Below, piece after piece: positions 1 through 56,118 of a DNA stretch of 56,118 nt. The position numbers and the translations under genes are program-made. Below the pieces are notes generated by a model. The model was not told the origin of the DNA and ran no database searches. It saw only the letters and a program-made list of their open reading frames with translations. Position 1 is the stretch's first letter. Each line of letters starts with the position of its first letter. Origin of the DNA: an uncultured Bacteroidales bacterium (GTDB taxonomy: Bacteria; Bacteroidota; Bacteroidia; Bacteroidales; CAIWKO01); contig CAIWKO010000008.1 of assembly GCA_903913285.1 (NCBI GenBank), positions 1 to 56,118 on the forward strand, read 5' to 3'.

Positions 1-359
1 CGGTCGATCCAAAAACCGGCTTTATTTCCTCTCGAGGTATCCTTGTTAATTTCAAACCCACTTCGGTCGATTATAAGGACATTTCCCTGGGCGATTTTAT
101 CAACATATAAACCCAAACTGCGCAACATTAATTCAAGTTCTTTGCGTTTGGCTATCATAGAATCGTGAGCCGGATGCGAACCATCGGCTGCCAAAATCAC
201 CAACTTTTCCAGTTCGTCGACCAGGGCTTTTACATCGGCAAGGTCGGGATCGGGAGTTGGAAAATCGGGATTACCCGTCATTTTTGCAATAATGTTGCGG
301 GTTTTGGTAATGAGAATGTCAACATGATATCTGGCAAAACTGTAACGTGGCTTTTTCAT
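1..359 (-). CDS. Hypothetical protein, N-terminal part (truncated by window edge)
   Basis: An uninterrupted frame runs from an ATG at 359 leftwards past base 1, giving about 119 residues beginning MKKPRYSFARYHVDIL. The sequence resembles the N-terminal region of a family of Bacteroidota proteins of unknown function with the pattern (MKK..R)-(NPDFPTPDP)-(ELEKL..LAADGSHPAHDSM)-(RKELELMLRSLGLYV)-(AQGN). In that family the rest often looks like a fibronectin type III domain, but here it lies outside the window. There is no signal peptide and no Shine-Dalgarno sequence, only an A-rich leader. I infer a real gene from the clean frame and the family-like pattern; its function is unknown. Confidence 0.7.
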   Translation of the reverse strand, partial: MKKPRYSFARYHVDILITKTRNIIAKMTGNPDFPTPDPDLADVKALVDELEKLVILAADGSHPAHDSMIAKRKELELMLRSLGLYVDKIAQGNVLIIDRSGFEINKDTSRGNKAGFWID

Positions 360-429
360 AATGTTATTTTTTTGGGTTAATAATTAATATGATAGGTTTG
401 TTTTTCTTGCACGGTTCGTAAATAAAAAT

Positions 430-706
430 GAATTTTGGCCAATGTTGATGAACATTGAACCAATGTTGATAGATTTTGGCGAAAGTTGATGAACATTGAA
501 CCAATGTCGATAGATTTTCGCGAATGTTGATGAACATTGAACCATTGTCGATAGATTTTCGCGAATGTTGATAAACATTGAACCAATGTCGATAGATTTT
601 CGCGAATGTTGATAAACAATGAACCAATGTTGATAGATTTTGGCGAATGTTGATAAACATTAAACCATTGTCGATAGTTTTTGGCCAATGCAGATAGTTT
701 TTGGCC
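430..706. repeat. 41-bp tandem repeat array, about 6.5 copies
   Basis: Units begin at 440, 481, 522, 563, 604 and 645, exactly 41 bp apart, with a shortened copy from 686 and a partial copy before 440. Most units carry the inverted repeat AATGTTGATRAACATT. Each unit can be split into two related halves that both start AATGTYGATA, so the basic period is about 20.5 bp. Because 41 is not a multiple of three, all minus-strand frames stay open and produce repetitive pseudo-peptides; these are not genes. Confidence 0.92.
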
Positions 707-764
707 CAATATGATAAAAAACGGTAAAAATAATAATAAGGAAACGAGTCTGCCTTTAGAGTTT

Positions 765-1423
<659 letters not shown>

Positions 1424-3325
1424 CTAATACGCTCTCTCGTTTTTCCCTTCAATATAATTGATAAAAGAGCGCGTCACCACCTTGTTGCCGCCGGCGGTGG
1501 GATAGTTGCCGGTAAAATACCAGTCGCCGGTGTTGTTGGGACAGGCCGCATGCAGATCTTCGATAGTTTGATAAATAATGCGCACTTCGGCCTTGATATC
1601 TTTGGGAATAAGCAATTGGGATATTTTATCGGAAATACGGTCGGCACCGAAAGGAGCATAAATTTCTTTCACGTGATTCACCATTTGCTCTTTCGGCAAA
1701 TTAATCTGTAGCTTACATTTGTTATACACCTGATTGATGATGCCCTCCTGCCCGGTTTCGTTGAGCAATTCCACAGCCGCCCTGAACGCCACAAAATCGT
1801 TGAGTTTTGCCATATCAATGCCATAACAATCGGGATACCGAATTTGAGGCGCCGACGAAGCAATGATGATGCGTGTGGGGTTCAACCTGTCGAGCATACG
1901 GATGATGCTTTGGCGCAAGGTAGTTCCGCGCACAATGCTGTCGTCGATCACAACAATAGTATCCACATCGTCGCGAACGATTCCGTAAGTTACATCATAC
2001 ACATGAGCCACCAAATCGTCGCGTTCTTTATCCTGAGTGATGAAAGTGCGCAGTTTCATATCTTTCACGGCCACTTTTTCGAATCGCGGACGAAACGCCA
2101 GTATTTTCTCCAGTTCGTCGGGTGTAATATTGCTGCCCGCGCTGAGTATTTTATCTTTTTTTACCTTGTTGCAAAACTCTTCCAACGCATCCATCAAACC
2201 GTAGTAGGCCACAGCGGCAGTGTTGGGAATGTACGAAAAAACGGTATTCTCTATATCGTAGTCGATAGCTTTCAGGATAGAAGGCGTTAGAAAACGACCC
2301 AGATTTTTACGTTCCAGATAAATATCTTTATCCGTTCCGCGCGAAAAATAAATGCGTTCGAACGAACACGCTCTTTTGGTAGTAGCTTCGCGAAACTGCA
2401 CAACAGAATGTGCACCCGATTTTTTCACCACCAGAGCGGTTCCGGGATCTATCTCGCTAATTTTTTCGAACGGCACATTAAATGCAGTTTGAATAACCGG
2501 ACGTTCGGAAGCAGCCACCACCACTTCATCGTCGGCATAATAATATGCAGGACGAATTCCCGAGGGGTCGCGCATAATAAAAGCGTCGCCATGACCGAGC
2601 ATACCCGCCAACACATATCCGCCGTCCCAGTCTTTAGTGGCGCGCGTCAATATCCGTTGAATGTTCAGATCGCGGGCAATTAAAGCTGAAATATCTTTTT
2701 TCGAAAATCCTTCGGCTTTAAAAAGCTGATAAAGGTCTTCGTTCTCTTCATCCAGATAATGGCTTATTTTTTCGAGTATCGTGATGGTGTCGGAAGTTTC
2801 AATAGGATGTTGCCCGAGTGAGATCAACTTCTGAAAAAGTTCGTCGACATTTGTCAGGTTGAAATTTCCCGCCAAAACCAGATTTTTGGTTTGCCAGTTA
2901 TTGTTGCGGATAAAAGGGTGAAGATTTTCAATATTATTTTTCCCAAAAGTTCCGTAGCGAAGGTGGCCTAAATACATTTCGCCCACGAAGTCGGTGTTTC
3001 GTTTGAGCCACTCAACATCATCGAGCAGATCGGGAGTTGCCTTTTTAATGTTCTTCAGGTTCGAATATATCTGGTTGAAAATATCGATGATGGGAGTTGA
3101 AGAATTTGAACGCAAGCGATTGATGAAACGTATTCCGGGCTCCACATCAAGTTTGATGCAGGCAATTCCAGCGCCGTCTTGTCCGCGGTTGTGCTGCTTT
3201 TCCATCAACAGCGACAATTTGTTTAATCCGTAGAGGTTAGTGCCGTATTTCGACAGGTAATATTCGAGAGGCTTTAATAAACGAATAAAGGCAATGCCGC
3301 ATTCGTGTTTAATTTGGTCGCTCAT
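1424..3325 (-). CDS. purF: Amidophosphoribosyltransferase, long Bacteroidota type
   Basis: 633 residues. The N-terminal glutamine amidotransferase class II domain starts MSDQIKHECGIAF; Cys9 is the expected nucleophile, exposed after removal of a short propeptide. HNRGQDGAGIA and GHLRYGTFG match the family. The phosphoribosyltransferase half carries the PRPP loop VVIDDSIVRGTT (about residues 445-460). The expected reaction is glutamine plus PRPP to phosphoribosylamine, the first step of purine synthesis. It is well over 100 residues longer than classical PurF (about 470-500), with an extra C-terminal region, so it may be the divergent paralogue that many Bacteroidota carry. A minus-strand TAACTTTG box at 3342-3349 lies 16 nt before the ATG, so it probably has its own promoter. 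Confidence 0.85.
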   Translation of the reverse strand: MSDQIKHECGIAFIRLLKPLEYYLSKYGTNLYGLNKLSLLMEKQHNRGQDGAGIACIKLDVEPGIRFINRLRSNSSTPIIDIFNQIYSNLKNIKKATPDLLDDVEWLKRNTDFVGEMYLGHLRYGTFGKNNIENLHPFIRNNNWQTKNLVLAGNFNLTNVDELFQKLISLGQHPIETSDTITILEKISHYLDEENEDLYQLFKAEGFSKKDISALIARDLNIQRILTRATKDWDGGYVLAGMLGHGDAFIMRDPSGIRPAYYYADDEVVVAASERPVIQTAFNVPFEKISEIDPGTALVVKKSGAHSVVQFREATTKRACSFERIYFSRGTDKDIYLERKNLGRFLTPSILKAIDYDIENTVFSYIPNTAAVAYYGLMDALEEFCNKVKKDKILSAGSNITPDELEKILAFRPRFEKVAVKDMKLRTFITQDKERDDLVAHVYDVTYGIVRDDVDTIVVIDDSIVRGTTLRQSIIRMLDRLNPTRIIIASSAPQIRYPDCYGIDMAKLNDFVAFRAAVELLNETGQEGIINQVYNKCKLQINLPKEQMVNHVKEIYAPFGADRISDKISQLLIPKDIKAEVRIIYQTIEDLHAACPNNTGDWYFTGNYPTAGGNKVVTRSFINYIEGKNERAY

Positions 3326-3341
3326 GCCTTGGAATTTTTGG

Positions 3342-3349
3342 CAAAGTTA
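3342..3349 (-). promoter_or_regulatory. Putative -7 box (TAACTTTG) for purF
   Basis: The minus strand reads TAACTTTG, matching the Bacteroidota -7 consensus TAnnTTTG, 16 nt upstream of the purF ATG. No TTTG -33 element is seen at the usual 18-20 nt spacing, so this rests on one box. Confidence 0.4.
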
Positions 3350-3448
3350 CTTATTTGCTATCAAATTAAGGAATTTATACGCTAGTTTTATCAACAAAAC
3401 TGAAATCATCTGTTGAAAACAAAACTAAAATAACTTTCCGGAAACTTA

Positions 3449-5794
3449 TCAGAACTTTTTGTTATCGAAATTCACATGCGTTTGATTTTGATTGTACTTA
3501 TCGCAATCAATTTCAACCGAAATGGGCTTAAGCGGTTTTGAGAATTTATCGTTTGTACTTATGTTTAACGATTTATCAGCATAAACTTTTTTCATATACA
3601 ATGCCCAAATAGGCAACGACATGTTAGCACCTTGTCCTAATAAAGTGCTGCGGAAATGAACGCTTCTGTCTTCGCAACCCACCCAAACACCTGTTGTAAG
3701 GTTCGGGACCAATCCCATAAACCAGCCGTCGGAGTTATTATCGGTAGTTCCGGTTTTGCCCGCAATTTGATTAGTAAAGCCGTACTTACCGCGCAAACGG
3801 GCTCCTGTTCCGCTTTCGACAACACCCTGTAACAAATTGTTCATCAAAAAAGCTGTTTCTTCGCTCATGGCTTCCTGAGTGTGAGGAACAAAACGGGCGA
3901 GCACATTGCCGTGTTTATCTTCAATACGGGTGACAAAGATCGGTTCAATATAAACTCCTTTATTACCAAAAGTATTAACTGCGCCCACCATCTCATATAA
4001 GGTAAGATCGGGCACTCCTAAACAAATAGCATACACTTCCGGAATCGGACTTTTAACGCCCATTTTGCGAGCTACTTTTATCACAGGCCCGGGCGAATAT
4101 CTTTTAATTAAAAAAGCCGAAACCCAGTTGATAGAGTTAGCTATGGCTTCTTTCAGAGTAACCATTTCGCCTTCTTTATAATCGCTGGAGTTTTTAGGTT
4201 CCCAGGTATCGCCGTTAGGCAAAGCAAAAGAAACCGGCACATTCGGCACACGCGAACAAGGCGAAAACTCACCTTCCTGCATGGCAACAGTATAAACAAA
4301 AGGTTTGAAAGTTGACCCTACCTGACGTTTTGCCAAACAAACATGGTCGAATTGAAAATACCTGAAGTTGATACCTCCAACGTATGCTTTCACATAACCT
4401 GTTTGAGTTTCAACCGACATTAATCCCGCGAGCAAAAACCATTTATAATATTTCACCGAATCTAAAGGTGTCATCACAGTATCTCGTTCACCTTTCCACG
4501 AAAAAACTTTCATTTTAACGCGTGTATTGAATATCTGCATTATTTTATCATCAGCAACATTAGCTTTTTTTAAAGCCAAATATCGGTCCGACCGATGAAC
4601 ACTTTGCATGATAATTTCGTTGATCTTATCATCCGTCAGTCGGCTGTCGAATGGAGCTTTTCTGACACCTTTCCAGTGTTTATAAAATTCAGATTGCAGT
4701 TCCTTTCCAAGATGCTCGGCAACGGCTTCCTCAGCATAGCGTTGCATTTTTGAATTTATAGTTGTATAAATGCGTAATCCATCTTTAAAAACATTGTATG
4801 GTGTCCCGTCCGATTTCAAGTTTTTGTTGCACCAGCCATATAAGGGATTACTGTCCCATTGATCCATTTCTTCTTTGAAACTTTCTTTATTATCATAATC
4901 GTCTTCAGAAGGTTTTTTCCGATTCATTAATGTTTTCAAATATTCCCGAAAATATGTAGCTAAGCCCTGATTATGATCCTGCACATGAAAATTCGACATA
5001 TTGATAGGTTTCTTACGTGCCGTTTCGTATTGTGCTTTTGTAATATACCCATAGACTTCCATTTGTTTTAAAACTACTTCACGACGTCGAAGGGCATTAT
5101 CAGGATTTTGAGTAGGACTGTATTTTGTAGGCGCTTTTAACATTCCAACCAAAAGTGCCGCCTCTTCAATATTCAACGAATCAGGTGTTTTATCAAAATA
5201 AGTGCGAGCTGCAGATTTTATTCCGAAAGATTGATTACCAAAATCAACTGTATTAAAATACATGGCAATAATTTCTTCTTTCGTATAGTTACGTTCCAGT
5301 TTAACAGCCGTAACCCATTCGCGAAGTTTAATAGAGATGAGTTTTAGTTTTGAAAGCTTTTCATCGCGTGGAAATAAATTCTTTGCAAGTTGTTGTGTTA
5401 TGGTGCTTCCACCACCTGAACCCTGATCACGTCCGATAATAGTTTTCCAGATAACCCTGAATAAACTACGCACATCTACACCCGAATGTTCGGTAAAACG
5501 AGCATCTTCAGTAGCAATTAATGCGTTGACAACATTCGGCGATAATTCATCGAAATGAATATTCGAACGATTTTCGATATAATATTTCCCCAATAAAACC
5601 TGATCGGATGAATAAACTTCGGAAGCCAAATTACTTCTGGGATTTTCCAATTCTTCAAAAGTGGGCATAAAACCCAGTACACCCAAAGAAATGCAGGTAA
5701 ACAGCACAATCAGAAAACCAAAAACAGAAGCATATAAGATCCAAAGAAATTTCAGATATTTACGCGATCCATCATTTGCTGTTTTTTTACTCAT
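3449..5794 (-). CDS. mrcA: Penicillin-binding protein 1A (bifunctional transglycosylase/transpeptidase)
   Basis: About 781 residues from ATG 5794 (MSKKTAND), one base after the gldH stop; an in-frame ATG at 5812 would overlap gldH by 17 bp. One membrane segment (about residues 15-38) is followed by a GT51 glycosyltransferase domain with ATEDARFTEH (catalytic Glu) and GGGSTITQQLAKN. The transpeptidase domain has STFK (nucleophile Ser, about residue 495), SIN and KTGTT (about residue 680). It polymerises and cross-links peptidoglycan in the periplasm. It is the last gene of the gldH-ricT-holB run. All catalytic motifs are intact. The symbol is by analogy with E. coli PBP1A. Confidence 0.93.
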   Translation of the reverse strand: MSKKTANDGSRKYLKFLWILYASVFGFLIVLFTCISLGVLGFMPTFEELENPRSNLASEVYSSDQVLLGKYYIENRSNIHFDELSPNVVNALIATEDARFTEHSGVDVRSLFRVIWKTIIGRDQGSGGGSTITQQLAKNLFPRDEKLSKLKLISIKLREWVTAVKLERNYTKEEIIAMYFNTVDFGNQSFGIKSAARTYFDKTPDSLNIEEAALLVGMLKAPTKYSPTQNPDNALRRREVVLKQMEVYGYITKAQYETARKKPINMSNFHVQDHNQGLATYFREYLKTLMNRKKPSEDDYDNKESFKEEMDQWDSNPLYGWCNKNLKSDGTPYNVFKDGLRIYTTINSKMQRYAEEAVAEHLGKELQSEFYKHWKGVRKAPFDSRLTDDKINEIIMQSVHRSDRYLALKKANVADDKIMQIFNTRVKMKVFSWKGERDTVMTPLDSVKYYKWFLLAGLMSVETQTGYVKAYVGGINFRYFQFDHVCLAKRQVGSTFKPFVYTVAMQEGEFSPCSRVPNVPVSFALPNGDTWEPKNSSDYKEGEMVTLKEAIANSINWVSAFLIKRYSPGPVIKVARKMGVKSPIPEVYAICLGVPDLTLYEMVGAVNTFGNKGVYIEPIFVTRIEDKHGNVLARFVPHTQEAMSEETAFLMNNLLQGVVESGTGARLRGKYGFTNQIAGKTGTTDNNSDGWFMGLVPNLTTGVWVGCEDRSVHFRSTLLGQGANMSLPIWALYMKKVYADKSLNISTNDKFSKPLKPISVEIDCDKYNQNQTHVNFDNKKF

Positions 5795-5795
5795 C

Positions 5796-6275
5796 TTATT
5801 TTTCACGTTCAAATTTTTCGATCCTTATACCAAAATCTTTAATCCCTGACAGTTCATCTACACGCATTGCCTGTTCGAATTCAAACGAATAAGTTCCCGT
5901 ATGTCTGAACTGAACGGCTCTTCTAAATAATATACGGTTATCTACAACTTTACCGCTTCTTTTCCCCAACCATTTTCCTTCATTATCTGCCAGATAACAT
6001 TCAACCGTATCAACAGATATCTTTCCGCTTGGATAAAATGTTTTAATAAATAAGTATAAATTGCTGTATTTATAATCCGTGGAATTCCGAATGTTGATAT
6101 AAAAATTATATGGCTGAACCGAATCGTTTAATGGTACAGTGAATTTCACAATATCAGAACTTTTCCAGACAGCATTTTCCAGTTGCTTATTTTTATCGAA
6201 AACCACGTTCGAATTACAAGCAAATAAAGAGCTCAGAATTAAAAGTAATAGTACCGATTTTAGTTTATTTCGCAT
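5796..6275 (-). CDS. gldH: Gliding motility lipoprotein GldH
   Basis: 159 residues from ATG 6275. A TTG nine bases upstream (6284) overlaps the ricT stop but is a poorer choice. The signal peptide MRNKLKSVLLLLILSSLFAC ends in a lipobox with Cys20 as the lipidated residue. The body matches GldH: paired FYINIRNSTDY, LYLFIKTFYPSG and the closing GIKDFGIRIEK. GldH is a lipoprotein needed for gliding or T9SS function in Bacteroidetes, and it is also kept in non-gliding species. Position between ricT and PBP1A is typical for the phylum. The T9SS cargo proteins elsewhere in the window fit with it. Confidence 0.9.
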   Translation of the reverse strand: MRNKLKSVLLLLILSSLFACNSNVVFDKNKQLENAVWKSSDIVKFTVPLNDSVQPYNFYINIRNSTDYKYSNLYLFIKTFYPSGKISVDTVECYLADNEGKWLGKRSGKVVDNRILFRRAVQFRHTGTYSFEFEQAMRVDELSGIKDFGIRIEKFEREK

Positions 6276-6280
6276 ATCAA

Positions 6281-7369
6281 TCAATCCATAAATTTCGACA
6301 GATCTTCCTCAAAATGTTCAAACTCCACTTTCTTTTCTTTAATTTCAGAAAAATCTTCAAGTTTTTCAGGAATAATTCCTTTTGAATTATCCTGAATTAT
6401 TTTCTTTACTTTATCGACCGGAATAGCAAGAATATTAGCAGGATCGTCTTTATAAGAATACCACATGATCTTTTTAATTACATCGGTTTTCTGACAAAAC
6501 GCTAAGCCCTTTTTTGTTTTTAGTCTGATATCACTGCTTGGAAAGTCTTTCAACGCATCCACATACACCTCGTATTCGTAATTCAAACAACATTTTAGTT
6601 TGGAACATTGCCCGGCAAGCTTTTGAGGATTAATTGTGAGTTGTTGTACCCGTGCAGTATTTGTTGATACCGATTTAAAATCGTACAACCAACTGGAGCA
6701 GCATAATTCTCTGCCACAAGTACCTATACCTCCCAAATTACTTGCTTCCTGCCTGGCTCCGATCTGACGCATCTCAATTCGTACACTGAATTGTTCAGCT
6801 AATAATTTTATTAGTTCTCTGAAATCAACCCTTTCTTCTGCAGTATAATAAAATGTAGCTTTTGTACCATCGGCTTGAAATTCTACATCGTTAACTTTCA
6901 TTGAAAGTTTTAAGTTACCGGCAATTTTTTTTGTTTTTGAAACAGATAATAATTCTGTTGCAACAATTGAAATCCATTTTTCAATATCCGAAGGCCGGGC
7001 TCTGCGATATAACTTCTTTATTTCTTTTACTTCAGGATTAATTCTTTTTTTTCTCATCTGAAGCCGAGCAGTTTCTCCTAAAAGAGTTACGATACCAATA
7101 TCATGTCCGGGAGATGCTTCAACAGCAACAATATCGCCAACATAAAACTCAGAGTCATCAGGTAATTTATAAAAATCTTTACGACTGTTCTTAAACCGAA
7201 CCTCCGCATATCCAAATTCTTTATATGCTTTAGGCAGACTTATACTTTCCAACCAATTGTACGAATTCCGCTTGCAACATGAATGGCTATATAGATTCTC
7301 GTTTTTCTGATAAGATTTAGGTTTGTAAGAACATCCTCTCGACAGAAATTCATTTTTCTCGTTATCCAT
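6281..7369 (-). CDS. ricT: PSP1 domain protein, RicT/YaaT family
   Basis: 362 residues. The central PSP1 domain is recognised by EVRFKNSRKDFY, GDIVAVEASPGHDIGIVTLLG, FYYTAEERVDFRELIKLLA and RIEMRQIGARQEA. It is followed by two cysteine clusters (TCGRELCCSSW and QCSKLKCCLNYE), which in Firmicutes RicT contribute to iron-sulfur binding in the RicAFT complex. The N-terminal 60 residues hold extra Cys residues and are less conserved. In Bacillus the family acts in RNA maturation and development; the role in Bacteroidota is not established. The gene sits between holB (48 bp away) and gldH, a typical operon order here. Confidence 0.88.
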   Translation of the reverse strand: MDNEKNEFLSRGCSYKPKSYQKNENLYSHSCCKRNSYNWLESISLPKAYKEFGYAEVRFKNSRKDFYKLPDDSEFYVGDIVAVEASPGHDIGIVTLLGETARLQMRKKRINPEVKEIKKLYRRARPSDIEKWISIVATELLSVSKTKKIAGNLKLSMKVNDVEFQADGTKATFYYTAEERVDFRELIKLLAEQFSVRIEMRQIGARQEASNLGGIGTCGRELCCSSWLYDFKSVSTNTARVQQLTINPQKLAGQCSKLKCCLNYEYEVYVDALKDFPSSDIRLKTKKGLAFCQKTDVIKKIMWYSYKDDPANILAIPVDKVKKIIQDNSKGIIPEKLEDFSEIKEKKVEFEHFEEDLSKFMD

Positions 7370-7417
7370 AATAATAAATTACTGCAAATTTAAACAATTT
7401 ACACAACATTATTCAAA

Positions 7418-8581
7418 TTATGAATGCATAATACTGTTTAACGTAAACGACAAATCCATGAACAAAACCTTAGGATTTGCATTACGCTCAATATGATAAC
7501 TGGCCTTTGTAAATTCGGCAGATAAGAGTGGTATTCTATCTGAATTCAGTATATTTGAGAACTTCGAAACAAATTCTATTTCGTTTTCGTCAAGTTTCAC
7601 AAGTTTATCATTCCCATGATTCAATAATGAAGAATTACGAACCACTTTTAAAGCATAATTAAAAAAACCTTTTTGTTTCTCACGACCTATTTTTGAAATT
7701 TCGTCAACGAATTTCACTAAATTCAAGGCATCTTCATTATTGAGGCGATAGCATATACGAAGCCATTGACGAAGCGCAGTAAAATTATTACTGTCGTCCT
7801 CTTCTTCCTCTATAAGAGATTTTGCATAAATTAAGTTCCCATCAGCAACATTCGAAATTTTTCGTGCCTGAATTTCCGATGCATTAAAATGTTGTATCAA
7901 TGCATTATTGATATCTTTGGTAGATAATTTAGGAATCTTCACCATTTGCGTCCGTGAAATTATTGTATTAATAATCTGCTCATGTTTTTCGGAAATCAGA
8001 ATAAATAAAGTTTTTTCAGGGGGCTCTTCCAGAATTTTCAAGATTTTTGGTGCTGCTGCATGGAATAATTTTTCAACCATCCAAATTATTACAATCTTAA
8101 ATTCTGACTCATACGATTTCAAACTAAGTTTTTTCACTATCTCATCACAATCTTCAGCATTGATTATACCTTGTTTATTTTCAACACCAATACTATCATA
8201 CCAATCATTCAGGGAAATATAATAATTGTTTTTTATCAGCAGTTCTCGCCATGTTTGAATAAAATCAATGCTTTTGGGTTTGGTTTTAACTTCTTTAGTT
8301 GTAGTTATCGGGTAATAAAAGTGTATATCGGGATGAATAAGTTTATTATACTTAACACACGAAGGACAAACTCCACACGAATCCCCGATTAACGGAGAAT
8401 CAGAACCAAAATACTGTTTATTGGTACATGAAATGAACTGAGAATATGCAATTGCCAAAGCAAGTTTACCTGAGCCCTCGGCTCCCAAAAAAAGTTGAGC
8501 ATGGCTAACTTTACTGTTTTTTACAGTATTTATTAAATAATTTTTTAGTGGAAGTTGACCGATAATTTCAGAAAATTTCAT
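7418..8581 (-). CDS. holB: DNA polymerase III delta' subunit
   Basis: 387 residues starting MKFSEIIGQLPLKNYLI at ATG 8581. The open frame extends upstream to 8668 but would then overlap the moxR 3' end and add a non-homologous leader. AAA+ clamp-loader fold: P-loop-like GAEGSGKLALA (about residue 36), a zinc-binding CGVCPSC cluster, a KIVIIWMVEKL Walker B region without the classical acidic pair, and SRTQ (sensor 1 or arginine-finger SRC region). This subunit of the clamp loader places the beta clamp on DNA. It sits between moxR and ricT on one transcript. Confidence 0.88.
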   Translation of the reverse strand: MKFSEIIGQLPLKNYLINTVKNSKVSHAQLFLGAEGSGKLALAIAYSQFISCTNKQYFGSDSPLIGDSCGVCPSCVKYNKLIHPDIHFYYPITTTKEVKTKPKSIDFIQTWRELLIKNNYYISLNDWYDSIGVENKQGIINAEDCDEIVKKLSLKSYESEFKIVIIWMVEKLFHAAAPKILKILEEPPEKTLFILISEKHEQIINTIISRTQMVKIPKLSTKDINNALIQHFNASEIQARKISNVADGNLIYAKSLIEEEEDDSNNFTALRQWLRICYRLNNEDALNLVKFVDEISKIGREKQKGFFNYALKVVRNSSLLNHGNDKLVKLDENEIEFVSKFSNILNSDRIPLLSAEFTKASYHIERNANPKVLFMDLSFTLNSIMHS

Positions 8582-8627
8582 TGGAGAGTTAATTGTATCA
8601 GCTAACGAAAAAAAGAAACTAAGATAA

Positions 8628-9593
8628 TTATTTAATAAACTCGTTAATAATAGCATCAATAGAAACACCTTCAGCTTCGGCTTTATAATTTTTCACCAAT
8701 CGATGACGCAAAACCAAATGTGCAACATCTTTAACATCTTCGATGTCGGGAGAAAATTTACCATTTAATGCCGCACTACATTTTGCGCCAATAATCAAAT
8801 ATTGCGAAGCACGAGGTCCTGCCCCCCAAGAAATAAAATTATTGGCCCATTGGTGAGCTAGTTTTGTACCGGGACGTGTGATCGAAGCCAAATTGATAGC
8901 AAACTGATAAACATTATCAGGAACAGGTATTTTTCGAATCACTTGTTGGTACGCTATTATTTCATCGGCACTCAAAATGATTTTAATTTCAGGGCTATAA
9001 TCTCCAGTTGTACTTTTTACAATATTTATTTCCTGTTCAAAGCTGGGATAATCAAGCCAGATATTAAACATAAAACGGTCGAGTTGTGCTTCAGGTAATG
9101 GATATGTTCCTTCTTGTTCAATTGGATTTTGAGTAGCTAACACAAAAAACGGTTCATCTAACTTAAAATTTTTGCCGGCAACTGTTACCGCCTTTTCCTG
9201 CATTGCTTCGAGCAAAGCTGACTGGGTTTTCGGAGGTGTTCTATTAATTTCGTCGGCCAAAATAATATTAGCAAATACAGGGCCCTTAATAAAACGAAAA
9301 TGTCGTGCTTCATCCAATATTTCAGAACCAACAATATCAGAAGGCATCAGATCAGGAGTGAATTGAATTCTGGAATAATTTAACCCAAGTGATTTTGCAA
9401 TAGTATTTATCATCAATGTTTTCGCAAGACCTGGAACTCCAATTAACAAGGCATGACCATTACTAAAAATTGTTATCAATATATTTCTGACGACGTCATC
9501 CTGGCCAACAATAATTTTTGCAATCTCTGATTTTAATATCGAATATTTTCCTACAAAGGATTCTAATGTTTCGACATCCGACTTGTTTTGCAT
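8628..9593 (-). CDS. moxR: MoxR-family AAA+ ATPase
   Basis: 321 residues from ATG 9593 (MQNKSDVETLESF). A TTG at 9629 would overlap surA. Walker A variant GVPGLAKTLM (about residue 50), Walker B ILADEINRTP, sensor LATQNPIEQEGTYPLPEAQLDRF, and a C-terminal lid with VLRHRLVKNY are all present. MoxR ATPases act as chaperones, usually with VWA-domain and DUF58 partners; no such partner lies nearby, and the gene is embedded between surA and holB. The enzyme looks complete. Confidence 0.92.
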   Translation of the reverse strand: MQNKSDVETLESFVGKYSILKSEIAKIIVGQDDVVRNILITIFSNGHALLIGVPGLAKTLMINTIAKSLGLNYSRIQFTPDLMPSDIVGSEILDEARHFRFIKGPVFANIILADEINRTPPKTQSALLEAMQEKAVTVAGKNFKLDEPFFVLATQNPIEQEGTYPLPEAQLDRFMFNIWLDYPSFEQEINIVKSTTGDYSPEIKIILSADEIIAYQQVIRKIPVPDNVYQFAINLASITRPGTKLAHQWANNFISWGAGPRASQYLIIGAKCSAALNGKFSPDIEDVKDVAHLVLRHRLVKNYKAEAEGVSIDAIINEFIK

Positions 9594-9613
9594 AGTTTGT
9601 TCAATGTTAATGT

Positions 9614-10972
9614 TTAGTATGACACCCAATCGTATTTAAATTTACAAGTTTTATAATCGCTTGCAATTTTAATAAAGGTGCTTTTTGATTTCTCGATTAC
9701 CCATTTATTTAAAGCATTGTTTTGCTTAATGGATAAAGCCATATTTTGAATTTGAGGGTAATCATCTTTCATATTGGCTTTATGAGGTTCAGTTCTGGAT
9801 TTCAGATAAACAATACGATAAGCTTGTTGTCCGTCTTCATTTGTAAAGAGCATAGGAGCAGATTTTTCACCAACATTCATTTTTTCCACCACAAAAAACA
9901 GATTTGGTTCAACTTCTTCAGGAGTAAATTTGGAATCCCCGGTATAGGGATTAATTAATTTCCCTCCGTTTAGTTTAGTTGGATCATCTGAATATCTTGC
10001 TGCAGCTTGTTCAAACGTTAATGTATCCATTGCAATAAGCGCAGTGATATTTTCTAGATCCTTTTTTGATTTTGCCAGATCAATTGGGGATGGCTTTGGT
10101 ATAACTAAAATGTGACGGACATTAATATATTCACCCCGACGTTCAATTAATTGAATAATATGATATCCTTTTTCAGTTTTAACAATTGGCGAAACTTCTC
10201 CAGATTTAAGTGAGAATGCCACAGCTTCAAATTCAGGATAAAGTTCCCCTCTGCCAACAAATCCCAATTCGCCACCTTTATTCATTGAACCCGGATCTTC
10301 AGAATATAAATTTGCCAATGTAGCAAAATCTTCGCCCTTTAACACGCGCGCCCGTAAACTATTAAGTTTGTCTTTAACAATATCAATTTCTACATTACTA
10401 ATAACCGGTTGCTTCACTATTTGTTCAATTTCAATTTGAGATCCTATAAGCGGTAAACTATCTACAGGTATCATTTTAAAAAAATCCGAAACTTCAGAGG
10501 GTGTAATTTTAATATCTTGTGTTAATTTAGACTGCACGTTTTGTATAATCAGATAATCATGTATTTTATCACGCATATCTTCTTTAATCTGCAAAATAGT
10601 TTTTTTAAAATATTCCTCAAGCTTTTCTTTAGATCCAACCTGATTAATAAAATAACGCAAACGCCTTTCAAGTTCACTATCTACTTGTTTGTCGGTTACT
10701 TTAACACTATCAATTTCTGCTTGTGTCAATAAAAGTTTTTGAAACATCAACTCTTCCAGAATACTGCATTTTGTTGATGAGCCTTTTGTATTTCCTTGTA
10801 ATTGCGATTGAAGAAATTCATTTTCAATTTCAGAATAAAGAATAACATTGCTTCCAACAACTGCGACTACTTGATCAATAAGCACTTTGTCTGTATTTTG
10901 TTGAGATCTGGCGATAAAAGGAAGTAGAAATGTACAGAAAATTATCGCGAATTGTTTCATTAGAGTCTTCAT
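9614..10972 (-). CDS. surA: Periplasmic peptidyl-prolyl isomerase SurA
   Basis: 452 residues with a signal peptide (about residues 1-23, ending FIARSQ). An N-terminal SurA chaperone helix region (DQVVAVVGSNVILYSEIENEF) is followed by two parvulin domains. The first holds GEDFATLANLYSEDPGS..KGGELGFVGRGELYPEFE and GYHIIQLIERR, the second VRHILVIPKPSP and FEQAAARYSDD. The second is more divergent. It helps fold outer-membrane beta-barrel proteins. It is one of three consecutive foldase-type genes (11026-13904 upstream), then moxR. A second ATG at 10960 would also give a usable signal peptide. Confidence 0.9.
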   Translation of the reverse strand: MKTLMKQFAIIFCTFLLPFIARSQQNTDKVLIDQVVAVVGSNVILYSEIENEFLQSQLQGNTKGSSTKCSILEELMFQKLLLTQAEIDSVKVTDKQVDSELERRLRYFINQVGSKEKLEEYFKKTILQIKEDMRDKIHDYLIIQNVQSKLTQDIKITPSEVSDFFKMIPVDSLPLIGSQIEIEQIVKQPVISNVEIDIVKDKLNSLRARVLKGEDFATLANLYSEDPGSMNKGGELGFVGRGELYPEFEAVAFSLKSGEVSPIVKTEKGYHIIQLIERRGEYINVRHILVIPKPSPIDLAKSKKDLENITALIAMDTLTFEQAAARYSDDPTKLNGGKLINPYTGDSKFTPEEVEPNLFFVVEKMNVGEKSAPMLFTNEDGQQAYRIVYLKSRTEPHKANMKDDYPQIQNMALSIKQNNALNKWVIEKSKSTFIKIASDYKTCKFKYDWVSY

Positions 10973-11025
10973 GAATTGCTTTATTTATCAAATAATAACT
11001 TGTAAAAGTAGAAAATAGTATAAAA

Positions 11026-11865
11026 TTATTTATTAATTATTTCAAAATCACCTTTTTTCAATGCCTTATTAAACAAATCGTTTTGCATAGTTTCAATCAA
11101 TTTCAATTTGCGTTTGTTGATAATAAGGTCTTTGATATTTGCTTTCTCGAAACTTAATGGCGACAAACTTTCTTTTATCATAAATCCTTTTATATTGAGC
11201 AAGTAAATATAAGAAGAATCTTTAATCTCTATCAAGCGATTATTTTTCAAGTATTCTTCCTGATTATAGGTATTGATTGGTATTTCTTTTAAAATATCAT
11301 TAAATAACAACCAGTTTCCGTCTTCCAAATAATAGTTTACGGCATATTTATGACAGAAATCCTGTAATCTTTTTCTATCCTGTTCTTTTTCAGATCCGAT
11401 ATATAAACGGGCAATATTTATGGGGGCAGAATGTGGAGCTTTTACATAAATTACCTTAACTATATTTTCTTTAAGTTCAAAATTACTTTTGTTTTTTTCG
11501 TAGTAATCAGCTATTTCATTTTCAGTAATACTGGTATCTAATTTTTGCTTTATCAGCTCTGTTTCATACCTGTATATTGTCAATGAGTTTTTATAATCTT
11601 CAAGTTGTTTCGAAAAATCTTTTTGATCTTTTGATAAATTTTTATCTGCCTGATTGATAAGCAATTGCTGTTTTATCCACTCATCAATAAATTCATTCGC
11701 TAAAATGATACTATCATTTTTATGCACATTTTTAGGAATCACACCTTGCAGATCCTTTGAGTACAAATATTTGTCGTAAACCCGGGCAATTGCCTGTTCT
11801 TTTTCTTTTTTATTTGATGAACAGGCACATAAAAAGATTCCGATAACTAAAAATAGTTTTTTCAA
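11026..11865 (-). CDS. SurA-like periplasmic lipoprotein without an obvious PPIase domain
   Basis: 279 residues. MKKLFLVIGIFLCACSSN is a lipoprotein signal with Cys15 as the likely lipid site. The rest has ARVYDKYLYSKDLQ and FIDEWIKQQLLINQADKNLS, the same layout as the N-terminal region of SurA/PpiD foldases, and a helical ITENEIADYYEKNKSNFE segment. A recognisable parvulin motif (GGELG..) is missing. Sitting between a PpiD-like gene (44 bp away) and surA, it is probably an outer-membrane-anchored chaperone-like partner. This is inferred from context and weak similarity. Confidence 0.75.
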   Translation of the reverse strand: MKKLFLVIGIFLCACSSNKKEKEQAIARVYDKYLYSKDLQGVIPKNVHKNDSIILANEFIDEWIKQQLLINQADKNLSKDQKDFSKQLEDYKNSLTIYRYETELIKQKLDTSITENEIADYYEKNKSNFELKENIVKVIYVKAPHSAPINIARLYIGSEKEQDRKRLQDFCHKYAVNYYLEDGNWLLFNDILKEIPINTYNQEEYLKNNRLIEIKDSSYIYLLNIKGFMIKESLSPLSFEKANIKDLIINKRKLKLIETMQNDLFNKALKKGDFEIINK

Positions 11866-11909
11866 AAATTAAATTTTAAACAATCTGGTCGTTTTCTATT
11901 GCTTGCCGA

Positions 11910-13904
11910 TTATTTTAACAAAGATTCAAAAACATCTTTATTTACAGTATAAGTATACTTTTTCCGAAGTTGATCGATCCATTCTTTTTCCAGAAAATTC
12001 TGATAATCGGCAGTAATCAACCCTTTTGCTTCTTTTATTTGTTTAGGTTCTGGTTCAACAACTTTATGTACTACTACAAAAACAATTTTTTTGTCTTTTG
12101 AGATGTTATTACTAACTCCCTTTGACCATTTAACTGAATCAATCATTGGATTTTCTTTCTTCAAAAACAGTTTATGTTCAATTTTCATGGAAGGAATTGT
12201 ATCAGTATTTATTTTTTTAAGGACATCGTTTTCAGTTATTTTTCCTTTATCAACATCCTTAAGAAGTTTACGTGCATTATCGGCAATTTCCGAATTATTA
12301 CATGTATAAATAGATGCATCCAGACGTACTTCCCACATATAATTCTTTTTATGGTTTTCGTAAAAATCTTTTAAACCATTTGTGTCCTGAATAGCTTTCG
12401 ACCAAACCTTTTTATCAGTTAGTTCAAAAAGCATGATACCATCACGATATTCTTTCATCAATGATTTAAATTCCGGATATTTTTCTTCAAGTTTTCCATC
12501 TTCATAATTCTTGCAATAATCATCAACAAAGATTTTGTATCGATCGTTCACATAAGGCGGAATACTCATTTTTGGGCGTTTCGCTTGTTTGGATGCCAGG
12601 AAATGAGCAAAATCAGTTTGAGTTATGGTTTTAGGCCCTAATGTAAACATTGTTTTTGATAATTTCTGAGCTTTTTGAACATCCCATTTCCCATCAAATA
12701 TGCTTGTATCTATTACTGCATAAAAATCTTTCAGGGTTTCTGGAAATTCTTTTAAATTATAGTCTTTCTTAATCCTGTTAATAACGGATTCTATGCTTTT
12801 ATTTGAACGGCTGTCTTTAATAATACGCGATTTTAATTGTGCTTTTTCATCATCAAAACTTTTTATTGGCTTACGATCAACCAGTTTAATAATATGCCAG
12901 CCATAAGATGTTTGAACCGGTTGAGAATAATCTCCAATATTATTTAATTTGGCAATTGCATCAATAAACTCTGGTACCATTCTGTTAACGCCAAAACTTG
13001 GTAAAACCCCACCTTTTGAAGCAGAACCTTTATCATCTGAATAATCTTTTACTACATCCTCAAATTTTGCTCCTTTTTGAAGCTTGGTATAAGCTTCATC
13101 AATTTTGGTCTTGTAATTTCCCAGATCTTCAATCTTAGCGTCTTTAGGCATACTAACAAAAATATGGGCAACAGTAACCTTCCCCATTGCAGGTTTTTTG
13201 CTGGTTACTTTTATTAAGTGATAACCATAATCCGTCCGGATTGGCATGGAAATGTTTCCAACTTTAGTGTTATATGCTCCATTTTCAAATGGATAGATCA
13301 TGTCCAATACTGAAAAATACCCCAAATCGCCCCCGTTTCCTTTAATATTTGTTTTTGACGTTGGATCATCACGATCACGAGCTGAAGGATCTTCGGAAGT
13401 TTCTTTTGCAACTTTATCAAAAGGTTCGCCTTTAATGATTCTGTCACGTATTTTCATTATTTTTTTATACGCTGCAAGGGTATCTTCTGGTGTTGCATTT
13501 TTATCGACTTTGAGTAAAATATGACTGGCTCTCATATCCCATTGCGATCTCTCGTAAGCTTCTTTGATCAGTTTATCGTCAACTTCCTTATCAGTAAGAT
13601 AGGGTTGGGCAAGTTGTTTACGGTATCCGGCAAGTTCGGTTTTAAAACTTGTAAAAGTATCCAGTTTTTGTTCTTCGGCTTCCTTAACTTTGAGCTTGAA
13701 ATTGATATATAAATCAAGATAATCCTCCAACGATTTACGATTCATTACTTCGCCCTTAACATTGTTCTTTTGATAAACATTTAAAAATTCTGTTTTTGTA
13801 ACATTTTCTCCGGCAACATTCAATAATATCGGATCATTAACCTGTGCTTTTGTAATTCCGAAAAAGCCAATAAAAATTAAAGAAAAAAAGGTAACACGTT
13901 TCAT
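11910..13904 (-). CDS. Peptidyl-prolyl isomerase with two parvulin domains (PpiD/SurA-like)
   Basis: 664 residues with a signal peptide (MKRVTFFSLIFIGFFGITKAQ). After a helical N-terminal segment there are two parvulin repeats. The first has RASHILLKVDKNATPEDT, GNGGDLGYFSV and DYGYHLIKVTSKKP (about residues 120-235); the second has VAHIFVSMPKDAK, ASKGGVLPSFG and SYGWHIIKLVDRKP (about 240-345). A long C-terminal helical region follows. It probably assists folding of exported and outer-membrane proteins. It is first in the foldase trio, 118 bp after guaB. PpiD in E. coli is membrane-anchored; here the N-terminus looks like a cleaved signal instead. Confidence 0.86.
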   Translation of the reverse strand: MKRVTFFSLIFIGFFGITKAQVNDPILLNVAGENVTKTEFLNVYQKNNVKGEVMNRKSLEDYLDLYINFKLKVKEAEEQKLDTFTSFKTELAGYRKQLAQPYLTDKEVDDKLIKEAYERSQWDMRASHILLKVDKNATPEDTLAAYKKIMKIRDRIIKGEPFDKVAKETSEDPSARDRDDPTSKTNIKGNGGDLGYFSVLDMIYPFENGAYNTKVGNISMPIRTDYGYHLIKVTSKKPAMGKVTVAHIFVSMPKDAKIEDLGNYKTKIDEAYTKLQKGAKFEDVVKDYSDDKGSASKGGVLPSFGVNRMVPEFIDAIAKLNNIGDYSQPVQTSYGWHIIKLVDRKPIKSFDDEKAQLKSRIIKDSRSNKSIESVINRIKKDYNLKEFPETLKDFYAVIDTSIFDGKWDVQKAQKLSKTMFTLGPKTITQTDFAHFLASKQAKRPKMSIPPYVNDRYKIFVDDYCKNYEDGKLEEKYPEFKSLMKEYRDGIMLFELTDKKVWSKAIQDTNGLKDFYENHKKNYMWEVRLDASIYTCNNSEIADNARKLLKDVDKGKITENDVLKKINTDTIPSMKIEHKLFLKKENPMIDSVKWSKGVSNNISKDKKIVFVVVHKVVEPEPKQIKEAKGLITADYQNFLEKEWIDQLRKKYTYTVNKDVFESLLK

Positions 13905-14022
13905 AATTAATCTATTTTATCTGTTAAAATTAATACAAACCTACATGATTTTTTTTAATTATAGTAAACCATTTAAAAAATCTATAATCCGAAAGCCATA
14001 TAACGAATTTATTTTAAAAAAA

Positions 14023-15546
<1,524 letters not shown>

Positions 15547-15573
15547 TGAATATCATTGTTTCACGTCTTTTTA

Positions 15574-15602
15574 TAAAAAAACCGGCTTTCTCTATGCCGG
15601 TT
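15574..15602 (-). terminator. Rho-independent terminator after the T9SS type B gene
   Basis: On the minus strand a perfect 7-bp stem AACCGGC/GCCGGTT with a 9-nt loop is followed by seven Ts. It begins about 9 bases after the stop codon of the 15611-17155 gene, and it separates that gene from the guaB promoter. Confidence 0.85.
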
Positions 15603-15610
15603 CGTTTCTT

Positions 15611-17155
15611 TTACCGCATCAACATCACGGTTCCGCGTTTTTCAAAACTCTTATTATACGCGTTGGTTATGTATATATAGTATGCATAAGCACCCGTTTC
15701 GGCTTTCTTCCCTTCAAAAACACCGTTCCAGCCTTCATTATAATCTGTAGTTTCAAAAACTTTCTGACCCCATCGGTTATAGATAATGAGTTTATAATTG
15801 TCTTTTTCGGTAAATACTCCGATTGGTTTAAAAATATTGTTCATACCGTCAGGGGTAAAAGCATTCGGCACATATAAACGTGGAGGCTGCAATAACACGA
15901 GTTCGTTCGAATAAACAGTATCGGCAAATGTATAAGTCGCATTGAAAATATCATTGAGCGGAGCCTGAATGGTATATCTGAATCGCCCGCCGCTTTCAGT
16001 GTATGTTTCTAAATCATCCTGATATGAAGTTTCATTTAACACCAGCGAATGAATTCTATTGTAGGGCTCAAAATCATCAATTTCGCGCAGTACATTATTT
16101 GCCTGCGGAGTGCGGTCTTCGTATGCACTCCAGCCAAGGTTGTTATATAAAAAATCATTTGCATTCCCTTCCAGATATATTGTTTTGCCGACATTAGATG
16201 TCAGCAGATCATTATTGCAGCTATCGTCAACAACAACTTTATAATAATAACTCTTTTCGTTGAATTTCGCAGTAGCATCATCATAAGTCAGGTTGTCATA
16301 AACTGTTCCGTGCGGAATAGTTGCTATCTCATCGTAATTGATACCGTCTTCCGAACGCAAGATTTTATATTTGCCAATATAAGCTGTGGAATCAACAAAA
16401 AAACCAACACGAACATGGTCGTTATCTTTAACGCTCGCATAACGCAGATATACGTATTGAGGCTGATCCGGCTTATGGACAAGAGCACATTGCATGTTCG
16501 ATGTCGAAATTCGGGTATGCAACGAATCAAACGCCTGAACATAATAACAGTAAATGGCATTCGCATCTAATCCTGTGTGCTCATAGGTTGTTATCGTAGG
16601 ATCTGTCACAGCCAATTGCGTATAAGGTCCTCCGTTTTCGCTCACCATAACGCGGTATCCGGCTATACTTGGGCTCATATTAATATATTGCGACCATTGA
16701 AGGCTGAACACATTATTGCAGGGATTCAATTTTAGCAGCGAAAGAAAAATAGTTTTATGTATCACTCCCATCGCGCTTAATTTATTCGAACTATCCTTGG
16801 CTGCAATACAATATATTTCTGAATGGTTTAGCGGACTCGAAGTCATATCCGTATATATGGTATTCGGAATATATACCGAATCTATTAATTGCCATGGAGC
16901 TCCTATTTTCCTATAAATAAAGTATTTTTCCACATCTGTTGCCACACTCGGTTCCCAGCCTAAAACAACTTTACCGATGGCGTTATTCACACTCACCGTA
17001 TCCAGCAAAGGAGTATCCGGCGGTATAGTATCATCCAGATGTCCTGCCCCTGTCAGCGCACCACATAAAACATCATAACCCTTCAACCCCGTGGCAAACA
17101 CATGCGTGCCTGCCAAAAATGAAAACAAAAATAAAATCTTAAGTGTCTTCAACAT
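15611..17155 (-). CDS. Secreted fibronectin type III protein with T9SS type B (gliding motility-associated) C-terminal domain
   Basis: 514 residues with a signal peptide (MLKTLKILFLFSFLAGTHVFA). The middle contains at least three fibronectin III-like modules, each seen as paired motifs such as VVLGWEPSVATDVEKYFIYR, FSLQWSQYINMSPSIAGYRV and YKILRSEDGINYDEIA. The end is a classical type B sorting domain: YVPNAFTPDGMNNIFKP, YKLIIYNRWGQKVFET, EGWNGVFEGKKAETGAYAYY and the final KRGTVMLMR. T9SS exports such proteins to the cell surface or medium. The cargo function is unknown. It is monocistronic, with TAATTTTG upstream and a strong terminator downstream. Confidence 0.88.
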   Translation of the reverse strand: MLKTLKILFLFSFLAGTHVFATGLKGYDVLCGALTGAGHLDDTIPPDTPLLDTVSVNNAIGKVVLGWEPSVATDVEKYFIYRKIGAPWQLIDSVYIPNTIYTDMTSSPLNHSEIYCIAAKDSSNKLSAMGVIHKTIFLSLLKLNPCNNVFSLQWSQYINMSPSIAGYRVMVSENGGPYTQLAVTDPTITTYEHTGLDANAIYCYYVQAFDSLHTRISTSNMQCALVHKPDQPQYVYLRYASVKDNDHVRVGFFVDSTAYIGKYKILRSEDGINYDEIATIPHGTVYDNLTYDDATAKFNEKSYYYKVVVDDSCNNDLLTSNVGKTIYLEGNANDFLYNNLGWSAYEDRTPQANNVLREIDDFEPYNRIHSLVLNETSYQDDLETYTESGGRFRYTIQAPLNDIFNATYTFADTVYSNELVLLQPPRLYVPNAFTPDGMNNIFKPIGVFTEKDNYKLIIYNRWGQKVFETTDYNEGWNGVFEGKKAETGAYAYYIYITNAYNKSFEKRGTVMLMR

Positions 17156-17308
17156 GAATTAAAAAGGTTGATACTATTTATAGTGCAAAATTACTAAAAT
17201 TCAGGCTTATTTTTTCACCTGCAAACACATAAACGTATTTTTCGGCAATTTATTTGTTTCTACGATCACTTATCACTATTGGTTTTATTTTCTTCCCCCA
17301 AAAAATTT

Positions 17309-17316
17309 TATCTTTG
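17309..17316 (+). promoter_or_regulatory. Putative -7 box (TATCTTTG) for tex
   Basis: TATCTTTG fits TAnnTTTG and lies 17 nt before the tex ATG. No well-spaced TTTG was seen upstream. Similar single boxes precede rel (19574-19581), lysS (41699-41706), the BNR protein (46658-46665) and polA (51439-51446), each 14-18 nt before the start codon. Confidence 0.4.
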
Positions 17317-17333
17317 AGCCAAATCTCACTTTC

Positions 17334-19478
17334 ATGACACACGCTCAAAAAATAGCTACCGAACTCGGCTTGCAACTCCGTCAGGTCGAAAACACCATAT
17401 ATCTGCTCGACAATGGCGCCACCGTTCCTTTCATCGCCCGCTATCGCAAAGAACTCACCGGTATGCTCGATGAAGTTGAAATTACTTCCATCCGCGACCG
17501 TGTTGCTCAGCTGCGCGAACTCGATAAACGCCGTCTCGCCATCCTCGAATCCATCAAAGAACAGGAAAAACTCACTCCCGAACTCGAAAAAAACCTGATG
17601 GCCGTCGCCACCATGGCCGAACTCGAAGATATATACCTCCCCTACAAACCCAAACGCAAAACCCGCGCCACCATCGCCAAAGCAAAAGGATTAGAGCCTC
17701 TGGCCACCCTCATCTTTTCGCAACATAACATCGATATCGAAGAAAAAGCCAACGCATTTATCGATCCCGAAAAAGGTGTCAACAACCTCGACGAAGCCAT
17801 TGCCGGAGCTTCCGACATTATTGCCGAACTCATCAACGAAAACCAGCACATCCGTTCCCGTGTGCGCCTGCTGTTCGAAAAAGAATCCTACATCACTTCT
17901 AAGGTCGTCAAAGGAAAAGAAATCGAAGGACGCAACTACGAAACCTACTACGAACTCAACGAATCTCTTCTCAAATCGCCCTCCCATCGTGTGCTCGCCA
18001 TGTTTCGCGGCGAAAACGAAGGCTTCCTTAAAATATCCATCGAACCTTCTGTAGAAAAAGCCCTCGACATCATCTCCCGCCAGGTCGTTAGGGCTCGCAA
18101 CCGCTCCGCCGAAATCGTCGCCGAAGCCGTCCGCGACTCCTACAAACGCCTCCTCCAACCCTCCATGGAAACCGAAATGCGACAACTCGCCAAACAGCGT
18201 GCCGATGCCGAAGCCATCCGTGTATTCGCCGAAAACCTCAAACAACTCCTGCTCTCGCCTCCCCTCGGTCAAAAAAATGTATTGGCCATCGACCCCGGTT
18301 TCCGCTCCGGCTGCAAGGTAGTATGTTTAGACCGCTCCGGCTCACTCCTCCACAACGAAACCATCTATCCCCACCCGCCCCAAAACGAACTCAAACATGC
18401 CATCTCCAAGATCGAAAACCTTGTCGATGCATATAAAATCGAAGCCATTGCCATCGGCAACGGAACCGCCGGCCGCGAAACCGAATTCTTCATCCGCCGC
18501 ATCAAATTTAAAAGAGATATCATCGCTATTGTGGTCAACGAAAGCGGCGCTTCCGTCTATTCCGCTTCTTCGGTTGCCCGAGCCGAATTTCCCGACTATG
18601 ACGTAACCGTTCGTGGTAGCGTATCCATCGGTCGCCGGCTGATGGACCCCCTCGCCGAACTCGTCAAAATCGACCCTAAGTCCATCGGCGTCGGGCAATA
18701 TCAGCACGACGTAAACCAAACCGAACTCCAAAAAAGTCTTCAGGATGTCGTCGTCTCCTGTGTCAACTCCGTCGGTGTCGATGTCAACTCGGCCAGCAAA
18801 GAATTGCTCACCCATGTCTCGGGCGTGGGGCCCGTTCTCGCCAAAAACATCATCGACCATCGCGGTCAAAACGGGCTCTTCGCCACGCGCGACGACCTCA
18901 AAAAAGTGCCCCGCTTCGGCGATAAAGCCTTCGAGCAGGCCGCTGGTTTCATGCGCATCGCCGATGCCAAAAACCCCCTCGACCGCAGTGCTGTGCATCC
19001 CGAATCCTACCCCATCGTCTTCAGCATGGCAAAAAAACTCGGCTGCACCTTGCCCAACCTCATGACCGACGAAACCCTGCGCAAAAAAATAGTCCCCTCC
19101 GAATTTGTTACCGAAAAAGCCGGTTTGCCCACCATCAACGATATCATGCTCGAACTCGCCAAACCCGGCCGCGACCCCCGCCAAAGGTTCGACCTCTTTG
19201 AATTCGACAAAAACGTGCATGACGTACGCGACCTCATCCCCGGCATGGAACTGCCCGGCATAGTAACCAACATCACCGCTTTCGGCGCCTTTGTCGACAT
19301 CGGCGTGCATCAGGACGGCCTCGTGCACATCAGCCAAATGGCCAACCGATACATCTCGAACCCCAACGAAGTGGTGAAACTCAACCAAAAAGTTATGGTG
19401 AAAGTAATGGAAGTGGATATCGACCGCAAAAGGATTCAACTTTCGATGAAAGAAGTTACTAAAGCTGAAGGCAAATGA
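17334..19478 (+). CDS. tex: Tex-family RNA-binding transcription accessory protein
   Basis: 714 residues. Order of domains: Tex N-terminal helices (QLRQVENTIYLLDNGATVPFIARYRKELTG is the family hallmark, split here as VENTIYLLDNG..PFIARYRKE); a YqgF/RNase H-like domain (NVLAIDPGFRSGCKVV, about residue 325); tandem helix-hairpin-helix motifs (LLTHVSGVGPVLAKNIIDHR); and a C-terminal S1 domain (GIVTNITAFGAFVDIGVHQDG, about residue 640). It binds nucleic acid and supports transcription elongation or mRNA handling. The gene has a striking preference for C at third codon positions (GCC, ATC, CTC), unlike its AT-rich neighbours, and this leaves long spurious antisense frames open. Confidence 0.95.
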   Translation: MTHAQKIATELGLQLRQVENTIYLLDNGATVPFIARYRKELTGMLDEVEITSIRDRVAQLRELDKRRLAILESIKEQEKLTPELEKNLMAVATMAELEDIYLPYKPKRKTRATIAKAKGLEPLATLIFSQHNIDIEEKANAFIDPEKGVNNLDEAIAGASDIIAELINENQHIRSRVRLLFEKESYITSKVVKGKEIEGRNYETYYELNESLLKSPSHRVLAMFRGENEGFLKISIEPSVEKALDIISRQVVRARNRSAEIVAEAVRDSYKRLLQPSMETEMRQLAKQRADAEAIRVFAENLKQLLLSPPLGQKNVLAIDPGFRSGCKVVCLDRSGSLLHNETIYPHPPQNELKHAISKIENLVDAYKIEAIAIGNGTAGRETEFFIRRIKFKRDIIAIVVNESGASVYSASSVARAEFPDYDVTVRGSVSIGRRLMDPLAELVKIDPKSIGVGQYQHDVNQTELQKSLQDVVVSCVNSVGVDVNSASKELLTHVSGVGPVLAKNIIDHRGQNGLFATRDDLKKVPRFGDKAFEQAAGFMRIADAKNPLDRSAVHPESYPIVFSMAKKLGCTLPNLMTDETLRKKIVPSEFVTEKAGLPTINDIMLELAKPGRDPRQRFDLFEFDKNVHDVRDLIPGMELPGIVTNITAFGAFVDIGVHQDGLVHISQMANRYISNPNEVVKLNQKVMVKVMEVDIDRKRIQLSMKEVTKAEGK

Positions 19479-19573
19479 ATTTATTAAAGATCTTAGTTGA
19501 AAGTTTTGATTTAATGACAAATCGCTATTAATAACTTTCCGCATTTCGCCATAAATAATGTTGTTTTTTCAAC

Positions 19574-19581
19574 TAAATTTG
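19574..19581 (+). promoter_or_regulatory. Putative -7 box (TAAATTTG) for rel
   Basis: TAAATTTG matches the Bacteroidota -7 consensus 18 nt before the rel ATG. The -33 element is not convincing. Confidence 0.4.
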
Positions 19582-19599
19582 TAGTCAAATTCATCCCAA

Positions 19600-21825
19600 A
19601 TGCAAAGTGAAGAAGCCCTCAACGAGAAAAAAGAAATACTAACCCGCTACCGCGACCTGCTGAGGGTTTGCAAACCCCGCACCACCAAAGACGACAAGCT
19701 GCTCATCCGCAAAGCCTTTAACCTGGCCCTGGAAGCCCACAAAGATATGCGCCGCCGCACAGGCGAACCCTACATTTATCACCCGCTGGAAGTGGCCCGC
19801 ATTGCCGTTGAAGATATAGGCCTGGGCACCACTTCTATTGTTTGCGCCCTGCTGCACGACGTGGTGGAAGACACCGACTACACGCTGGAGGATATCCGCG
19901 GCATGTTTGGCGATAAAGTGGCGCGCATTATTGACGGGCTCACGAAAATTTCGGGCTTGTTTGACAATAAAACCGAATCGCTGCAAGCCGAAAACTTCCG
20001 CAAAATGCTGCTCACCTTGTCGGACGATGTGAGGGTTATTTTGCTCAAGCTTGCCGACCGCCTGCACAACATGCGCACGCTGGATTCGATGCCCATTGAA
20101 AAGCAACTGAAGATAGCTTCGGAAACTTCGTTTTTGTATGCCCCCCTGGCCCACCGTTTGGGTTTATACGGCATCAAGAGCGAACTGGAAGACCTTGCGT
20201 TTAAACACATGGAACCCGATATTTACAACACCATTTTGAATATGGTGATAGAATCGGAACCCGAACGTAAGCGTTTTATCACGAAATTTATCGCGCCCAT
20301 CAAAAAAGACCTTACTGCCCGAAAGATAAGCAACACAATACTTGCCCGCACCAAATCCATCTATTCTATCTGGGAAAAGATGCGCAAGAAAGAGATACCT
20401 TTTGAGGAAGTGTTTGATTTGTTTGCTATACGCATCGTTTTGAACGTGCCGCCTGAACGTGAAAAATCGGAATGTTTCAACGTGTATGCCCTGGTTACCG
20501 ACCATTATCGTCCGAACAAAGATCGTTTCCGCGACTGGATATCGATACCCAAAGCCAACGGCTACGAAGCGCTGCATACCACCGTGATGAGCCACACGGG
20601 TAAATGGGTGGAAGTGCAGATACGTTCGATACGTATGGACGAAATTGCGGAAAAAGGCTATGCAGCCCACTGGAAATATAAAGACGGCGCTCAGGGCGAA
20701 TATGGCCTTGACGACTGGCTTGCCAAAATACGCGAACTGTTGCAAAGCCCCGACTCGAACGCGCTTGATTTTATTGAAGACTTTAAACTCAACCTCTTCT
20801 CTGACGAGATATACGTGTTCACCCCCAAAGGCGACCTGATAACCCTGCCGATGAAGGCCACGGCACTGGACTTTGCCTACAATATACATTCGCACATCGG
20901 CAACAGCTGCATAGGCGCCAAAGTGAACCATAAACTGGTGCCTTTAGACTATTCGCTGAAAAGCGGCGACCAGGTGGAAGTGATAACTTCGGACAAACAA
21001 ACGCCCAAAGAAGAATGGTTTGACTATGTTACCACGGCCAAAGCCAAATCGCAGATAAAAGTGTTTGTGAAGGAAGAAAAGAAAAAACTGGCAGCGGAAG
21101 GAAAAAGCAAATTGAAAGCGATGTTTGATGAGTTTCATATCGAGTATTCGACCCCGAACCTGAACAAATTCATGCATTACACGGGTTTCACAGTGCCCGC
21201 CAATATGTATATGGAAGTGATGAACGGCAATATCGGGAACAAAGAAGTGAAAAGCTGTTTTATGGAGCAGGAACGCGAAAATTGGTTCCGCTATCTGAGG
21301 TTTCCGTTCAGCAAAAGCCGTCATGCAGAAATCAAAGAAGAAATAGAGCCTAAGGATGTGGTTGCAGGCGAGAAACCCAAAACCCTGTTGCTGGGACCAC
21401 AGATTGAAAACATCAACTACACCATGGCCCCATGCTGCAGTCCGATACCCGGCGACGAAGTGATAGGGCTGATAGAAAAGAACGGGGTTATTTCGGTTCA
21501 CCGAACTAATTGCACCACGGCCATCAGTTTTATGTCGAAATACGGAAACCGACTGGTGAAATCGAGATGGATAAACAACGAATCGATACAGTTTTTGGCG
21601 GGTATCACCATTAAAGGCTTCGACCGTTTGGGAATGATACGCGACATTACCAATATCATTTCGAAACAACTGAACATAAACATACGTTCGTTAACGCTGG
21701 AAACCACTTCGGGAATTTTTGAAGGTATACTCACGGTTTATATTCACAACACCAACCAGCTGAAAACGCTTATCGACAACCTGAAAACTGTGGAGGGAAT
21801 TGAGAGCATTAACAGGATAAATTAA
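19600..21825 (+). CDS. relA: Bifunctional (p)ppGpp synthetase/hydrolase, Rel/SpoT
   Basis: 741 residues. The HD hydrolase domain has YIYHPLEVARI, ALLHDVVEDTDYT and KLADRLHNMRTLDSMP (about residues 50-175). The synthetase domain has SIYSIWEKM, DLFAIRIVLN and RFRDWISIPKANGYEALHTTV. The basic RFRD motif is the type found in enzymes that both make and degrade (p)ppGpp. Then come a TGS domain (IYVFTPKGDLITLPMKATALDFAY), a CC-type zinc-finger/RIS region (APCCSPIPGDEVIGLI), and a C-terminal ACT domain (GFDRLGMIRDITNIISKQLNI). It controls the stringent response. It is the first gene of a rel-fur-purA run. Confidence 0.95.
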   Translation: MQSEEALNEKKEILTRYRDLLRVCKPRTTKDDKLLIRKAFNLALEAHKDMRRRTGEPYIYHPLEVARIAVEDIGLGTTSIVCALLHDVVEDTDYTLEDIRGMFGDKVARIIDGLTKISGLFDNKTESLQAENFRKMLLTLSDDVRVILLKLADRLHNMRTLDSMPIEKQLKIASETSFLYAPLAHRLGLYGIKSELEDLAFKHMEPDIYNTILNMVIESEPERKRFITKFIAPIKKDLTARKISNTILARTKSIYSIWEKMRKKEIPFEEVFDLFAIRIVLNVPPEREKSECFNVYALVTDHYRPNKDRFRDWISIPKANGYEALHTTVMSHTGKWVEVQIRSIRMDEIAEKGYAAHWKYKDGAQGEYGLDDWLAKIRELLQSPDSNALDFIEDFKLNLFSDEIYVFTPKGDLITLPMKATALDFAYNIHSHIGNSCIGAKVNHKLVPLDYSLKSGDQVEVITSDKQTPKEEWFDYVTTAKAKSQIKVFVKEEKKKLAAEGKSKLKAMFDEFHIEYSTPNLNKFMHYTGFTVPANMYMEVMNGNIGNKEVKSCFMEQERENWFRYLRFPFSKSRHAEIKEEIEPKDVVAGEKPKTLLLGPQIENINYTMAPCCSPIPGDEVIGLIEKNGVISVHRTNCTTAISFMSKYGNRLVKSRWINNESIQFLAGITIKGFDRLGMIRDITNIISKQLNINIRSLTLETTSGIFEGILTVYIHNTNQLKTLIDNLKTVEGIESINRIN

Positions 21826-21872
21826 GTGCCTTGAGTGACTAGAGTGACTTGAATGACTAGAGTTAAAAGTGT
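21826..21872 (+). repeat. Iterated 9-nt motif downstream of rel
   Basis: Directly after the stop codon, AGTGCCTTG, AGTGACTAG, AGTGACTTG and AATGACTAG follow one another in 9-nt steps and end AGTTAAAAGT. The same motif and the same ending appear on the minus strand just downstream of purF (1379-1417). It is a dispersed element of unknown function. Confidence 0.7.
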
Positions 21873-21941
21873 AAAATTACGATAGATTTATTCTAAATTA
21901 ATTTAAAATTCGTATCTTTATCAAAAAATATTGAAGTGGTT

Positions 21942-22394
21942 ATGAAAGACAAAAACCCTGAACTATTTGAAGATGTGAAGCAGATATTTACTGCTTATCT
22001 GGAAACGAAATCGCATCGAAAAACACCCGAACGGTTCACGATATTGAAAGAAATATATTCGTTCGAGGGGCATTTTGACATAGAGACCCTGTACATTAAA
22101 ATGAAGAACAATAAATACAGGGTGAGCCGTGCCACATTGTATAATACCATAGAGCTTTTGCTGGATTGCAATCTGGTGGTGAAACATCAATTCGGTCAGA
22201 ATTGCGCGCATTACGAAAAATCGTACAAATTCAAACAACACGACCACCTAATCTGTATAGACGATAAGAAAGTTCACGAATTTTGCGACCCACGGATACA
22301 GGAAATCCAGAAATCATTGGAAAAGATGTTCAATGTGGAAATAACCCACCATTCGCTTACCTTTTATGGAAAATGCAAAGCTGCAAAAAAATAA
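21942..22394 (+). CDS. fur: Fur-family transcriptional regulator
   Basis: 150 residues from ATG 21942; GTG at 21936 is an alternative. The winged helix is seen as [29 protein letters not shown] and the recognition helix as [19 protein letters not shown]. The dimerisation/metal domain has [30 protein letters not shown]. The usual Fur zinc motif CxxC is CIDD here, with only one cysteine left in that pair and one more near the C-terminus. Structural zinc binding may therefore differ. It likely represses iron or other metal genes. It lies 26 bp upstream of purA and 110 bp after rel. Confidence 0.88.
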
Positions 22395-22417
22395 AAAACA
22401 AGACAATCTATTACTAA

Positions 22418-23710
<1,293 letters not shown>

Positions 23711-23722
23711 AAAATTACTCTA

Positions 23723-25462
23723 ATGAAAGCAAAAGTTCTATTTCTTGCCTGTTTTTTATTGTTTGCATGCAGCAACATCTTCGCACAAAAACTCAGTGAA
23801 GATAAAGTTCCACAAGATGTGGTGATCAGTTTCAAATACAAGTATTCGGAAGCTACCGTGATTTCGTGGGAACTGAATAAGGATATTTACATAGTGAAAT
23901 TCAAATTAAACGATCAGGTTGGGAAGGCAAATTTCGACAAAAAAGGAGTTTGGATCATCACTCAATATGATATAACAGAAAAAGAATTACCCAGCCCGAT
24001 TATTAGTTATTATAAAGAAAATTATCAAAATAAGGATTATTTGATAACCAGTTCTCAATTGCAAAAAACCAATGACGGCGAAAGCGATTATTGTCTTCAG
24101 TTGAGGAAGGAAGGTAATACAAAATTACTGCCTGTTGATCTATTGTTTGATCTGACAGGGAAAATACTTAAAATAAATGGACAGGATGAAGCAATAGCTG
24201 ACAGTATAAGCAAACAGGAACAAAAACCTGTTGTTAAACACAATCAGAAAGAAGTTAAAAAGCAGGATCAAAATGAAGTAAAAAAACAAGATCAAGAACA
24301 AAAAGCAGATCAGGAACAGAAACAGGAAGTAACAGAAAATAAGGACAAGAAGCATGTTAAAGAATCGGGGGTAAAAAACAAAAAATCAGAAGAGGATGAA
24401 ACACAAGAAGTAGTTCAAAAGACAGAAGATCCGGATAAAGATATCGTGGACGTTTCAAAAGTGCCAGCGATAGCCAAAACTCATTTTACAAGCAAGATGA
24501 AAAAAACCACTGGTGTTGTATGGCATTTAAAGGATAAGAATTATATCGTAAACTTTAAATTATCCGATCAAACTGGTCAGGCAACATACACTAAAGACGG
24601 AGAATGGATAGAAACCCGTGTATCACAGCCAGAAGCAACTTTGCATCAATTGATCTTAAGCTATCTGAAAGAAAACTTTAAAAATTATAAATTAAAAACC
24701 ATTGATCTGGTTACAACACCGAAAGAAAAAAGTATTTTTATACGGATGTATGATAAACACAGTAAAGAGCTTCCTCCACCATTGACAGAGATATGGTTTT
24801 CGACCACGGGTAAACTTATCAGTGTGAACAAACCTGATGTTACAGAGCCAATAAATGAAGATGAACAAAAGAGGAAGGAAGAAAAAGATAGTAAATTCGG
24901 GTCGAGCGTTGATCAAAAAGGAGATAGATTTGAAAATGCTGATAATTATAATGATAAAATTGATTCGAAAGAACTACCCACGCCCATCCTTCAATATATT
25001 AAGAAGAACTATAAAGACCAAACGATTAGAAGTTCACGCTTATTTAGCGATGATAGTCTTGGAAATGTTTATCGGCTTTCAGTTTGGTTAGAAGGTTCAC
25101 CAACCGGTACACTTTTGTATTTTGATCTAAACGGTAACTTCCTAAAAAACGAAAATGAAGATTTTTTAAAAAATGGCAGTTTCAAAAATAAAGTTGAAAA
25201 TACCAAAACTGTTGAAACACCCCCCTCAAAATATGGGACTTCTGATGAACGGGTTAACGAGAAAGAATTACCTCCGGCTGTTTCAAAATATCTGAAGAAG
25301 AATTATGCTTCATATACCGTCAGCGAATCATTTTTTAAAACCGAGACCGAACAAGGAAATTGTTATCTGGTTATTTTAAAGAAAGCGAGTGACAAAAAAG
25401 TTATAAAAGTGTATTTCGATCTGGATGGAAACTATTTGAAAAACGAGACAGATACTCAATAA
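23723..25462 (+). CDS. Exported PepSY-like repeat protein
   Basis: 579 residues with a signal peptide (MKAKVLFLACFLLFACSNIFAQ; an internal FAC could also act as a lipobox). The mature protein is a series of modules like the putative beta-lactamase-inhibitor-like PepSY family: (V/L)P..V...FK.KY..A....W and (E)LP.P(I)..Y.K.NY....I, each ending in a YFDL.G..LKN strand. I count at least six half-modules. A K/Q/E-rich low-complexity linker (about residues 165-240) splits the chain. It starts 12 bp after purA and is followed by the OstA-like gene. No enzymatic role is evident; binding in the periplasm is a guess. Confidence 0.78.
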   Translation: MKAKVLFLACFLLFACSNIFAQKLSEDKVPQDVVISFKYKYSEATVISWELNKDIYIVKFKLNDQVGKANFDKKGVWIITQYDITEKELPSPIISYYKENYQNKDYLITSSQLQKTNDGESDYCLQLRKEGNTKLLPVDLLFDLTGKILKINGQDEAIADSISKQEQKPVVKHNQKEVKKQDQNEVKKQDQEQKADQEQKQEVTENKDKKHVKESGVKNKKSEEDETQEVVQKTEDPDKDIVDVSKVPAIAKTHFTSKMKKTTGVVWHLKDKNYIVNFKLSDQTGQATYTKDGEWIETRVSQPEATLHQLILSYLKENFKNYKLKTIDLVTTPKEKSIFIRMYDKHSKELPPPLTEIWFSTTGKLISVNKPDVTEPINEDEQKRKEEKDSKFGSSVDQKGDRFENADNYNDKIDSKELPTPILQYIKKNYKDQTIRSSRLFSDDSLGNVYRLSVWLEGSPTGTLLYFDLNGNFLKNENEDFLKNGSFKNKVENTKTVETPPSKYGTSDERVNEKELPPAVSKYLKKNYASYTVSESFFKTETEQGNCYLVILKKASDKKVIKVYFDLDGNYLKNETDTQ

Positions 25463-25506
25463 TTCTAAATAGAATCTTTTACGAGCCTTTTCTGAAGTTA
25501 CTACTC

Positions 25507-27027
25507 ATGAGAAAATGTATTGTATTTAGTCTGTTGTTTTTCTGTTTTACTTTTGTATTGTTCTCACAACAAAAGAATCCACCAAAAAAAATAGACCTGA
25601 TCAGTGCTGAAAAAGCTATTTACGATAAAAATAAAGGTGAATATACTTTGCTGATCGGGAATGTGATATTTCAGCATGAAAATACATTGCTTTATTGCGA
25701 CAGTGCACATCTTTATTCGGAAGCCAATAGCCTGGATGCATACAGTAATGTGCATATTAAAGCCAGTGACTCGGTTAATATTTATGGTGATTCATTAATA
25801 TATAATGGAAATACGAAAATTGCAGAAATACATAAACATGTGCAGTTGATTGATAATAAAATTACGCTGACTACAGAACACCTCATTTATGATTTGAATG
25901 CAAAAACAGGTCAATATTATGATGGAGGAAAAATTGTTGATCCGGAAAATACGCTTACAAGCAAGACAGGATTTTATAATTCGGATAATAAAAATTTCTT
26001 TTTCACCGATTCGGTAGTTCTTGTGAATATTAATTATACTATAAAAAATGATTCGCTCTTGTATAATACAGGCTCAGAAGTTTCATTTTTTTTCGGACCT
26101 ACAAATATTTACAGTAAAGAGAATCATATTTATACCGAAAAGGGTTGGTATAGCACTAAAAAAGATATTTCTGAATTTTCGAAGAATTCAAAATTGAAAA
26201 ATAAAAGCCAGACATTAACAGGTGACAGTATTTTATATAACAGAATCCTTGGTGTTGGAGTTGCATACCGCAATGTTACCATCACTGATTCTTCAAGAAA
26301 TGCTATTGTGAAAGGAAATTTTATTCTTTATGATCAGAAACATCAAACCAGTTTGGCTACCGATAGTGCTTTGTTTATACAAATAGACGATCAGCATGAT
26401 TCGTTGTTTCTGCATGCCGACACACTTATAGGAACTTTTGATACCGTTTCGGAAAAAGCAAAATTGATGCTCGCGTTTCATAAAGTAAAACTATTCCGTA
26501 ATGATCTGCAGGGAAAATGCGATTCGCTGGCTTATAATTATTCCGATTCGACTATCAGTATGTTCTATAATCCCATTTTGTGGACGGAAGATAAACAACT
26601 TACGGCAGATACTATTAAAATTCAACTCGCGAACAGTTTGCTCGATAAAATGTTTCTGCAACGGTCGTGTTTTTTGGTTGCCAACGACGACAGTACGAAG
26701 CATAGGTTTAATCAGGTTAAAGGAATAACCATGACCGGGTTTTTTGTGAAGGGGGAATTGAAAAAGATAAGGGTTTACAATAATGCGGAAACTATTTATT
26801 TTATGCGCGAAGACAACGGAAAAAGAAGCGGGATCAATAAGGCCATATCGACAAATATGGAGATCGAAGTGAACGAAAATAAAATTAAATCTATCACTTT
26901 TTTGGACAAACCTATCGCAACGCTTTATCCTGATAAAGATTTGAGCGGAAAAGAGCTTTTTTTGAAGAATTTTAGATGGCTTGAAGAATACCGGCCAAAA
27001 AACAAATTTGAAATTTTCAATAAGTAG
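25507..27027 (+). CDS. OstA/LptA-like periplasmic protein
   Basis: 506 residues with a signal peptide (MRKCIVFSLLFFCFTFVLFSQ). The N-terminal half is an OstA-like beta-jellyroll: IDLISAEKAIYDKNKGEYTLLIGNVIFQHENTLLYCDSAHLYSE and repeats of the form LIYNGNTKIAEI, HLIYDLNAKTGQYYDGG and GDSILYNRILGVG. Related LptA proteins carry LPS across the periplasm; the longer Bacteroidota form probably has a similar transport role. The gene lies 44 bp after the PepSY-like gene and 3 bp before rsmE. Confidence 0.85.
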   Translation: MRKCIVFSLLFFCFTFVLFSQQKNPPKKIDLISAEKAIYDKNKGEYTLLIGNVIFQHENTLLYCDSAHLYSEANSLDAYSNVHIKASDSVNIYGDSLIYNGNTKIAEIHKHVQLIDNKITLTTEHLIYDLNAKTGQYYDGGKIVDPENTLTSKTGFYNSDNKNFFFTDSVVLVNINYTIKNDSLLYNTGSEVSFFFGPTNIYSKENHIYTEKGWYSTKKDISEFSKNSKLKNKSQTLTGDSILYNRILGVGVAYRNVTITDSSRNAIVKGNFILYDQKHQTSLATDSALFIQIDDQHDSLFLHADTLIGTFDTVSEKAKLMLAFHKVKLFRNDLQGKCDSLAYNYSDSTISMFYNPILWTEDKQLTADTIKIQLANSLLDKMFLQRSCFLVANDDSTKHRFNQVKGITMTGFFVKGELKKIRVYNNAETIYFMREDNGKRSGINKAISTNMEIEVNENKIKSITFLDKPIATLYPDKDLSGKELFLKNFRWLEEYRPKNKFEIFNK

Positions 27028-27030
27028 GTT

Positions 27031-27729
27031 ATGCATTTATTTTATGCTTCGGAGATCAATTCGGATCTATTTGTGTTTGACAGGGAAGAATCGAGGCACT
27101 GCAAAGTGCTGCGATTAAAATCGGCAGATATTATTTATCTGACCGACGGAAAAGGGACTTTGTATCATGCCACAATTACAGATAACGATCCGAATGCATA
27201 TAAAGCTAGTATTATTAAAACTATTCCAAATTTTAATAAACGCAATTACAAATTGCATGTAGGGATTTCGCCGACAAAAAATCCTGAAAGGTTTGAATGG
27301 TTTTTGGAAAAAGCATGCGAAATAGGAATCGATGAAATTACTCCCCTGATATGTGAACGTTCGGAGAAAACGACTATCAAAACAGAACGGCTTGAAAAAA
27401 TTATTGTTTCGGCCATGAAACAATCTTTTTCTGCGTTTCTGCCGAAACTGAATGTTTGCAAATTGTTTGAAAGTTTTGTTGAACAGAATTTCAGAGCCGA
27501 AAAATTTGTTGCCTTTTGTAATGATGATGATCGAACTTTATTGAAGAATTTGTATCTGCAGGGACAGGATGCGGTTATTCTTATCGGGCCGGAAGGAGAT
27601 TTTACTTTTGAAGAAATTGAATTGGCAAAGAAAACGGGGTTTACTGCAATAAGTTTGGGAAATAGCAGGTTGAGGACGGAAACCGCGGGGATGGTGGCGT
27701 GCGGGATTATTAGTTTGATGAATCAGTAG
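27031..27729 (+). CDS. rsmE: 16S rRNA m3U1498 methyltransferase
   Basis: 232 residues, normal length. An N-terminal PUA-like region (ESRHCKVLRLKSADIIYLTDGKGTLYHATI) precedes a SPOUT knot domain. GISPTKNPERFEWFLEKACEIGIDEITPLICERSE, ILIGPEGDFTFEEIELAKKTGF and ISLGNSRLRTETAGMVA form the SAM-binding knot. It methylates uridine 1498 of 16S rRNA in the assembled small subunit. It is last in its operon and is followed by the bidirectional terminator. Confidence 0.94.
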   Translation: MHLFYASEINSDLFVFDREESRHCKVLRLKSADIIYLTDGKGTLYHATITDNDPNAYKASIIKTIPNFNKRNYKLHVGISPTKNPERFEWFLEKACEIGIDEITPLICERSEKTTIKTERLEKIIVSAMKQSFSAFLPKLNVCKLFESFVEQNFRAEKFVAFCNDDDRTLLKNLYLQGQDAVILIGPEGDFTFEEIELAKKTGFTAISLGNSRLRTETAGMVACGIISLMNQ

Positions 27730-27770
27730 GGGAACGTTTGCAGAAAATAAGAAATAAAAAGTATAAATAT

Positions 27771-27807
27771 AAAAAAAAGAGGCTGCCATAAGGCAGCCTC
27801 TTTTTTT
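27771..27807. terminator. Bidirectional rho-independent terminator
   Basis: A perfect 9-bp stem GAGGCTGCC/GGCAGCCTC (27779-27787 and 27792-27800) with an ATAA loop is flanked by A8 on the left and T7 on the right. It serves both rsmE (+) and the convergent T9SS gene (-). Confidence 0.93.
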
Positions 27808-27821
27808 AAATTGAATATGAA

Positions 27822-28793
27822 TTATTCAACAACAATCTTTTTAATTAATCTTTGGCCATTTGTGTTTAATGAGCAAAGATAAGTTCCTGCAGCTAAATTG
27901 CTAATGTTTGCATTGATATTATAAACATTGCCTTGTGCTTTGAAACCTTCGTCTTGTGTTAATACAACCTGACCCTTTAATGTTAATAATTCAAAAGTAA
28001 CTTTTGAATCTTTTTCAACTGCATAGCTAACATTGAGGTTATCGACAGCAGGATTTTGGATAGTCATTTTTGCTCCCTGAAAGAAAGCATTTTGATCGAT
28101 ACCAACATAATTAACATCAACTATTGCGAAAAGAGCCATATTAGGATTTAATCCACCATAGCCATTGTTATAAGTGTACCAGGTAGTATTGTACTTAAAT
28201 GCTGCCCATCCATTACCTTCTCCATCTTGATCTGCTGCAAAACCAATAGTATCTGTTTTGATGTTAAGTAAACTACAAACTATAGAAAAGTCAGCACTTA
28301 CAGGAATAACTGAAGGGAATGAAACTGTATTAAAAGCAAGGAAATTAGTGTCGCAAGCTGAAAATAATAAATCGGCTGAAACAGTACCAACTTGTGTTGT
28401 TGGAACAGAATCAGGTTTGTTAAAAATAGTAAAAGTTAATTTTGAAGTAGCATCACTTGATTTTGATACTTCACCGCAAAAAAATGCAATAGCACCCTCA
28501 ATTCCAATAGTACCGGGAGATAGATGAGTATATCCCTGAGCAACGGCTTTAAACGCATTTCCATTAACACCAAAACAATAACCACCACTCAAATCAGTAA
28601 AAGTAGTAACAATACCACCTACTGCAAATGTAGGAAAAAAATTCGTAGAAAACCCAGTTGTATCCGTTGGGGTTTTTGCAGTTGCCATAATATGGTTAAA
28701 CTTTTTTGAGGTAATTGATCCAACATGACCAATTTGTGCAAATGTTATTGATGTAATAAATAACATTACAATTAAAATGTAAACTTTTTTCAT
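27822..28793 (-). CDS. Secreted protein with T9SS type A sorting domain
   Basis: 323 residues with a signal peptide (MKKVYILIVMLFITSITFAQ). The body is a single beta-rich domain of unknown function. The last about 75 residues are a type A sorting domain: NPAVDNLNVSYAVEKDSKVTFELLTLKGQVV, ISNLAAGTYLCSLNTNGQRLIKKIVVE. Exported by T9SS and probably anchored to the surface. It has its own promoter (28827-28856) and shares the downstream terminator. Nothing in the body reveals an enzyme motif. Confidence 0.85.
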   Translation of the reverse strand: MKKVYILIVMLFITSITFAQIGHVGSITSKKFNHIMATAKTPTDTTGFSTNFFPTFAVGGIVTTFTDLSGGYCFGVNGNAFKAVAQGYTHLSPGTIGIEGAIAFFCGEVSKSSDATSKLTFTIFNKPDSVPTTQVGTVSADLLFSACDTNFLAFNTVSFPSVIPVSADFSIVCSLLNIKTDTIGFAADQDGEGNGWAAFKYNTTWYTYNNGYGGLNPNMALFAIVDVNYVGIDQNAFFQGAKMTIQNPAVDNLNVSYAVEKDSKVTFELLTLKGQVVLTQDEGFKAQGNVYNINANISNLAAGTYLCSLNTNGQRLIKKIVVE

Positions 28794-28826
28794 TTTTTTA
28801 TTTTTTTAGTTAATAATTAATTTTTA

Positions 28827-28856
28827 CAAAATTATAATTAATAATAATAATTGCAA
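28827..28856 (-). promoter_or_regulatory. Bacteroidota-type promoter of the 27822-28793 gene
   Basis: On the minus strand TTG (28854-28856), a 19-nt spacer and TAATTTTG (28827-28834), 33 nt before the ATG. Both elements and the spacing fit the phylum's consensus. Confidence 0.58.
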
Positions 28857-28914
28857 GCAAATTTAGTAAAAAAATTATTACAAGGTAATTTTTTTTTATT
28901 TCTTTTAGGAAACG

Positions 28915-31794
28915 CTATTTAGAAGAGATCCAAATTTTACTATTTATCTCAATTGTACCCTTAGAAATTATATTGATAGGATTTTGATGTATCAGTATTT
29001 CTGCTTCTGCATTTCCGGCAAAAGAAACTAAGTAAAGAAATACATTATCGGCTTCCTTTGACAGTTTGATAATAGTGGTCAACTGATTTGAACTAAGCGG
29101 AAATAAAGGCATTAAGGATGTTTTACCTGATACAAAAATATATTGATTGGGATTTTCTGGCTTTAGAATCAGAATATCGGACAGTTGAGAAACAGAAATG
29201 GAATGATCGGGGTTTTTAAGATGCAAATATTCTAAAACATATTCCAAACTCCATTGTTGAATTTTTTCGATATCTGAATCTGAATACACTGTATTCTCCG
29301 TGTTGACTGGATCATCGGCTGAAAACAACATCATCTGCGTGTTAAGAATTGATGATACATTAAGTGTAACGTTTTTTGTTTCTAATTTCTCTTCTATAAT
29401 ATTATTTGCCGCTATTTTGGGTGATATTGCCGGCTGCCAATCGAGATATCTTTTTTTTATTTCTGAATTTGTTTCTGCAAAATTTAAAATACCGGCGATT
29501 TGAAACAATTCGTTATTCTTAAAATTGTATTTTAGTGAAATATCCTGAAAAGCCATTGATGCCGGAGCCTGAAACGTATTGCTTTTTGAAAAAAGCCATT
29601 TAGTCCCTGAAATTAACTTTACTAAATTATCATTTAAATTATCGACAGGAATTGTAATTAAGATTTTTATAAATGCTTTTGACCTTTCGAGATCGATATG
29701 GTGTAAAAAATCTTCGAAACCATCTATATTAATAGAGCCAGATTGATCTACAACTATTTTCGGGAATTCGTTAAGTCCGGTTTCTTTTTGAAAAGAAAAA
29801 AATGTTTTCGGGTATTTTTTATCTAACCTTTTAAAAAAAGCTTGTTCAATAAAAAAGGTATGCGAATTTTGGCCGAAATAGCGATCTAACGGATCGTTGA
29901 AGAAATAAACATCCTGCGGCTTCATAAATTTTTTTAGTCCGCTTTTGTTTTCGGAAAGCAAAAATGAAGTTTCCTTCAACAAGCTTATTATGCTGTCTTT
30001 TCTGTGACCGGAAGCAAGTCTGCATGCTTCAATTATTTTATCAATACTAAGAAAATATCCTTTGCGCGTAGTTGATTCAATAAATGCAAATTGCGGCAAA
30101 ATGCTATATTCAACCTCATCGATTACCCCGGGCTGCCGGATTCCCATATCGGAGAAAAACAATTTGCTGGATTCTTCATGCATAAGTTTGTTATGAACGA
30201 CAGGCAATTTACTTTTTTTTCCGTGAGGCAGAAAAACAAATGGCTGATCATCATCCGTAAATGCAGGAACAAATTTATTGTTCTGAGCAAGTATTATAGC
30301 TGCATTTCGCAAACTGTAATAGGATGTTTTATGCTGAATATCCCAGAGTTGCTGGTGAGAATGGATATATGAATAAAACCCTGCCAGCCATTTTGTTTTT
30401 TTGTTTACCAAAAAATCAGGATTAACGTGAATTCGGAAGCCAAAGCTTTCGGCATCGGCAATTTTTATTTGAATTACATTTGAAAAATAATTTCGTAATT
30501 CAGTAAAAGAATCCTGAACAATGCTATCATCGACAAAAAAACGTTTCTGAAACAAAGTTTTCAGATCAACCTCATCCAATAAATTGTGAAGAAGATCATC
30601 AGCAGGGATCAGTATCGCTTTGGCTTCTTCAACTTTATTATTTTTTACCGGAATTGTTTTCCCTTGCGATAGGAACAACTTTAACGAATCAAAAAACTCT
30701 TTGTAAACAATATCGTTTTGGTTTTCGAACTTATTATCCAGAGGAGTCTTTATGGGAAGCTTCGATAAAAATTGCAAATTGTAGTAGCCTGACTTTATAA
30801 AACATTTTAACCCCAAAACAAAAATCTGAATGATCTCTTTTAAGAGTTGTAAATTTTCAGGAGCCACATTTGTATCAAAAGGAATAAAATCACGCAGGGG
30901 ATTTGTTGTAAACGGGGCATGAACCAAAAAATTTAATTTGCCCGACATTTTGGTAGGAAAGTAGGCAAACAGAGGTGCTTCGGGAATTTCGATAAAATCA
31001 AAAGTTTTTTGGTTTTCCGAAACTTTGAAAGCCAATTCAGGTTGAGGCTTTTTAGAAGAAATTGTTTTCGAAACAACTAAAAAGACTTCTTTTATTTCGG
31101 AATATACCGGAACGAAATATTGCTTGATGAAACTCTTCTTTAGAATGTTCTTTGTTAATTGTAATTCCTGTTTTTCAATAATCAAAACCTGCTTACTGTC
31201 TTCGAAAATTTCAATCTTTTGGATTTGTTTCAGAAAAAGAAGGAAGTATTCATTAAGGGTTAATAAGCCCTGTTTAACAGCATTAAAACATTCAAGTTGT
31301 TGCTTTTTCTTAAAAGGCAAAACTATTAATGTGTTAAATCCCACATCAGGTTTTTGTGCTTGCGTTTCAACCAGAATTTCGTAATCTGTAATCTTATAAT
31401 GATACAAACCCGAATGTATTTCGGGGGTATCGGTTATTGAAAACACGGATTTAAATCCAATACCAAATTTCCCGATTTGGTTTACTTCTTTGTGATTGGT
31501 TTTGGTAGTATTTGCAAAGGTGGTTACCGAAATCAAATCTTCTTCATCAAAATCTTTTCCGTTATGATGAATCTCGATACGATCTGAACATAATTTAAAC
31601 CGAATTGCTTTTAAAGAATCATACTCAACTTTTCGGGCATAAGCATCTTCTGTATTTTGCAGAATTTCTTCAATAAACCGCGATGGTTGTGCATACATAG
31701 TTGCCAGAAACTCGGCATGTCTGTTTCCTTTTGCTTTGTTGGCGGCAACAGCTTGCTTGCTTTTACTGATATATTCCTGTAAAGAAATTTTCAA
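28915..31794 (-). CDS. Large sacsin/HSP90-like ATP-binding protein
   Basis: 959 residues. The N-terminus is a GHKL-type nucleotide-binding domain in the sacsin style: SRFIEEILQNTEDAYAR (N-box Glu/Asn), IEIHHNGKDFDEEDL in place of the usual DxGxG, and IGKFGIGFKSVFSI (glycine lid). The other about 750 residues show no motif I recognise. The frame begins at TTG 31794 (KISLQEYISK follows); the first internal ATG would remove residues just before the N-box. TACTTTTG at 31810-31817 (minus) lies 15 nt before the TTG, which supports that start. Monocistronic. Sacsin-like ATPases occur as chaperone-like and defence proteins; the role here is unknown. Confidence 0.8.
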   Translation of the reverse strand: MKISLQEYISKSKQAVAANKAKGNRHAEFLATMYAQPSRFIEEILQNTEDAYARKVEYDSLKAIRFKLCSDRIEIHHNGKDFDEEDLISVTTFANTTKTNHKEVNQIGKFGIGFKSVFSITDTPEIHSGLYHYKITDYEILVETQAQKPDVGFNTLIVLPFKKKQQLECFNAVKQGLLTLNEYFLLFLKQIQKIEIFEDSKQVLIIEKQELQLTKNILKKSFIKQYFVPVYSEIKEVFLVVSKTISSKKPQPELAFKVSENQKTFDFIEIPEAPLFAYFPTKMSGKLNFLVHAPFTTNPLRDFIPFDTNVAPENLQLLKEIIQIFVLGLKCFIKSGYYNLQFLSKLPIKTPLDNKFENQNDIVYKEFFDSLKLFLSQGKTIPVKNNKVEEAKAILIPADDLLHNLLDEVDLKTLFQKRFFVDDSIVQDSFTELRNYFSNVIQIKIADAESFGFRIHVNPDFLVNKKTKWLAGFYSYIHSHQQLWDIQHKTSYYSLRNAAIILAQNNKFVPAFTDDDQPFVFLPHGKKSKLPVVHNKLMHEESSKLFFSDMGIRQPGVIDEVEYSILPQFAFIESTTRKGYFLSIDKIIEACRLASGHRKDSIISLLKETSFLLSENKSGLKKFMKPQDVYFFNDPLDRYFGQNSHTFFIEQAFFKRLDKKYPKTFFSFQKETGLNEFPKIVVDQSGSINIDGFEDFLHHIDLERSKAFIKILITIPVDNLNDNLVKLISGTKWLFSKSNTFQAPASMAFQDISLKYNFKNNELFQIAGILNFAETNSEIKKRYLDWQPAISPKIAANNIIEEKLETKNVTLNVSSILNTQMMLFSADDPVNTENTVYSDSDIEKIQQWSLEYVLEYLHLKNPDHSISVSQLSDILILKPENPNQYIFVSGKTSLMPLFPLSSNQLTTIIKLSKEADNVFLYLVSFAGNAEAEILIHQNPINIISKGTIEINSKIWISSK

Positions 31795-31957
31795 AAATCA
31801 AGTTTTTTACAAAAGTAAATTAATAAAATGAAGTCTAAAAGTAAATTTATTCCCGATAACGACAATACTGCAAACGTTTTAGTTGATAAATGATCTTTAT
31901 AATACTGATCGCACAGAAATATTATTGAACCATTTAATTAAAAGTAGTGATTTGTAC

Positions 31958-32015
31958 AAATACGACTGTATTTGGTTTAAATACGACTGTATTTTGTCTA
32001 AATACGATCGTATTT
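31958..32015. repeat. Three phased 16-bp palindromes, 21-bp period (operator-like)
   Basis: AAATACGACTGTATTT at 31958-31973 and 31979-31994, and AAATACGATCGTATTT at 32000-32015, are spaced exactly 21 bp apart. The third is a perfect palindrome; the other two differ from it at the centre. A 21-bp step is two helical turns, so all copies face the same side of DNA. Binding of a dimeric regulator is an inference. Confidence 0.85.
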
Positions 32016-32159
32016 GAACAAAAACCAATTTACATTGATAAAAAATTATTTGTATTAACTTCAATACGAGGACAAATTGGCAGTTTATGATCCTATTTTA
32101 TCTTAATGCTCATAAAATTCAGAAGAAGTATCCCGATCCATAAATCCATTTCAAATTAT

Positions 32160-32167
32160 TACTTTTG
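32160..32167 (+). promoter_or_regulatory. -7 box (TACTTTTG) 4 nt before the thiL ATG
   Basis: TACTTTTG fits TAnnTTTG and is followed by CAAA and then ATG 32172. Transcription would start at or next to the ATG, so the mRNA may be leaderless. Confidence 0.45.
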
Positions 32168-32171
32168 CAAA

Positions 32172-33218
32172 ATGATAGAACCTAAACCCACACATACCTC
32201 TTTATCAGAGTTAGGAGAATTCGGACTTATAGATCATCTTACTTCAGGAATTGTTATTAAACAGAAATCGACTGTCAAGGGTGTTGGAGATGATGCAGCC
32301 ATTATAGATAACGGTAATTCATATTCATTAGTCTCAACCGATCTGTTGGTTGAAGGAGTTCATTTTGATTTGACTTATACACCACTGAAGCATCTTGGAT
32401 ATAAAGCTGCGGTTGTTAATTTTTCAGATATTTATGCAATGAACGGCACACCAAAACAAATTACTGTCGGAATTGCCGTTTCGAACAGATTTTCGGTTGA
32501 AGCTCTCGAAGAACTCTATTCAGGAATATATCTGGCCTGTGAAAAGTATAATGTTGATCTGGTTGGCGGAGATACCACTTCAAGCAAATCAGGTTTGTTT
32601 ATTTCTATTACTGTTATTGGTACTGCTGAAAAACAAGATGTGGTGTATCGTAATACAGCTAACGAACATGATCTGATTTGTGTGAGCGGCGATCTGGGAA
32701 GCGCTTATGCCGGATTATTATTACTTGAAAGAGAAAAGGCCGTTTTTTTAGCCGACCCCAATATGCAACCTGATCTGGAAGGATACGATTATCCGATTGA
32801 ACGACAATTAAAACCCGAAGCCCGAAAAGATATTATTGCACTTTTTAATGAACACCACATAAAACCAACCTCCATGATCGATATTTCGGACGGTCTTGCC
32901 TCCGAAATAATTCATATTTGTAAAGGCTCAGGCAAAGGTTGTGCTATCTATGAAGAAAAGATCCCTATCGATATTTCTACTATGAATCTTTGCGATAGCG
33001 TAAATATTGACCCCACAACAGCAGCATTGAACGGTGGCGAAGATTATGAACTATTGTTTACAATTTCACAAAAGGATTACGATATCATTAAAGGTTTTCT
33101 CGAAGTATGTGTTGTTGGACATATCACAGATGAATCTTACGGAATAAATTTAATTTCGAGAAGCGGTCAATCGGTTCCGATAACTGCACAAGGCTGGGAT
33201 GCCTTGAGAAAAGATTGA
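32172..33218 (+). CDS. thiL: Thiamine-monophosphate kinase
   Basis: 348 residues from ATG 32172 (MIEPKPTHTSLSELGEFGLID). The open frame reaches up to 32106, but those 22 codons carry the -7 box and are not family-like. GVGDDAAIID (about residue 38), STDLLVEGVHFDL, VNFSDIYAMNGTPK, LVGGDTTSS, SMIDISDGLASEI and NGGEDYELLFT are the ThiL/PurM-superfamily motifs that bind Mg-ATP and thiamine phosphate. It makes thiamine diphosphate, the final step of vitamin B1 synthesis. It stands alone, with no other thi genes nearby. Confidence 0.94.
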   Translation: MIEPKPTHTSLSELGEFGLIDHLTSGIVIKQKSTVKGVGDDAAIIDNGNSYSLVSTDLLVEGVHFDLTYTPLKHLGYKAAVVNFSDIYAMNGTPKQITVGIAVSNRFSVEALEELYSGIYLACEKYNVDLVGGDTTSSKSGLFISITVIGTAEKQDVVYRNTANEHDLICVSGDLGSAYAGLLLLEREKAVFLADPNMQPDLEGYDYPIERQLKPEARKDIIALFNEHHIKPTSMIDISDGLASEIIHICKGSGKGCAIYEEKIPIDISTMNLCDSVNIDPTTAALNGGEDYELLFTISQKDYDIIKGFLEVCVVGHITDESYGINLISRSGQSVPITAQGWDALRKD

Positions 33219-33234
33219 TTCAAAATCAATTTTT
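33214..33234 (+). terminator. Weak AT-rich hairpin at the thiL end
   Basis: ATTGATT-CAA-AATCAAT followed by TTTT overlaps the thiL stop codon and abuts the stop of the convergent gene. The stem is only 7 bp and AT-rich, so termination here is uncertain. Confidence 0.35.
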
Positions 33235-33856
33235 ATCTGATATAATACTTATTCGTTAGGATTGCCAGTATCGTACCCAGAACAACAACACCTGAAGCTC
33301 CTCCAATTGCCGCATTCAATAACTTTTTCCGTTTTGCTTCATGCCTAAATCCTTCGATATACAACTTATCGTTCACTTTTTCAGGAGGAAAGTATTTTTT
33401 GTGAATAGCTTTAACAGGAACAACTGCAGCAACAGCCACATAGGCAGCAGGGACCGTCAAACCCAGATATCCCAAACAAATACCACCTGCTCCGGTAACA
33501 GCACCGCAAATAGTAGCCCATCTCGGATGGTAATGATATCGGGCCAGATTTTCGCCACCAATTAAACTCTTCATATCTGAAACAGTAAAAGGCTCTTCGT
33601 CAGTAATTATGGGTGAATAAAGAATTTTTTCAATACTATCTTTGTAATAAAGTGCAAATACATCTTCTTTTAAAAAGACTTTAGTCTTAAGAGTATTTTT
33701 CTTCTGATATTGGACCCTAAAAGCTGTATTATTTTTATTGAATTCAAGAATTTTCCCCTTAAAATGCCTGCCATTATACATAATTAATGAGTCTTGTGAA
33801 AACACAAATCCAATCGACAAGACAAACATTGTGATGATTATTACGGCATTTTTCAT
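33233..33856 (-). CDS. Exported hypothetical protein with glycine-rich membrane segments
   Basis: 207 residues with a signal peptide (MKNAVIIITMFVLSIGFVFSQ). The first mature part (DSLIMYNGRHFKGKILEFNKNNTAFRVQY, VFLKEDVFALYYKDS) looks like a small beta domain seen in exported Bacteroidota proteins, in which an element of the cell surface or a metal response is sometimes suspected. Two hydrophobic Gly/Ala-rich segments follow (ATICGAVTGAGGICLGYLGL.. and AAIGGASGVVVLGTILAIL). TAATTTTG lies 13 nt before the ATG (33870-33877, minus). Function unknown. Confidence 0.65.
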   Translation of the reverse strand: MKNAVIIITMFVLSIGFVFSQDSLIMYNGRHFKGKILEFNKNNTAFRVQYQKKNTLKTKVFLKEDVFALYYKDSIEKILYSPIITDEEPFTVSDMKSLIGGENLARYHYHPRWATICGAVTGAGGICLGYLGLTVPAAYVAVAAVVPVKAIHKKYFPPEKVNDKLYIEGFRHEAKRKKLLNAAIGGASGVVVLGTILAILTNKYYIR

Positions 33857-34010
33857 TCCGATTTTTTTTCAAAATTACGAATAAGTTTCTTATAAAGAGA
33901 AATTTTAAGCAATTTAGGATTTATTAATTATCAATAAAATCGAGTAAAAGAAAAGAGCATATCATCCTTTTTCATGATTCTAATTCGCCAAATTGAATCA
34001 ATTATGAAAA

Positions 34011-34048
34011 AAAAATAAAAATACCTATTTTTAGGTATTTTTATTTTT
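34011..34048 (-). terminator. Long AT-rich inverted repeat, terminator-like
   Basis: A perfect 17-bp inverted repeat (arms 34011-34027 and 34032-34048, TTTT loop, inner CCTA/TAGG) lies about 140 bp past the RND pump stop codon. The outer arms are A- and T-rich, so it could terminate either strand; the efflux operon is the obvious user. Confidence 0.6.
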
Positions 34049-34085
34049 ATCTTTTGTATTTTCTTTGAAAAAAAACATTTGTATT

Positions 34086-34196
34086 ATGCAAAGCGATAAT
34101 AGTACTCCTAGAATTTTTATCTATTTTTTGGTGTTTATCAATATTGCTATCCTTTTGTATGTAATATTAAAACTTCTTAACATCATTAAATTTTAA
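34086..34196 (+). CDS. Possible 36-residue single-pass membrane peptide
   Basis: ATG 34086 to TAA 34196 encodes 36 residues: a short polar N-terminus (MQSDNSTPR), then one continuous hydrophobic helix (IFIYFLVFINIAILLYVILK) and a short tail. It overlaps the 3' end of the convergent RND gene by 11 bp. Several CTTTG/TTTTG motifs lie just upstream but none is a clean promoter. Short AT-rich frames can look hydrophobic by chance, so this is tentative. Confidence 0.3.
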   Translation: MQSDNSTPRIFIYFLVFINIAILLYVILKLLNIIKF

Positions 34197-37100
34197 TACT
34201 TCTTCGATACAAACGATTGGATCTTCTTCTCTTGATCCGTACTTTCATTTTATACGCGATCAAATACATAGCCGGAACAAATAAAAGGGTTAAAAAGGTT
34301 GCAAAACTCAACCCGAAAATAATTGTCCACGATAAATTTCCCCAAAAAGCAACATTATCACCTCCAAAATGAATATGAGGATTTAATTCTGTAAAAAAAG
34401 TAATAAAGTTAATATTCATTCCAACTGCCAGTGGAACCAATCCAAGCATGGTAGCAGTTGCAGTAAGCAGAACGGGAGTTATTCTTGTTTTTCCGGCCTG
34501 AACAATTGCTTCACGAGTTTTCAATCCCTTTGCTTTTAATACATCTGTAAATTCAACTATCAATATACCATTCCTGACAACAATTCCTCCTAAAGCTACA
34601 ATTCCCAAACCGGTCATAATTATTGAAATCGACATGCCAAAAATTACGATGCCAAGCAGAACTCCGATGATACTAAAAATTACCTCACTTAAAATTATAA
34701 GGGATTTAGACAATGAATTGAATTGAGTAATTAAGATAAAGAAAATAAGACCCAGAGCAATAATCATAGCTTTTGATAAAAATCCCATCGATTCTTTTTG
34801 AGATTCATTTTCACCGGTCAATGCAATTTCTATCCCATTATTACTTGTATATGCTACAGCCTCTTTCTTTATTCGGGAAACAATTTCATTAGCATTGTAA
34901 TTCGGCAGAACTTCTGAGGAAATTGTAATAACACGTTTAAAGTCCTTTCTTTTTATTCCGCCAAATGTATTTGAATAATTAATTTTAGCCACAGCCGAAA
35001 GAGGGATCTGACGAACCTGACCATTAGACATGTCGCGATAGGTGATTTTCATATCGAGAACCTGATTGATGTTTTTTCGTTGTGCTTCCGAATATCTTAA
35101 CATTATTGGGTATTCATCTTCATTCTCTTTAAATTTCGAAACCTCTTTTCCAAAAATTGCATTGCGCAATTCCATTCCAATCTGAGCCGTCGATAAACCT
35201 TCGTGATTGGCTCTTATTCTGTCGACATCTATAATTATTTCCGGTTTATTTTCCTGAAAATCGGACTTTAACTCATCTATGCCCGGAATTTGCAATGAAT
35301 CAAGATGCTTTTTAAATTTATTGGAAGTTTCTATTAATTTATCAATATCAATCCCGCTTATTTCAATATTAATAGGTTTTCCGGTAGGAGGGCCCATTCT
35401 GTTCTTTTGAACTGAGATCTGAGTTCCCGGAATATTTTTAACGGCATCTCTAATTTTTGCAAGATATGGATTTGTTTTTTCACCATTCCTGAATTTTGAT
35501 TCTATAAAATTCACTGTAACTTTTCCCTTATTTGTCGAGGCTGACCTGTCAAAGATTGTTCCCTCTCCGGCTCCACTAGTAACGTTGGCAATTATGGATT
35601 CAACAATAGGATTATCTTTTCCCAATACCTGATTTACCCTAAATTCTATGATTTTCGTGATCGAATCCGTAACCTTTTGATCAGTACCTACAGGCATATT
35701 CAAATATACGTTAATCGCATTCGGATCATTATCAGGGAAAAAGATCACTTTAGGTTTTGCAATCCAAACAACTACAAATGTTAATAAAAATAAACCTATC
35801 AGCCCTCCGAAAACTTTATAAGGTCTGTTTCTACGCAAAACAGCACGTAAGGTCCTTTCATATAAATACATGATCTTAGGCCAGAATTTTTCCTGAAAAG
35901 CAAGAATTGCATATTTCAACACGAATTCATAAAATAACATCATCAGATATGCAAAAACCATCAGGTTTGCAACACCTATCCAGCCAATCATATAACAAAC
36001 TGCAGCAATTCCACCAAAAATAATTGCCCACATTACTAATTTCTTTCTCTCAACTTTCTTTAACTTATCATTGTTGTCGTATTCGTGTTTCATAAAAGAT
36101 ACAGCAAACACCGGATTAATAATATAAGCCACAAAAAGAGAAGCAAACAAAGTGATAATCAGTGTAACAGGCAGGTAGTAAAAGAATTTTCCAACAATAC
36201 CCGGCCAAAATGCTAAGGGGAAAAAAGGAGCCAATGTGGTTAATGTACCGGACAAAATTGGAGCAAAAACCTCACCCGCAGCCGATTTAGCAGCTTTTAC
36301 TATATCGGGCTCGGTTCGATGAGTTCGGTGTGTATTTTCAATAACAACTATGGCATCATCAACCACTATGCCCAAGGCAAAAATAAATCCGAACATCACG
36401 ATCATATTCATCGAAAAACCTAAACCCGGCATAATGATATAGGCAATAAACATGGATAAAGGAACGGATAACCCCACGAAAAATGCATTGGTAATTCCCA
36501 TAAAGAACATCAATACCAGAATAACTAAAATGAAACCAATTATTATGGTGTTGTTCAGTTCTTCAAGTGTATTTTTCGTATAACGGGATGAATCTCCTGT
36601 AATGGTGACTTTAAGATCTGATGGAAACGAATTCACTTTCAAATCTTTTAAAACTATATCCTTAATTTTATCTGAAGCTTCTATTAAATTCTCACCGCTT
36701 CTTTTAATAACATTTAAGGTAATTACATTTTGTCCGTTCAATCTTGAAAAGCTTTCCTGCTCTTTAAAACTATCTATAAGTTCAGCAACATCTTTCAAAT
36801 AAACAATTGCACCGGTGGTAGATTTTAGTACAATATCTTTCATGTCATCGGCGCTTTTAAATTCGCCTGTTACTCTAATAGTACGCTTCATACCGAAAGT
36901 AGAAATATCCCCGGCAGAAACTGTACGATTTTCAGAAGAAACAGCTCGTTCGACATCCGACATGGCTACTCCGGCTGCCTGCATTTTATACATGTCGACA
37001 TTTATCTGAATTTCACGATCTAATGCACCAGTAATATCTACGCGGGTAATTCCTTTTATTGATTCTATTTTGTCCTGAGCTACTTTGGCATATTTTCTCA

Positions 37101-37584
37101 GTTTTTCCAGATCATAATTTCCGGAAATCTGAATATACATTATCGGAATTTCCGAAAAATCTATTTCCATTACATCAGGCTCTTTTGGCAAATCGCTTGG
37201 CAATTGCGCTTTTGCCTTATCTATAGCATCCCGAACTTTTTGTTTGGCATCAGTGACCGTAATATTTGTGTTAAACTCAACAACAATACTTGAAAAATCC
37301 TGTATAGAATTACTGGAAACTGTTTTTACACCTGATAAAGATTTTATTTGTTTTTCAATAGGACGCGTTACTAAATTTTCCATATCAACAGGAGATGTTC
37401 CAGGATATGGAGTATTTACCATTATAGTTGGAACAACAATATCAGGTATCTGTTCTTTGGGGATAGAATTATAACTCATCAATCCAAGAACTGTGATAAG
37501 GACAACTAAAACATAAATACTGGTTTTATTATCAATAGCCCAACTTGTTGCAAAAAACTCTTTAATTTTATTTTTCTTCTTCAT
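34186..37584 (-). CDS. RND-superfamily efflux pump, HAE1-like inner-membrane transporter
   Basis: 1132 residues, slightly longer than AcrB (1049). TM1 (SIYVLVVLITVLGLMSY) is followed by the porter motif PGTSPVDMENLVTRPIEKQIKSL. GIVVDDAIVVIENTHR in TM4 carries the proton-relay aspartates. The second half repeats the layout (ALGGIVVRNGILIVEFTD, RITPVLLTATATMLGLVPLA). About 12 TM helices and two large periplasmic loops. It uses proton flow to export drugs or other hydrophobic compounds. It is downstream of its adaptor (23 bp) and TolC-like genes. Some extra hydrophobic helices near residues 515-560 account for the length. Confidence 0.94.
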   Translation of the reverse strand: MKKKNKIKEFFATSWAIDNKTSIYVLVVLITVLGLMSYNSIPKEQIPDIVVPTIMVNTPYPGTSPVDMENLVTRPIEKQIKSLSGVKTVSSNSIQDFSSIVVEFNTNITVTDAKQKVRDAIDKAKAQLPSDLPKEPDVMEIDFSEIPIMYIQISGNYDLEKLRKYAKVAQDKIESIKGITRVDITGALDREIQINVDMYKMQAAGVAMSDVERAVSSENRTVSAGDISTFGMKRTIRVTGEFKSADDMKDIVLKSTTGAIVYLKDVAELIDSFKEQESFSRLNGQNVITLNVIKRSGENLIEASDKIKDIVLKDLKVNSFPSDLKVTITGDSSRYTKNTLEELNNTIIIGFILVILVLMFFMGITNAFFVGLSVPLSMFIAYIIMPGLGFSMNMIVMFGFIFALGIVVDDAIVVIENTHRTHRTEPDIVKAAKSAAGEVFAPILSGTLTTLAPFFPLAFWPGIVGKFFYYLPVTLIITLFASLFVAYIINPVFAVSFMKHEYDNNDKLKKVERKKLVMWAIIFGGIAAVCYMIGWIGVANLMVFAYLMMLFYEFVLKYAILAFQEKFWPKIMYLYERTLRAVLRRNRPYKVFGGLIGLFLLTFVVVWIAKPKVIFFPDNDPNAINVYLNMPVGTDQKVTDSITKIIEFRVNQVLGKDNPIVESIIANVTSGAGEGTIFDRSASTNKGKVTVNFIESKFRNGEKTNPYLAKIRDAVKNIPGTQISVQKNRMGPPTGKPINIEISGIDIDKLIETSNKFKKHLDSLQIPGIDELKSDFQENKPEIIIDVDRIRANHEGLSTAQIGMELRNAIFGKEVSKFKENEDEYPIMLRYSEAQRKNINQVLDMKITYRDMSNGQVRQIPLSAVAKINYSNTFGGIKRKDFKRVITISSEVLPNYNANEIVSRIKKEAVAYTSNNGIEIALTGENESQKESMGFLSKAMIIALGLIFFILITQFNSLSKSLIILSEVIFSIIGVLLGIVIFGMSISIIMTGLGIVALGGIVVRNGILIVEFTDVLKAKGLKTREAIVQAGKTRITPVLLTATATMLGLVPLAVGMNINFITFFTELNPHIHFGGDNVAFWGNLSWTIIFGLSFATFLTLLFVPAMYLIAYKMKVRIKRRRSNRLYRRSIKI

Positions 37585-37607
37585 AACACAAATTTATCGT
37601 CTGTAGA

Positions 37608-38717
37608 CTAGAAATTAAGTATATCATTTTCATTCAAATCCTGATAACCGGTTGTGATAACCTGATCACCGGCTTTCAGACCACTGAGTATTTCACAAAG
37701 CCCATTGTAAGTCATTCCGGTTGTAACAACCTGTTTTTTTGCGATTTTCTTTCCTTTATCTACAGCAACAATATAAACAAATTGTTGATTCATAGATTTC
37801 TGAATTACATTTGCAGGAATTGAAATTGCATTAGGAGCTTTATAATCATTTATCTTCAAAACTGCTACCATGTTAGCACGTACTTCATACTTAAATGAAT
37901 TTAAATAAGCTTCTACCGCGAATGTGCGATTTAACGTATTGATAAACTTGCTTGAAAAACTTAGTTTAGTACTGATTTCTGTATTAAAATCTGGAAAGAA
38001 AATTAAAACACTGTCATTTGATTTTATCAGTGGAGAATATGCTTCAGCCACATCAGCAACTACTTTTATTTTATCGAAATTAACAACTCTGAAAGTTGGA
38101 GTTCCCGGTGCAATTGATTGCCCAACTTTTATCGGAATTTCTTCAATAGTACCATTTATCGGGGATGTGATCCTCGACATATCAATTTGACCCTTTAAGG
38201 TTTTTATTTTATTTTCAAGACTTTCTTTATTGTTCTTTGCTGTCAGATATTGGACTTCGGAACCGATTTTCTGATCCCAAAGATTCTTTTGTCTATTATA
38301 AATATCAGTCACATAATCCAATTGAGTTTCCATATCGGCGAGACTGGTATATAGCACCTGAGCATCCAGCAAACCCAGAAGCTGACCTTTGCTAACTTTT
38401 TGACCTTCGGTAACATTTATTGATGTAACCACTCCGGCAGCACGGGCACTGATTGCAATATTTTCGTCCCCGTCAATTTTTCCTTGTACTTCAATATAAT
38501 GTTTAAAAACGCTCGGTATTACTGCCGCTACTTTTACATTCACTATCTTTTTATTTTGATTATCTGTTAGAGCAAGTTCATCTTGCAGTTGTTTAATTTG
38601 CTCACTGATTTTATCGTGTTCTTTCATCAATTTTTCCAACTGAGCCTTTTTATCAACGTTTCGGTTACAAGCTGAAAAAGCTATTAAAAGGCTTAACATT
38701 ACTAGTATTCTTTTCAT
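37608..38717 (-). CDS. RND efflux periplasmic adaptor (membrane fusion) lipoprotein
   Basis: 369 residues. MKRILVMLSLLIAFSAC is a lipoprotein signal. A coiled-coil segment (residues about 25-55, KLMKEHDKISEQIKQLQDELAL) comes before the usual adaptor layout. The lipoyl half-domains are IEVQGKIDGDENIAISARAAGVVTSINVTEGQKVSKGQLLGLLDA and ITSPINGTIEEIPIKVGQSIAPGTPTFRVV. A beta-barrel and a membrane-proximal domain (ILSGLKAGDQVITTGYQDLNENDIL) follow. It links the RND pump to the TolC-like channel. Confidence 0.92.
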   Translation of the reverse strand: MKRILVMLSLLIAFSACNRNVDKKAQLEKLMKEHDKISEQIKQLQDELALTDNQNKKIVNVKVAAVIPSVFKHYIEVQGKIDGDENIAISARAAGVVTSINVTEGQKVSKGQLLGLLDAQVLYTSLADMETQLDYVTDIYNRQKNLWDQKIGSEVQYLTAKNNKESLENKIKTLKGQIDMSRITSPINGTIEEIPIKVGQSIAPGTPTFRVVNFDKIKVVADVAEAYSPLIKSNDSVLIFFPDFNTEISTKLSFSSKFINTLNRTFAVEAYLNSFKYEVRANMVAVLKINDYKAPNAISIPANVIQKSMNQQFVYIVAVDKGKKIAKKQVVTTGMTYNGLCEILSGLKAGDQVITTGYQDLNENDILNF

Positions 38718-38747
38718 AATTTAATGTATTAATTCGTTTGTATAATT

Positions 38748-40157
38748 TTATAAAGTATTAAGTGCTTTGTTTAAATTTGTGTATGTATTTAAAAGTTGAA
38801 GCATCGTATTTATATAGCTTCCCTCTTGACTCAACATTTGCAGGTATGCCTGATTCAAATCCATCGCTGAAGCAAGACCTTCACGATATTTGACCAGAGT
38901 TTTTCCATAGATCTTGTTCGATAATTCCATATTTTTCTTATCGGTATAAAACTGATCGGTATACATCTTCAGGGAAAGTTTCGAGTTTTGAACATCAATT
39001 TTTAGCCCTTGCTCAACTTGCTTAACGGCTATCCTTTGTTTTTCAAGAATAAATTTATCCTGTTGAATTTTGTAATACCTTATCCCTGAGCTCCAAATCG
39101 GAACAGACAAATTAACCCCAACAAGTGTTGTGTTATACCATTTTTCCGAATCGAAAAAATTAAACTTGTCCCTTTGTGCATTTGATGAAGTAGAAAAGAT
39201 CAGGTTCATGGAAGGATAATATTTTGCTTTATCAACTTTTACGGCTTGGCTTTGAAGTGTCTCGGCACCTTTCATCAGTTGATAATCATAATGCGAATTA
39301 ACATCAAATTGTTTGTCGATAATATTGGATGCAACTGCCTGATCAATCATCGAAGTCAGATTATCTGTCAATATAATAGAATCGTTGATATCAATTCCCA
39401 TCTGGAACTTTAACAGATCTGTTATTAAAAGAATATTTCTCTCAGTACTTTCTTTTTTACTTTTCAAATTTGATACGTTTAGGGTCATTTGTTCGATATC
39501 CGTTTCATCCATAAATCCATTCTTCTGTATTTGCTTACTTTGCTCTAGTATTTGATTCATGTTGCTATAGGTAGAATCCAAAATTCTCAGGTTTTCTTTT
39601 GCTATCAACACCAGATAATAAGCCTGAATAACGCTGGCTTTTGTTTCGTTAACAGTTTTATCCTTACTTGTTTTGCTCAGATCAACCAGCAAGGCAGCCG
39701 CTTTCAAACCTACAACAAATGTTCCGTCAAAAAGCAGTTGGCTGGCCGATGTCCCCACGGTCATATTGTTTTTAGCACCAAACTGTATCGGAATCATATC
39801 ACCGTTTGGAGCACTTATTTGACTAGGTGCAATTAAACCATGCTTTGCCATTGTTCCCTCAATTACAGGCGTTAAGAAATCAGGCATAAACTGCGTAGGA
39901 ATATTTGCGTAATATTGGTAACTTGCCGATGCATTTACCTGTGGCAATCCAATTGAAATAAAACCTCTGCGTTGTGCGATCGTGGATTTAATATCCAAAT
40001 CAGCCGAACGGGTTTTGTAACTGTTATTTACAGAGTAATCAACTGCTTCTTTCAGCGTAAAACTTTTTATCTCGTTTTTGTTTTGTGAAAAAACACTTGC
40101 AGTGAAAAATAGCATTAATAGTATGCTCATTAGTGGTTTAAGCTTATTCATTTTCAT
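38748..40157 (-). CDS. TolC-like outer-membrane efflux protein
   Basis: 469 residues with a signal peptide (ending FTASVFSQ). Outer-membrane efflux family: LKEAVDYSVNNSYKTRSADLDIKSTIAQRRGF at the N-terminal helix, SASYQYYANIPTQF, and YREGLASAMDLNQAYLQMLSQEGSYINTMLQLLNTYTNLNKAL near the end. It forms the trimeric channel of the tripartite pump. Its ATG overlaps the stop codon of the TetR-type regulator (ATGA), so the two are translationally coupled. ATG 40151 is a second possible start. Confidence 0.93.
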   Translation of the reverse strand: MKMNKLKPLMSILLMLFFTASVFSQNKNEIKSFTLKEAVDYSVNNSYKTRSADLDIKSTIAQRRGFISIGLPQVNASASYQYYANIPTQFMPDFLTPVIEGTMAKHGLIAPSQISAPNGDMIPIQFGAKNNMTVGTSASQLLFDGTFVVGLKAAALLVDLSKTSKDKTVNETKASVIQAYYLVLIAKENLRILDSTYSNMNQILEQSKQIQKNGFMDETDIEQMTLNVSNLKSKKESTERNILLITDLLKFQMGIDINDSIILTDNLTSMIDQAVASNIIDKQFDVNSHYDYQLMKGAETLQSQAVKVDKAKYYPSMNLIFSTSSNAQRDKFNFFDSEKWYNTTLVGVNLSVPIWSSGIRYYKIQQDKFILEKQRIAVKQVEQGLKIDVQNSKLSLKMYTDQFYTDKKNMELSNKIYGKTLVKYREGLASAMDLNQAYLQMLSQEGSYINTMLQLLNTYTNLNKALNTL

Positions 40158-40774
40158 TTGGTAATAAATTTATTAAGACACATCTGTTTTTCAAAATATT
40201 CTATTCCTTTTTTGCTCGCAATTCCGCGGATATGATATATGAACATTTCTGTAAAAAGTTCATTGGAAGTATAATCTTTGTTTCTCAAAAAATCCACATC
40301 CAATGAGGCTTCTACACGACTGACATATATTTGTGCAATTAGCTCCGGCTTTAAATCGGCACGGTATAATCCTTCCTTCATACCCCGAATAATATTTTCT
40401 TTCACACTGTTGAACATGTGAACCCGCTTATATTCAAATAAGGATTTAAATATTTCGGGGTAGTATTTTTGAAGATCGTAATGAACAGATTGGTTGAAGT
40501 CGGTCAGGAAATTTGTAATGATCCTATTAATATTCATAAGATGATCAATAGCATTTCCTTCATTTGCTTCTTGCTCGAATACAATCCGGATTTTTTGCAT
40601 GTGAAAATCCAGAAAACATTTTACCAAGTCGTTTTTATCCTTAAAACATTCGTAAAGTGTTTTTTTGGAGACACCCAATTCACGGGAAACATCATCCATG
40701 GTAACACTTTTTATTCCATATTTTAAATATAGATCCGAAACTTGTTGCAGAATGGTTCTAATTTTTTCTTCCAT
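40154..40774 (-). CDS. TetR/AcrR-family transcriptional regulator
   Basis: 206 residues from ATG 40774 (MEEKIRTILQQVSDLY); an upstream extension to 40843 is unlikely since it includes the promoter box. The DNA-binding helix-turn-helix is YGIKSVTMDDVSRELGVSKKTLYECFKDKNDLV (split here for reading: GIKSVTMDDVSRELGVSKKT). The rest is a helical ligand domain. It is the first gene of the efflux operon, so it probably represses its own promoter and that of the pump until an inducer binds. A TACTTTTG box ends 4 nt before the ATG (40779-40786, minus). Confidence 0.92.
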   Translation of the reverse strand: MEEKIRTILQQVSDLYLKYGIKSVTMDDVSRELGVSKKTLYECFKDKNDLVKCFLDFHMQKIRIVFEQEANEGNAIDHLMNINRIITNFLTDFNQSVHYDLQKYYPEIFKSLFEYKRVHMFNSVKENIIRGMKEGLYRADLKPELIAQIYVSRVEASLDVDFLRNKDYTSNELFTEMFIYHIRGIASKKGIEYFEKQMCLNKFITK

Positions 40775-40778
40775 GCCG

Positions 40779-40786
40779 CAAAAGTA
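40779..40786 (-). promoter_or_regulatory. -7 box (TACTTTTG) 4 nt before the tetR-type ATG
   Basis: The same octamer and the same 4-nt distance as at thiL. The mRNA of the efflux operon may begin at the start codon. No clear palindromic operator was picked out next to it. Confidence 0.45.
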
Positions 40787-40891
40787 AACAAAAAATAAAC
40801 TCTGGAAACTTTTTTCTGAAAAAAAGTTTTCCGCGTTTATCACTTATCAGTCTTTCAATACATTAATATTTATTTGCAGAAAGCACTAATA

Positions 40892-41587
40892 TCAGGGATT
40901 TGAAATAAAGTTGATGTCAAAAACAGCTGCCATATTACCAACTAGTTCGTTTTTAACAACACTCATATCCAAAACTTTTCCCAATTCTTTTGAAATTGAG
41001 GTAACAGACTTATCGACAAAACCACAGGGATTTATATTATTAAAAAATGATAGATCAGTGTTCACATTTAGTGCAAAACCATGCATGGTAACATATCGGC
41101 TCGAGCGCACACCCAATGCACATATTTTTCGTGCTTTGGGAGTTTCGGCATCTATCCAGACTCCAGTTGCCCCGTCCAACCTTCCTGACCCGATATCAAA
41201 AGCCGATAAGGTTCTGATTATTGTTTCTTCAAGATTGTGAACATACTTTTTTAATCCAAAACCAAACATTTCAAGGTCGAGGATTGGATAACCCACAATT
41301 TGTCCCGGACCATGATACGTAATATCCCCGCCACGATCGATACGATATAGTTTCACATTTTTCTGCTTCAATTGAAGTGGATTTATCAGCAGATTTTTCT
41401 CCGAACCTCTCTTCCCTATCGTATAAACGTGCGGATGTTCACAAAACAAAACTTCGTTATGAGGAACACAGCCCACAAACGTCTTCGTAGTTTTATAGGT
41501 AATAAGGTCTTTAAAAAGCTTCTCCTGCAGTTTCCATGCATCTTCGAAATCAATCAAGCCAAGATCATTAAAAATTACATTTGTCAT
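40892..41587 (-). CDS. lipB: Lipoyl (octanoyl) transferase
   Basis: 231 residues, usual length. HVYTIGKRGSEKNLL, YRIDRGGDITYHGPGQIVGYPI, GATGVWIDAETPKARKICALGVRSSRYVTMHGFALNV and NPCGF are the family's core; the Lys and Cys of the catalytic pair are in KICALG and NPCGF. It moves octanoate from acyl carrier protein to lipoate-dependent enzymes such as the 2-oxoacid dehydrogenases. It is divergent from lysS, with 133 bp between the two start codons. Confidence 0.95.
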   Translation of the reverse strand: MTNVIFNDLGLIDFEDAWKLQEKLFKDLITYKTTKTFVGCVPHNEVLFCEHPHVYTIGKRGSEKNLLINPLQLKQKNVKLYRIDRGGDITYHGPGQIVGYPILDLEMFGFGLKKYVHNLEETIIRTLSAFDIGSGRLDGATGVWIDAETPKARKICALGVRSSRYVTMHGFALNVNTDLSFFNNINPCGFVDKSVTSISKELGKVLDMSVVKNELVGNMAAVFDINFISNP

Positions 41588-41720
41588 AAATATTTGTATG
41601 CAGCTAATTTAGAAAGTAATTACAATAATATCGATTCCGTTCATTGAACAAAATTAATACTTAATTTTACAAATAAATATAAGTACATTCAAAAACAGTA
41701 AATTTGCAAAAAAATTGATT

Positions 41721-43451
41721 ATGAGTATTGAATTTAGCGAACAGGAACAGATCCGCCGTCAATCGTTGGAAGAACTTTATAAACTCGGGATAAACCCTTA
41801 CCCCGCCGAATTGTTCGAAATAAATGCAACCGCTACCGAAATTCTGGAAGACTTTCCGTCGAACACCCACATGTTTCAGGATGTAAAAATTGCCGGCCGC
41901 ATTATGAGCCGACGCATCATGGGAGCTGCTTCGTTCATCGAACTGCAGGATATTACAGGAAGAATTCAGCTATATTTTAAACGCGACGATATTTGCCCCG
42001 GTGAGGATAAAACCATGTATAATACGGTGTTCAAACATCTGCTCGATATAGGCGATATCATAGGTGTAAGCGGTTTTGTGTTCATCACACAGATGGGCGA
42101 AACCACCATCCATGTGCGCGAATTCAAACTGCTGAGCAAATCGCTGCGCCCCTTGCCTATCGTGAAAGAAAAAGATGCCGTGGTTTACGATGCATTCACC
42201 GATCCCGAGCAACGCTATCGTCAGCGATATGTCGACCTGATCGTGAACCCCGAAGTGAGAAAAACCTTTGTGAAACGTGCTGCCATCCTGAATTCTATGC
42301 GCCAGTTCCTGAACGGAAAAGGATATCTGGAAGTGGAAACCCCGGTGTTGCAGCCCCTGTATGGCGGAGCTGCCGCGCGTCCTTTCAAAACCCATCATAA
42401 CGCCTTGAACAGCACCCTGTATCTTCGCATCGCGAACGAACTCTATCTGAAACGCCTGATAGTGGGTGGCTACGATGGTGTGTTCGAGTTTGCCAAAGAT
42501 TTCCGCAACGAAGGCATGGACCGCTTCCACAACCCCGAATTCACGCAGATGGAACTATACGTGGCCTACAAAGACTATGAATGGATGATGAACCTGGTGG
42601 AGGAGATGGTTGAAAACGTGGCGCTGAGCACCAACAAAAATACAAAGATCACAGTGGGCGAAAACACCATCGATTTCAAGCGTCCGTGGAAACGCTTCAC
42701 CATGTATGAAGCCATTGAGCATTATACCGGCATCGATATTTCGAAGATGGATGAAAAACAACTGACCGAAACCGCCAAAAAACTGGGTGTGAATGTTGAC
42801 GATTGCATGGGAAAAGGCAAACTCATTGATGAAATATTCGGCGAAACCTGCGAGCCCAAACTGATACAACCCACCTTCATCACCGATTATCCGGTTGAGA
42901 TGTCGCCTCTGGCAAAGAAACACCGCACCAAGGAAGGCCTCGTAGAACGTTTCGAAGCCATTGTGAACGGTAAAGAACTCTGCAACGCCTTTTCGGAACT
43001 GAACGACCCCATCGACCAGCGCAATCGTTTCGAAGCGCAACTGGAACTCGGCAAACGCGGCGATGAAGAATCGATGGTGCTCGACGAAGATTTTCTGCGT
43101 GCTTTGGAATTCGGCATGCCGCCCACGGCTGGTTTGGGAATCGGTATCGACCGCCTGGCAATGATCATGACCAACTCGCACTCCATTCAGGATGTGCTTT
43201 TCTTCCCGCAGATGAAACCCGAAATAAAATCACTGGCAAGTTCGGTCGACGATTTTGTGGCCAAAGGCATTCCGGCCGAATACGCACAACTCGTCATGAA
43301 ATCGGGATTCACCACCCTCGAATCATTGAAAACCGCAACACCCAGCAAACTGTTCAACGATATTTGCGGCTTGCGCAAAAAAATGAAACTCGACATCAAA
43401 GCCCCTTCAATTGATGATGTGACCACTTGGGTTGCCAATGCAGGAAAATAA
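41721..43451 (+). CDS. lysS: Lysyl-tRNA synthetase, class II
   Basis: 576 residues from ATG 41721 ([16 protein letters not shown]); a TTG at 41715 is the only alternative. An OB-fold anticodon-binding domain ([22 protein letters not shown]) precedes the class II core, with [16 protein letters not shown] (motif 2) and [11 protein letters not shown] (motif 3). About 75 residues at the C-terminus (after FFPQMKPE) form an extension with a helix-hairpin-helix-like [21 protein letters not shown], typical for Bacteroidota LysS. TAAATTTG at 41699-41706 is 14 nt before the ATG. Much higher GC than the efflux genes to the left. Confidence 0.96.
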
Positions 43452-43464
43452 TTAATGAAACGAA

Positions 43465-43556
43465 TTTAACCGCAAAGGACGCAAAGAAAAACACACAAAG
43501 AACGCAAAGCAATCTTTGCGAACTTCGCGATAACCTTAGCGCACTCTGCGGTTAAA
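43465..43556. repeat. Imperfect inverted repeat with internal hairpin
   Basis: Outer arms TTTAACCGC(A) and (T)GCGGTTAAA enclose a perfect inner hairpin CGCAAAG-CAAT-CTTTGCG (43503-43520). Much of it is built from GCAAAG steps. Elements of this wording (ACCGCAAAGGACGCAAAG) are common between genes in many bacteria and behave as dispersed, non-coding repeats. A shorter relative (TTGCGTAACTTTGCGTAAA) lies before the BNR gene at about 46653-46671. Confidence 0.8.
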
Positions 43557-43576
43557 ATTAAATAATAACCTTCACC

Positions 43577-44860
43577 ATGCATCCTAAAATTCCTCCCTAT
43601 CTTTTATATGCCGACGACAAAGGACAGATCTTCGAAGACCGTTCGTTGCTGGTGGCCGGGAGGATAGCTGTCGACACCGTTCGTATTCCGGCCAAAGATT
43701 TTATTTCCTTGCCCGAAGGCAGCGATTTTTTTCATCTGCCCGGCAGGCTTGCCGTGGGCTACGACCCCAAAACCAGGGAGTTTCGCGTATGCCGGAAAGG
43801 TTGGGCCGTGGCGGCTTTTGTAGCTCCGGCCTACACCCTCACCCATCAGGCTGCCTGGATCACCGAAGCCGATGCACCCCGGCTGCCGCTATATGCTTAT
43901 GCCGCCATCGGCTGGACCGAACAAGGTTTCTACACCACCGCTTTCCGCATCGACCCCGACATCCGTCAGGATTGCAACCAGTTTAACCAGGTATATGTTG
44001 AGAAAAATGCCAAACTCATGCTCAAAGCCAACACCGACAACCGTTTGCTGAAGCATCTGTCTGACTGCGCCTTGGTATATCTGTGCCCGGCTGCCCGCAA
44101 CTATTTCCTCAACCGCTGGGAGGCGCCCCTGCCCACTTCGCCCACCTGCAACTCACGCTGCGTAGGCTGCATATCGTTTCAACCCAAAGAACACGAAATC
44201 TCTTCCACACAAAACCGCATCACCTTCACTCCCACTCCCGAAGAAATTGCCGAACTGGCCGTGGCACATCTCGAAACGGCTCCCAACCCCGTGGTTAGTT
44301 TCGGTCAGGGCTGCGAAGGCGAGCCGCTGCTGGTGTGGCAAACCCTGCGCGATGCCATCGTGCTCATCCGCCAACGAACCCAAAAAGGCATCATCAACCT
44401 CAACACCAACGCCAGCAAGCCCGAAGCCGTGGAAGCCCTGTGCAAAGCAGGTTTGCAAAGCATACGTGTGAGCATGAACAGCGTTCAGGAAGCAAATTAC
44501 TTGAGCTATTACAAACCTGTGAAATATTCGTTTGCCGATGTGTTGCAGAGCATCCGCACCGCCCGCAGCCATGGCATCTGGGTTTCAGTCAACTATTTCG
44601 TTTTTCCGGGTTATACTGACGAAGCTAATGAGGTGAGCGCCCTGCGCCGTTTTATTGCCGATTACGACATCAGCATGATACAATGGCGCAATTTCAATAT
44701 CGACCCCGAATGGTATGCCGAAATTGTTCCACCTGCCCAACCGGCGAGCTACACGGGCGTGAAACATTTGGTTGACGGGCTGCGCAAAGAATTCCCCAAG
44801 TTGTATCACGGGTATTTCAATCCGGGAAGCGAAATTATTTTTCACCACAACGACAAGTAG
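43577..44860 (+). CDS. Radical SAM protein with an N-terminal domain of unknown function
   Basis: 427 residues. About 190 residues with no clear family (LLYADDKGQIFEDRSLLVAGR, GWTEQGFYTTAFRID) precede the radical SAM domain. CNSRCVGC (about residues 191-198; CxxxCxxC) binds the 4Fe-4S cluster. VVSFGQGCEGEPLL is the GxE-type SAM motif and INLNTNASKPEAVEALCKAGLQSIRVSMNS the barrel strand for substrate. The product is not predictable. No cognate peptide or partner enzyme is next to it. High GC like lysS. Confidence 0.85.
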   Translation: MHPKIPPYLLYADDKGQIFEDRSLLVAGRIAVDTVRIPAKDFISLPEGSDFFHLPGRLAVGYDPKTREFRVCRKGWAVAAFVAPAYTLTHQAAWITEADAPRLPLYAYAAIGWTEQGFYTTAFRIDPDIRQDCNQFNQVYVEKNAKLMLKANTDNRLLKHLSDCALVYLCPAARNYFLNRWEAPLPTSPTCNSRCVGCISFQPKEHEISSTQNRITFTPTPEEIAELAVAHLETAPNPVVSFGQGCEGEPLLVWQTLRDAIVLIRQRTQKGIINLNTNASKPEAVEALCKAGLQSIRVSMNSVQEANYLSYYKPVKYSFADVLQSIRTARSHGIWVSVNYFVFPGYTDEANEVSALRRFIADYDISMIQWRNFNIDPEWYAEIVPPAQPASYTGVKHLVDGLRKEFPKLYHGYFNPGSEIIFHHNDK

Positions 44861-45299
44861 AATCGTATTGATTTATATTTTTTTATAATGTGTTTGATGG
44901 AAAAAATCAATAACTTTCGATTTCCAATTAGGATTAATCACTGTATATTAAAATTTATTGAATCCTTGTAAATAAATGTATTTTAACGTGTTGTCACTTC
45001 TACATTGACCTTCGACATCTCTACATTGACCTCTGACACTTCTACATCGACATTCGACATCTCTACAATGACCTTCGACAGTTCTTCATTGACCTTCGAC
45101 ATTTCTACATCGACCTTTGACAGTTTTACATTGACCTTGGGCATCTTAACATTGGCCTTTGACATTAATTCATTACAAAGGGAATTATCGAATCTTTATC
45201 CACAAAATAAATGAACAAAAGTTTTGGCTAATAATGCTGAATGATTTCAAAAATAATGCTAATTTTGAGGGAGGAATTATTATACAAACACCCCTGACC
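44861..45299. other. AT-rich intergenic region containing the 21-bp array
   Basis: No gene is evident in this 439-bp gap. It holds the eight-unit 21-bp repeat array (44998-45165) and a TAATTTTG box at 45260-45267, 32 nt before the small lipoprotein gene, without a fitting -33 element. The open frame running through from 45159 lacks a supported start. Confidence 0.6.
44998..45165. repeat. 21-bp tandem repeat array, eight copies
   Basis: Eight units begin at 44998, 45019, 45040, 45061, 45082, 45103, 45124 and 45145, with consensus TTCTACATTGACCTTCGACAT. As 21 is a multiple of three, the minus strand reads as a heptad repeat (MSKVNVE type) of 60 residues, a by-product of the period. On the minus strand the units share AATGTCGA with the 41-bp array near 440-700. 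Confidence 0.93.
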
Positions 45300-45611
45300 A
45301 TGAAACCCCCGAAACTTATACTAACCCTGCTGATCATTATAATGCTTGCAGCTTGCAAAAAAGACAGCGCTATATCATCCGTTACAGGCCAACTAAAAAA
45401 CCTCACAGGTTTGGATGGCTGCGGATGGGTTATCTATTTAGACAAAACCAACGCCGATGGATATTCAAAACTTGAACCAGGCAACCTGAACGACTTCACG
45501 GTAACCAAAACCGACGGGCAAAAAGTTGAGCTGACTTACAATGCAACAAACTCGGCTAGCGTTTGCATGGTCGGTCAAGTAGTAGATTTGACCATGATAC
45601 AGGATAAATAA
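45300..45611 (+). CDS. Small hypothetical lipoprotein
   Basis: 103 residues from ATG 45300. MKPPKLILTLLIIIMLAAC is a lipoprotein signal with Cys19. The mature part (TGLDGCGWVIYLDKTNADGYSKLEP) and the ending VCMVGQVVDLTMI form a small beta domain known in hypothetical Bacteroidota lipoproteins. Function unknown. It is followed at 18 bp by the YD-repeat gene, which probably reads through from the same promoter. Confidence 0.8.
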   Translation: MKPPKLILTLLIIIMLAACKKDSAISSVTGQLKNLTGLDGCGWVIYLDKTNADGYSKLEPGNLNDFTVTKTDGQKVELTYNATNSASVCMVGQVVDLTMIQDK

Positions 45612-45629
45612 GATCAGAAGACACTTACT

Positions 45630-46358
45630 ATGACCACCTCCCCCGCCCTCAAAAAACTTATAAAACATACCCTCATTATTTTGTTGTTCATCTTTTCATT
45701 AACTGCGTCTTCCGGGCAAAACAATGCAACTAAAAACGATCTTACAGATTTAAAACTTAAAGGAAAAATTCAATCAATTACTGACACTTATTTCAAACCA
45801 ATAGAAAAGCAAAGTGTTTATCAAACTGGAGACGTTATTTATAAAAATTTAATACATTTTGATAAAGACGGCAATACAGATAAGTTTAAAAAGATAAATT
45901 ACAATACAATTATCAATTTGGATAAAACCTTGACTAATAAGTATAAGTATGACGATAAAGGAAATTTAATAGAATGGGGCATTTATTATTTGAATAAATT
46001 GAAAGATCTATTTAACTATAAGTATGATAGCATTGGAAATTTGATTGAAGAAAACACATACACATCAAACGACATATTGCAACGCAAAAGAATATTCAAT
46101 TACGATAATAGCGCAAATTTGATTGAGGAAGATTGGTATACAGGCTCAAGCAATACTATTACACTAAAAATACTTTACAAATATGATGATAATGGAAATG
46201 AAATTGAACAAACTTATTATTCCTCTAATGGGAAAATTTCTAAGTGTATTTTTATGTATGAATTTGATAATACAGGCAACTGGATAAAACAAACGCAATA
46301 TTTAGACAATGTAGCCAATAATATTAGAATCCACCAAATAGTTTACTACCCCAATTAA
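45630..46358 (+). CDS. Exported YD-repeat (RHS-like) protein with a start copied from cdd1
   Basis: 242 residues. The first eight codons (MTTSPALK, 24 bp) are identical to those of the next gene. Then follows a hydrophobic signal (HTLIILLFIFSLTASSG) and repeats of the form Y.YDDKGNLIE, as in YD/RHS proteins (YDDKGNLIEW, YDSIGNLIEE, YDNSANLIEE, YDDNGNEIEQ, FDNTGNWIKQ). No toxin domain is visible. Base composition switches from GC-rich in the first 30 bp to strongly AT-rich afterwards, which suggests an insertion near codon 9-11 of an ancestral cdd1 with duplication of the target. The fused N-terminus puts residues before the signal core but may still work. Confidence 0.82.
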   Translation: MTTSPALKKLIKHTLIILLFIFSLTASSGQNNATKNDLTDLKLKGKIQSITDTYFKPIEKQSVYQTGDVIYKNLIHFDKDGNTDKFKKINYNTIINLDKTLTNKYKYDDKGNLIEWGIYYLNKLKDLFNYKYDSIGNLIEENTYTSNDILQRKRIFNYDNSANLIEEDWYTGSSNTITLKILYKYDDNGNEIEQTYYSSNGKISKCIFMYEFDNTGNWIKQTQYLDNVANNIRIHQIVYYPN

Positions 46359-46370
46359 ACAACTCCAGAA

Positions 46371-46646
46371 ATGACCACCTCCCCCGCCCTCAAACAACTA
46401 ATGACCATCCCCGGAGTCGGCAAATCTATTGCCAACGACCTGTTGAACATTGGCATCAACAGCATTGCCCAACTGAAAGGCAAAGACCCCTACGTGCTCT
46501 TCGACCTCTCCAACCGCCATGCAGGCTGTGTTCAGGACCGCTGCCTGCTCTACGTGTTCAAATGCGCCGTTTATTTTGCCGAAACTCCCGCCAACAAACA
46601 GGATACCGAAAAACTGAAATGGTGGAACTGGAAAGACAAGAAATAA
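46371..46646 (+). CDS. Helix-hairpin-helix protein, Cdd1 (pathogenicity locus) family
   Basis: 91 residues. LKQLMTIPGVGKSIANDLLNIGINSIAQLKGKDPYVLF is a helix-hairpin-helix, followed by CVQDRCLLYVFKCAVYFAE, the signature of the small Cdd1 family. The name comes from a pathogenicity locus in Clostridioides difficile, but the family is widespread and of unknown function; the HhH fold suggests DNA binding. Codon use is GC-rich, like the neighbouring chromosome. The full family-like N-terminus here shows this copy is the original one. Confidence 0.8.
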   Translation: MTTSPALKQLMTIPGVGKSIANDLLNIGINSIAQLKGKDPYVLFDLSNRHAGCVQDRCLLYVFKCAVYFAETPANKQDTEKLKWWNWKDKK

Positions 46647-46657
46647 AAAACATTGCG

Positions 46658-46665
46658 TAACTTTG
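46658..46665 (+). promoter_or_regulatory. Putative -7 box (TAACTTTG) for the BNR/PKD gene
   Basis: TAACTTTG lies 14 nt before the ATG at 46680, within a small GCGTAA-type repeat. A good -33 element is missing. Confidence 0.35.
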
Positions 46666-46679
46666 CGTAAACCCTTTGT

Positions 46680-49600
46680 ATGAAAAAACCACTACTCCTC
46701 CTTGTTTGCACCATCTTTCTGGCCTTAAGCCTGCGTGCTCAGGTGATGTACAAACCTTCGAAAGCCGAGATCGGCACCCTGCCTGCCTGGGCGCAGATGA
46801 TGTATGGCTCAAATCCCAACGTGTTTGCCGTCGACAGTTTATACCGCCTGTATTATGCCACGCATCCTTTCGTGAAAAGCTATCACACCCAATACTACAA
46901 ACGCTGGCGCATAGCCGCTGAAGACCGCCTCGATGCACAGGGTTACGTGATCCCTTATGCCGAAAACGAGCAATTGCAAAAGGAAACCGATTATATGCAC
47001 ATGCTGGCTCAAAAAAAGCACAGCAGTCCCAAAGCCCTCACGCCCTGGAAGCCCGTGGGGCCCTATCAGGTATACGACAACACGGCCCAGCCTGCCAACG
47101 ACCAGTCGAACATATACACCATCGACCAGTGCGCAAGCGCGCCCAACGTGCTGTATTGCGGCAGCGAGCCGGGCGAAGTGTATAAAAGCACCGACGGGGC
47201 TGTTTCGTGGAGATGCATTTCGCTCAACGACGATTTCAGCGGCGGTACGCGAGCCCTCGAGGTCGACCCGAACAATCCCGACATAGTTTTTGCCGGTGGC
47301 GATTCGTATATAAAACGTTCCACCGATGGCGGCGCCACCTGGTCGGTGGTGCTGGCAGCAAGCAGTTTGAACGCCAACGAAATTCTGGTGAACAACGTGA
47401 ACGATCAGATCGTTCTGGTTGCCGGCGATGCAGGTTTATACCGTTCCACCGACGGAGGTTCCACCTTCACACAACTCTACAGCCAGCGTTGTTTCGATGT
47501 AAAACTCAATGCAGCCAACAGTGCTGTGGTGTATCTGGTGAAAGACAATCCCACTTCTATGATCTGCGAATTTTTCCGTTCAACGGATTACGGACTAACC
47601 TGGACACAACAAACCACCGGATGGTACAGCTCTACAGATATTGCCCGCAACGATGGGGGTGCCCGTATCGGGGTAACTCCTGCCGACCCTAACCGCGTGT
47701 ATGTTTACCTGATTGGCGAAGCCAAAACCAACGACTATGGTTTTATTGGCGTATACCGCAGCGACGACGGCGGAACCAGCTGGAACCTGCCCAACCCTCC
47801 GGCCGGCGGACCTTACACTACAACACATCTCAACCTGGCCTACGGCACAACCGACTGGACCTACCATCAGGGCTTTTATAACTGCGCCATCATGGTTTCG
47901 TCCACCAATCCCGACACACTGCTGATAGGCGGATTGAACACCTGGCGCTCCAACGACGGCGCACTCACCTTCTCGCCTGTTTCGGGCTATGTTTCGGGTG
48001 GCAACCTCAGCATGCATGTCGACATGCAGGACTATCGTGCCATAGGAACCAACTATTGGGTTACCTGCGACGGCGGCATCTACACCTCGCCCGACTTTTT
48101 CGAAACCTCTGCCGTTCACAAAAGCGGAGGCCTCAGGGCTTCCGAGTTCTGGGGCTTCGGTTCGGGATGGAACAAAGATATATTGGTGGGTGGATGCTAT
48201 CACAACGGCAACCTGGGCTACGACGAAGATTACGGCGAAGGCAATTTCCTGTCGCTGGGCGGAGGCGAAGCCAGCACAGGCTATATCAACCCGGGCAACA
48301 ACAACAAGGCCTACTTTTCGGATATCGGCGGTAAATATATGCCCGATGTCATCACGGGCGCTATCGGTTCGTTCACCATGGGCATGAGCCCCAACGAAAC
48401 CTACTATTCGGCCGAATCGAGCGAGATGGAGTTCTTCCCTTCCTGCTATAACATTGCTTTCCTCGGACACGACAACAAAATATGGAAAACCATCGACGGA
48501 GGCGCTTCCTTCAACCTGCTGCATGCTTTCGGAACAGACACCACCTTTCAGGTGAAATACATCGAAATTTCGCGCAGCAACCCGCAGGTAATGTATCTCA
48601 ATCAGCAACCCCAATCGTCGAGCACCGGCAAACTCTGGAAAACCACCGACGGAGGCACCACCTGGACCCAACTCACCATTCCGTCGGGCAGCAGCCGGAA
48701 GATGTTGCTATCGTTAGATTTCAATGATGCGAACACGCTCTGGCTCACCTACCCCGATGGCGCCAACGGTTCAAAAATATTCAAAACCACCACGGGCGGA
48801 ACATCATGGACCAACATCACCACCTCCACTCTTAACGGTGAAAGTGCCCACAGCATCGTGAACATAGCCAACACCAACGGAGGCATCTACTTCTGCACGG
48901 CAAGAACCGTCTACTACCGAAACAACACCCTTTCGGACTGGGTGTTGGACAACGACAGTCTGCCATCATTTTTCAATACCGACATAGCCCGGCCTTTCTA
49001 CCGCGACGGAAAACTCCGCATCGCTTCCTACGGCAAAGGCATCTGGGAAAAAGCATTGTACGATCAGCCTTCGGCTCCTATTGCACAGATCATGGTCGAC
49101 AAATTGCAGCAAACCGTGGTGTGCGTGGCCGATTCGTTCTATTTCGACGATTATTCGGTGCTCAACCATGCCGGAGCCTCGTGGCAATGGACATTTCAGG
49201 GTGGCAGCCCCGCCACTTCAACCCTCAGAAACCCGGCGGTGTATTTTGCCAGCCCGGGAACTCATCTTGCCATACTTACCATTACGGATGGAAGCGGGCA
49301 TTCGGATACCGACTCGCTGCAGGTTGCAGTCAACAACTATGTTGAGCCGACATTTGTTCAGGAAGGATTTCAGTCGAGCTTTCCTCCCGCTGATATTTTT
49401 ATCGAGAATCCGAACGGCGATTATCAGTGGTCGCAATACTCGTCTGCGGGCGGTTTCGGAACCAGTTCGCAATGCTCCATATTCGATAACTACGATAACG
49501 ATTCGCAAGGCAATTGGGACGATATGCGCTTGTCGGTCGATTTCACCGCTCCCGCCAACTCCCTGCTCACTTTTGACGTAGCTCATTCCTGCTACGGCGG

Positions 49601-50126
49601 ACAATATACCGACACCCTGAAAGTGCTGGCCTCTACCGATTGCGGAGCCACGTTCACGCAACTCTATTCCAAATGGGGAAGCACATTAGCAACAGCGCCT
49701 TCAAGCCAGAACTTCTTCCAGCCGACACCAGCCCAATGGAGAACCGATACCGTTGATCTTTCAGCCTATGTCGGAACACCGCAACTCATCGTCGCCATCC
49801 GGAATGTCGGACTTTATGGCAACACCATCTACGTCGATAATATCAACATCGCTAACGATAACACCACGGTAAAAGAAGTGAAGCAAACCAACTTCGATGT
49901 GTATCCAAATCCTGTCAGCAGCAATGGAGCATTAACCATCGCCAACCCTTTGAACGAAAAACTCACCATCACGATGTTCGACCAAACGGGTCGTGTGGTG
50001 ATGAAGAACAACATTTCCTCGTCAGGACAGATCAATTTAGCTCCTTATAAACTGTCGGAAGGGATCTATTATTTGAATCTGTATGGCGAAACCAGGATCA
50101 TGAACTTTAAGATCGTGGTAAAATAG
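46680..50126 (+). CDS. Secreted BNR-repeat/PKD protein with T9SS type A sorting domain
   Basis: 1148 residues with a signal peptide (MKKPLLLLVCTIFLALSLRAQ). The N-terminal two thirds are sortilin-like BNR blades, seen as repeated S.DGG.TW motifs (YKSTDGAVSW, KRSTDGGATW, YRSTDGGSTF, YRSDDGGTSW, WKTIDGGASF, WKTTDGGTTW, FKTTTGGTSW), which fold as beta-propellers. A PKD domain (FYFDDYSVLNHAGASWQWTFQGG, read in parts) and a jelly-roll-like region follow. The end (FDVYPNPVSSNGALTI..ISSSGQINLAPYKLSEGIYYLNL) is a type A sorting domain. Surface protein of unknown target. Some similar proteins are annotated as glycosidases, but no catalytic residues are evident here. Confidence 0.9.
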   Translation: MKKPLLLLVCTIFLALSLRAQVMYKPSKAEIGTLPAWAQMMYGSNPNVFAVDSLYRLYYATHPFVKSYHTQYYKRWRIAAEDRLDAQGYVIPYAENEQLQKETDYMHMLAQKKHSSPKALTPWKPVGPYQVYDNTAQPANDQSNIYTIDQCASAPNVLYCGSEPGEVYKSTDGAVSWRCISLNDDFSGGTRALEVDPNNPDIVFAGGDSYIKRSTDGGATWSVVLAASSLNANEILVNNVNDQIVLVAGDAGLYRSTDGGSTFTQLYSQRCFDVKLNAANSAVVYLVKDNPTSMICEFFRSTDYGLTWTQQTTGWYSSTDIARNDGGARIGVTPADPNRVYVYLIGEAKTNDYGFIGVYRSDDGGTSWNLPNPPAGGPYTTTHLNLAYGTTDWTYHQGFYNCAIMVSSTNPDTLLIGGLNTWRSNDGALTFSPVSGYVSGGNLSMHVDMQDYRAIGTNYWVTCDGGIYTSPDFFETSAVHKSGGLRASEFWGFGSGWNKDILVGGCYHNGNLGYDEDYGEGNFLSLGGGEASTGYINPGNNNKAYFSDIGGKYMPDVITGAIGSFTMGMSPNETYYSAESSEMEFFPSCYNIAFLGHDNKIWKTIDGGASFNLLHAFGTDTTFQVKYIEISRSNPQVMYLNQQPQSSSTGKLWKTTDGGTTWTQLTIPSGSSRKMLLSLDFNDANTLWLTYPDGANGSKIFKTTTGGTSWTNITTSTLNGESAHSIVNIANTNGGIYFCTARTVYYRNNTLSDWVLDNDSLPSFFNTDIARPFYRDGKLRIASYGKGIWEKALYDQPSAPIAQIMVDKLQQTVVCVADSFYFDDYSVLNHAGASWQWTFQGGSPATSTLRNPAVYFASPGTHLAILTITDGSGHSDTDSLQVAVNNYVEPTFVQEGFQSSFPPADIFIENPNGDYQWSQYSSAGGFGTSSQCSIFDNYDNDSQGNWDDMRLSVDFTAPANSLLTFDVAHSCYGGQYTDTLKVLASTDCGATFTQLYSKWGSTLATAPSSQNFFQPTPAQWRTDTVDLSAYVGTPQLIVAIRNVGLYGNTIYVDNINIANDNTTVKEVKQTNFDVYPNPVSSNGALTIANPLNEKLTITMFDQTGRVVMKNNISSSGQINLAPYKLSEGIYYLNLYGETRIMNFKIVVK

Positions 50127-50245
50127 TTTTTTTAAACCCGGCAAGCACCGTGTTAATGATAACTAATAATTACGAGCGCCTCCTTTCACAAAAATTGTAA
50201 CATTTTGCTTGTAATTATATCAAACCGTAAAAGTCAACATAAAAG

Positions 50246-50770
50246 ATGACCGCTAAAGAAGAGCAATTCCGTAAGATCGTCGACGAGCATCAGGAGCGTG
50301 TGTGGAACATTTGCCGGCATTATGCACGCACCGAAGACGACATTCAGGATCTTCAGCAGGAGGTGATGATAAACGTGTGGCGCAACCTCGATTCTTTTCG
50401 GGGCGAAGCAGCACTCAGCACCTGGATATACCGCATTGCCGTAAACACGTCGCTCACCTACATCATGAAAGAGAATCGCCGTTCGGGCTTCAATCTTTCG
50501 CTCAACAACCAAAGCATCGAACACCTGATGCACGAGGACGAAACCGAACAAAAACTCGAAACCGAACAAAAACTCGATGCCATGAACGACGTGATAAACC
50601 GGCTTACGGTTATCGACAAGTTGCTGATCTCGCTCTCCATCGAAAAAGTTTCGACACGCGAAATGGCAGAGATCATCGGAATCACAGAACCCAATGTGCG
50701 CACCAAGCTCCACCGCATCCGCGAAGAACTGCGCACCATGATGAAAGGAGGCACTAATGAATCAATCTGA
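50246..50770 (+). CDS. ECF-type RNA polymerase sigma factor
   Basis: 174 residues. Sigma-2 region: VWNICRHYARTEDDIQDLQQEV and FRGEAALSTWIYRIAVNTSL. Sigma-4 region: ISLSIEKVSTREMAEIIGITEPNVRTKLHRIREELR. The linker carries a tandem 18-bp duplication (ETEQKL twice, 50540-50575). It probably directs transcription of an envelope or stress regulon. The next gene starts inside its 3' end (14 bp overlap) and encodes a membrane protein, an arrangement often seen with anti-sigma partners. Confidence 0.9.
   Translation: MTAKEEQFRKIVDEHQERVWNICRHYARTEDDIQDLQQEVMINVWRNLDSFRGEAALSTWIYRIAVNTSLTYIMKENRRSGFNLSLNNQSIEHLMHEDETEQKLETEQKLDAMNDVINRLTVIDKLLISLSIEKVSTREMAEIIGITEPNVRTKLHRIREELRTMMKGGTNESI
50747..50751 (+). 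promoter_or_regulatory. Canonical Shine-Dalgarno GGAGG before the membrane partner
   Basis: GGAGG with a 5-nt spacer precedes ATG 50757. Such sites are unusual in this window, where leaders are A-rich. It lies within the sigma-factor codons (KGG), so it may be coincidence, but it would help to start the overlapping gene. Confidence 0.45.
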
Positions 50771-51332
50771 TAAAAACATGAACCCAACACCAAGCATCGA
50801 AATAGAAAACCTGATGAGCCGCATGCAGAACGAAGACAAGCGGAAAAGGAATTACGTAAAAACCATCTTCATCGTTTATTTATTATTTTCGGGTTTACTT
50901 GCCGTACTGTTGTTCATTACTCCTGATCCGGATCTAAATCTGGCCGACCGCATCTCCGGTTTATCTTATATTGCAGCATTTTTATTCGGAAGCTGGTATT
51001 TTCGGCGCGAGTACAAAATGTATAAAAACATGGATTATACGCTTCCATTGATGCAATTGCTCGAAAAGACCGAAAAACGTTACAGGTTCTTTAACAGGAA
51101 ATGGTTGCCGATAAGCATAATTGTAGTCTTGATTGAAATCGGAGAGATTATTCCGTATATAAATGGTTTTATGGTGTGGAATGAGGAAGTGATACACAGA
51201 CTTTTCATCATGCAGGCATTATTCTTGTGTGCTTTGATCGTTGGTGCTTCGATCGGATATATTATCTGGAAAAAACGAACCTACGCGATCTGGAAAGATG
51301 CGAAAACCTTGCTTTCGGAATTGAAGAACTAA
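50757..51332 (+). CDS. Four-helix membrane protein paired with the sigma factor
   Basis: 191 residues. A soluble N-terminus of about 36 residues (MNQSDKNMNPTPSIEIENLMSR.. with charged NEDKRKR) precedes four predicted TM segments: TIFIVYLLFSGLLAVLLFI, ISGLSYIAAFLFGSWYF, WLPISIIVVLIEIGEII and LFIMQALFLCALIVGASIGYI. There is no zinc-binding ASD motif of the usual anti-sigma type. The overlap with the ECF gene implies co-expression, and it may hold the sigma factor at the membrane. That role is inference from context only. Confidence 0.75.
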   Translation: MNQSDKNMNPTPSIEIENLMSRMQNEDKRKRNYVKTIFIVYLLFSGLLAVLLFITPDPDLNLADRISGLSYIAAFLFGSWYFRREYKMYKNMDYTLPLMQLLEKTEKRYRFFNRKWLPISIIVVLIEIGEIIPYINGFMVWNEEVIHRLFIMQALFLCALIVGASIGYIIWKKRTYAIWKDAKTLLSELKN

Positions 51333-51438
51333 TCCGTTTGAAGCTGCTTCATTCAACTATAGTCACATTAATTCATTTCCGTTAGTTCCGGCATTAGATA
51401 AACTTGATAAACTCAACCTGCTTTTGCCCACAAAGAAC

Positions 51439-51446
51439 TATCTTTG
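51439..51446 (+). promoter_or_regulatory. Putative -7 box (TATCTTTG) for polA
   Basis: TATCTTTG lies 18 nt before the polA ATG at 51465. A TTTG at 51423-51426 is only 12 nt upstream of it, shorter than the usual spacer. Confidence 0.4.
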
Positions 51447-51464
51447 AACTTTAATACTCAACAC

Positions 51465-54269
51465 ATGGCTTCCGATAAAAAACTATATCTGCTCGATGCT
51501 ATGGCGCTTATATATCAGGCGTTCTATGCATACCGCGACCGGCCTCTTATCAACTCAAAAGGGGTAAATACCTCGGCTGTTCACGGCTTTGCCAACGTAC
51601 TTTACAAACTGCTGAAAGAAGAAAAACCTTCGCATATTGGTGTGGCTTTCGATACTCAGGCGCCCACGCTTCGTCATGATGATTTCATTCAATACAAAGC
51701 CAACCGTCAGGAAATGCCCGAAGACCTTGCCAACTCCATTCCCTATATTAAAAGGCTTATCGAAGGCTTTAACATCCCTACTTTATTTGTAGAAGGCTAC
51801 GAAGCCGACGATGTGATAGGCACTCTGGCCAAAGAAGCCGAACAGGCAGGCTTTACGGTTTATATGGTTACTCCCGATAAGGATTTCGGACAACTGGTGA
51901 GCGAAAACGTGATGATATACAAACCCGCCCGCTTTGGCGATAAACCAGCCATCATGGGACCTAAGGAAGTATGCGAGAAGTTCGGCATACAAAACCCCTT
52001 GCAGGTTATCGATATGTTGGGAATTTGGGGCGATGCATCGGATAATATTCCGGGCATACCGGGCATAGGCGAAGTGGGCGCCCGCAAACTCATCAACGAA
52101 TACGGTTCGCTCGAAGGCATACTGGAAAACGTTGATTCTATCACTCCCGAAGGTATCAAACAAAAAGTGATAGCAGGCCGCGAACTGGGGTTGCAATCGA
52201 AATCCCTGGCAACTATCATTCTAAATGTTCCTATAGTGTTCGACGAAACCAAACTTCACCTCGATGCCCCCGACGAACACGAACTGAAAGAACTTTTCGA
52301 CGAACTGGAGATGCGCACCTTTGCCAAACGTGTGTTCACCGATCTATCGGTTCAGCAGCAGGCCACCCCCGCTGCTCAGAAAAGCAGTCAGATGGATATG
52401 TTCGGCGAAGCTGCAGAGGATGAAGCAGAAGAGACGCCGCAAGTCAACACTTCGCTGAAAACCATAGCCGACACACCTCACAAATATGTGTTAGCAGATA
52501 CCGCCGAAAAACGCAGCAAATTAATTGCCGAACTGCTGCAGGCCGAACAGTTTTGTTTCGACACCGAAACCACGGGCTTAGACCCCAACTCGTCGGAACT
52601 GGTGGGCATGTCGTTTTGCATGAAACCGCATCACGCTTACTATATCCCGGTTCCTTCGGTATATGAAGAAGCCTGCGAACTGGTTCAGGAATTTAAACCT
52701 GCTTTTGAGAACTCCGCATCGCTGAAGATAGGGCAAAACATGAAGTTCGACATGGAGATGCTGAAATGGTATGGCATTGAAGTGAAAGGGACTTTGTTCG
52801 ATACCATGCTGGCGCATTACCTGATTGAACCCGATATGCGCCACAACATGGATTACCTGTCGCAAAGCTATCTGGGTTATGAACCCGTGCCCATTGAAAA
52901 ACTTATCGGTAAAAAAGGCAAAAATCAACTCTCGATGGCATTGGTGCCTGTTGAAGACATTAAAGAATATGCCGCCGAAGATGCCGACGTTACCTTTCAG
53001 TTGAAAGAAGTTCTTGAGCCTTTGCTCAACAACGCCAACGCGGCAAAACTTTTTCACGAGGTTGAAATACCGCTGATACCCGTGCTGGCATCGATGGAAA
53101 CCGAGGGGGTGAAACTCGATAAAAAAGCCCTGAACGATTATTCTGCCCAACTCCTCACCGAAGTGCAGCAACTGGAAGAAGAAATTTACGCGCTGGCAGG
53201 TATGCATTTCAATATTTCATCGCCCAAGCAACTCGGCGATGTGCTGTATCTGCATCTGAAGATCATTGATAACCCGAAGAAAACCGCCACCAAACAATTC
53301 TCCACCGCCGAAGATGTGTTGAGCAAGATGATAAACAAACATCCCATCATTCAGAAGATATTGGATTATCGTTCGCTCACCAAACTCAAATCAACTTACG
53401 TGGATGCCCTGCCCGAACTCATCAACCAACGTACCGGGCGCATTCACACTTCGTATAATCAGGCTGTGGCAGCTACAGGGCGACTGAGTTCGAACAATCC
53501 CAACATGCAGAACATACCCGTGCGCACCGAAAAAGGCCGCGAAATTCGTAAGAGTTTCGTGCCCCGCAACGAAGATTATGTGTTGGTTTCGGCCGATTAT
53601 TCGCAGATCGAATTGCGCATCATCGCCTCGGTGAGCAACGAAACCAATATGATAGAAGATTTTCGTCTGGGACATGATATCCATACGGCCACGGCCGCCC
53701 GCGTTTACAACATCCCCCTCGACCGGGTGGATAAAGACATGCGCCGCAATGCCAAAACGGTGAACTTCGGCATTATATACGGCATTTCGGCTTTCGGCCT
53801 GTCCGAACGCCTGAACATCCCGCGCAAGGAAGCAGCCGATATTATCGAACAATATTTTATAAAATATCCTGCCATTAAAAAATATATGGAAAACACTATA
53901 GCCTCGGCACGGCAAAACGGTTATGTGGAAACCATCCTTGGCAGACGCAGGTATTTGCGCGATATCAACTCGGGCAATGCAGTAGTGAGGGGTTATGCCG
54001 AACGCAATGCCATCAACGCGCCCATACAGGGCTCGGCTGCCGACCTGATCAAGATTGCGATGATAAAGATCTTTAACCAAATGACCGAAATGCAAACCCG
54101 CAGCCGTATGATCATGCAGGTGCACGATGAGTTAGTGTTCGATGTGTATAAACCCGAACTCGAAACCTTGCTGCCATTGATAAAAGAAGGCATGAAGAAC
54201 GCGGTATCGCTGAGCGTACCGATGGAGGTTGAGATCAGTTCGGGGAATAATTGGCTGGAAGCGCATTAG
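51465..54269 (+). CDS. polA: DNA polymerase I
   Basis: 934 residues from ATG 51465 (MASDKKLYLLDAMALIYQAFYA); a TTG at 51444 would extend it by seven residues and overlap the -7 box. The 5'-nuclease domain has EGYEADDVIGTLAKEAE, TPDKDFGQLV, GIWGDASDNIPGIPGIGEVGARKLI (about residues 110-210). The 3'-5' exonuclease retains FDTETTGLDP, so proofreading is expected. Polymerase motifs are SADYSQIELRIIA (A), RRNAKTVNFGIIYG (B) and QVHDELVFDV (C). It fills gaps in repair and Okazaki fragment processing. Complete. Confidence 0.97.
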   Translation: MASDKKLYLLDAMALIYQAFYAYRDRPLINSKGVNTSAVHGFANVLYKLLKEEKPSHIGVAFDTQAPTLRHDDFIQYKANRQEMPEDLANSIPYIKRLIEGFNIPTLFVEGYEADDVIGTLAKEAEQAGFTVYMVTPDKDFGQLVSENVMIYKPARFGDKPAIMGPKEVCEKFGIQNPLQVIDMLGIWGDASDNIPGIPGIGEVGARKLINEYGSLEGILENVDSITPEGIKQKVIAGRELGLQSKSLATIILNVPIVFDETKLHLDAPDEHELKELFDELEMRTFAKRVFTDLSVQQQATPAAQKSSQMDMFGEAAEDEAEETPQVNTSLKTIADTPHKYVLADTAEKRSKLIAELLQAEQFCFDTETTGLDPNSSELVGMSFCMKPHHAYYIPVPSVYEEACELVQEFKPAFENSASLKIGQNMKFDMEMLKWYGIEVKGTLFDTMLAHYLIEPDMRHNMDYLSQSYLGYEPVPIEKLIGKKGKNQLSMALVPVEDIKEYAAEDADVTFQLKEVLEPLLNNANAAKLFHEVEIPLIPVLASMETEGVKLDKKALNDYSAQLLTEVQQLEEEIYALAGMHFNISSPKQLGDVLYLHLKIIDNPKKTATKQFSTAEDVLSKMINKHPIIQKILDYRSLTKLKSTYVDALPELINQRTGRIHTSYNQAVAATGRLSSNNPNMQNIPVRTEKGREIRKSFVPRNEDYVLVSADYSQIELRIIASVSNETNMIEDFRLGHDIHTATAARVYNIPLDRVDKDMRRNAKTVNFGIIYGISAFGLSERLNIPRKEAADIIEQYFIKYPAIKKYMENTIASARQNGYVETILGRRRYLRDINSGNAVVRGYAERNAINAPIQGSAADLIKIAMIKIFNQMTEMQTRSRMIMQVHDELVFDVYKPELETLLPLIKEGMKNAVSLSVPMEVEISSGNNWLEAH

Positions 54270-54299
54270 GAGGTAATAGGTAAGAAGTAAGAAATGTAG

Positions 54300-54319
54300 G
54301 GACACGAAATTTCGTGTCC
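54300..54319. repeat. 20-bp perfect palindrome
   Basis: GGACACGAAATTTCGTGTCC follows GTA in the gap between polA and ygiD. It may work as a terminator-like hairpin for polA, but no T tract follows. Palindromes with the same wording (GGGACACGAAATTTCGTGTCCC) occur as dispersed repeats in several phyla. Confidence 0.85.
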
Positions 54320-54370
54320 GTTATATAAATTCCAAATAACAATTTTTGTAACAACAAAATCTTTACAAAT

Positions 54371-55174
54371 ATGGATTCCAAAATCACTAAACCAATCCAA
54401 CCGCGTATGCCGGTTCTGTTTGTGGGGCACGGCAGCCCCATGTATGCTATTGAAAAGAACAAATTTTCGGATACCTGGCGGGCGTTGGGTTTATGGCTCC
54501 CAACGCCTGAAGCCATCCTGTGCATTTCGGCACATTGGGAAACCAACGGAACAAAAGTAACTGCCATGCCACTGCCAAAGACCATACACGATTTTGGCGG
54601 TTTCCCACAAGCACTGTTCGATGTTCAATATCCTGCTCCCGGAAACCCAAGTCTGGCAAAAGATATCGTGGAGCACAGCGGGCAATACAACATTGAACCC
54701 GACCTGAGCTGGGGGCTCGACCATGGATGCTGGAGCGTGGTAAGGTGTATGTATCCCGCGGCCGATATACCCGTGGTTCAGCTTAGCCTCGATTGGAATT
54801 TAAGTCCGGCGCAGCATTATCAGCTTGCCAAAGAACTGTTGCCGCTGAGAGAAAAAGGTGTTCTGATCGTCGGGAGCGGGAATATAGTACATAATTTGCG
54901 GATGATTGAATGGGAAAACCAGGGCGGCGCTGCATGGGCTCTTGCCGCCAATGCAACCATAAAGCAACATATCGAGAGCGGCGATCATCAGGCTTTGGTA
55001 AACTATGCCGGGCTTGGCAAGGAGGTGGAGCTTGCTGTTAACTCGGCCGAACATTTTTTGCCCTTGCTGTATGTTTTAGCGCTGAAACAAGCGGATGAAA
55101 AACTCTGTTTCTTTAACGATAAACCGGTGATGGGTTCGCTTTCGATGACTTCGGTATTGGTGGAGGGGGTGTAG
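54371..55174 (+). CDS. ygiD: Extradiol ring-cleavage dioxygenase, DODA/YgiD family
   Basis: 267 residues. LFVGHGSPMYAIE (His ligand) is near the N-terminus, followed by ISAHWETNGTKV (His ligand), TIHDFGGFPQALFDVQYPAPG, LDHGCWSVVRCMYP (His) and VGSGNIVHNLRMI. These match class III extradiol dioxygenases of the DOPA 4,5-dioxygenase type, which use Fe(II) or zinc and open a catechol ring. The physiological substrate is unknown. The last 40 bp recur at 55940-55983. Confidence 0.9.
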   Translation: MDSKITKPIQPRMPVLFVGHGSPMYAIEKNKFSDTWRALGLWLPTPEAILCISAHWETNGTKVTAMPLPKTIHDFGGFPQALFDVQYPAPGNPSLAKDIVEHSGQYNIEPDLSWGLDHGCWSVVRCMYPAADIPVVQLSLDWNLSPAQHYQLAKELLPLREKGVLIVGSGNIVHNLRMIEWENQGGAAWALAANATIKQHIESGDHQALVNYAGLGKEVELAVNSAEHFLPLLYVLALKQADEKLCFFNDKPVMGSLSMTSVLVEGV

Positions 55175-55204
55175 GGGGTTAGGTGGTAAGGTTGATTTTG
55201 TATG

Positions 55205-55235
55205 CAACAAGGCCGCTGTTAGCAACTTGATAATT
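55205..55235. repeat. Short GCCGCT..AACTTG element, left copy
   Basis: AAGGCCGCTGTTAGCAACTTG (part shown) lies just beyond the stop codon of the minus-strand unknown gene. A close relative, TTGCCGCTAACTTG, lies at 55814-55827 on the other side of that gene; it is the same wording minus GTTAGC. The left copy contains the small palindrome-like GCTgTTAGC. The two together bound the AT-rich gene. Confidence 0.5.
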
Positions 55236-55237
55236 TA

Positions 55238-55792
55238 TTATTTATGTTTTTCGATATTTATAGGATTGCTCCAAATAACATCGCCTTGTTTTCTTTTATC
55301 CACAAGCATTTTAAAAAAACCACTACTATAATCAGGATTTTGTTTAAATACATAGCCCACTGTAGTGTCAATTAGAATAAAGCCAAATTTTATTTTAGTA
55401 ATTTCATTGTTTGAGTCCACTTTATTTTTAATAAGAAGGTGCCTGTATGTAAAACAATTTTTAATAAGAAGGTGCCTGTATGTTACACTATCATAGGGAT
55501 TAATATGAAATTTTCTGGGTGTATTGAGATCACAATCCATTCCTTCTAAATAATAACCATTAGGTTCTATTGTCCAATTACGCGTCCAGTCGCAAGACAT
55601 AGTCCAAAAATTAATTGTGTCACTTGAATTATTTATTAACGACAATTTAATATCATATAATCTTCGTTGTACAGAATCCCAAATTGTGTCTCTAATATTA
55701 TTAATTCTCGCCTGTACAATTAATTTTTGTTCATTTCTAATAAAGGAAACGAATAAAGTCAAAATTAAAATGCTTATTAATAGTCTTTTCAT
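55238..55792 (-). CDS. Exported hypothetical protein with a recent internal duplication
   Basis: 184 residues with a hydrophobic N-terminus (MKRLLISILILTLFVSF). The mature part (RRLYDIKLSLINNSSDTINFWTMSCDWTRNW; beta-sandwich-like pattern) has the feel of small exported Bacteroidota proteins of unknown function. An 11-residue unit is repeated (TYRHLLIKNCF, TYRHLLIKNK) with the 33-bp DNA period intact (26 bp identical, 55425-55450 and 55458-55483). Strongly AT-rich compared with ygiD next to it. Flanked by cassette-like sites and a ygiD remnant, it looks like an acquired gene. Confidence 0.7.
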   Translation of the reverse strand: MKRLLISILILTLFVSFIRNEQKLIVQARINNIRDTIWDSVQRRLYDIKLSLINNSSDTINFWTMSCDWTRNWTIEPNGYYLEGMDCDLNTPRKFHINPYDSVTYRHLLIKNCFTYRHLLIKNKVDSNNEITKIKFGFILIDTTVGYVFKQNPDYSSGFFKMLVDKRKQGDVIWSNPINIEKHK

Positions 55793-55797
55793 TTTAT

Positions 55798-55931
55798 GTT
55801 TTTATTCATTGCCTTGCCGCTAACTTGTTTATTGCTGCCAATCCATTTGTAAACGTTTCCTTCTTCAAAAATACTATTTATCCTTAAACCAAACCATTTA
55901 ATGCCAATATTTTTTGGAAAGAATATTATAT
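55798..55931. other. AT-rich non-coding gap with right copy of the GCCGCT..AACTTG element
   Basis: GCCTTGCCGCTAACTTG (55811-55827) is the right-hand relative of the element at 55205-55235. Beyond it I see only AT-rich sequence with no reading frame or promoter of note, up to the ygiD remnant. Confidence 0.45.
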
Positions 55932-55983
55932 ACCGAGTTATGGGTTCGCTGGCTATGACTTCGGTGTTGGTGGAGATTGTAGG
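55932..55983 (+). pseudogene. Fragment resembling the 3' end of ygiD
   Basis: 55940-55983 translates MGSLAMTSVLVEIVG and matches the ygiD end at 55130-55175 (MGSLSMTSVLVEGV) at the DNA level with a few substitutions and a 2-bp gap; similarity extends weakly upstream to 55932. There is no rest of the gene. It is either a partial duplication or the stub of a second ygiD-like gene, ending where the IS element starts. Confidence 0.7.
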
Positions 55984-56118
55984 CTTCCCTAAAAGTTGAC
56001 CATTTAAAATTAGAGTTCAACAAATCCGCTATTGCGGATGCGTTAGAAAAAACACTAATTTTAAACCTTAAATTAATTATGAAAAAGAGTCGATTCACAG
56101 AAACACAAATTGTGTTGA
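55978..56118 (+). mobile_element. Left end of an IS3-family insertion sequence (cut by window edge)
   Basis: The sequence changes at TGTAGGCTTCCCTAAAAGTTGACC, which has the TG start typical of IS3-family terminal repeats, about 100 bp before a transposase start codon. The other end lies outside the window, so the exact boundary and the target duplication cannot be seen. Confidence 0.65.
56079..56118 (+). CDS. IS3-family transposase OrfA, first 13 codons
   Basis: ATG 56079 opens MKKSRFTETQIVL, the characteristic start of IS3-family OrfA (MKKSRFTE.QI...LKE). OrfA carries the helix-turn-helix that binds the IS ends; OrfB with the DDE catalytic core would follow. The frame is still open at the window edge. 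Confidence 0.75.
   Translation, partial: MKKSRFTETQIVL

Follow-up and report, generated by a model that had tools for sequence, protein, structure and literature searches.

Among described systems, BrickBuilt of Porphyromonas gingivalis is a minisatellite/MITE with one 23-nt repeat and small inverted-repeat ends, present in 19 copies in one strain, according to the parts of its description drawn on here (PMC4596501), and it is mentioned again in a passage of PMC5771137. The archaeal Borg repeats are, in the sections of their account used here, perfect copies, with 43-65% located in ORFs and 14-38% of the intergenic unit lengths divisible by 3 (PMC9879509). A prokaryote survey was based on tandem repeats with units of 1-11 bp and on spaced direct repeats, and its excerpted results give longer-oligomer intergenic repeats as over-represented in some genomes (PMC4060949).

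The arrays analysed here resemble BrickBuilt, as far as the excerpted description goes, in being intergenic, spacer-free, dispersed tandem repeats of variable copy number in Bacteroidota, in a few cases with leader and tail segments; unlike its single 23-nt unit they measure 21 bp and have many unrelated units, and unlike its ends they showed no inverted repeats in the one pair examined, with leaders or tails for few arrays and not for most of 136 flanks (PMC4596501). Within the same partial compass, they are like the Borg repeats in comprising many arrays of essentially unique units, in apparently independent formation, in fast evolution and in being restricted to particular genomes, but their copies are imperfect (77% matches in the window array; 58-95% over 55 intergenic 21-bp arrays), they are mostly intergenic with a sharp peak at 21 bp, and their units are mostly unique, with some unit families common to several arrays (PMC9879509). 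The survey sections agree with our data in the over-representation of intergenic tandem repeats and report no 21-bp class (PMC4060949), and a literature search covering largely open-access titles and abstract openings found no account of an intergenic class at 21 bp. Sequence is what usually defines a bacterial minisatellite; here an estimated 150 or so arrays agree in length and not in sequence, so that spacing is separated from sequence, and phase, a copying step and descent can be directly tested against each other. In uncultured Bacteroidota, such arrays could reveal an architectural DNA-binding protein or a new kind of amplification.

The window, by which we mean the whole stretch of 56,118 nucleotides of contig CAIWKO010000008.1, contains the following features.

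432-690, plus strand: 41-bp array (6.3 copies) that contains half-repeats at distances of 20 and 21 bp (TRF; self-identity 0.44 at lag 20 and 0.45 at lag 21)
31958-32016, plus strand: short 21-bp array of 2.8 copies with palindrome-like core AAATACGACTGTATTT (TRF)
43577-44860, plus strand: gene for a radical SAM protein on the left side of the array (Pfam PF04055)
44976-44997, minus strand: tail GTGACAACACGTTAAAATACAT, directly after the last unit (pattern search with two degenerate positions)
44983-45165, minus strand: ATG-to-TAA open frame of 60 codons that runs through the array and is not considered a gene (six-frame reading; class-wide coding test negative)
44998-45165, minus strand: eight tandem 21-bp units, consensus ATGTCGAAGGTCAATGTAGAA (TRF and unit listing)
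45300-45611, plus strand: gene for a small lipoprotein-like product on the right side of the array, without a Pfam match

The initial annotation had described eight 21-bp units at 44998-45165, and its coordinates, copy number and period were all correct (8 x 21 = 168 bp), as was the minus-strand unit, ATGTCGAAGGTCAATGTAGAA. TRF called this block (the window array) at period 21 with 8.0 copies, 77% matches, 0% indels and a score of 191, and also at higher-order periods of 42 and 63 bp with scores above that of the 21-bp call; self-identity over 44991-45166 was 0.76 at lag 21 vs. 0.15-0.40 at lags 5-20. A CRISPR array was ruled out by the head-to-tail arrangement of the 21-bp units without spacers. 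No terminator was found at the array. Six sigma-70-like sites were counted there vs. a shuffle mean of 2.8 (sd 1.8), and this kind of promoter may not be relevant here. The RNA-structure z scores of the array were +1.2 and +1.4 on the two strands. Searches of the window against Rfam, for tRNAs, and against plasmid and phage collections returned no match. Borg-type repeats lie on a linear extrachromosomal element; among the genes of the window are one for a DNA polymerase I family protein and one for a class II tRNA synthetase, a content that suggests a chromosomal location. The synthetase (41715-43451) belongs to the D/K/N group and has a DUF4332 domain at its C-terminus. The best reading of the window array is a decayed, non-coding minisatellite, one among many 21-bp arrays of the genome.

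A core shared with the 41-bp array had also been proposed, and this claim survived only in part: AATGTCGA is present in both arrays, with two copies in the window array, one in unit register and one not, and two in the 41-bp array, of which six full units were listed, but the link is weak and no core is common across arrays. The shorter ATGTCGA occurs four times in the window array. Words of at least 8 letters were common to 78 of 2,701 unit pairs vs. about 45 in shuffles, so an 8-letter word in two units is not rare; for words of at least 9 letters the figures were 32 pairs vs. 11.7. As far as shared words can tell, the tie between the two arrays is no stronger than that of many other array pairs.

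We searched for four TGTCGA at 21-bp spacing, with up to 3 mismatches, in the genome that holds the window (G000) and three others of its genus (G001, G002 and G003). G003 is apparently the public assembly Kiruna_bin-04925, judging by a match of identical place, E-value and score for the genome of locus L072. Repeats with this pattern were found in G000 on contigs C8 (the window array), C32, C45 (two arrays), C15 and C51, and elsewhere on C163 of G002 and on C23, C163 and C198 of G003; C334 and C509 of G002 each gave a single 3-mismatch match, and there was none in G001. The reversed control also matched (once in G000, eight times in G002 and 16 times in G003), so match numbers alone are no evidence, and the named arrays were confirmed by TRF. 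Outside arrays, TGTCGAAG occurs in only two copies in 115,476 non-coding bases; the core is therefore neither a background word nor a general genome repeat. The TGTCGAA subfamily is real and limited to a handful of arrays, with TGTCGAAG as the core of that one subfamily only, and the C51 units and some of those in G003 diverge past the core. The expectation that the whole family would share the AATGTCGA core was thus not borne out: across the class most units are unrelated in sequence, and no motif is common to all arrays.

The family itself, intergenic arrays near multiples of two helical turns, does exist and is far larger than could be seen in the window; further arrays with the core were found and the periods cluster, which leaves the family unrefuted. 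Arrays were counted when at least 60 bp long, with a TRF score of at least 60, outside ORFs of at least 120 aa (picked mechanically); these counts omit arrays called coding, of which G000 has seven of period 21, some in short, mostly-repeat ORFs. Within 907,587 bp of G000, partly stretches chosen for arrays, 37 of 50 intergenic arrays had periods of 20-22 or 41-44 bp, and 31 had a period of 21, 42 or 63. The latter three periods accounted for 6 of 11 intergenic arrays in G002 (102,569 bp), 20 of 36 in G003 (291,874 bp), 1 of 5 in G001 (186,543 bp), 0 of 6 arrays in 20 other genomes of the order (337,706 bp; at most 20 kb each, two below 1.3 kb) and 3 of 14 in 79 Bacteroidota loci around an orthologous gene (1,333,780 bp). 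Part of the G000, G002 and G003 stretches had been selected for TGTCGA arrays, and those contigs were dropped to give an unchosen subset. There, period 21 or 42 was found in 16 of 29 intergenic tandem arrays in 411,842 bp of G000, or 39 per Mb (95% interval 22-63), on contigs that came from chance-level matches and were unselected for arrays, yet were no random draw; the corresponding counts were 8 of 13 in G003 (101,070 bp), 4 of 6 in G002 (73,156 bp) and 0 of 2 in the third same-genus genome, G001 (166,543 bp). Extrapolation to the 4.0-Mb G000 gives about 150 21-bp arrays (about 90 to 250). As a share of non-coding bases, 21-type arrays made up 5.3% in G000, 10.9% in G002 and 8.6% in G003, again in partly chosen stretches.

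Beyond the genus, a 2.1-Mb Chitinophagaceae MAG (G065) had intergenic periods of 21, 22, 42 and 63 in 64,628 bp, including these arrays.

L128:2132-2376: intergenic array, 42 bp
L259:12419-12667: intergenic array, 21 bp
L260:11282-11694: intergenic array, 63 bp

Locus L128 had been picked for its array; without it, the other 60,000 bases still hold three arrays, and this MAG may represent a second lineage that has the trait independently. Intergenic arrays in G066 (one, of period 21) and G067 (periods 7 and 21) were found on picked loci only, and G064 had a single intergenic array (period 45) and G029 none. In our samples only some members of one genus, and possibly a second lineage, have the 21-bp trait.

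The period distribution, which is observed directly, was narrow. Pooling G000, G002 and G003 gave 97 intergenic arrays, 55 with a period of exactly 21, one of 20 and two of 22, so that 55 of the 61 arrays with periods of 15-27 were at exactly 21. Between 24 and 62, 13 of 19 periods fell at 41-43 (p = 6e-11 vs. a uniform spread), with four at 41, two at 42 and seven at 43. Periods of an odd number of turns were nearly absent (10 once and 32 once among the 97). Apart from these groups, only heptamers were numerous (12 of 97 pooled; 10 of 48 in the unchosen stretches of the three genomes, the second commonest period class). Because 41 and 43 are multiples of neither 3 nor 7, codons or heptamers cannot explain both period groups. 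Alignment of 45 arrays to their own consensus gave 1,581 substitutions vs. 50 indel events, with zero indels in 32 arrays, and aligned intergenic DNA of G002 and G003 gave 36 substitutions and 5 indels (Fisher p = 0.01 vs. arrays), a weak comparison in that TRF favours indel-free arrays and the neutral ratio comes from 5 indels in 421 bases; the low indel ratio favours conserved spacing in arrays. Among individual cases, an array of TCAATGACCA in G003 (L071:10066-10258) was called at periods 10, 21, 32 and 53, near successive multiples of 10.5 bp, and some heptamer arrays (in G000, e.g., L060:6341-6430 and L059:14376-14450) have a 21- or 42-bp higher order.

Our leading interpretation, to which we assign a probability of roughly 40%, is that the fixed length is set by helical phase, with the units held in a two-turn register. 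It is favoured by a second period group that spans 41-43 and is not exactly 42, by the near absence of odd-turn periods and by the lack of sequence conservation. Unequal exchange or conversion would replace the inner units together, and the sequence would thus diverge fast while the spacing stays at 21 bp, or two turns; the 41-43 bp group would correspond to four helical turns. The register would be kept since units would have to share one helix face, and in the simplest form the array would be a ladder for a putative protein that wraps DNA or binds side by side with little sequence preference. The initial annotation had suggested that a nucleoid protein might bind such repeats or that they might act as insulators, both of which are putative roles. 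The more far-reaching version, that much intergenic DNA in one lineage of Bacteroidota has been remodelled into sequence-indifferent two-turn ladders as a scaffold for a putative chromatin-like, phase-reading protein, we consider unlikely.

Several points count against helical phase. Once a period exists, exchange between units preserves it without selection. There is no universal motif, 43 is commoner than 42 as a basic period (7 vs. 2) and the heptamer arrays are left unexplained. Nor were units more curved than permuted ones: scored with a rough wedge table, 52 arrays had a mean z of -0.23 (SE 0.14) for intrinsic curvature and a net bend of 0.69 vs. 0.80 for permuted units, and 21-bp periodicity alone roughly doubled the net bend over an aperiodic shuffle (0.36). 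Heptamer or half-turn (10/11-bp) inner substructure gave no signal in 52 units.

Two alternatives each explain most of the facts that helical phase explains and are nearly as likely. The first, possible if somewhat improbable, is an amplification process peculiar to the lineage that advances by about 21 bp at a time, through slippage, template switching or staggered cuts spanning two turns, and that would make neutral, decaying arrays out of any intergenic sequence. Units that are mostly unrelated and an array GC of 0.15 to 0.63 speak for it, as do the restriction of the trait to some sampled genomes, perhaps plus the distant G065, and the frequency of 42- and 63-bp higher-order units among the arrays. 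Borg elements likewise form unlike arrays independently, in the portion of that account used here (PMC9879509). Gain or loss at orthologous gaps also fits, and presence and absence there were observed directly: between orthologous flanks, the radical SAM gene is followed by the 21-bp array in G000 and by a different 43-bp array in G002 and G003, and the gap after the G001 orthologue has no array. A 19-bp word of the array at 31958-32016 forms a 9.4-copy array at L206:858-1054 of G000, within a gap of about 568 bp that separates aligned blocks; the counterpart gap in G003 measures about 78 bp and has no array. Against a fixed step stand the periods 41, 43 and 22, which are not its multiples. 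The occurrence of one tail or leader beside unlike units also speaks for elements that disperse and turn over, not for arrays that keep arising anew.

The second alternative, which we regard as doubtful, is that the register was inherited from a few mobile leader-array-tail founders, similar to BrickBuilt, with exchange altering the sequence and not the register, so that no selection on phase would be needed. Tails shared by arrays of differing units are again a direct observation. C45a and C51a have different units and a common 37-bp tail at 97%; the 21-bp core of this tail has three places in G000 within 3 mismatches, the third at C23:62329, and none in G001 to G003 at that threshold. The window array and C45b have a common tail and a similar outermost unit. 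With two degenerate positions and up to 3 mismatches, the GTGACAACACGTTAAAATACAT pattern has two places in the 4.0-Mb genome, each with 0 mismatches, vs. one match for its reversed control; a near-identical tail (two letters different) follows the 21-bp array of unit AAGTGTCGAAGGTCATTTCCA on C45 of G000 at about 205243-205491, the leftmost unit of which is, by eye, closer to the window-array units than to its own neighbours. Two G003 arrays with one unit (L069 and L070) have a common tail and a common left flank, 95% over 82 bp. This leader (72-82 bp) has six copies in G003, and 62-72 bp of it has two copies in G002, with no match at E 0.001 in G000 or G001. Three copies were read, each downstream of a same-strand gene and followed by 21-bp units and a tail.

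L069:9656-9737: leader copy
L070:7951-8032: leader copy
L030:1406-1467: leader copy

The upstream genes differ among the three. The remaining copies are on contigs C49, C179, C77 and C39 of G003 and C529 of G002. The leader starts, by eye, with a terminator-like hairpin followed by a T run, the hairpin being incomplete in L070, and one G002 copy consists of leader, about three units (by eye; no TRF call) and tail. Close to the leader element on C334 of G002, two more 21-bp arrays of 7.7 and 2.8 copies (L030:2532-2692 and 2705-2762) lie inside a short mechanical ORF. Common tails and leaders beside differing units indicate that at least some arrays are dispersed elements in which unit and copy number change and 21 bp stays. 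Word sharing above shuffles (at least 9 letters) also agrees with inheritance from founders. Against it stand the very wide range of array GC, the distance of G065, the lack of terminal inverted repeats by eye in the L069/L070 element, the only pair examined, and the comparison of 136 flanks, which gave few pairs above 30 bp apart from overlapping neighbouring arrays, as follows.

G000, L061 with L200: 69 bp, 88%
G002 L236 with G003 L219: 76 bp, 88%
G002 L236 with G003 L223: 37 bp, 86%
G003, L169 with L173: 46 bp, 87%

A motif common to the array flanks was rejected, the top words coming mainly from neighbouring arrays of one cluster.

By direct observation the class lacks a coding signature. 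Among 34 arrays of at least 5 units and no indel, 30 had an open frame vs. 29.3 expected, codon-phase bias reached p < 0.05 in only two, and in four each of the six frames was interrupted by a stop; both the window array and C45a had looked coding at first, and coding for heptad proteins was rejected as a class property. That the arrays are genes for small heptad-repeat proteins, with 7 codons to each 21 bp, is therefore highly improbable: the 60-codon minus-strand frame of the window array and a second array ending with the same VTTR-stop speak for it, but the class-wide test of 34 arrays was negative (single translated arrays remain compatible with it), the common tail runs on beyond the stop codon, and neither 41 nor 43 bp is divisible by 3.

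RNA structure gave mean z scores of -0.42 and -0.44 on the two strands, and 11 of 45 arrays scored below -2 on one strand or both; at most a minority of arrays may be structured as RNA. Gaps with arrays lay between 27 co-directional, 21 divergent and 8 convergent gene pairs vs. 81, 41 and 22 for array-free gaps of at least 250 bp, with no clear orientation bias.

Some arrays look palindromic by eye, and dyad symmetry was not enriched, at 2 of 61 units with p < 0.05 (coding-called arrays included; no mean was taken and one z was undefined). Homotypic operator clusters consist of helically spaced copies of one site. The palindrome-like array at 31958-32016 could resemble such a cluster, but the class differs from it in having no common site and no enrichment of dyads. 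This block, which the initial annotation had picked out, is real (2.8 copies of 21 bp by TRF), and its three palindrome-like units lie between divergent genes for a 959-aa Sacsin/HATPase-domain protein and an AIR-synthase-like protein. Near the 41-bp array, the window also contains a perfect (CT)20 dinucleotide run at 767-806.
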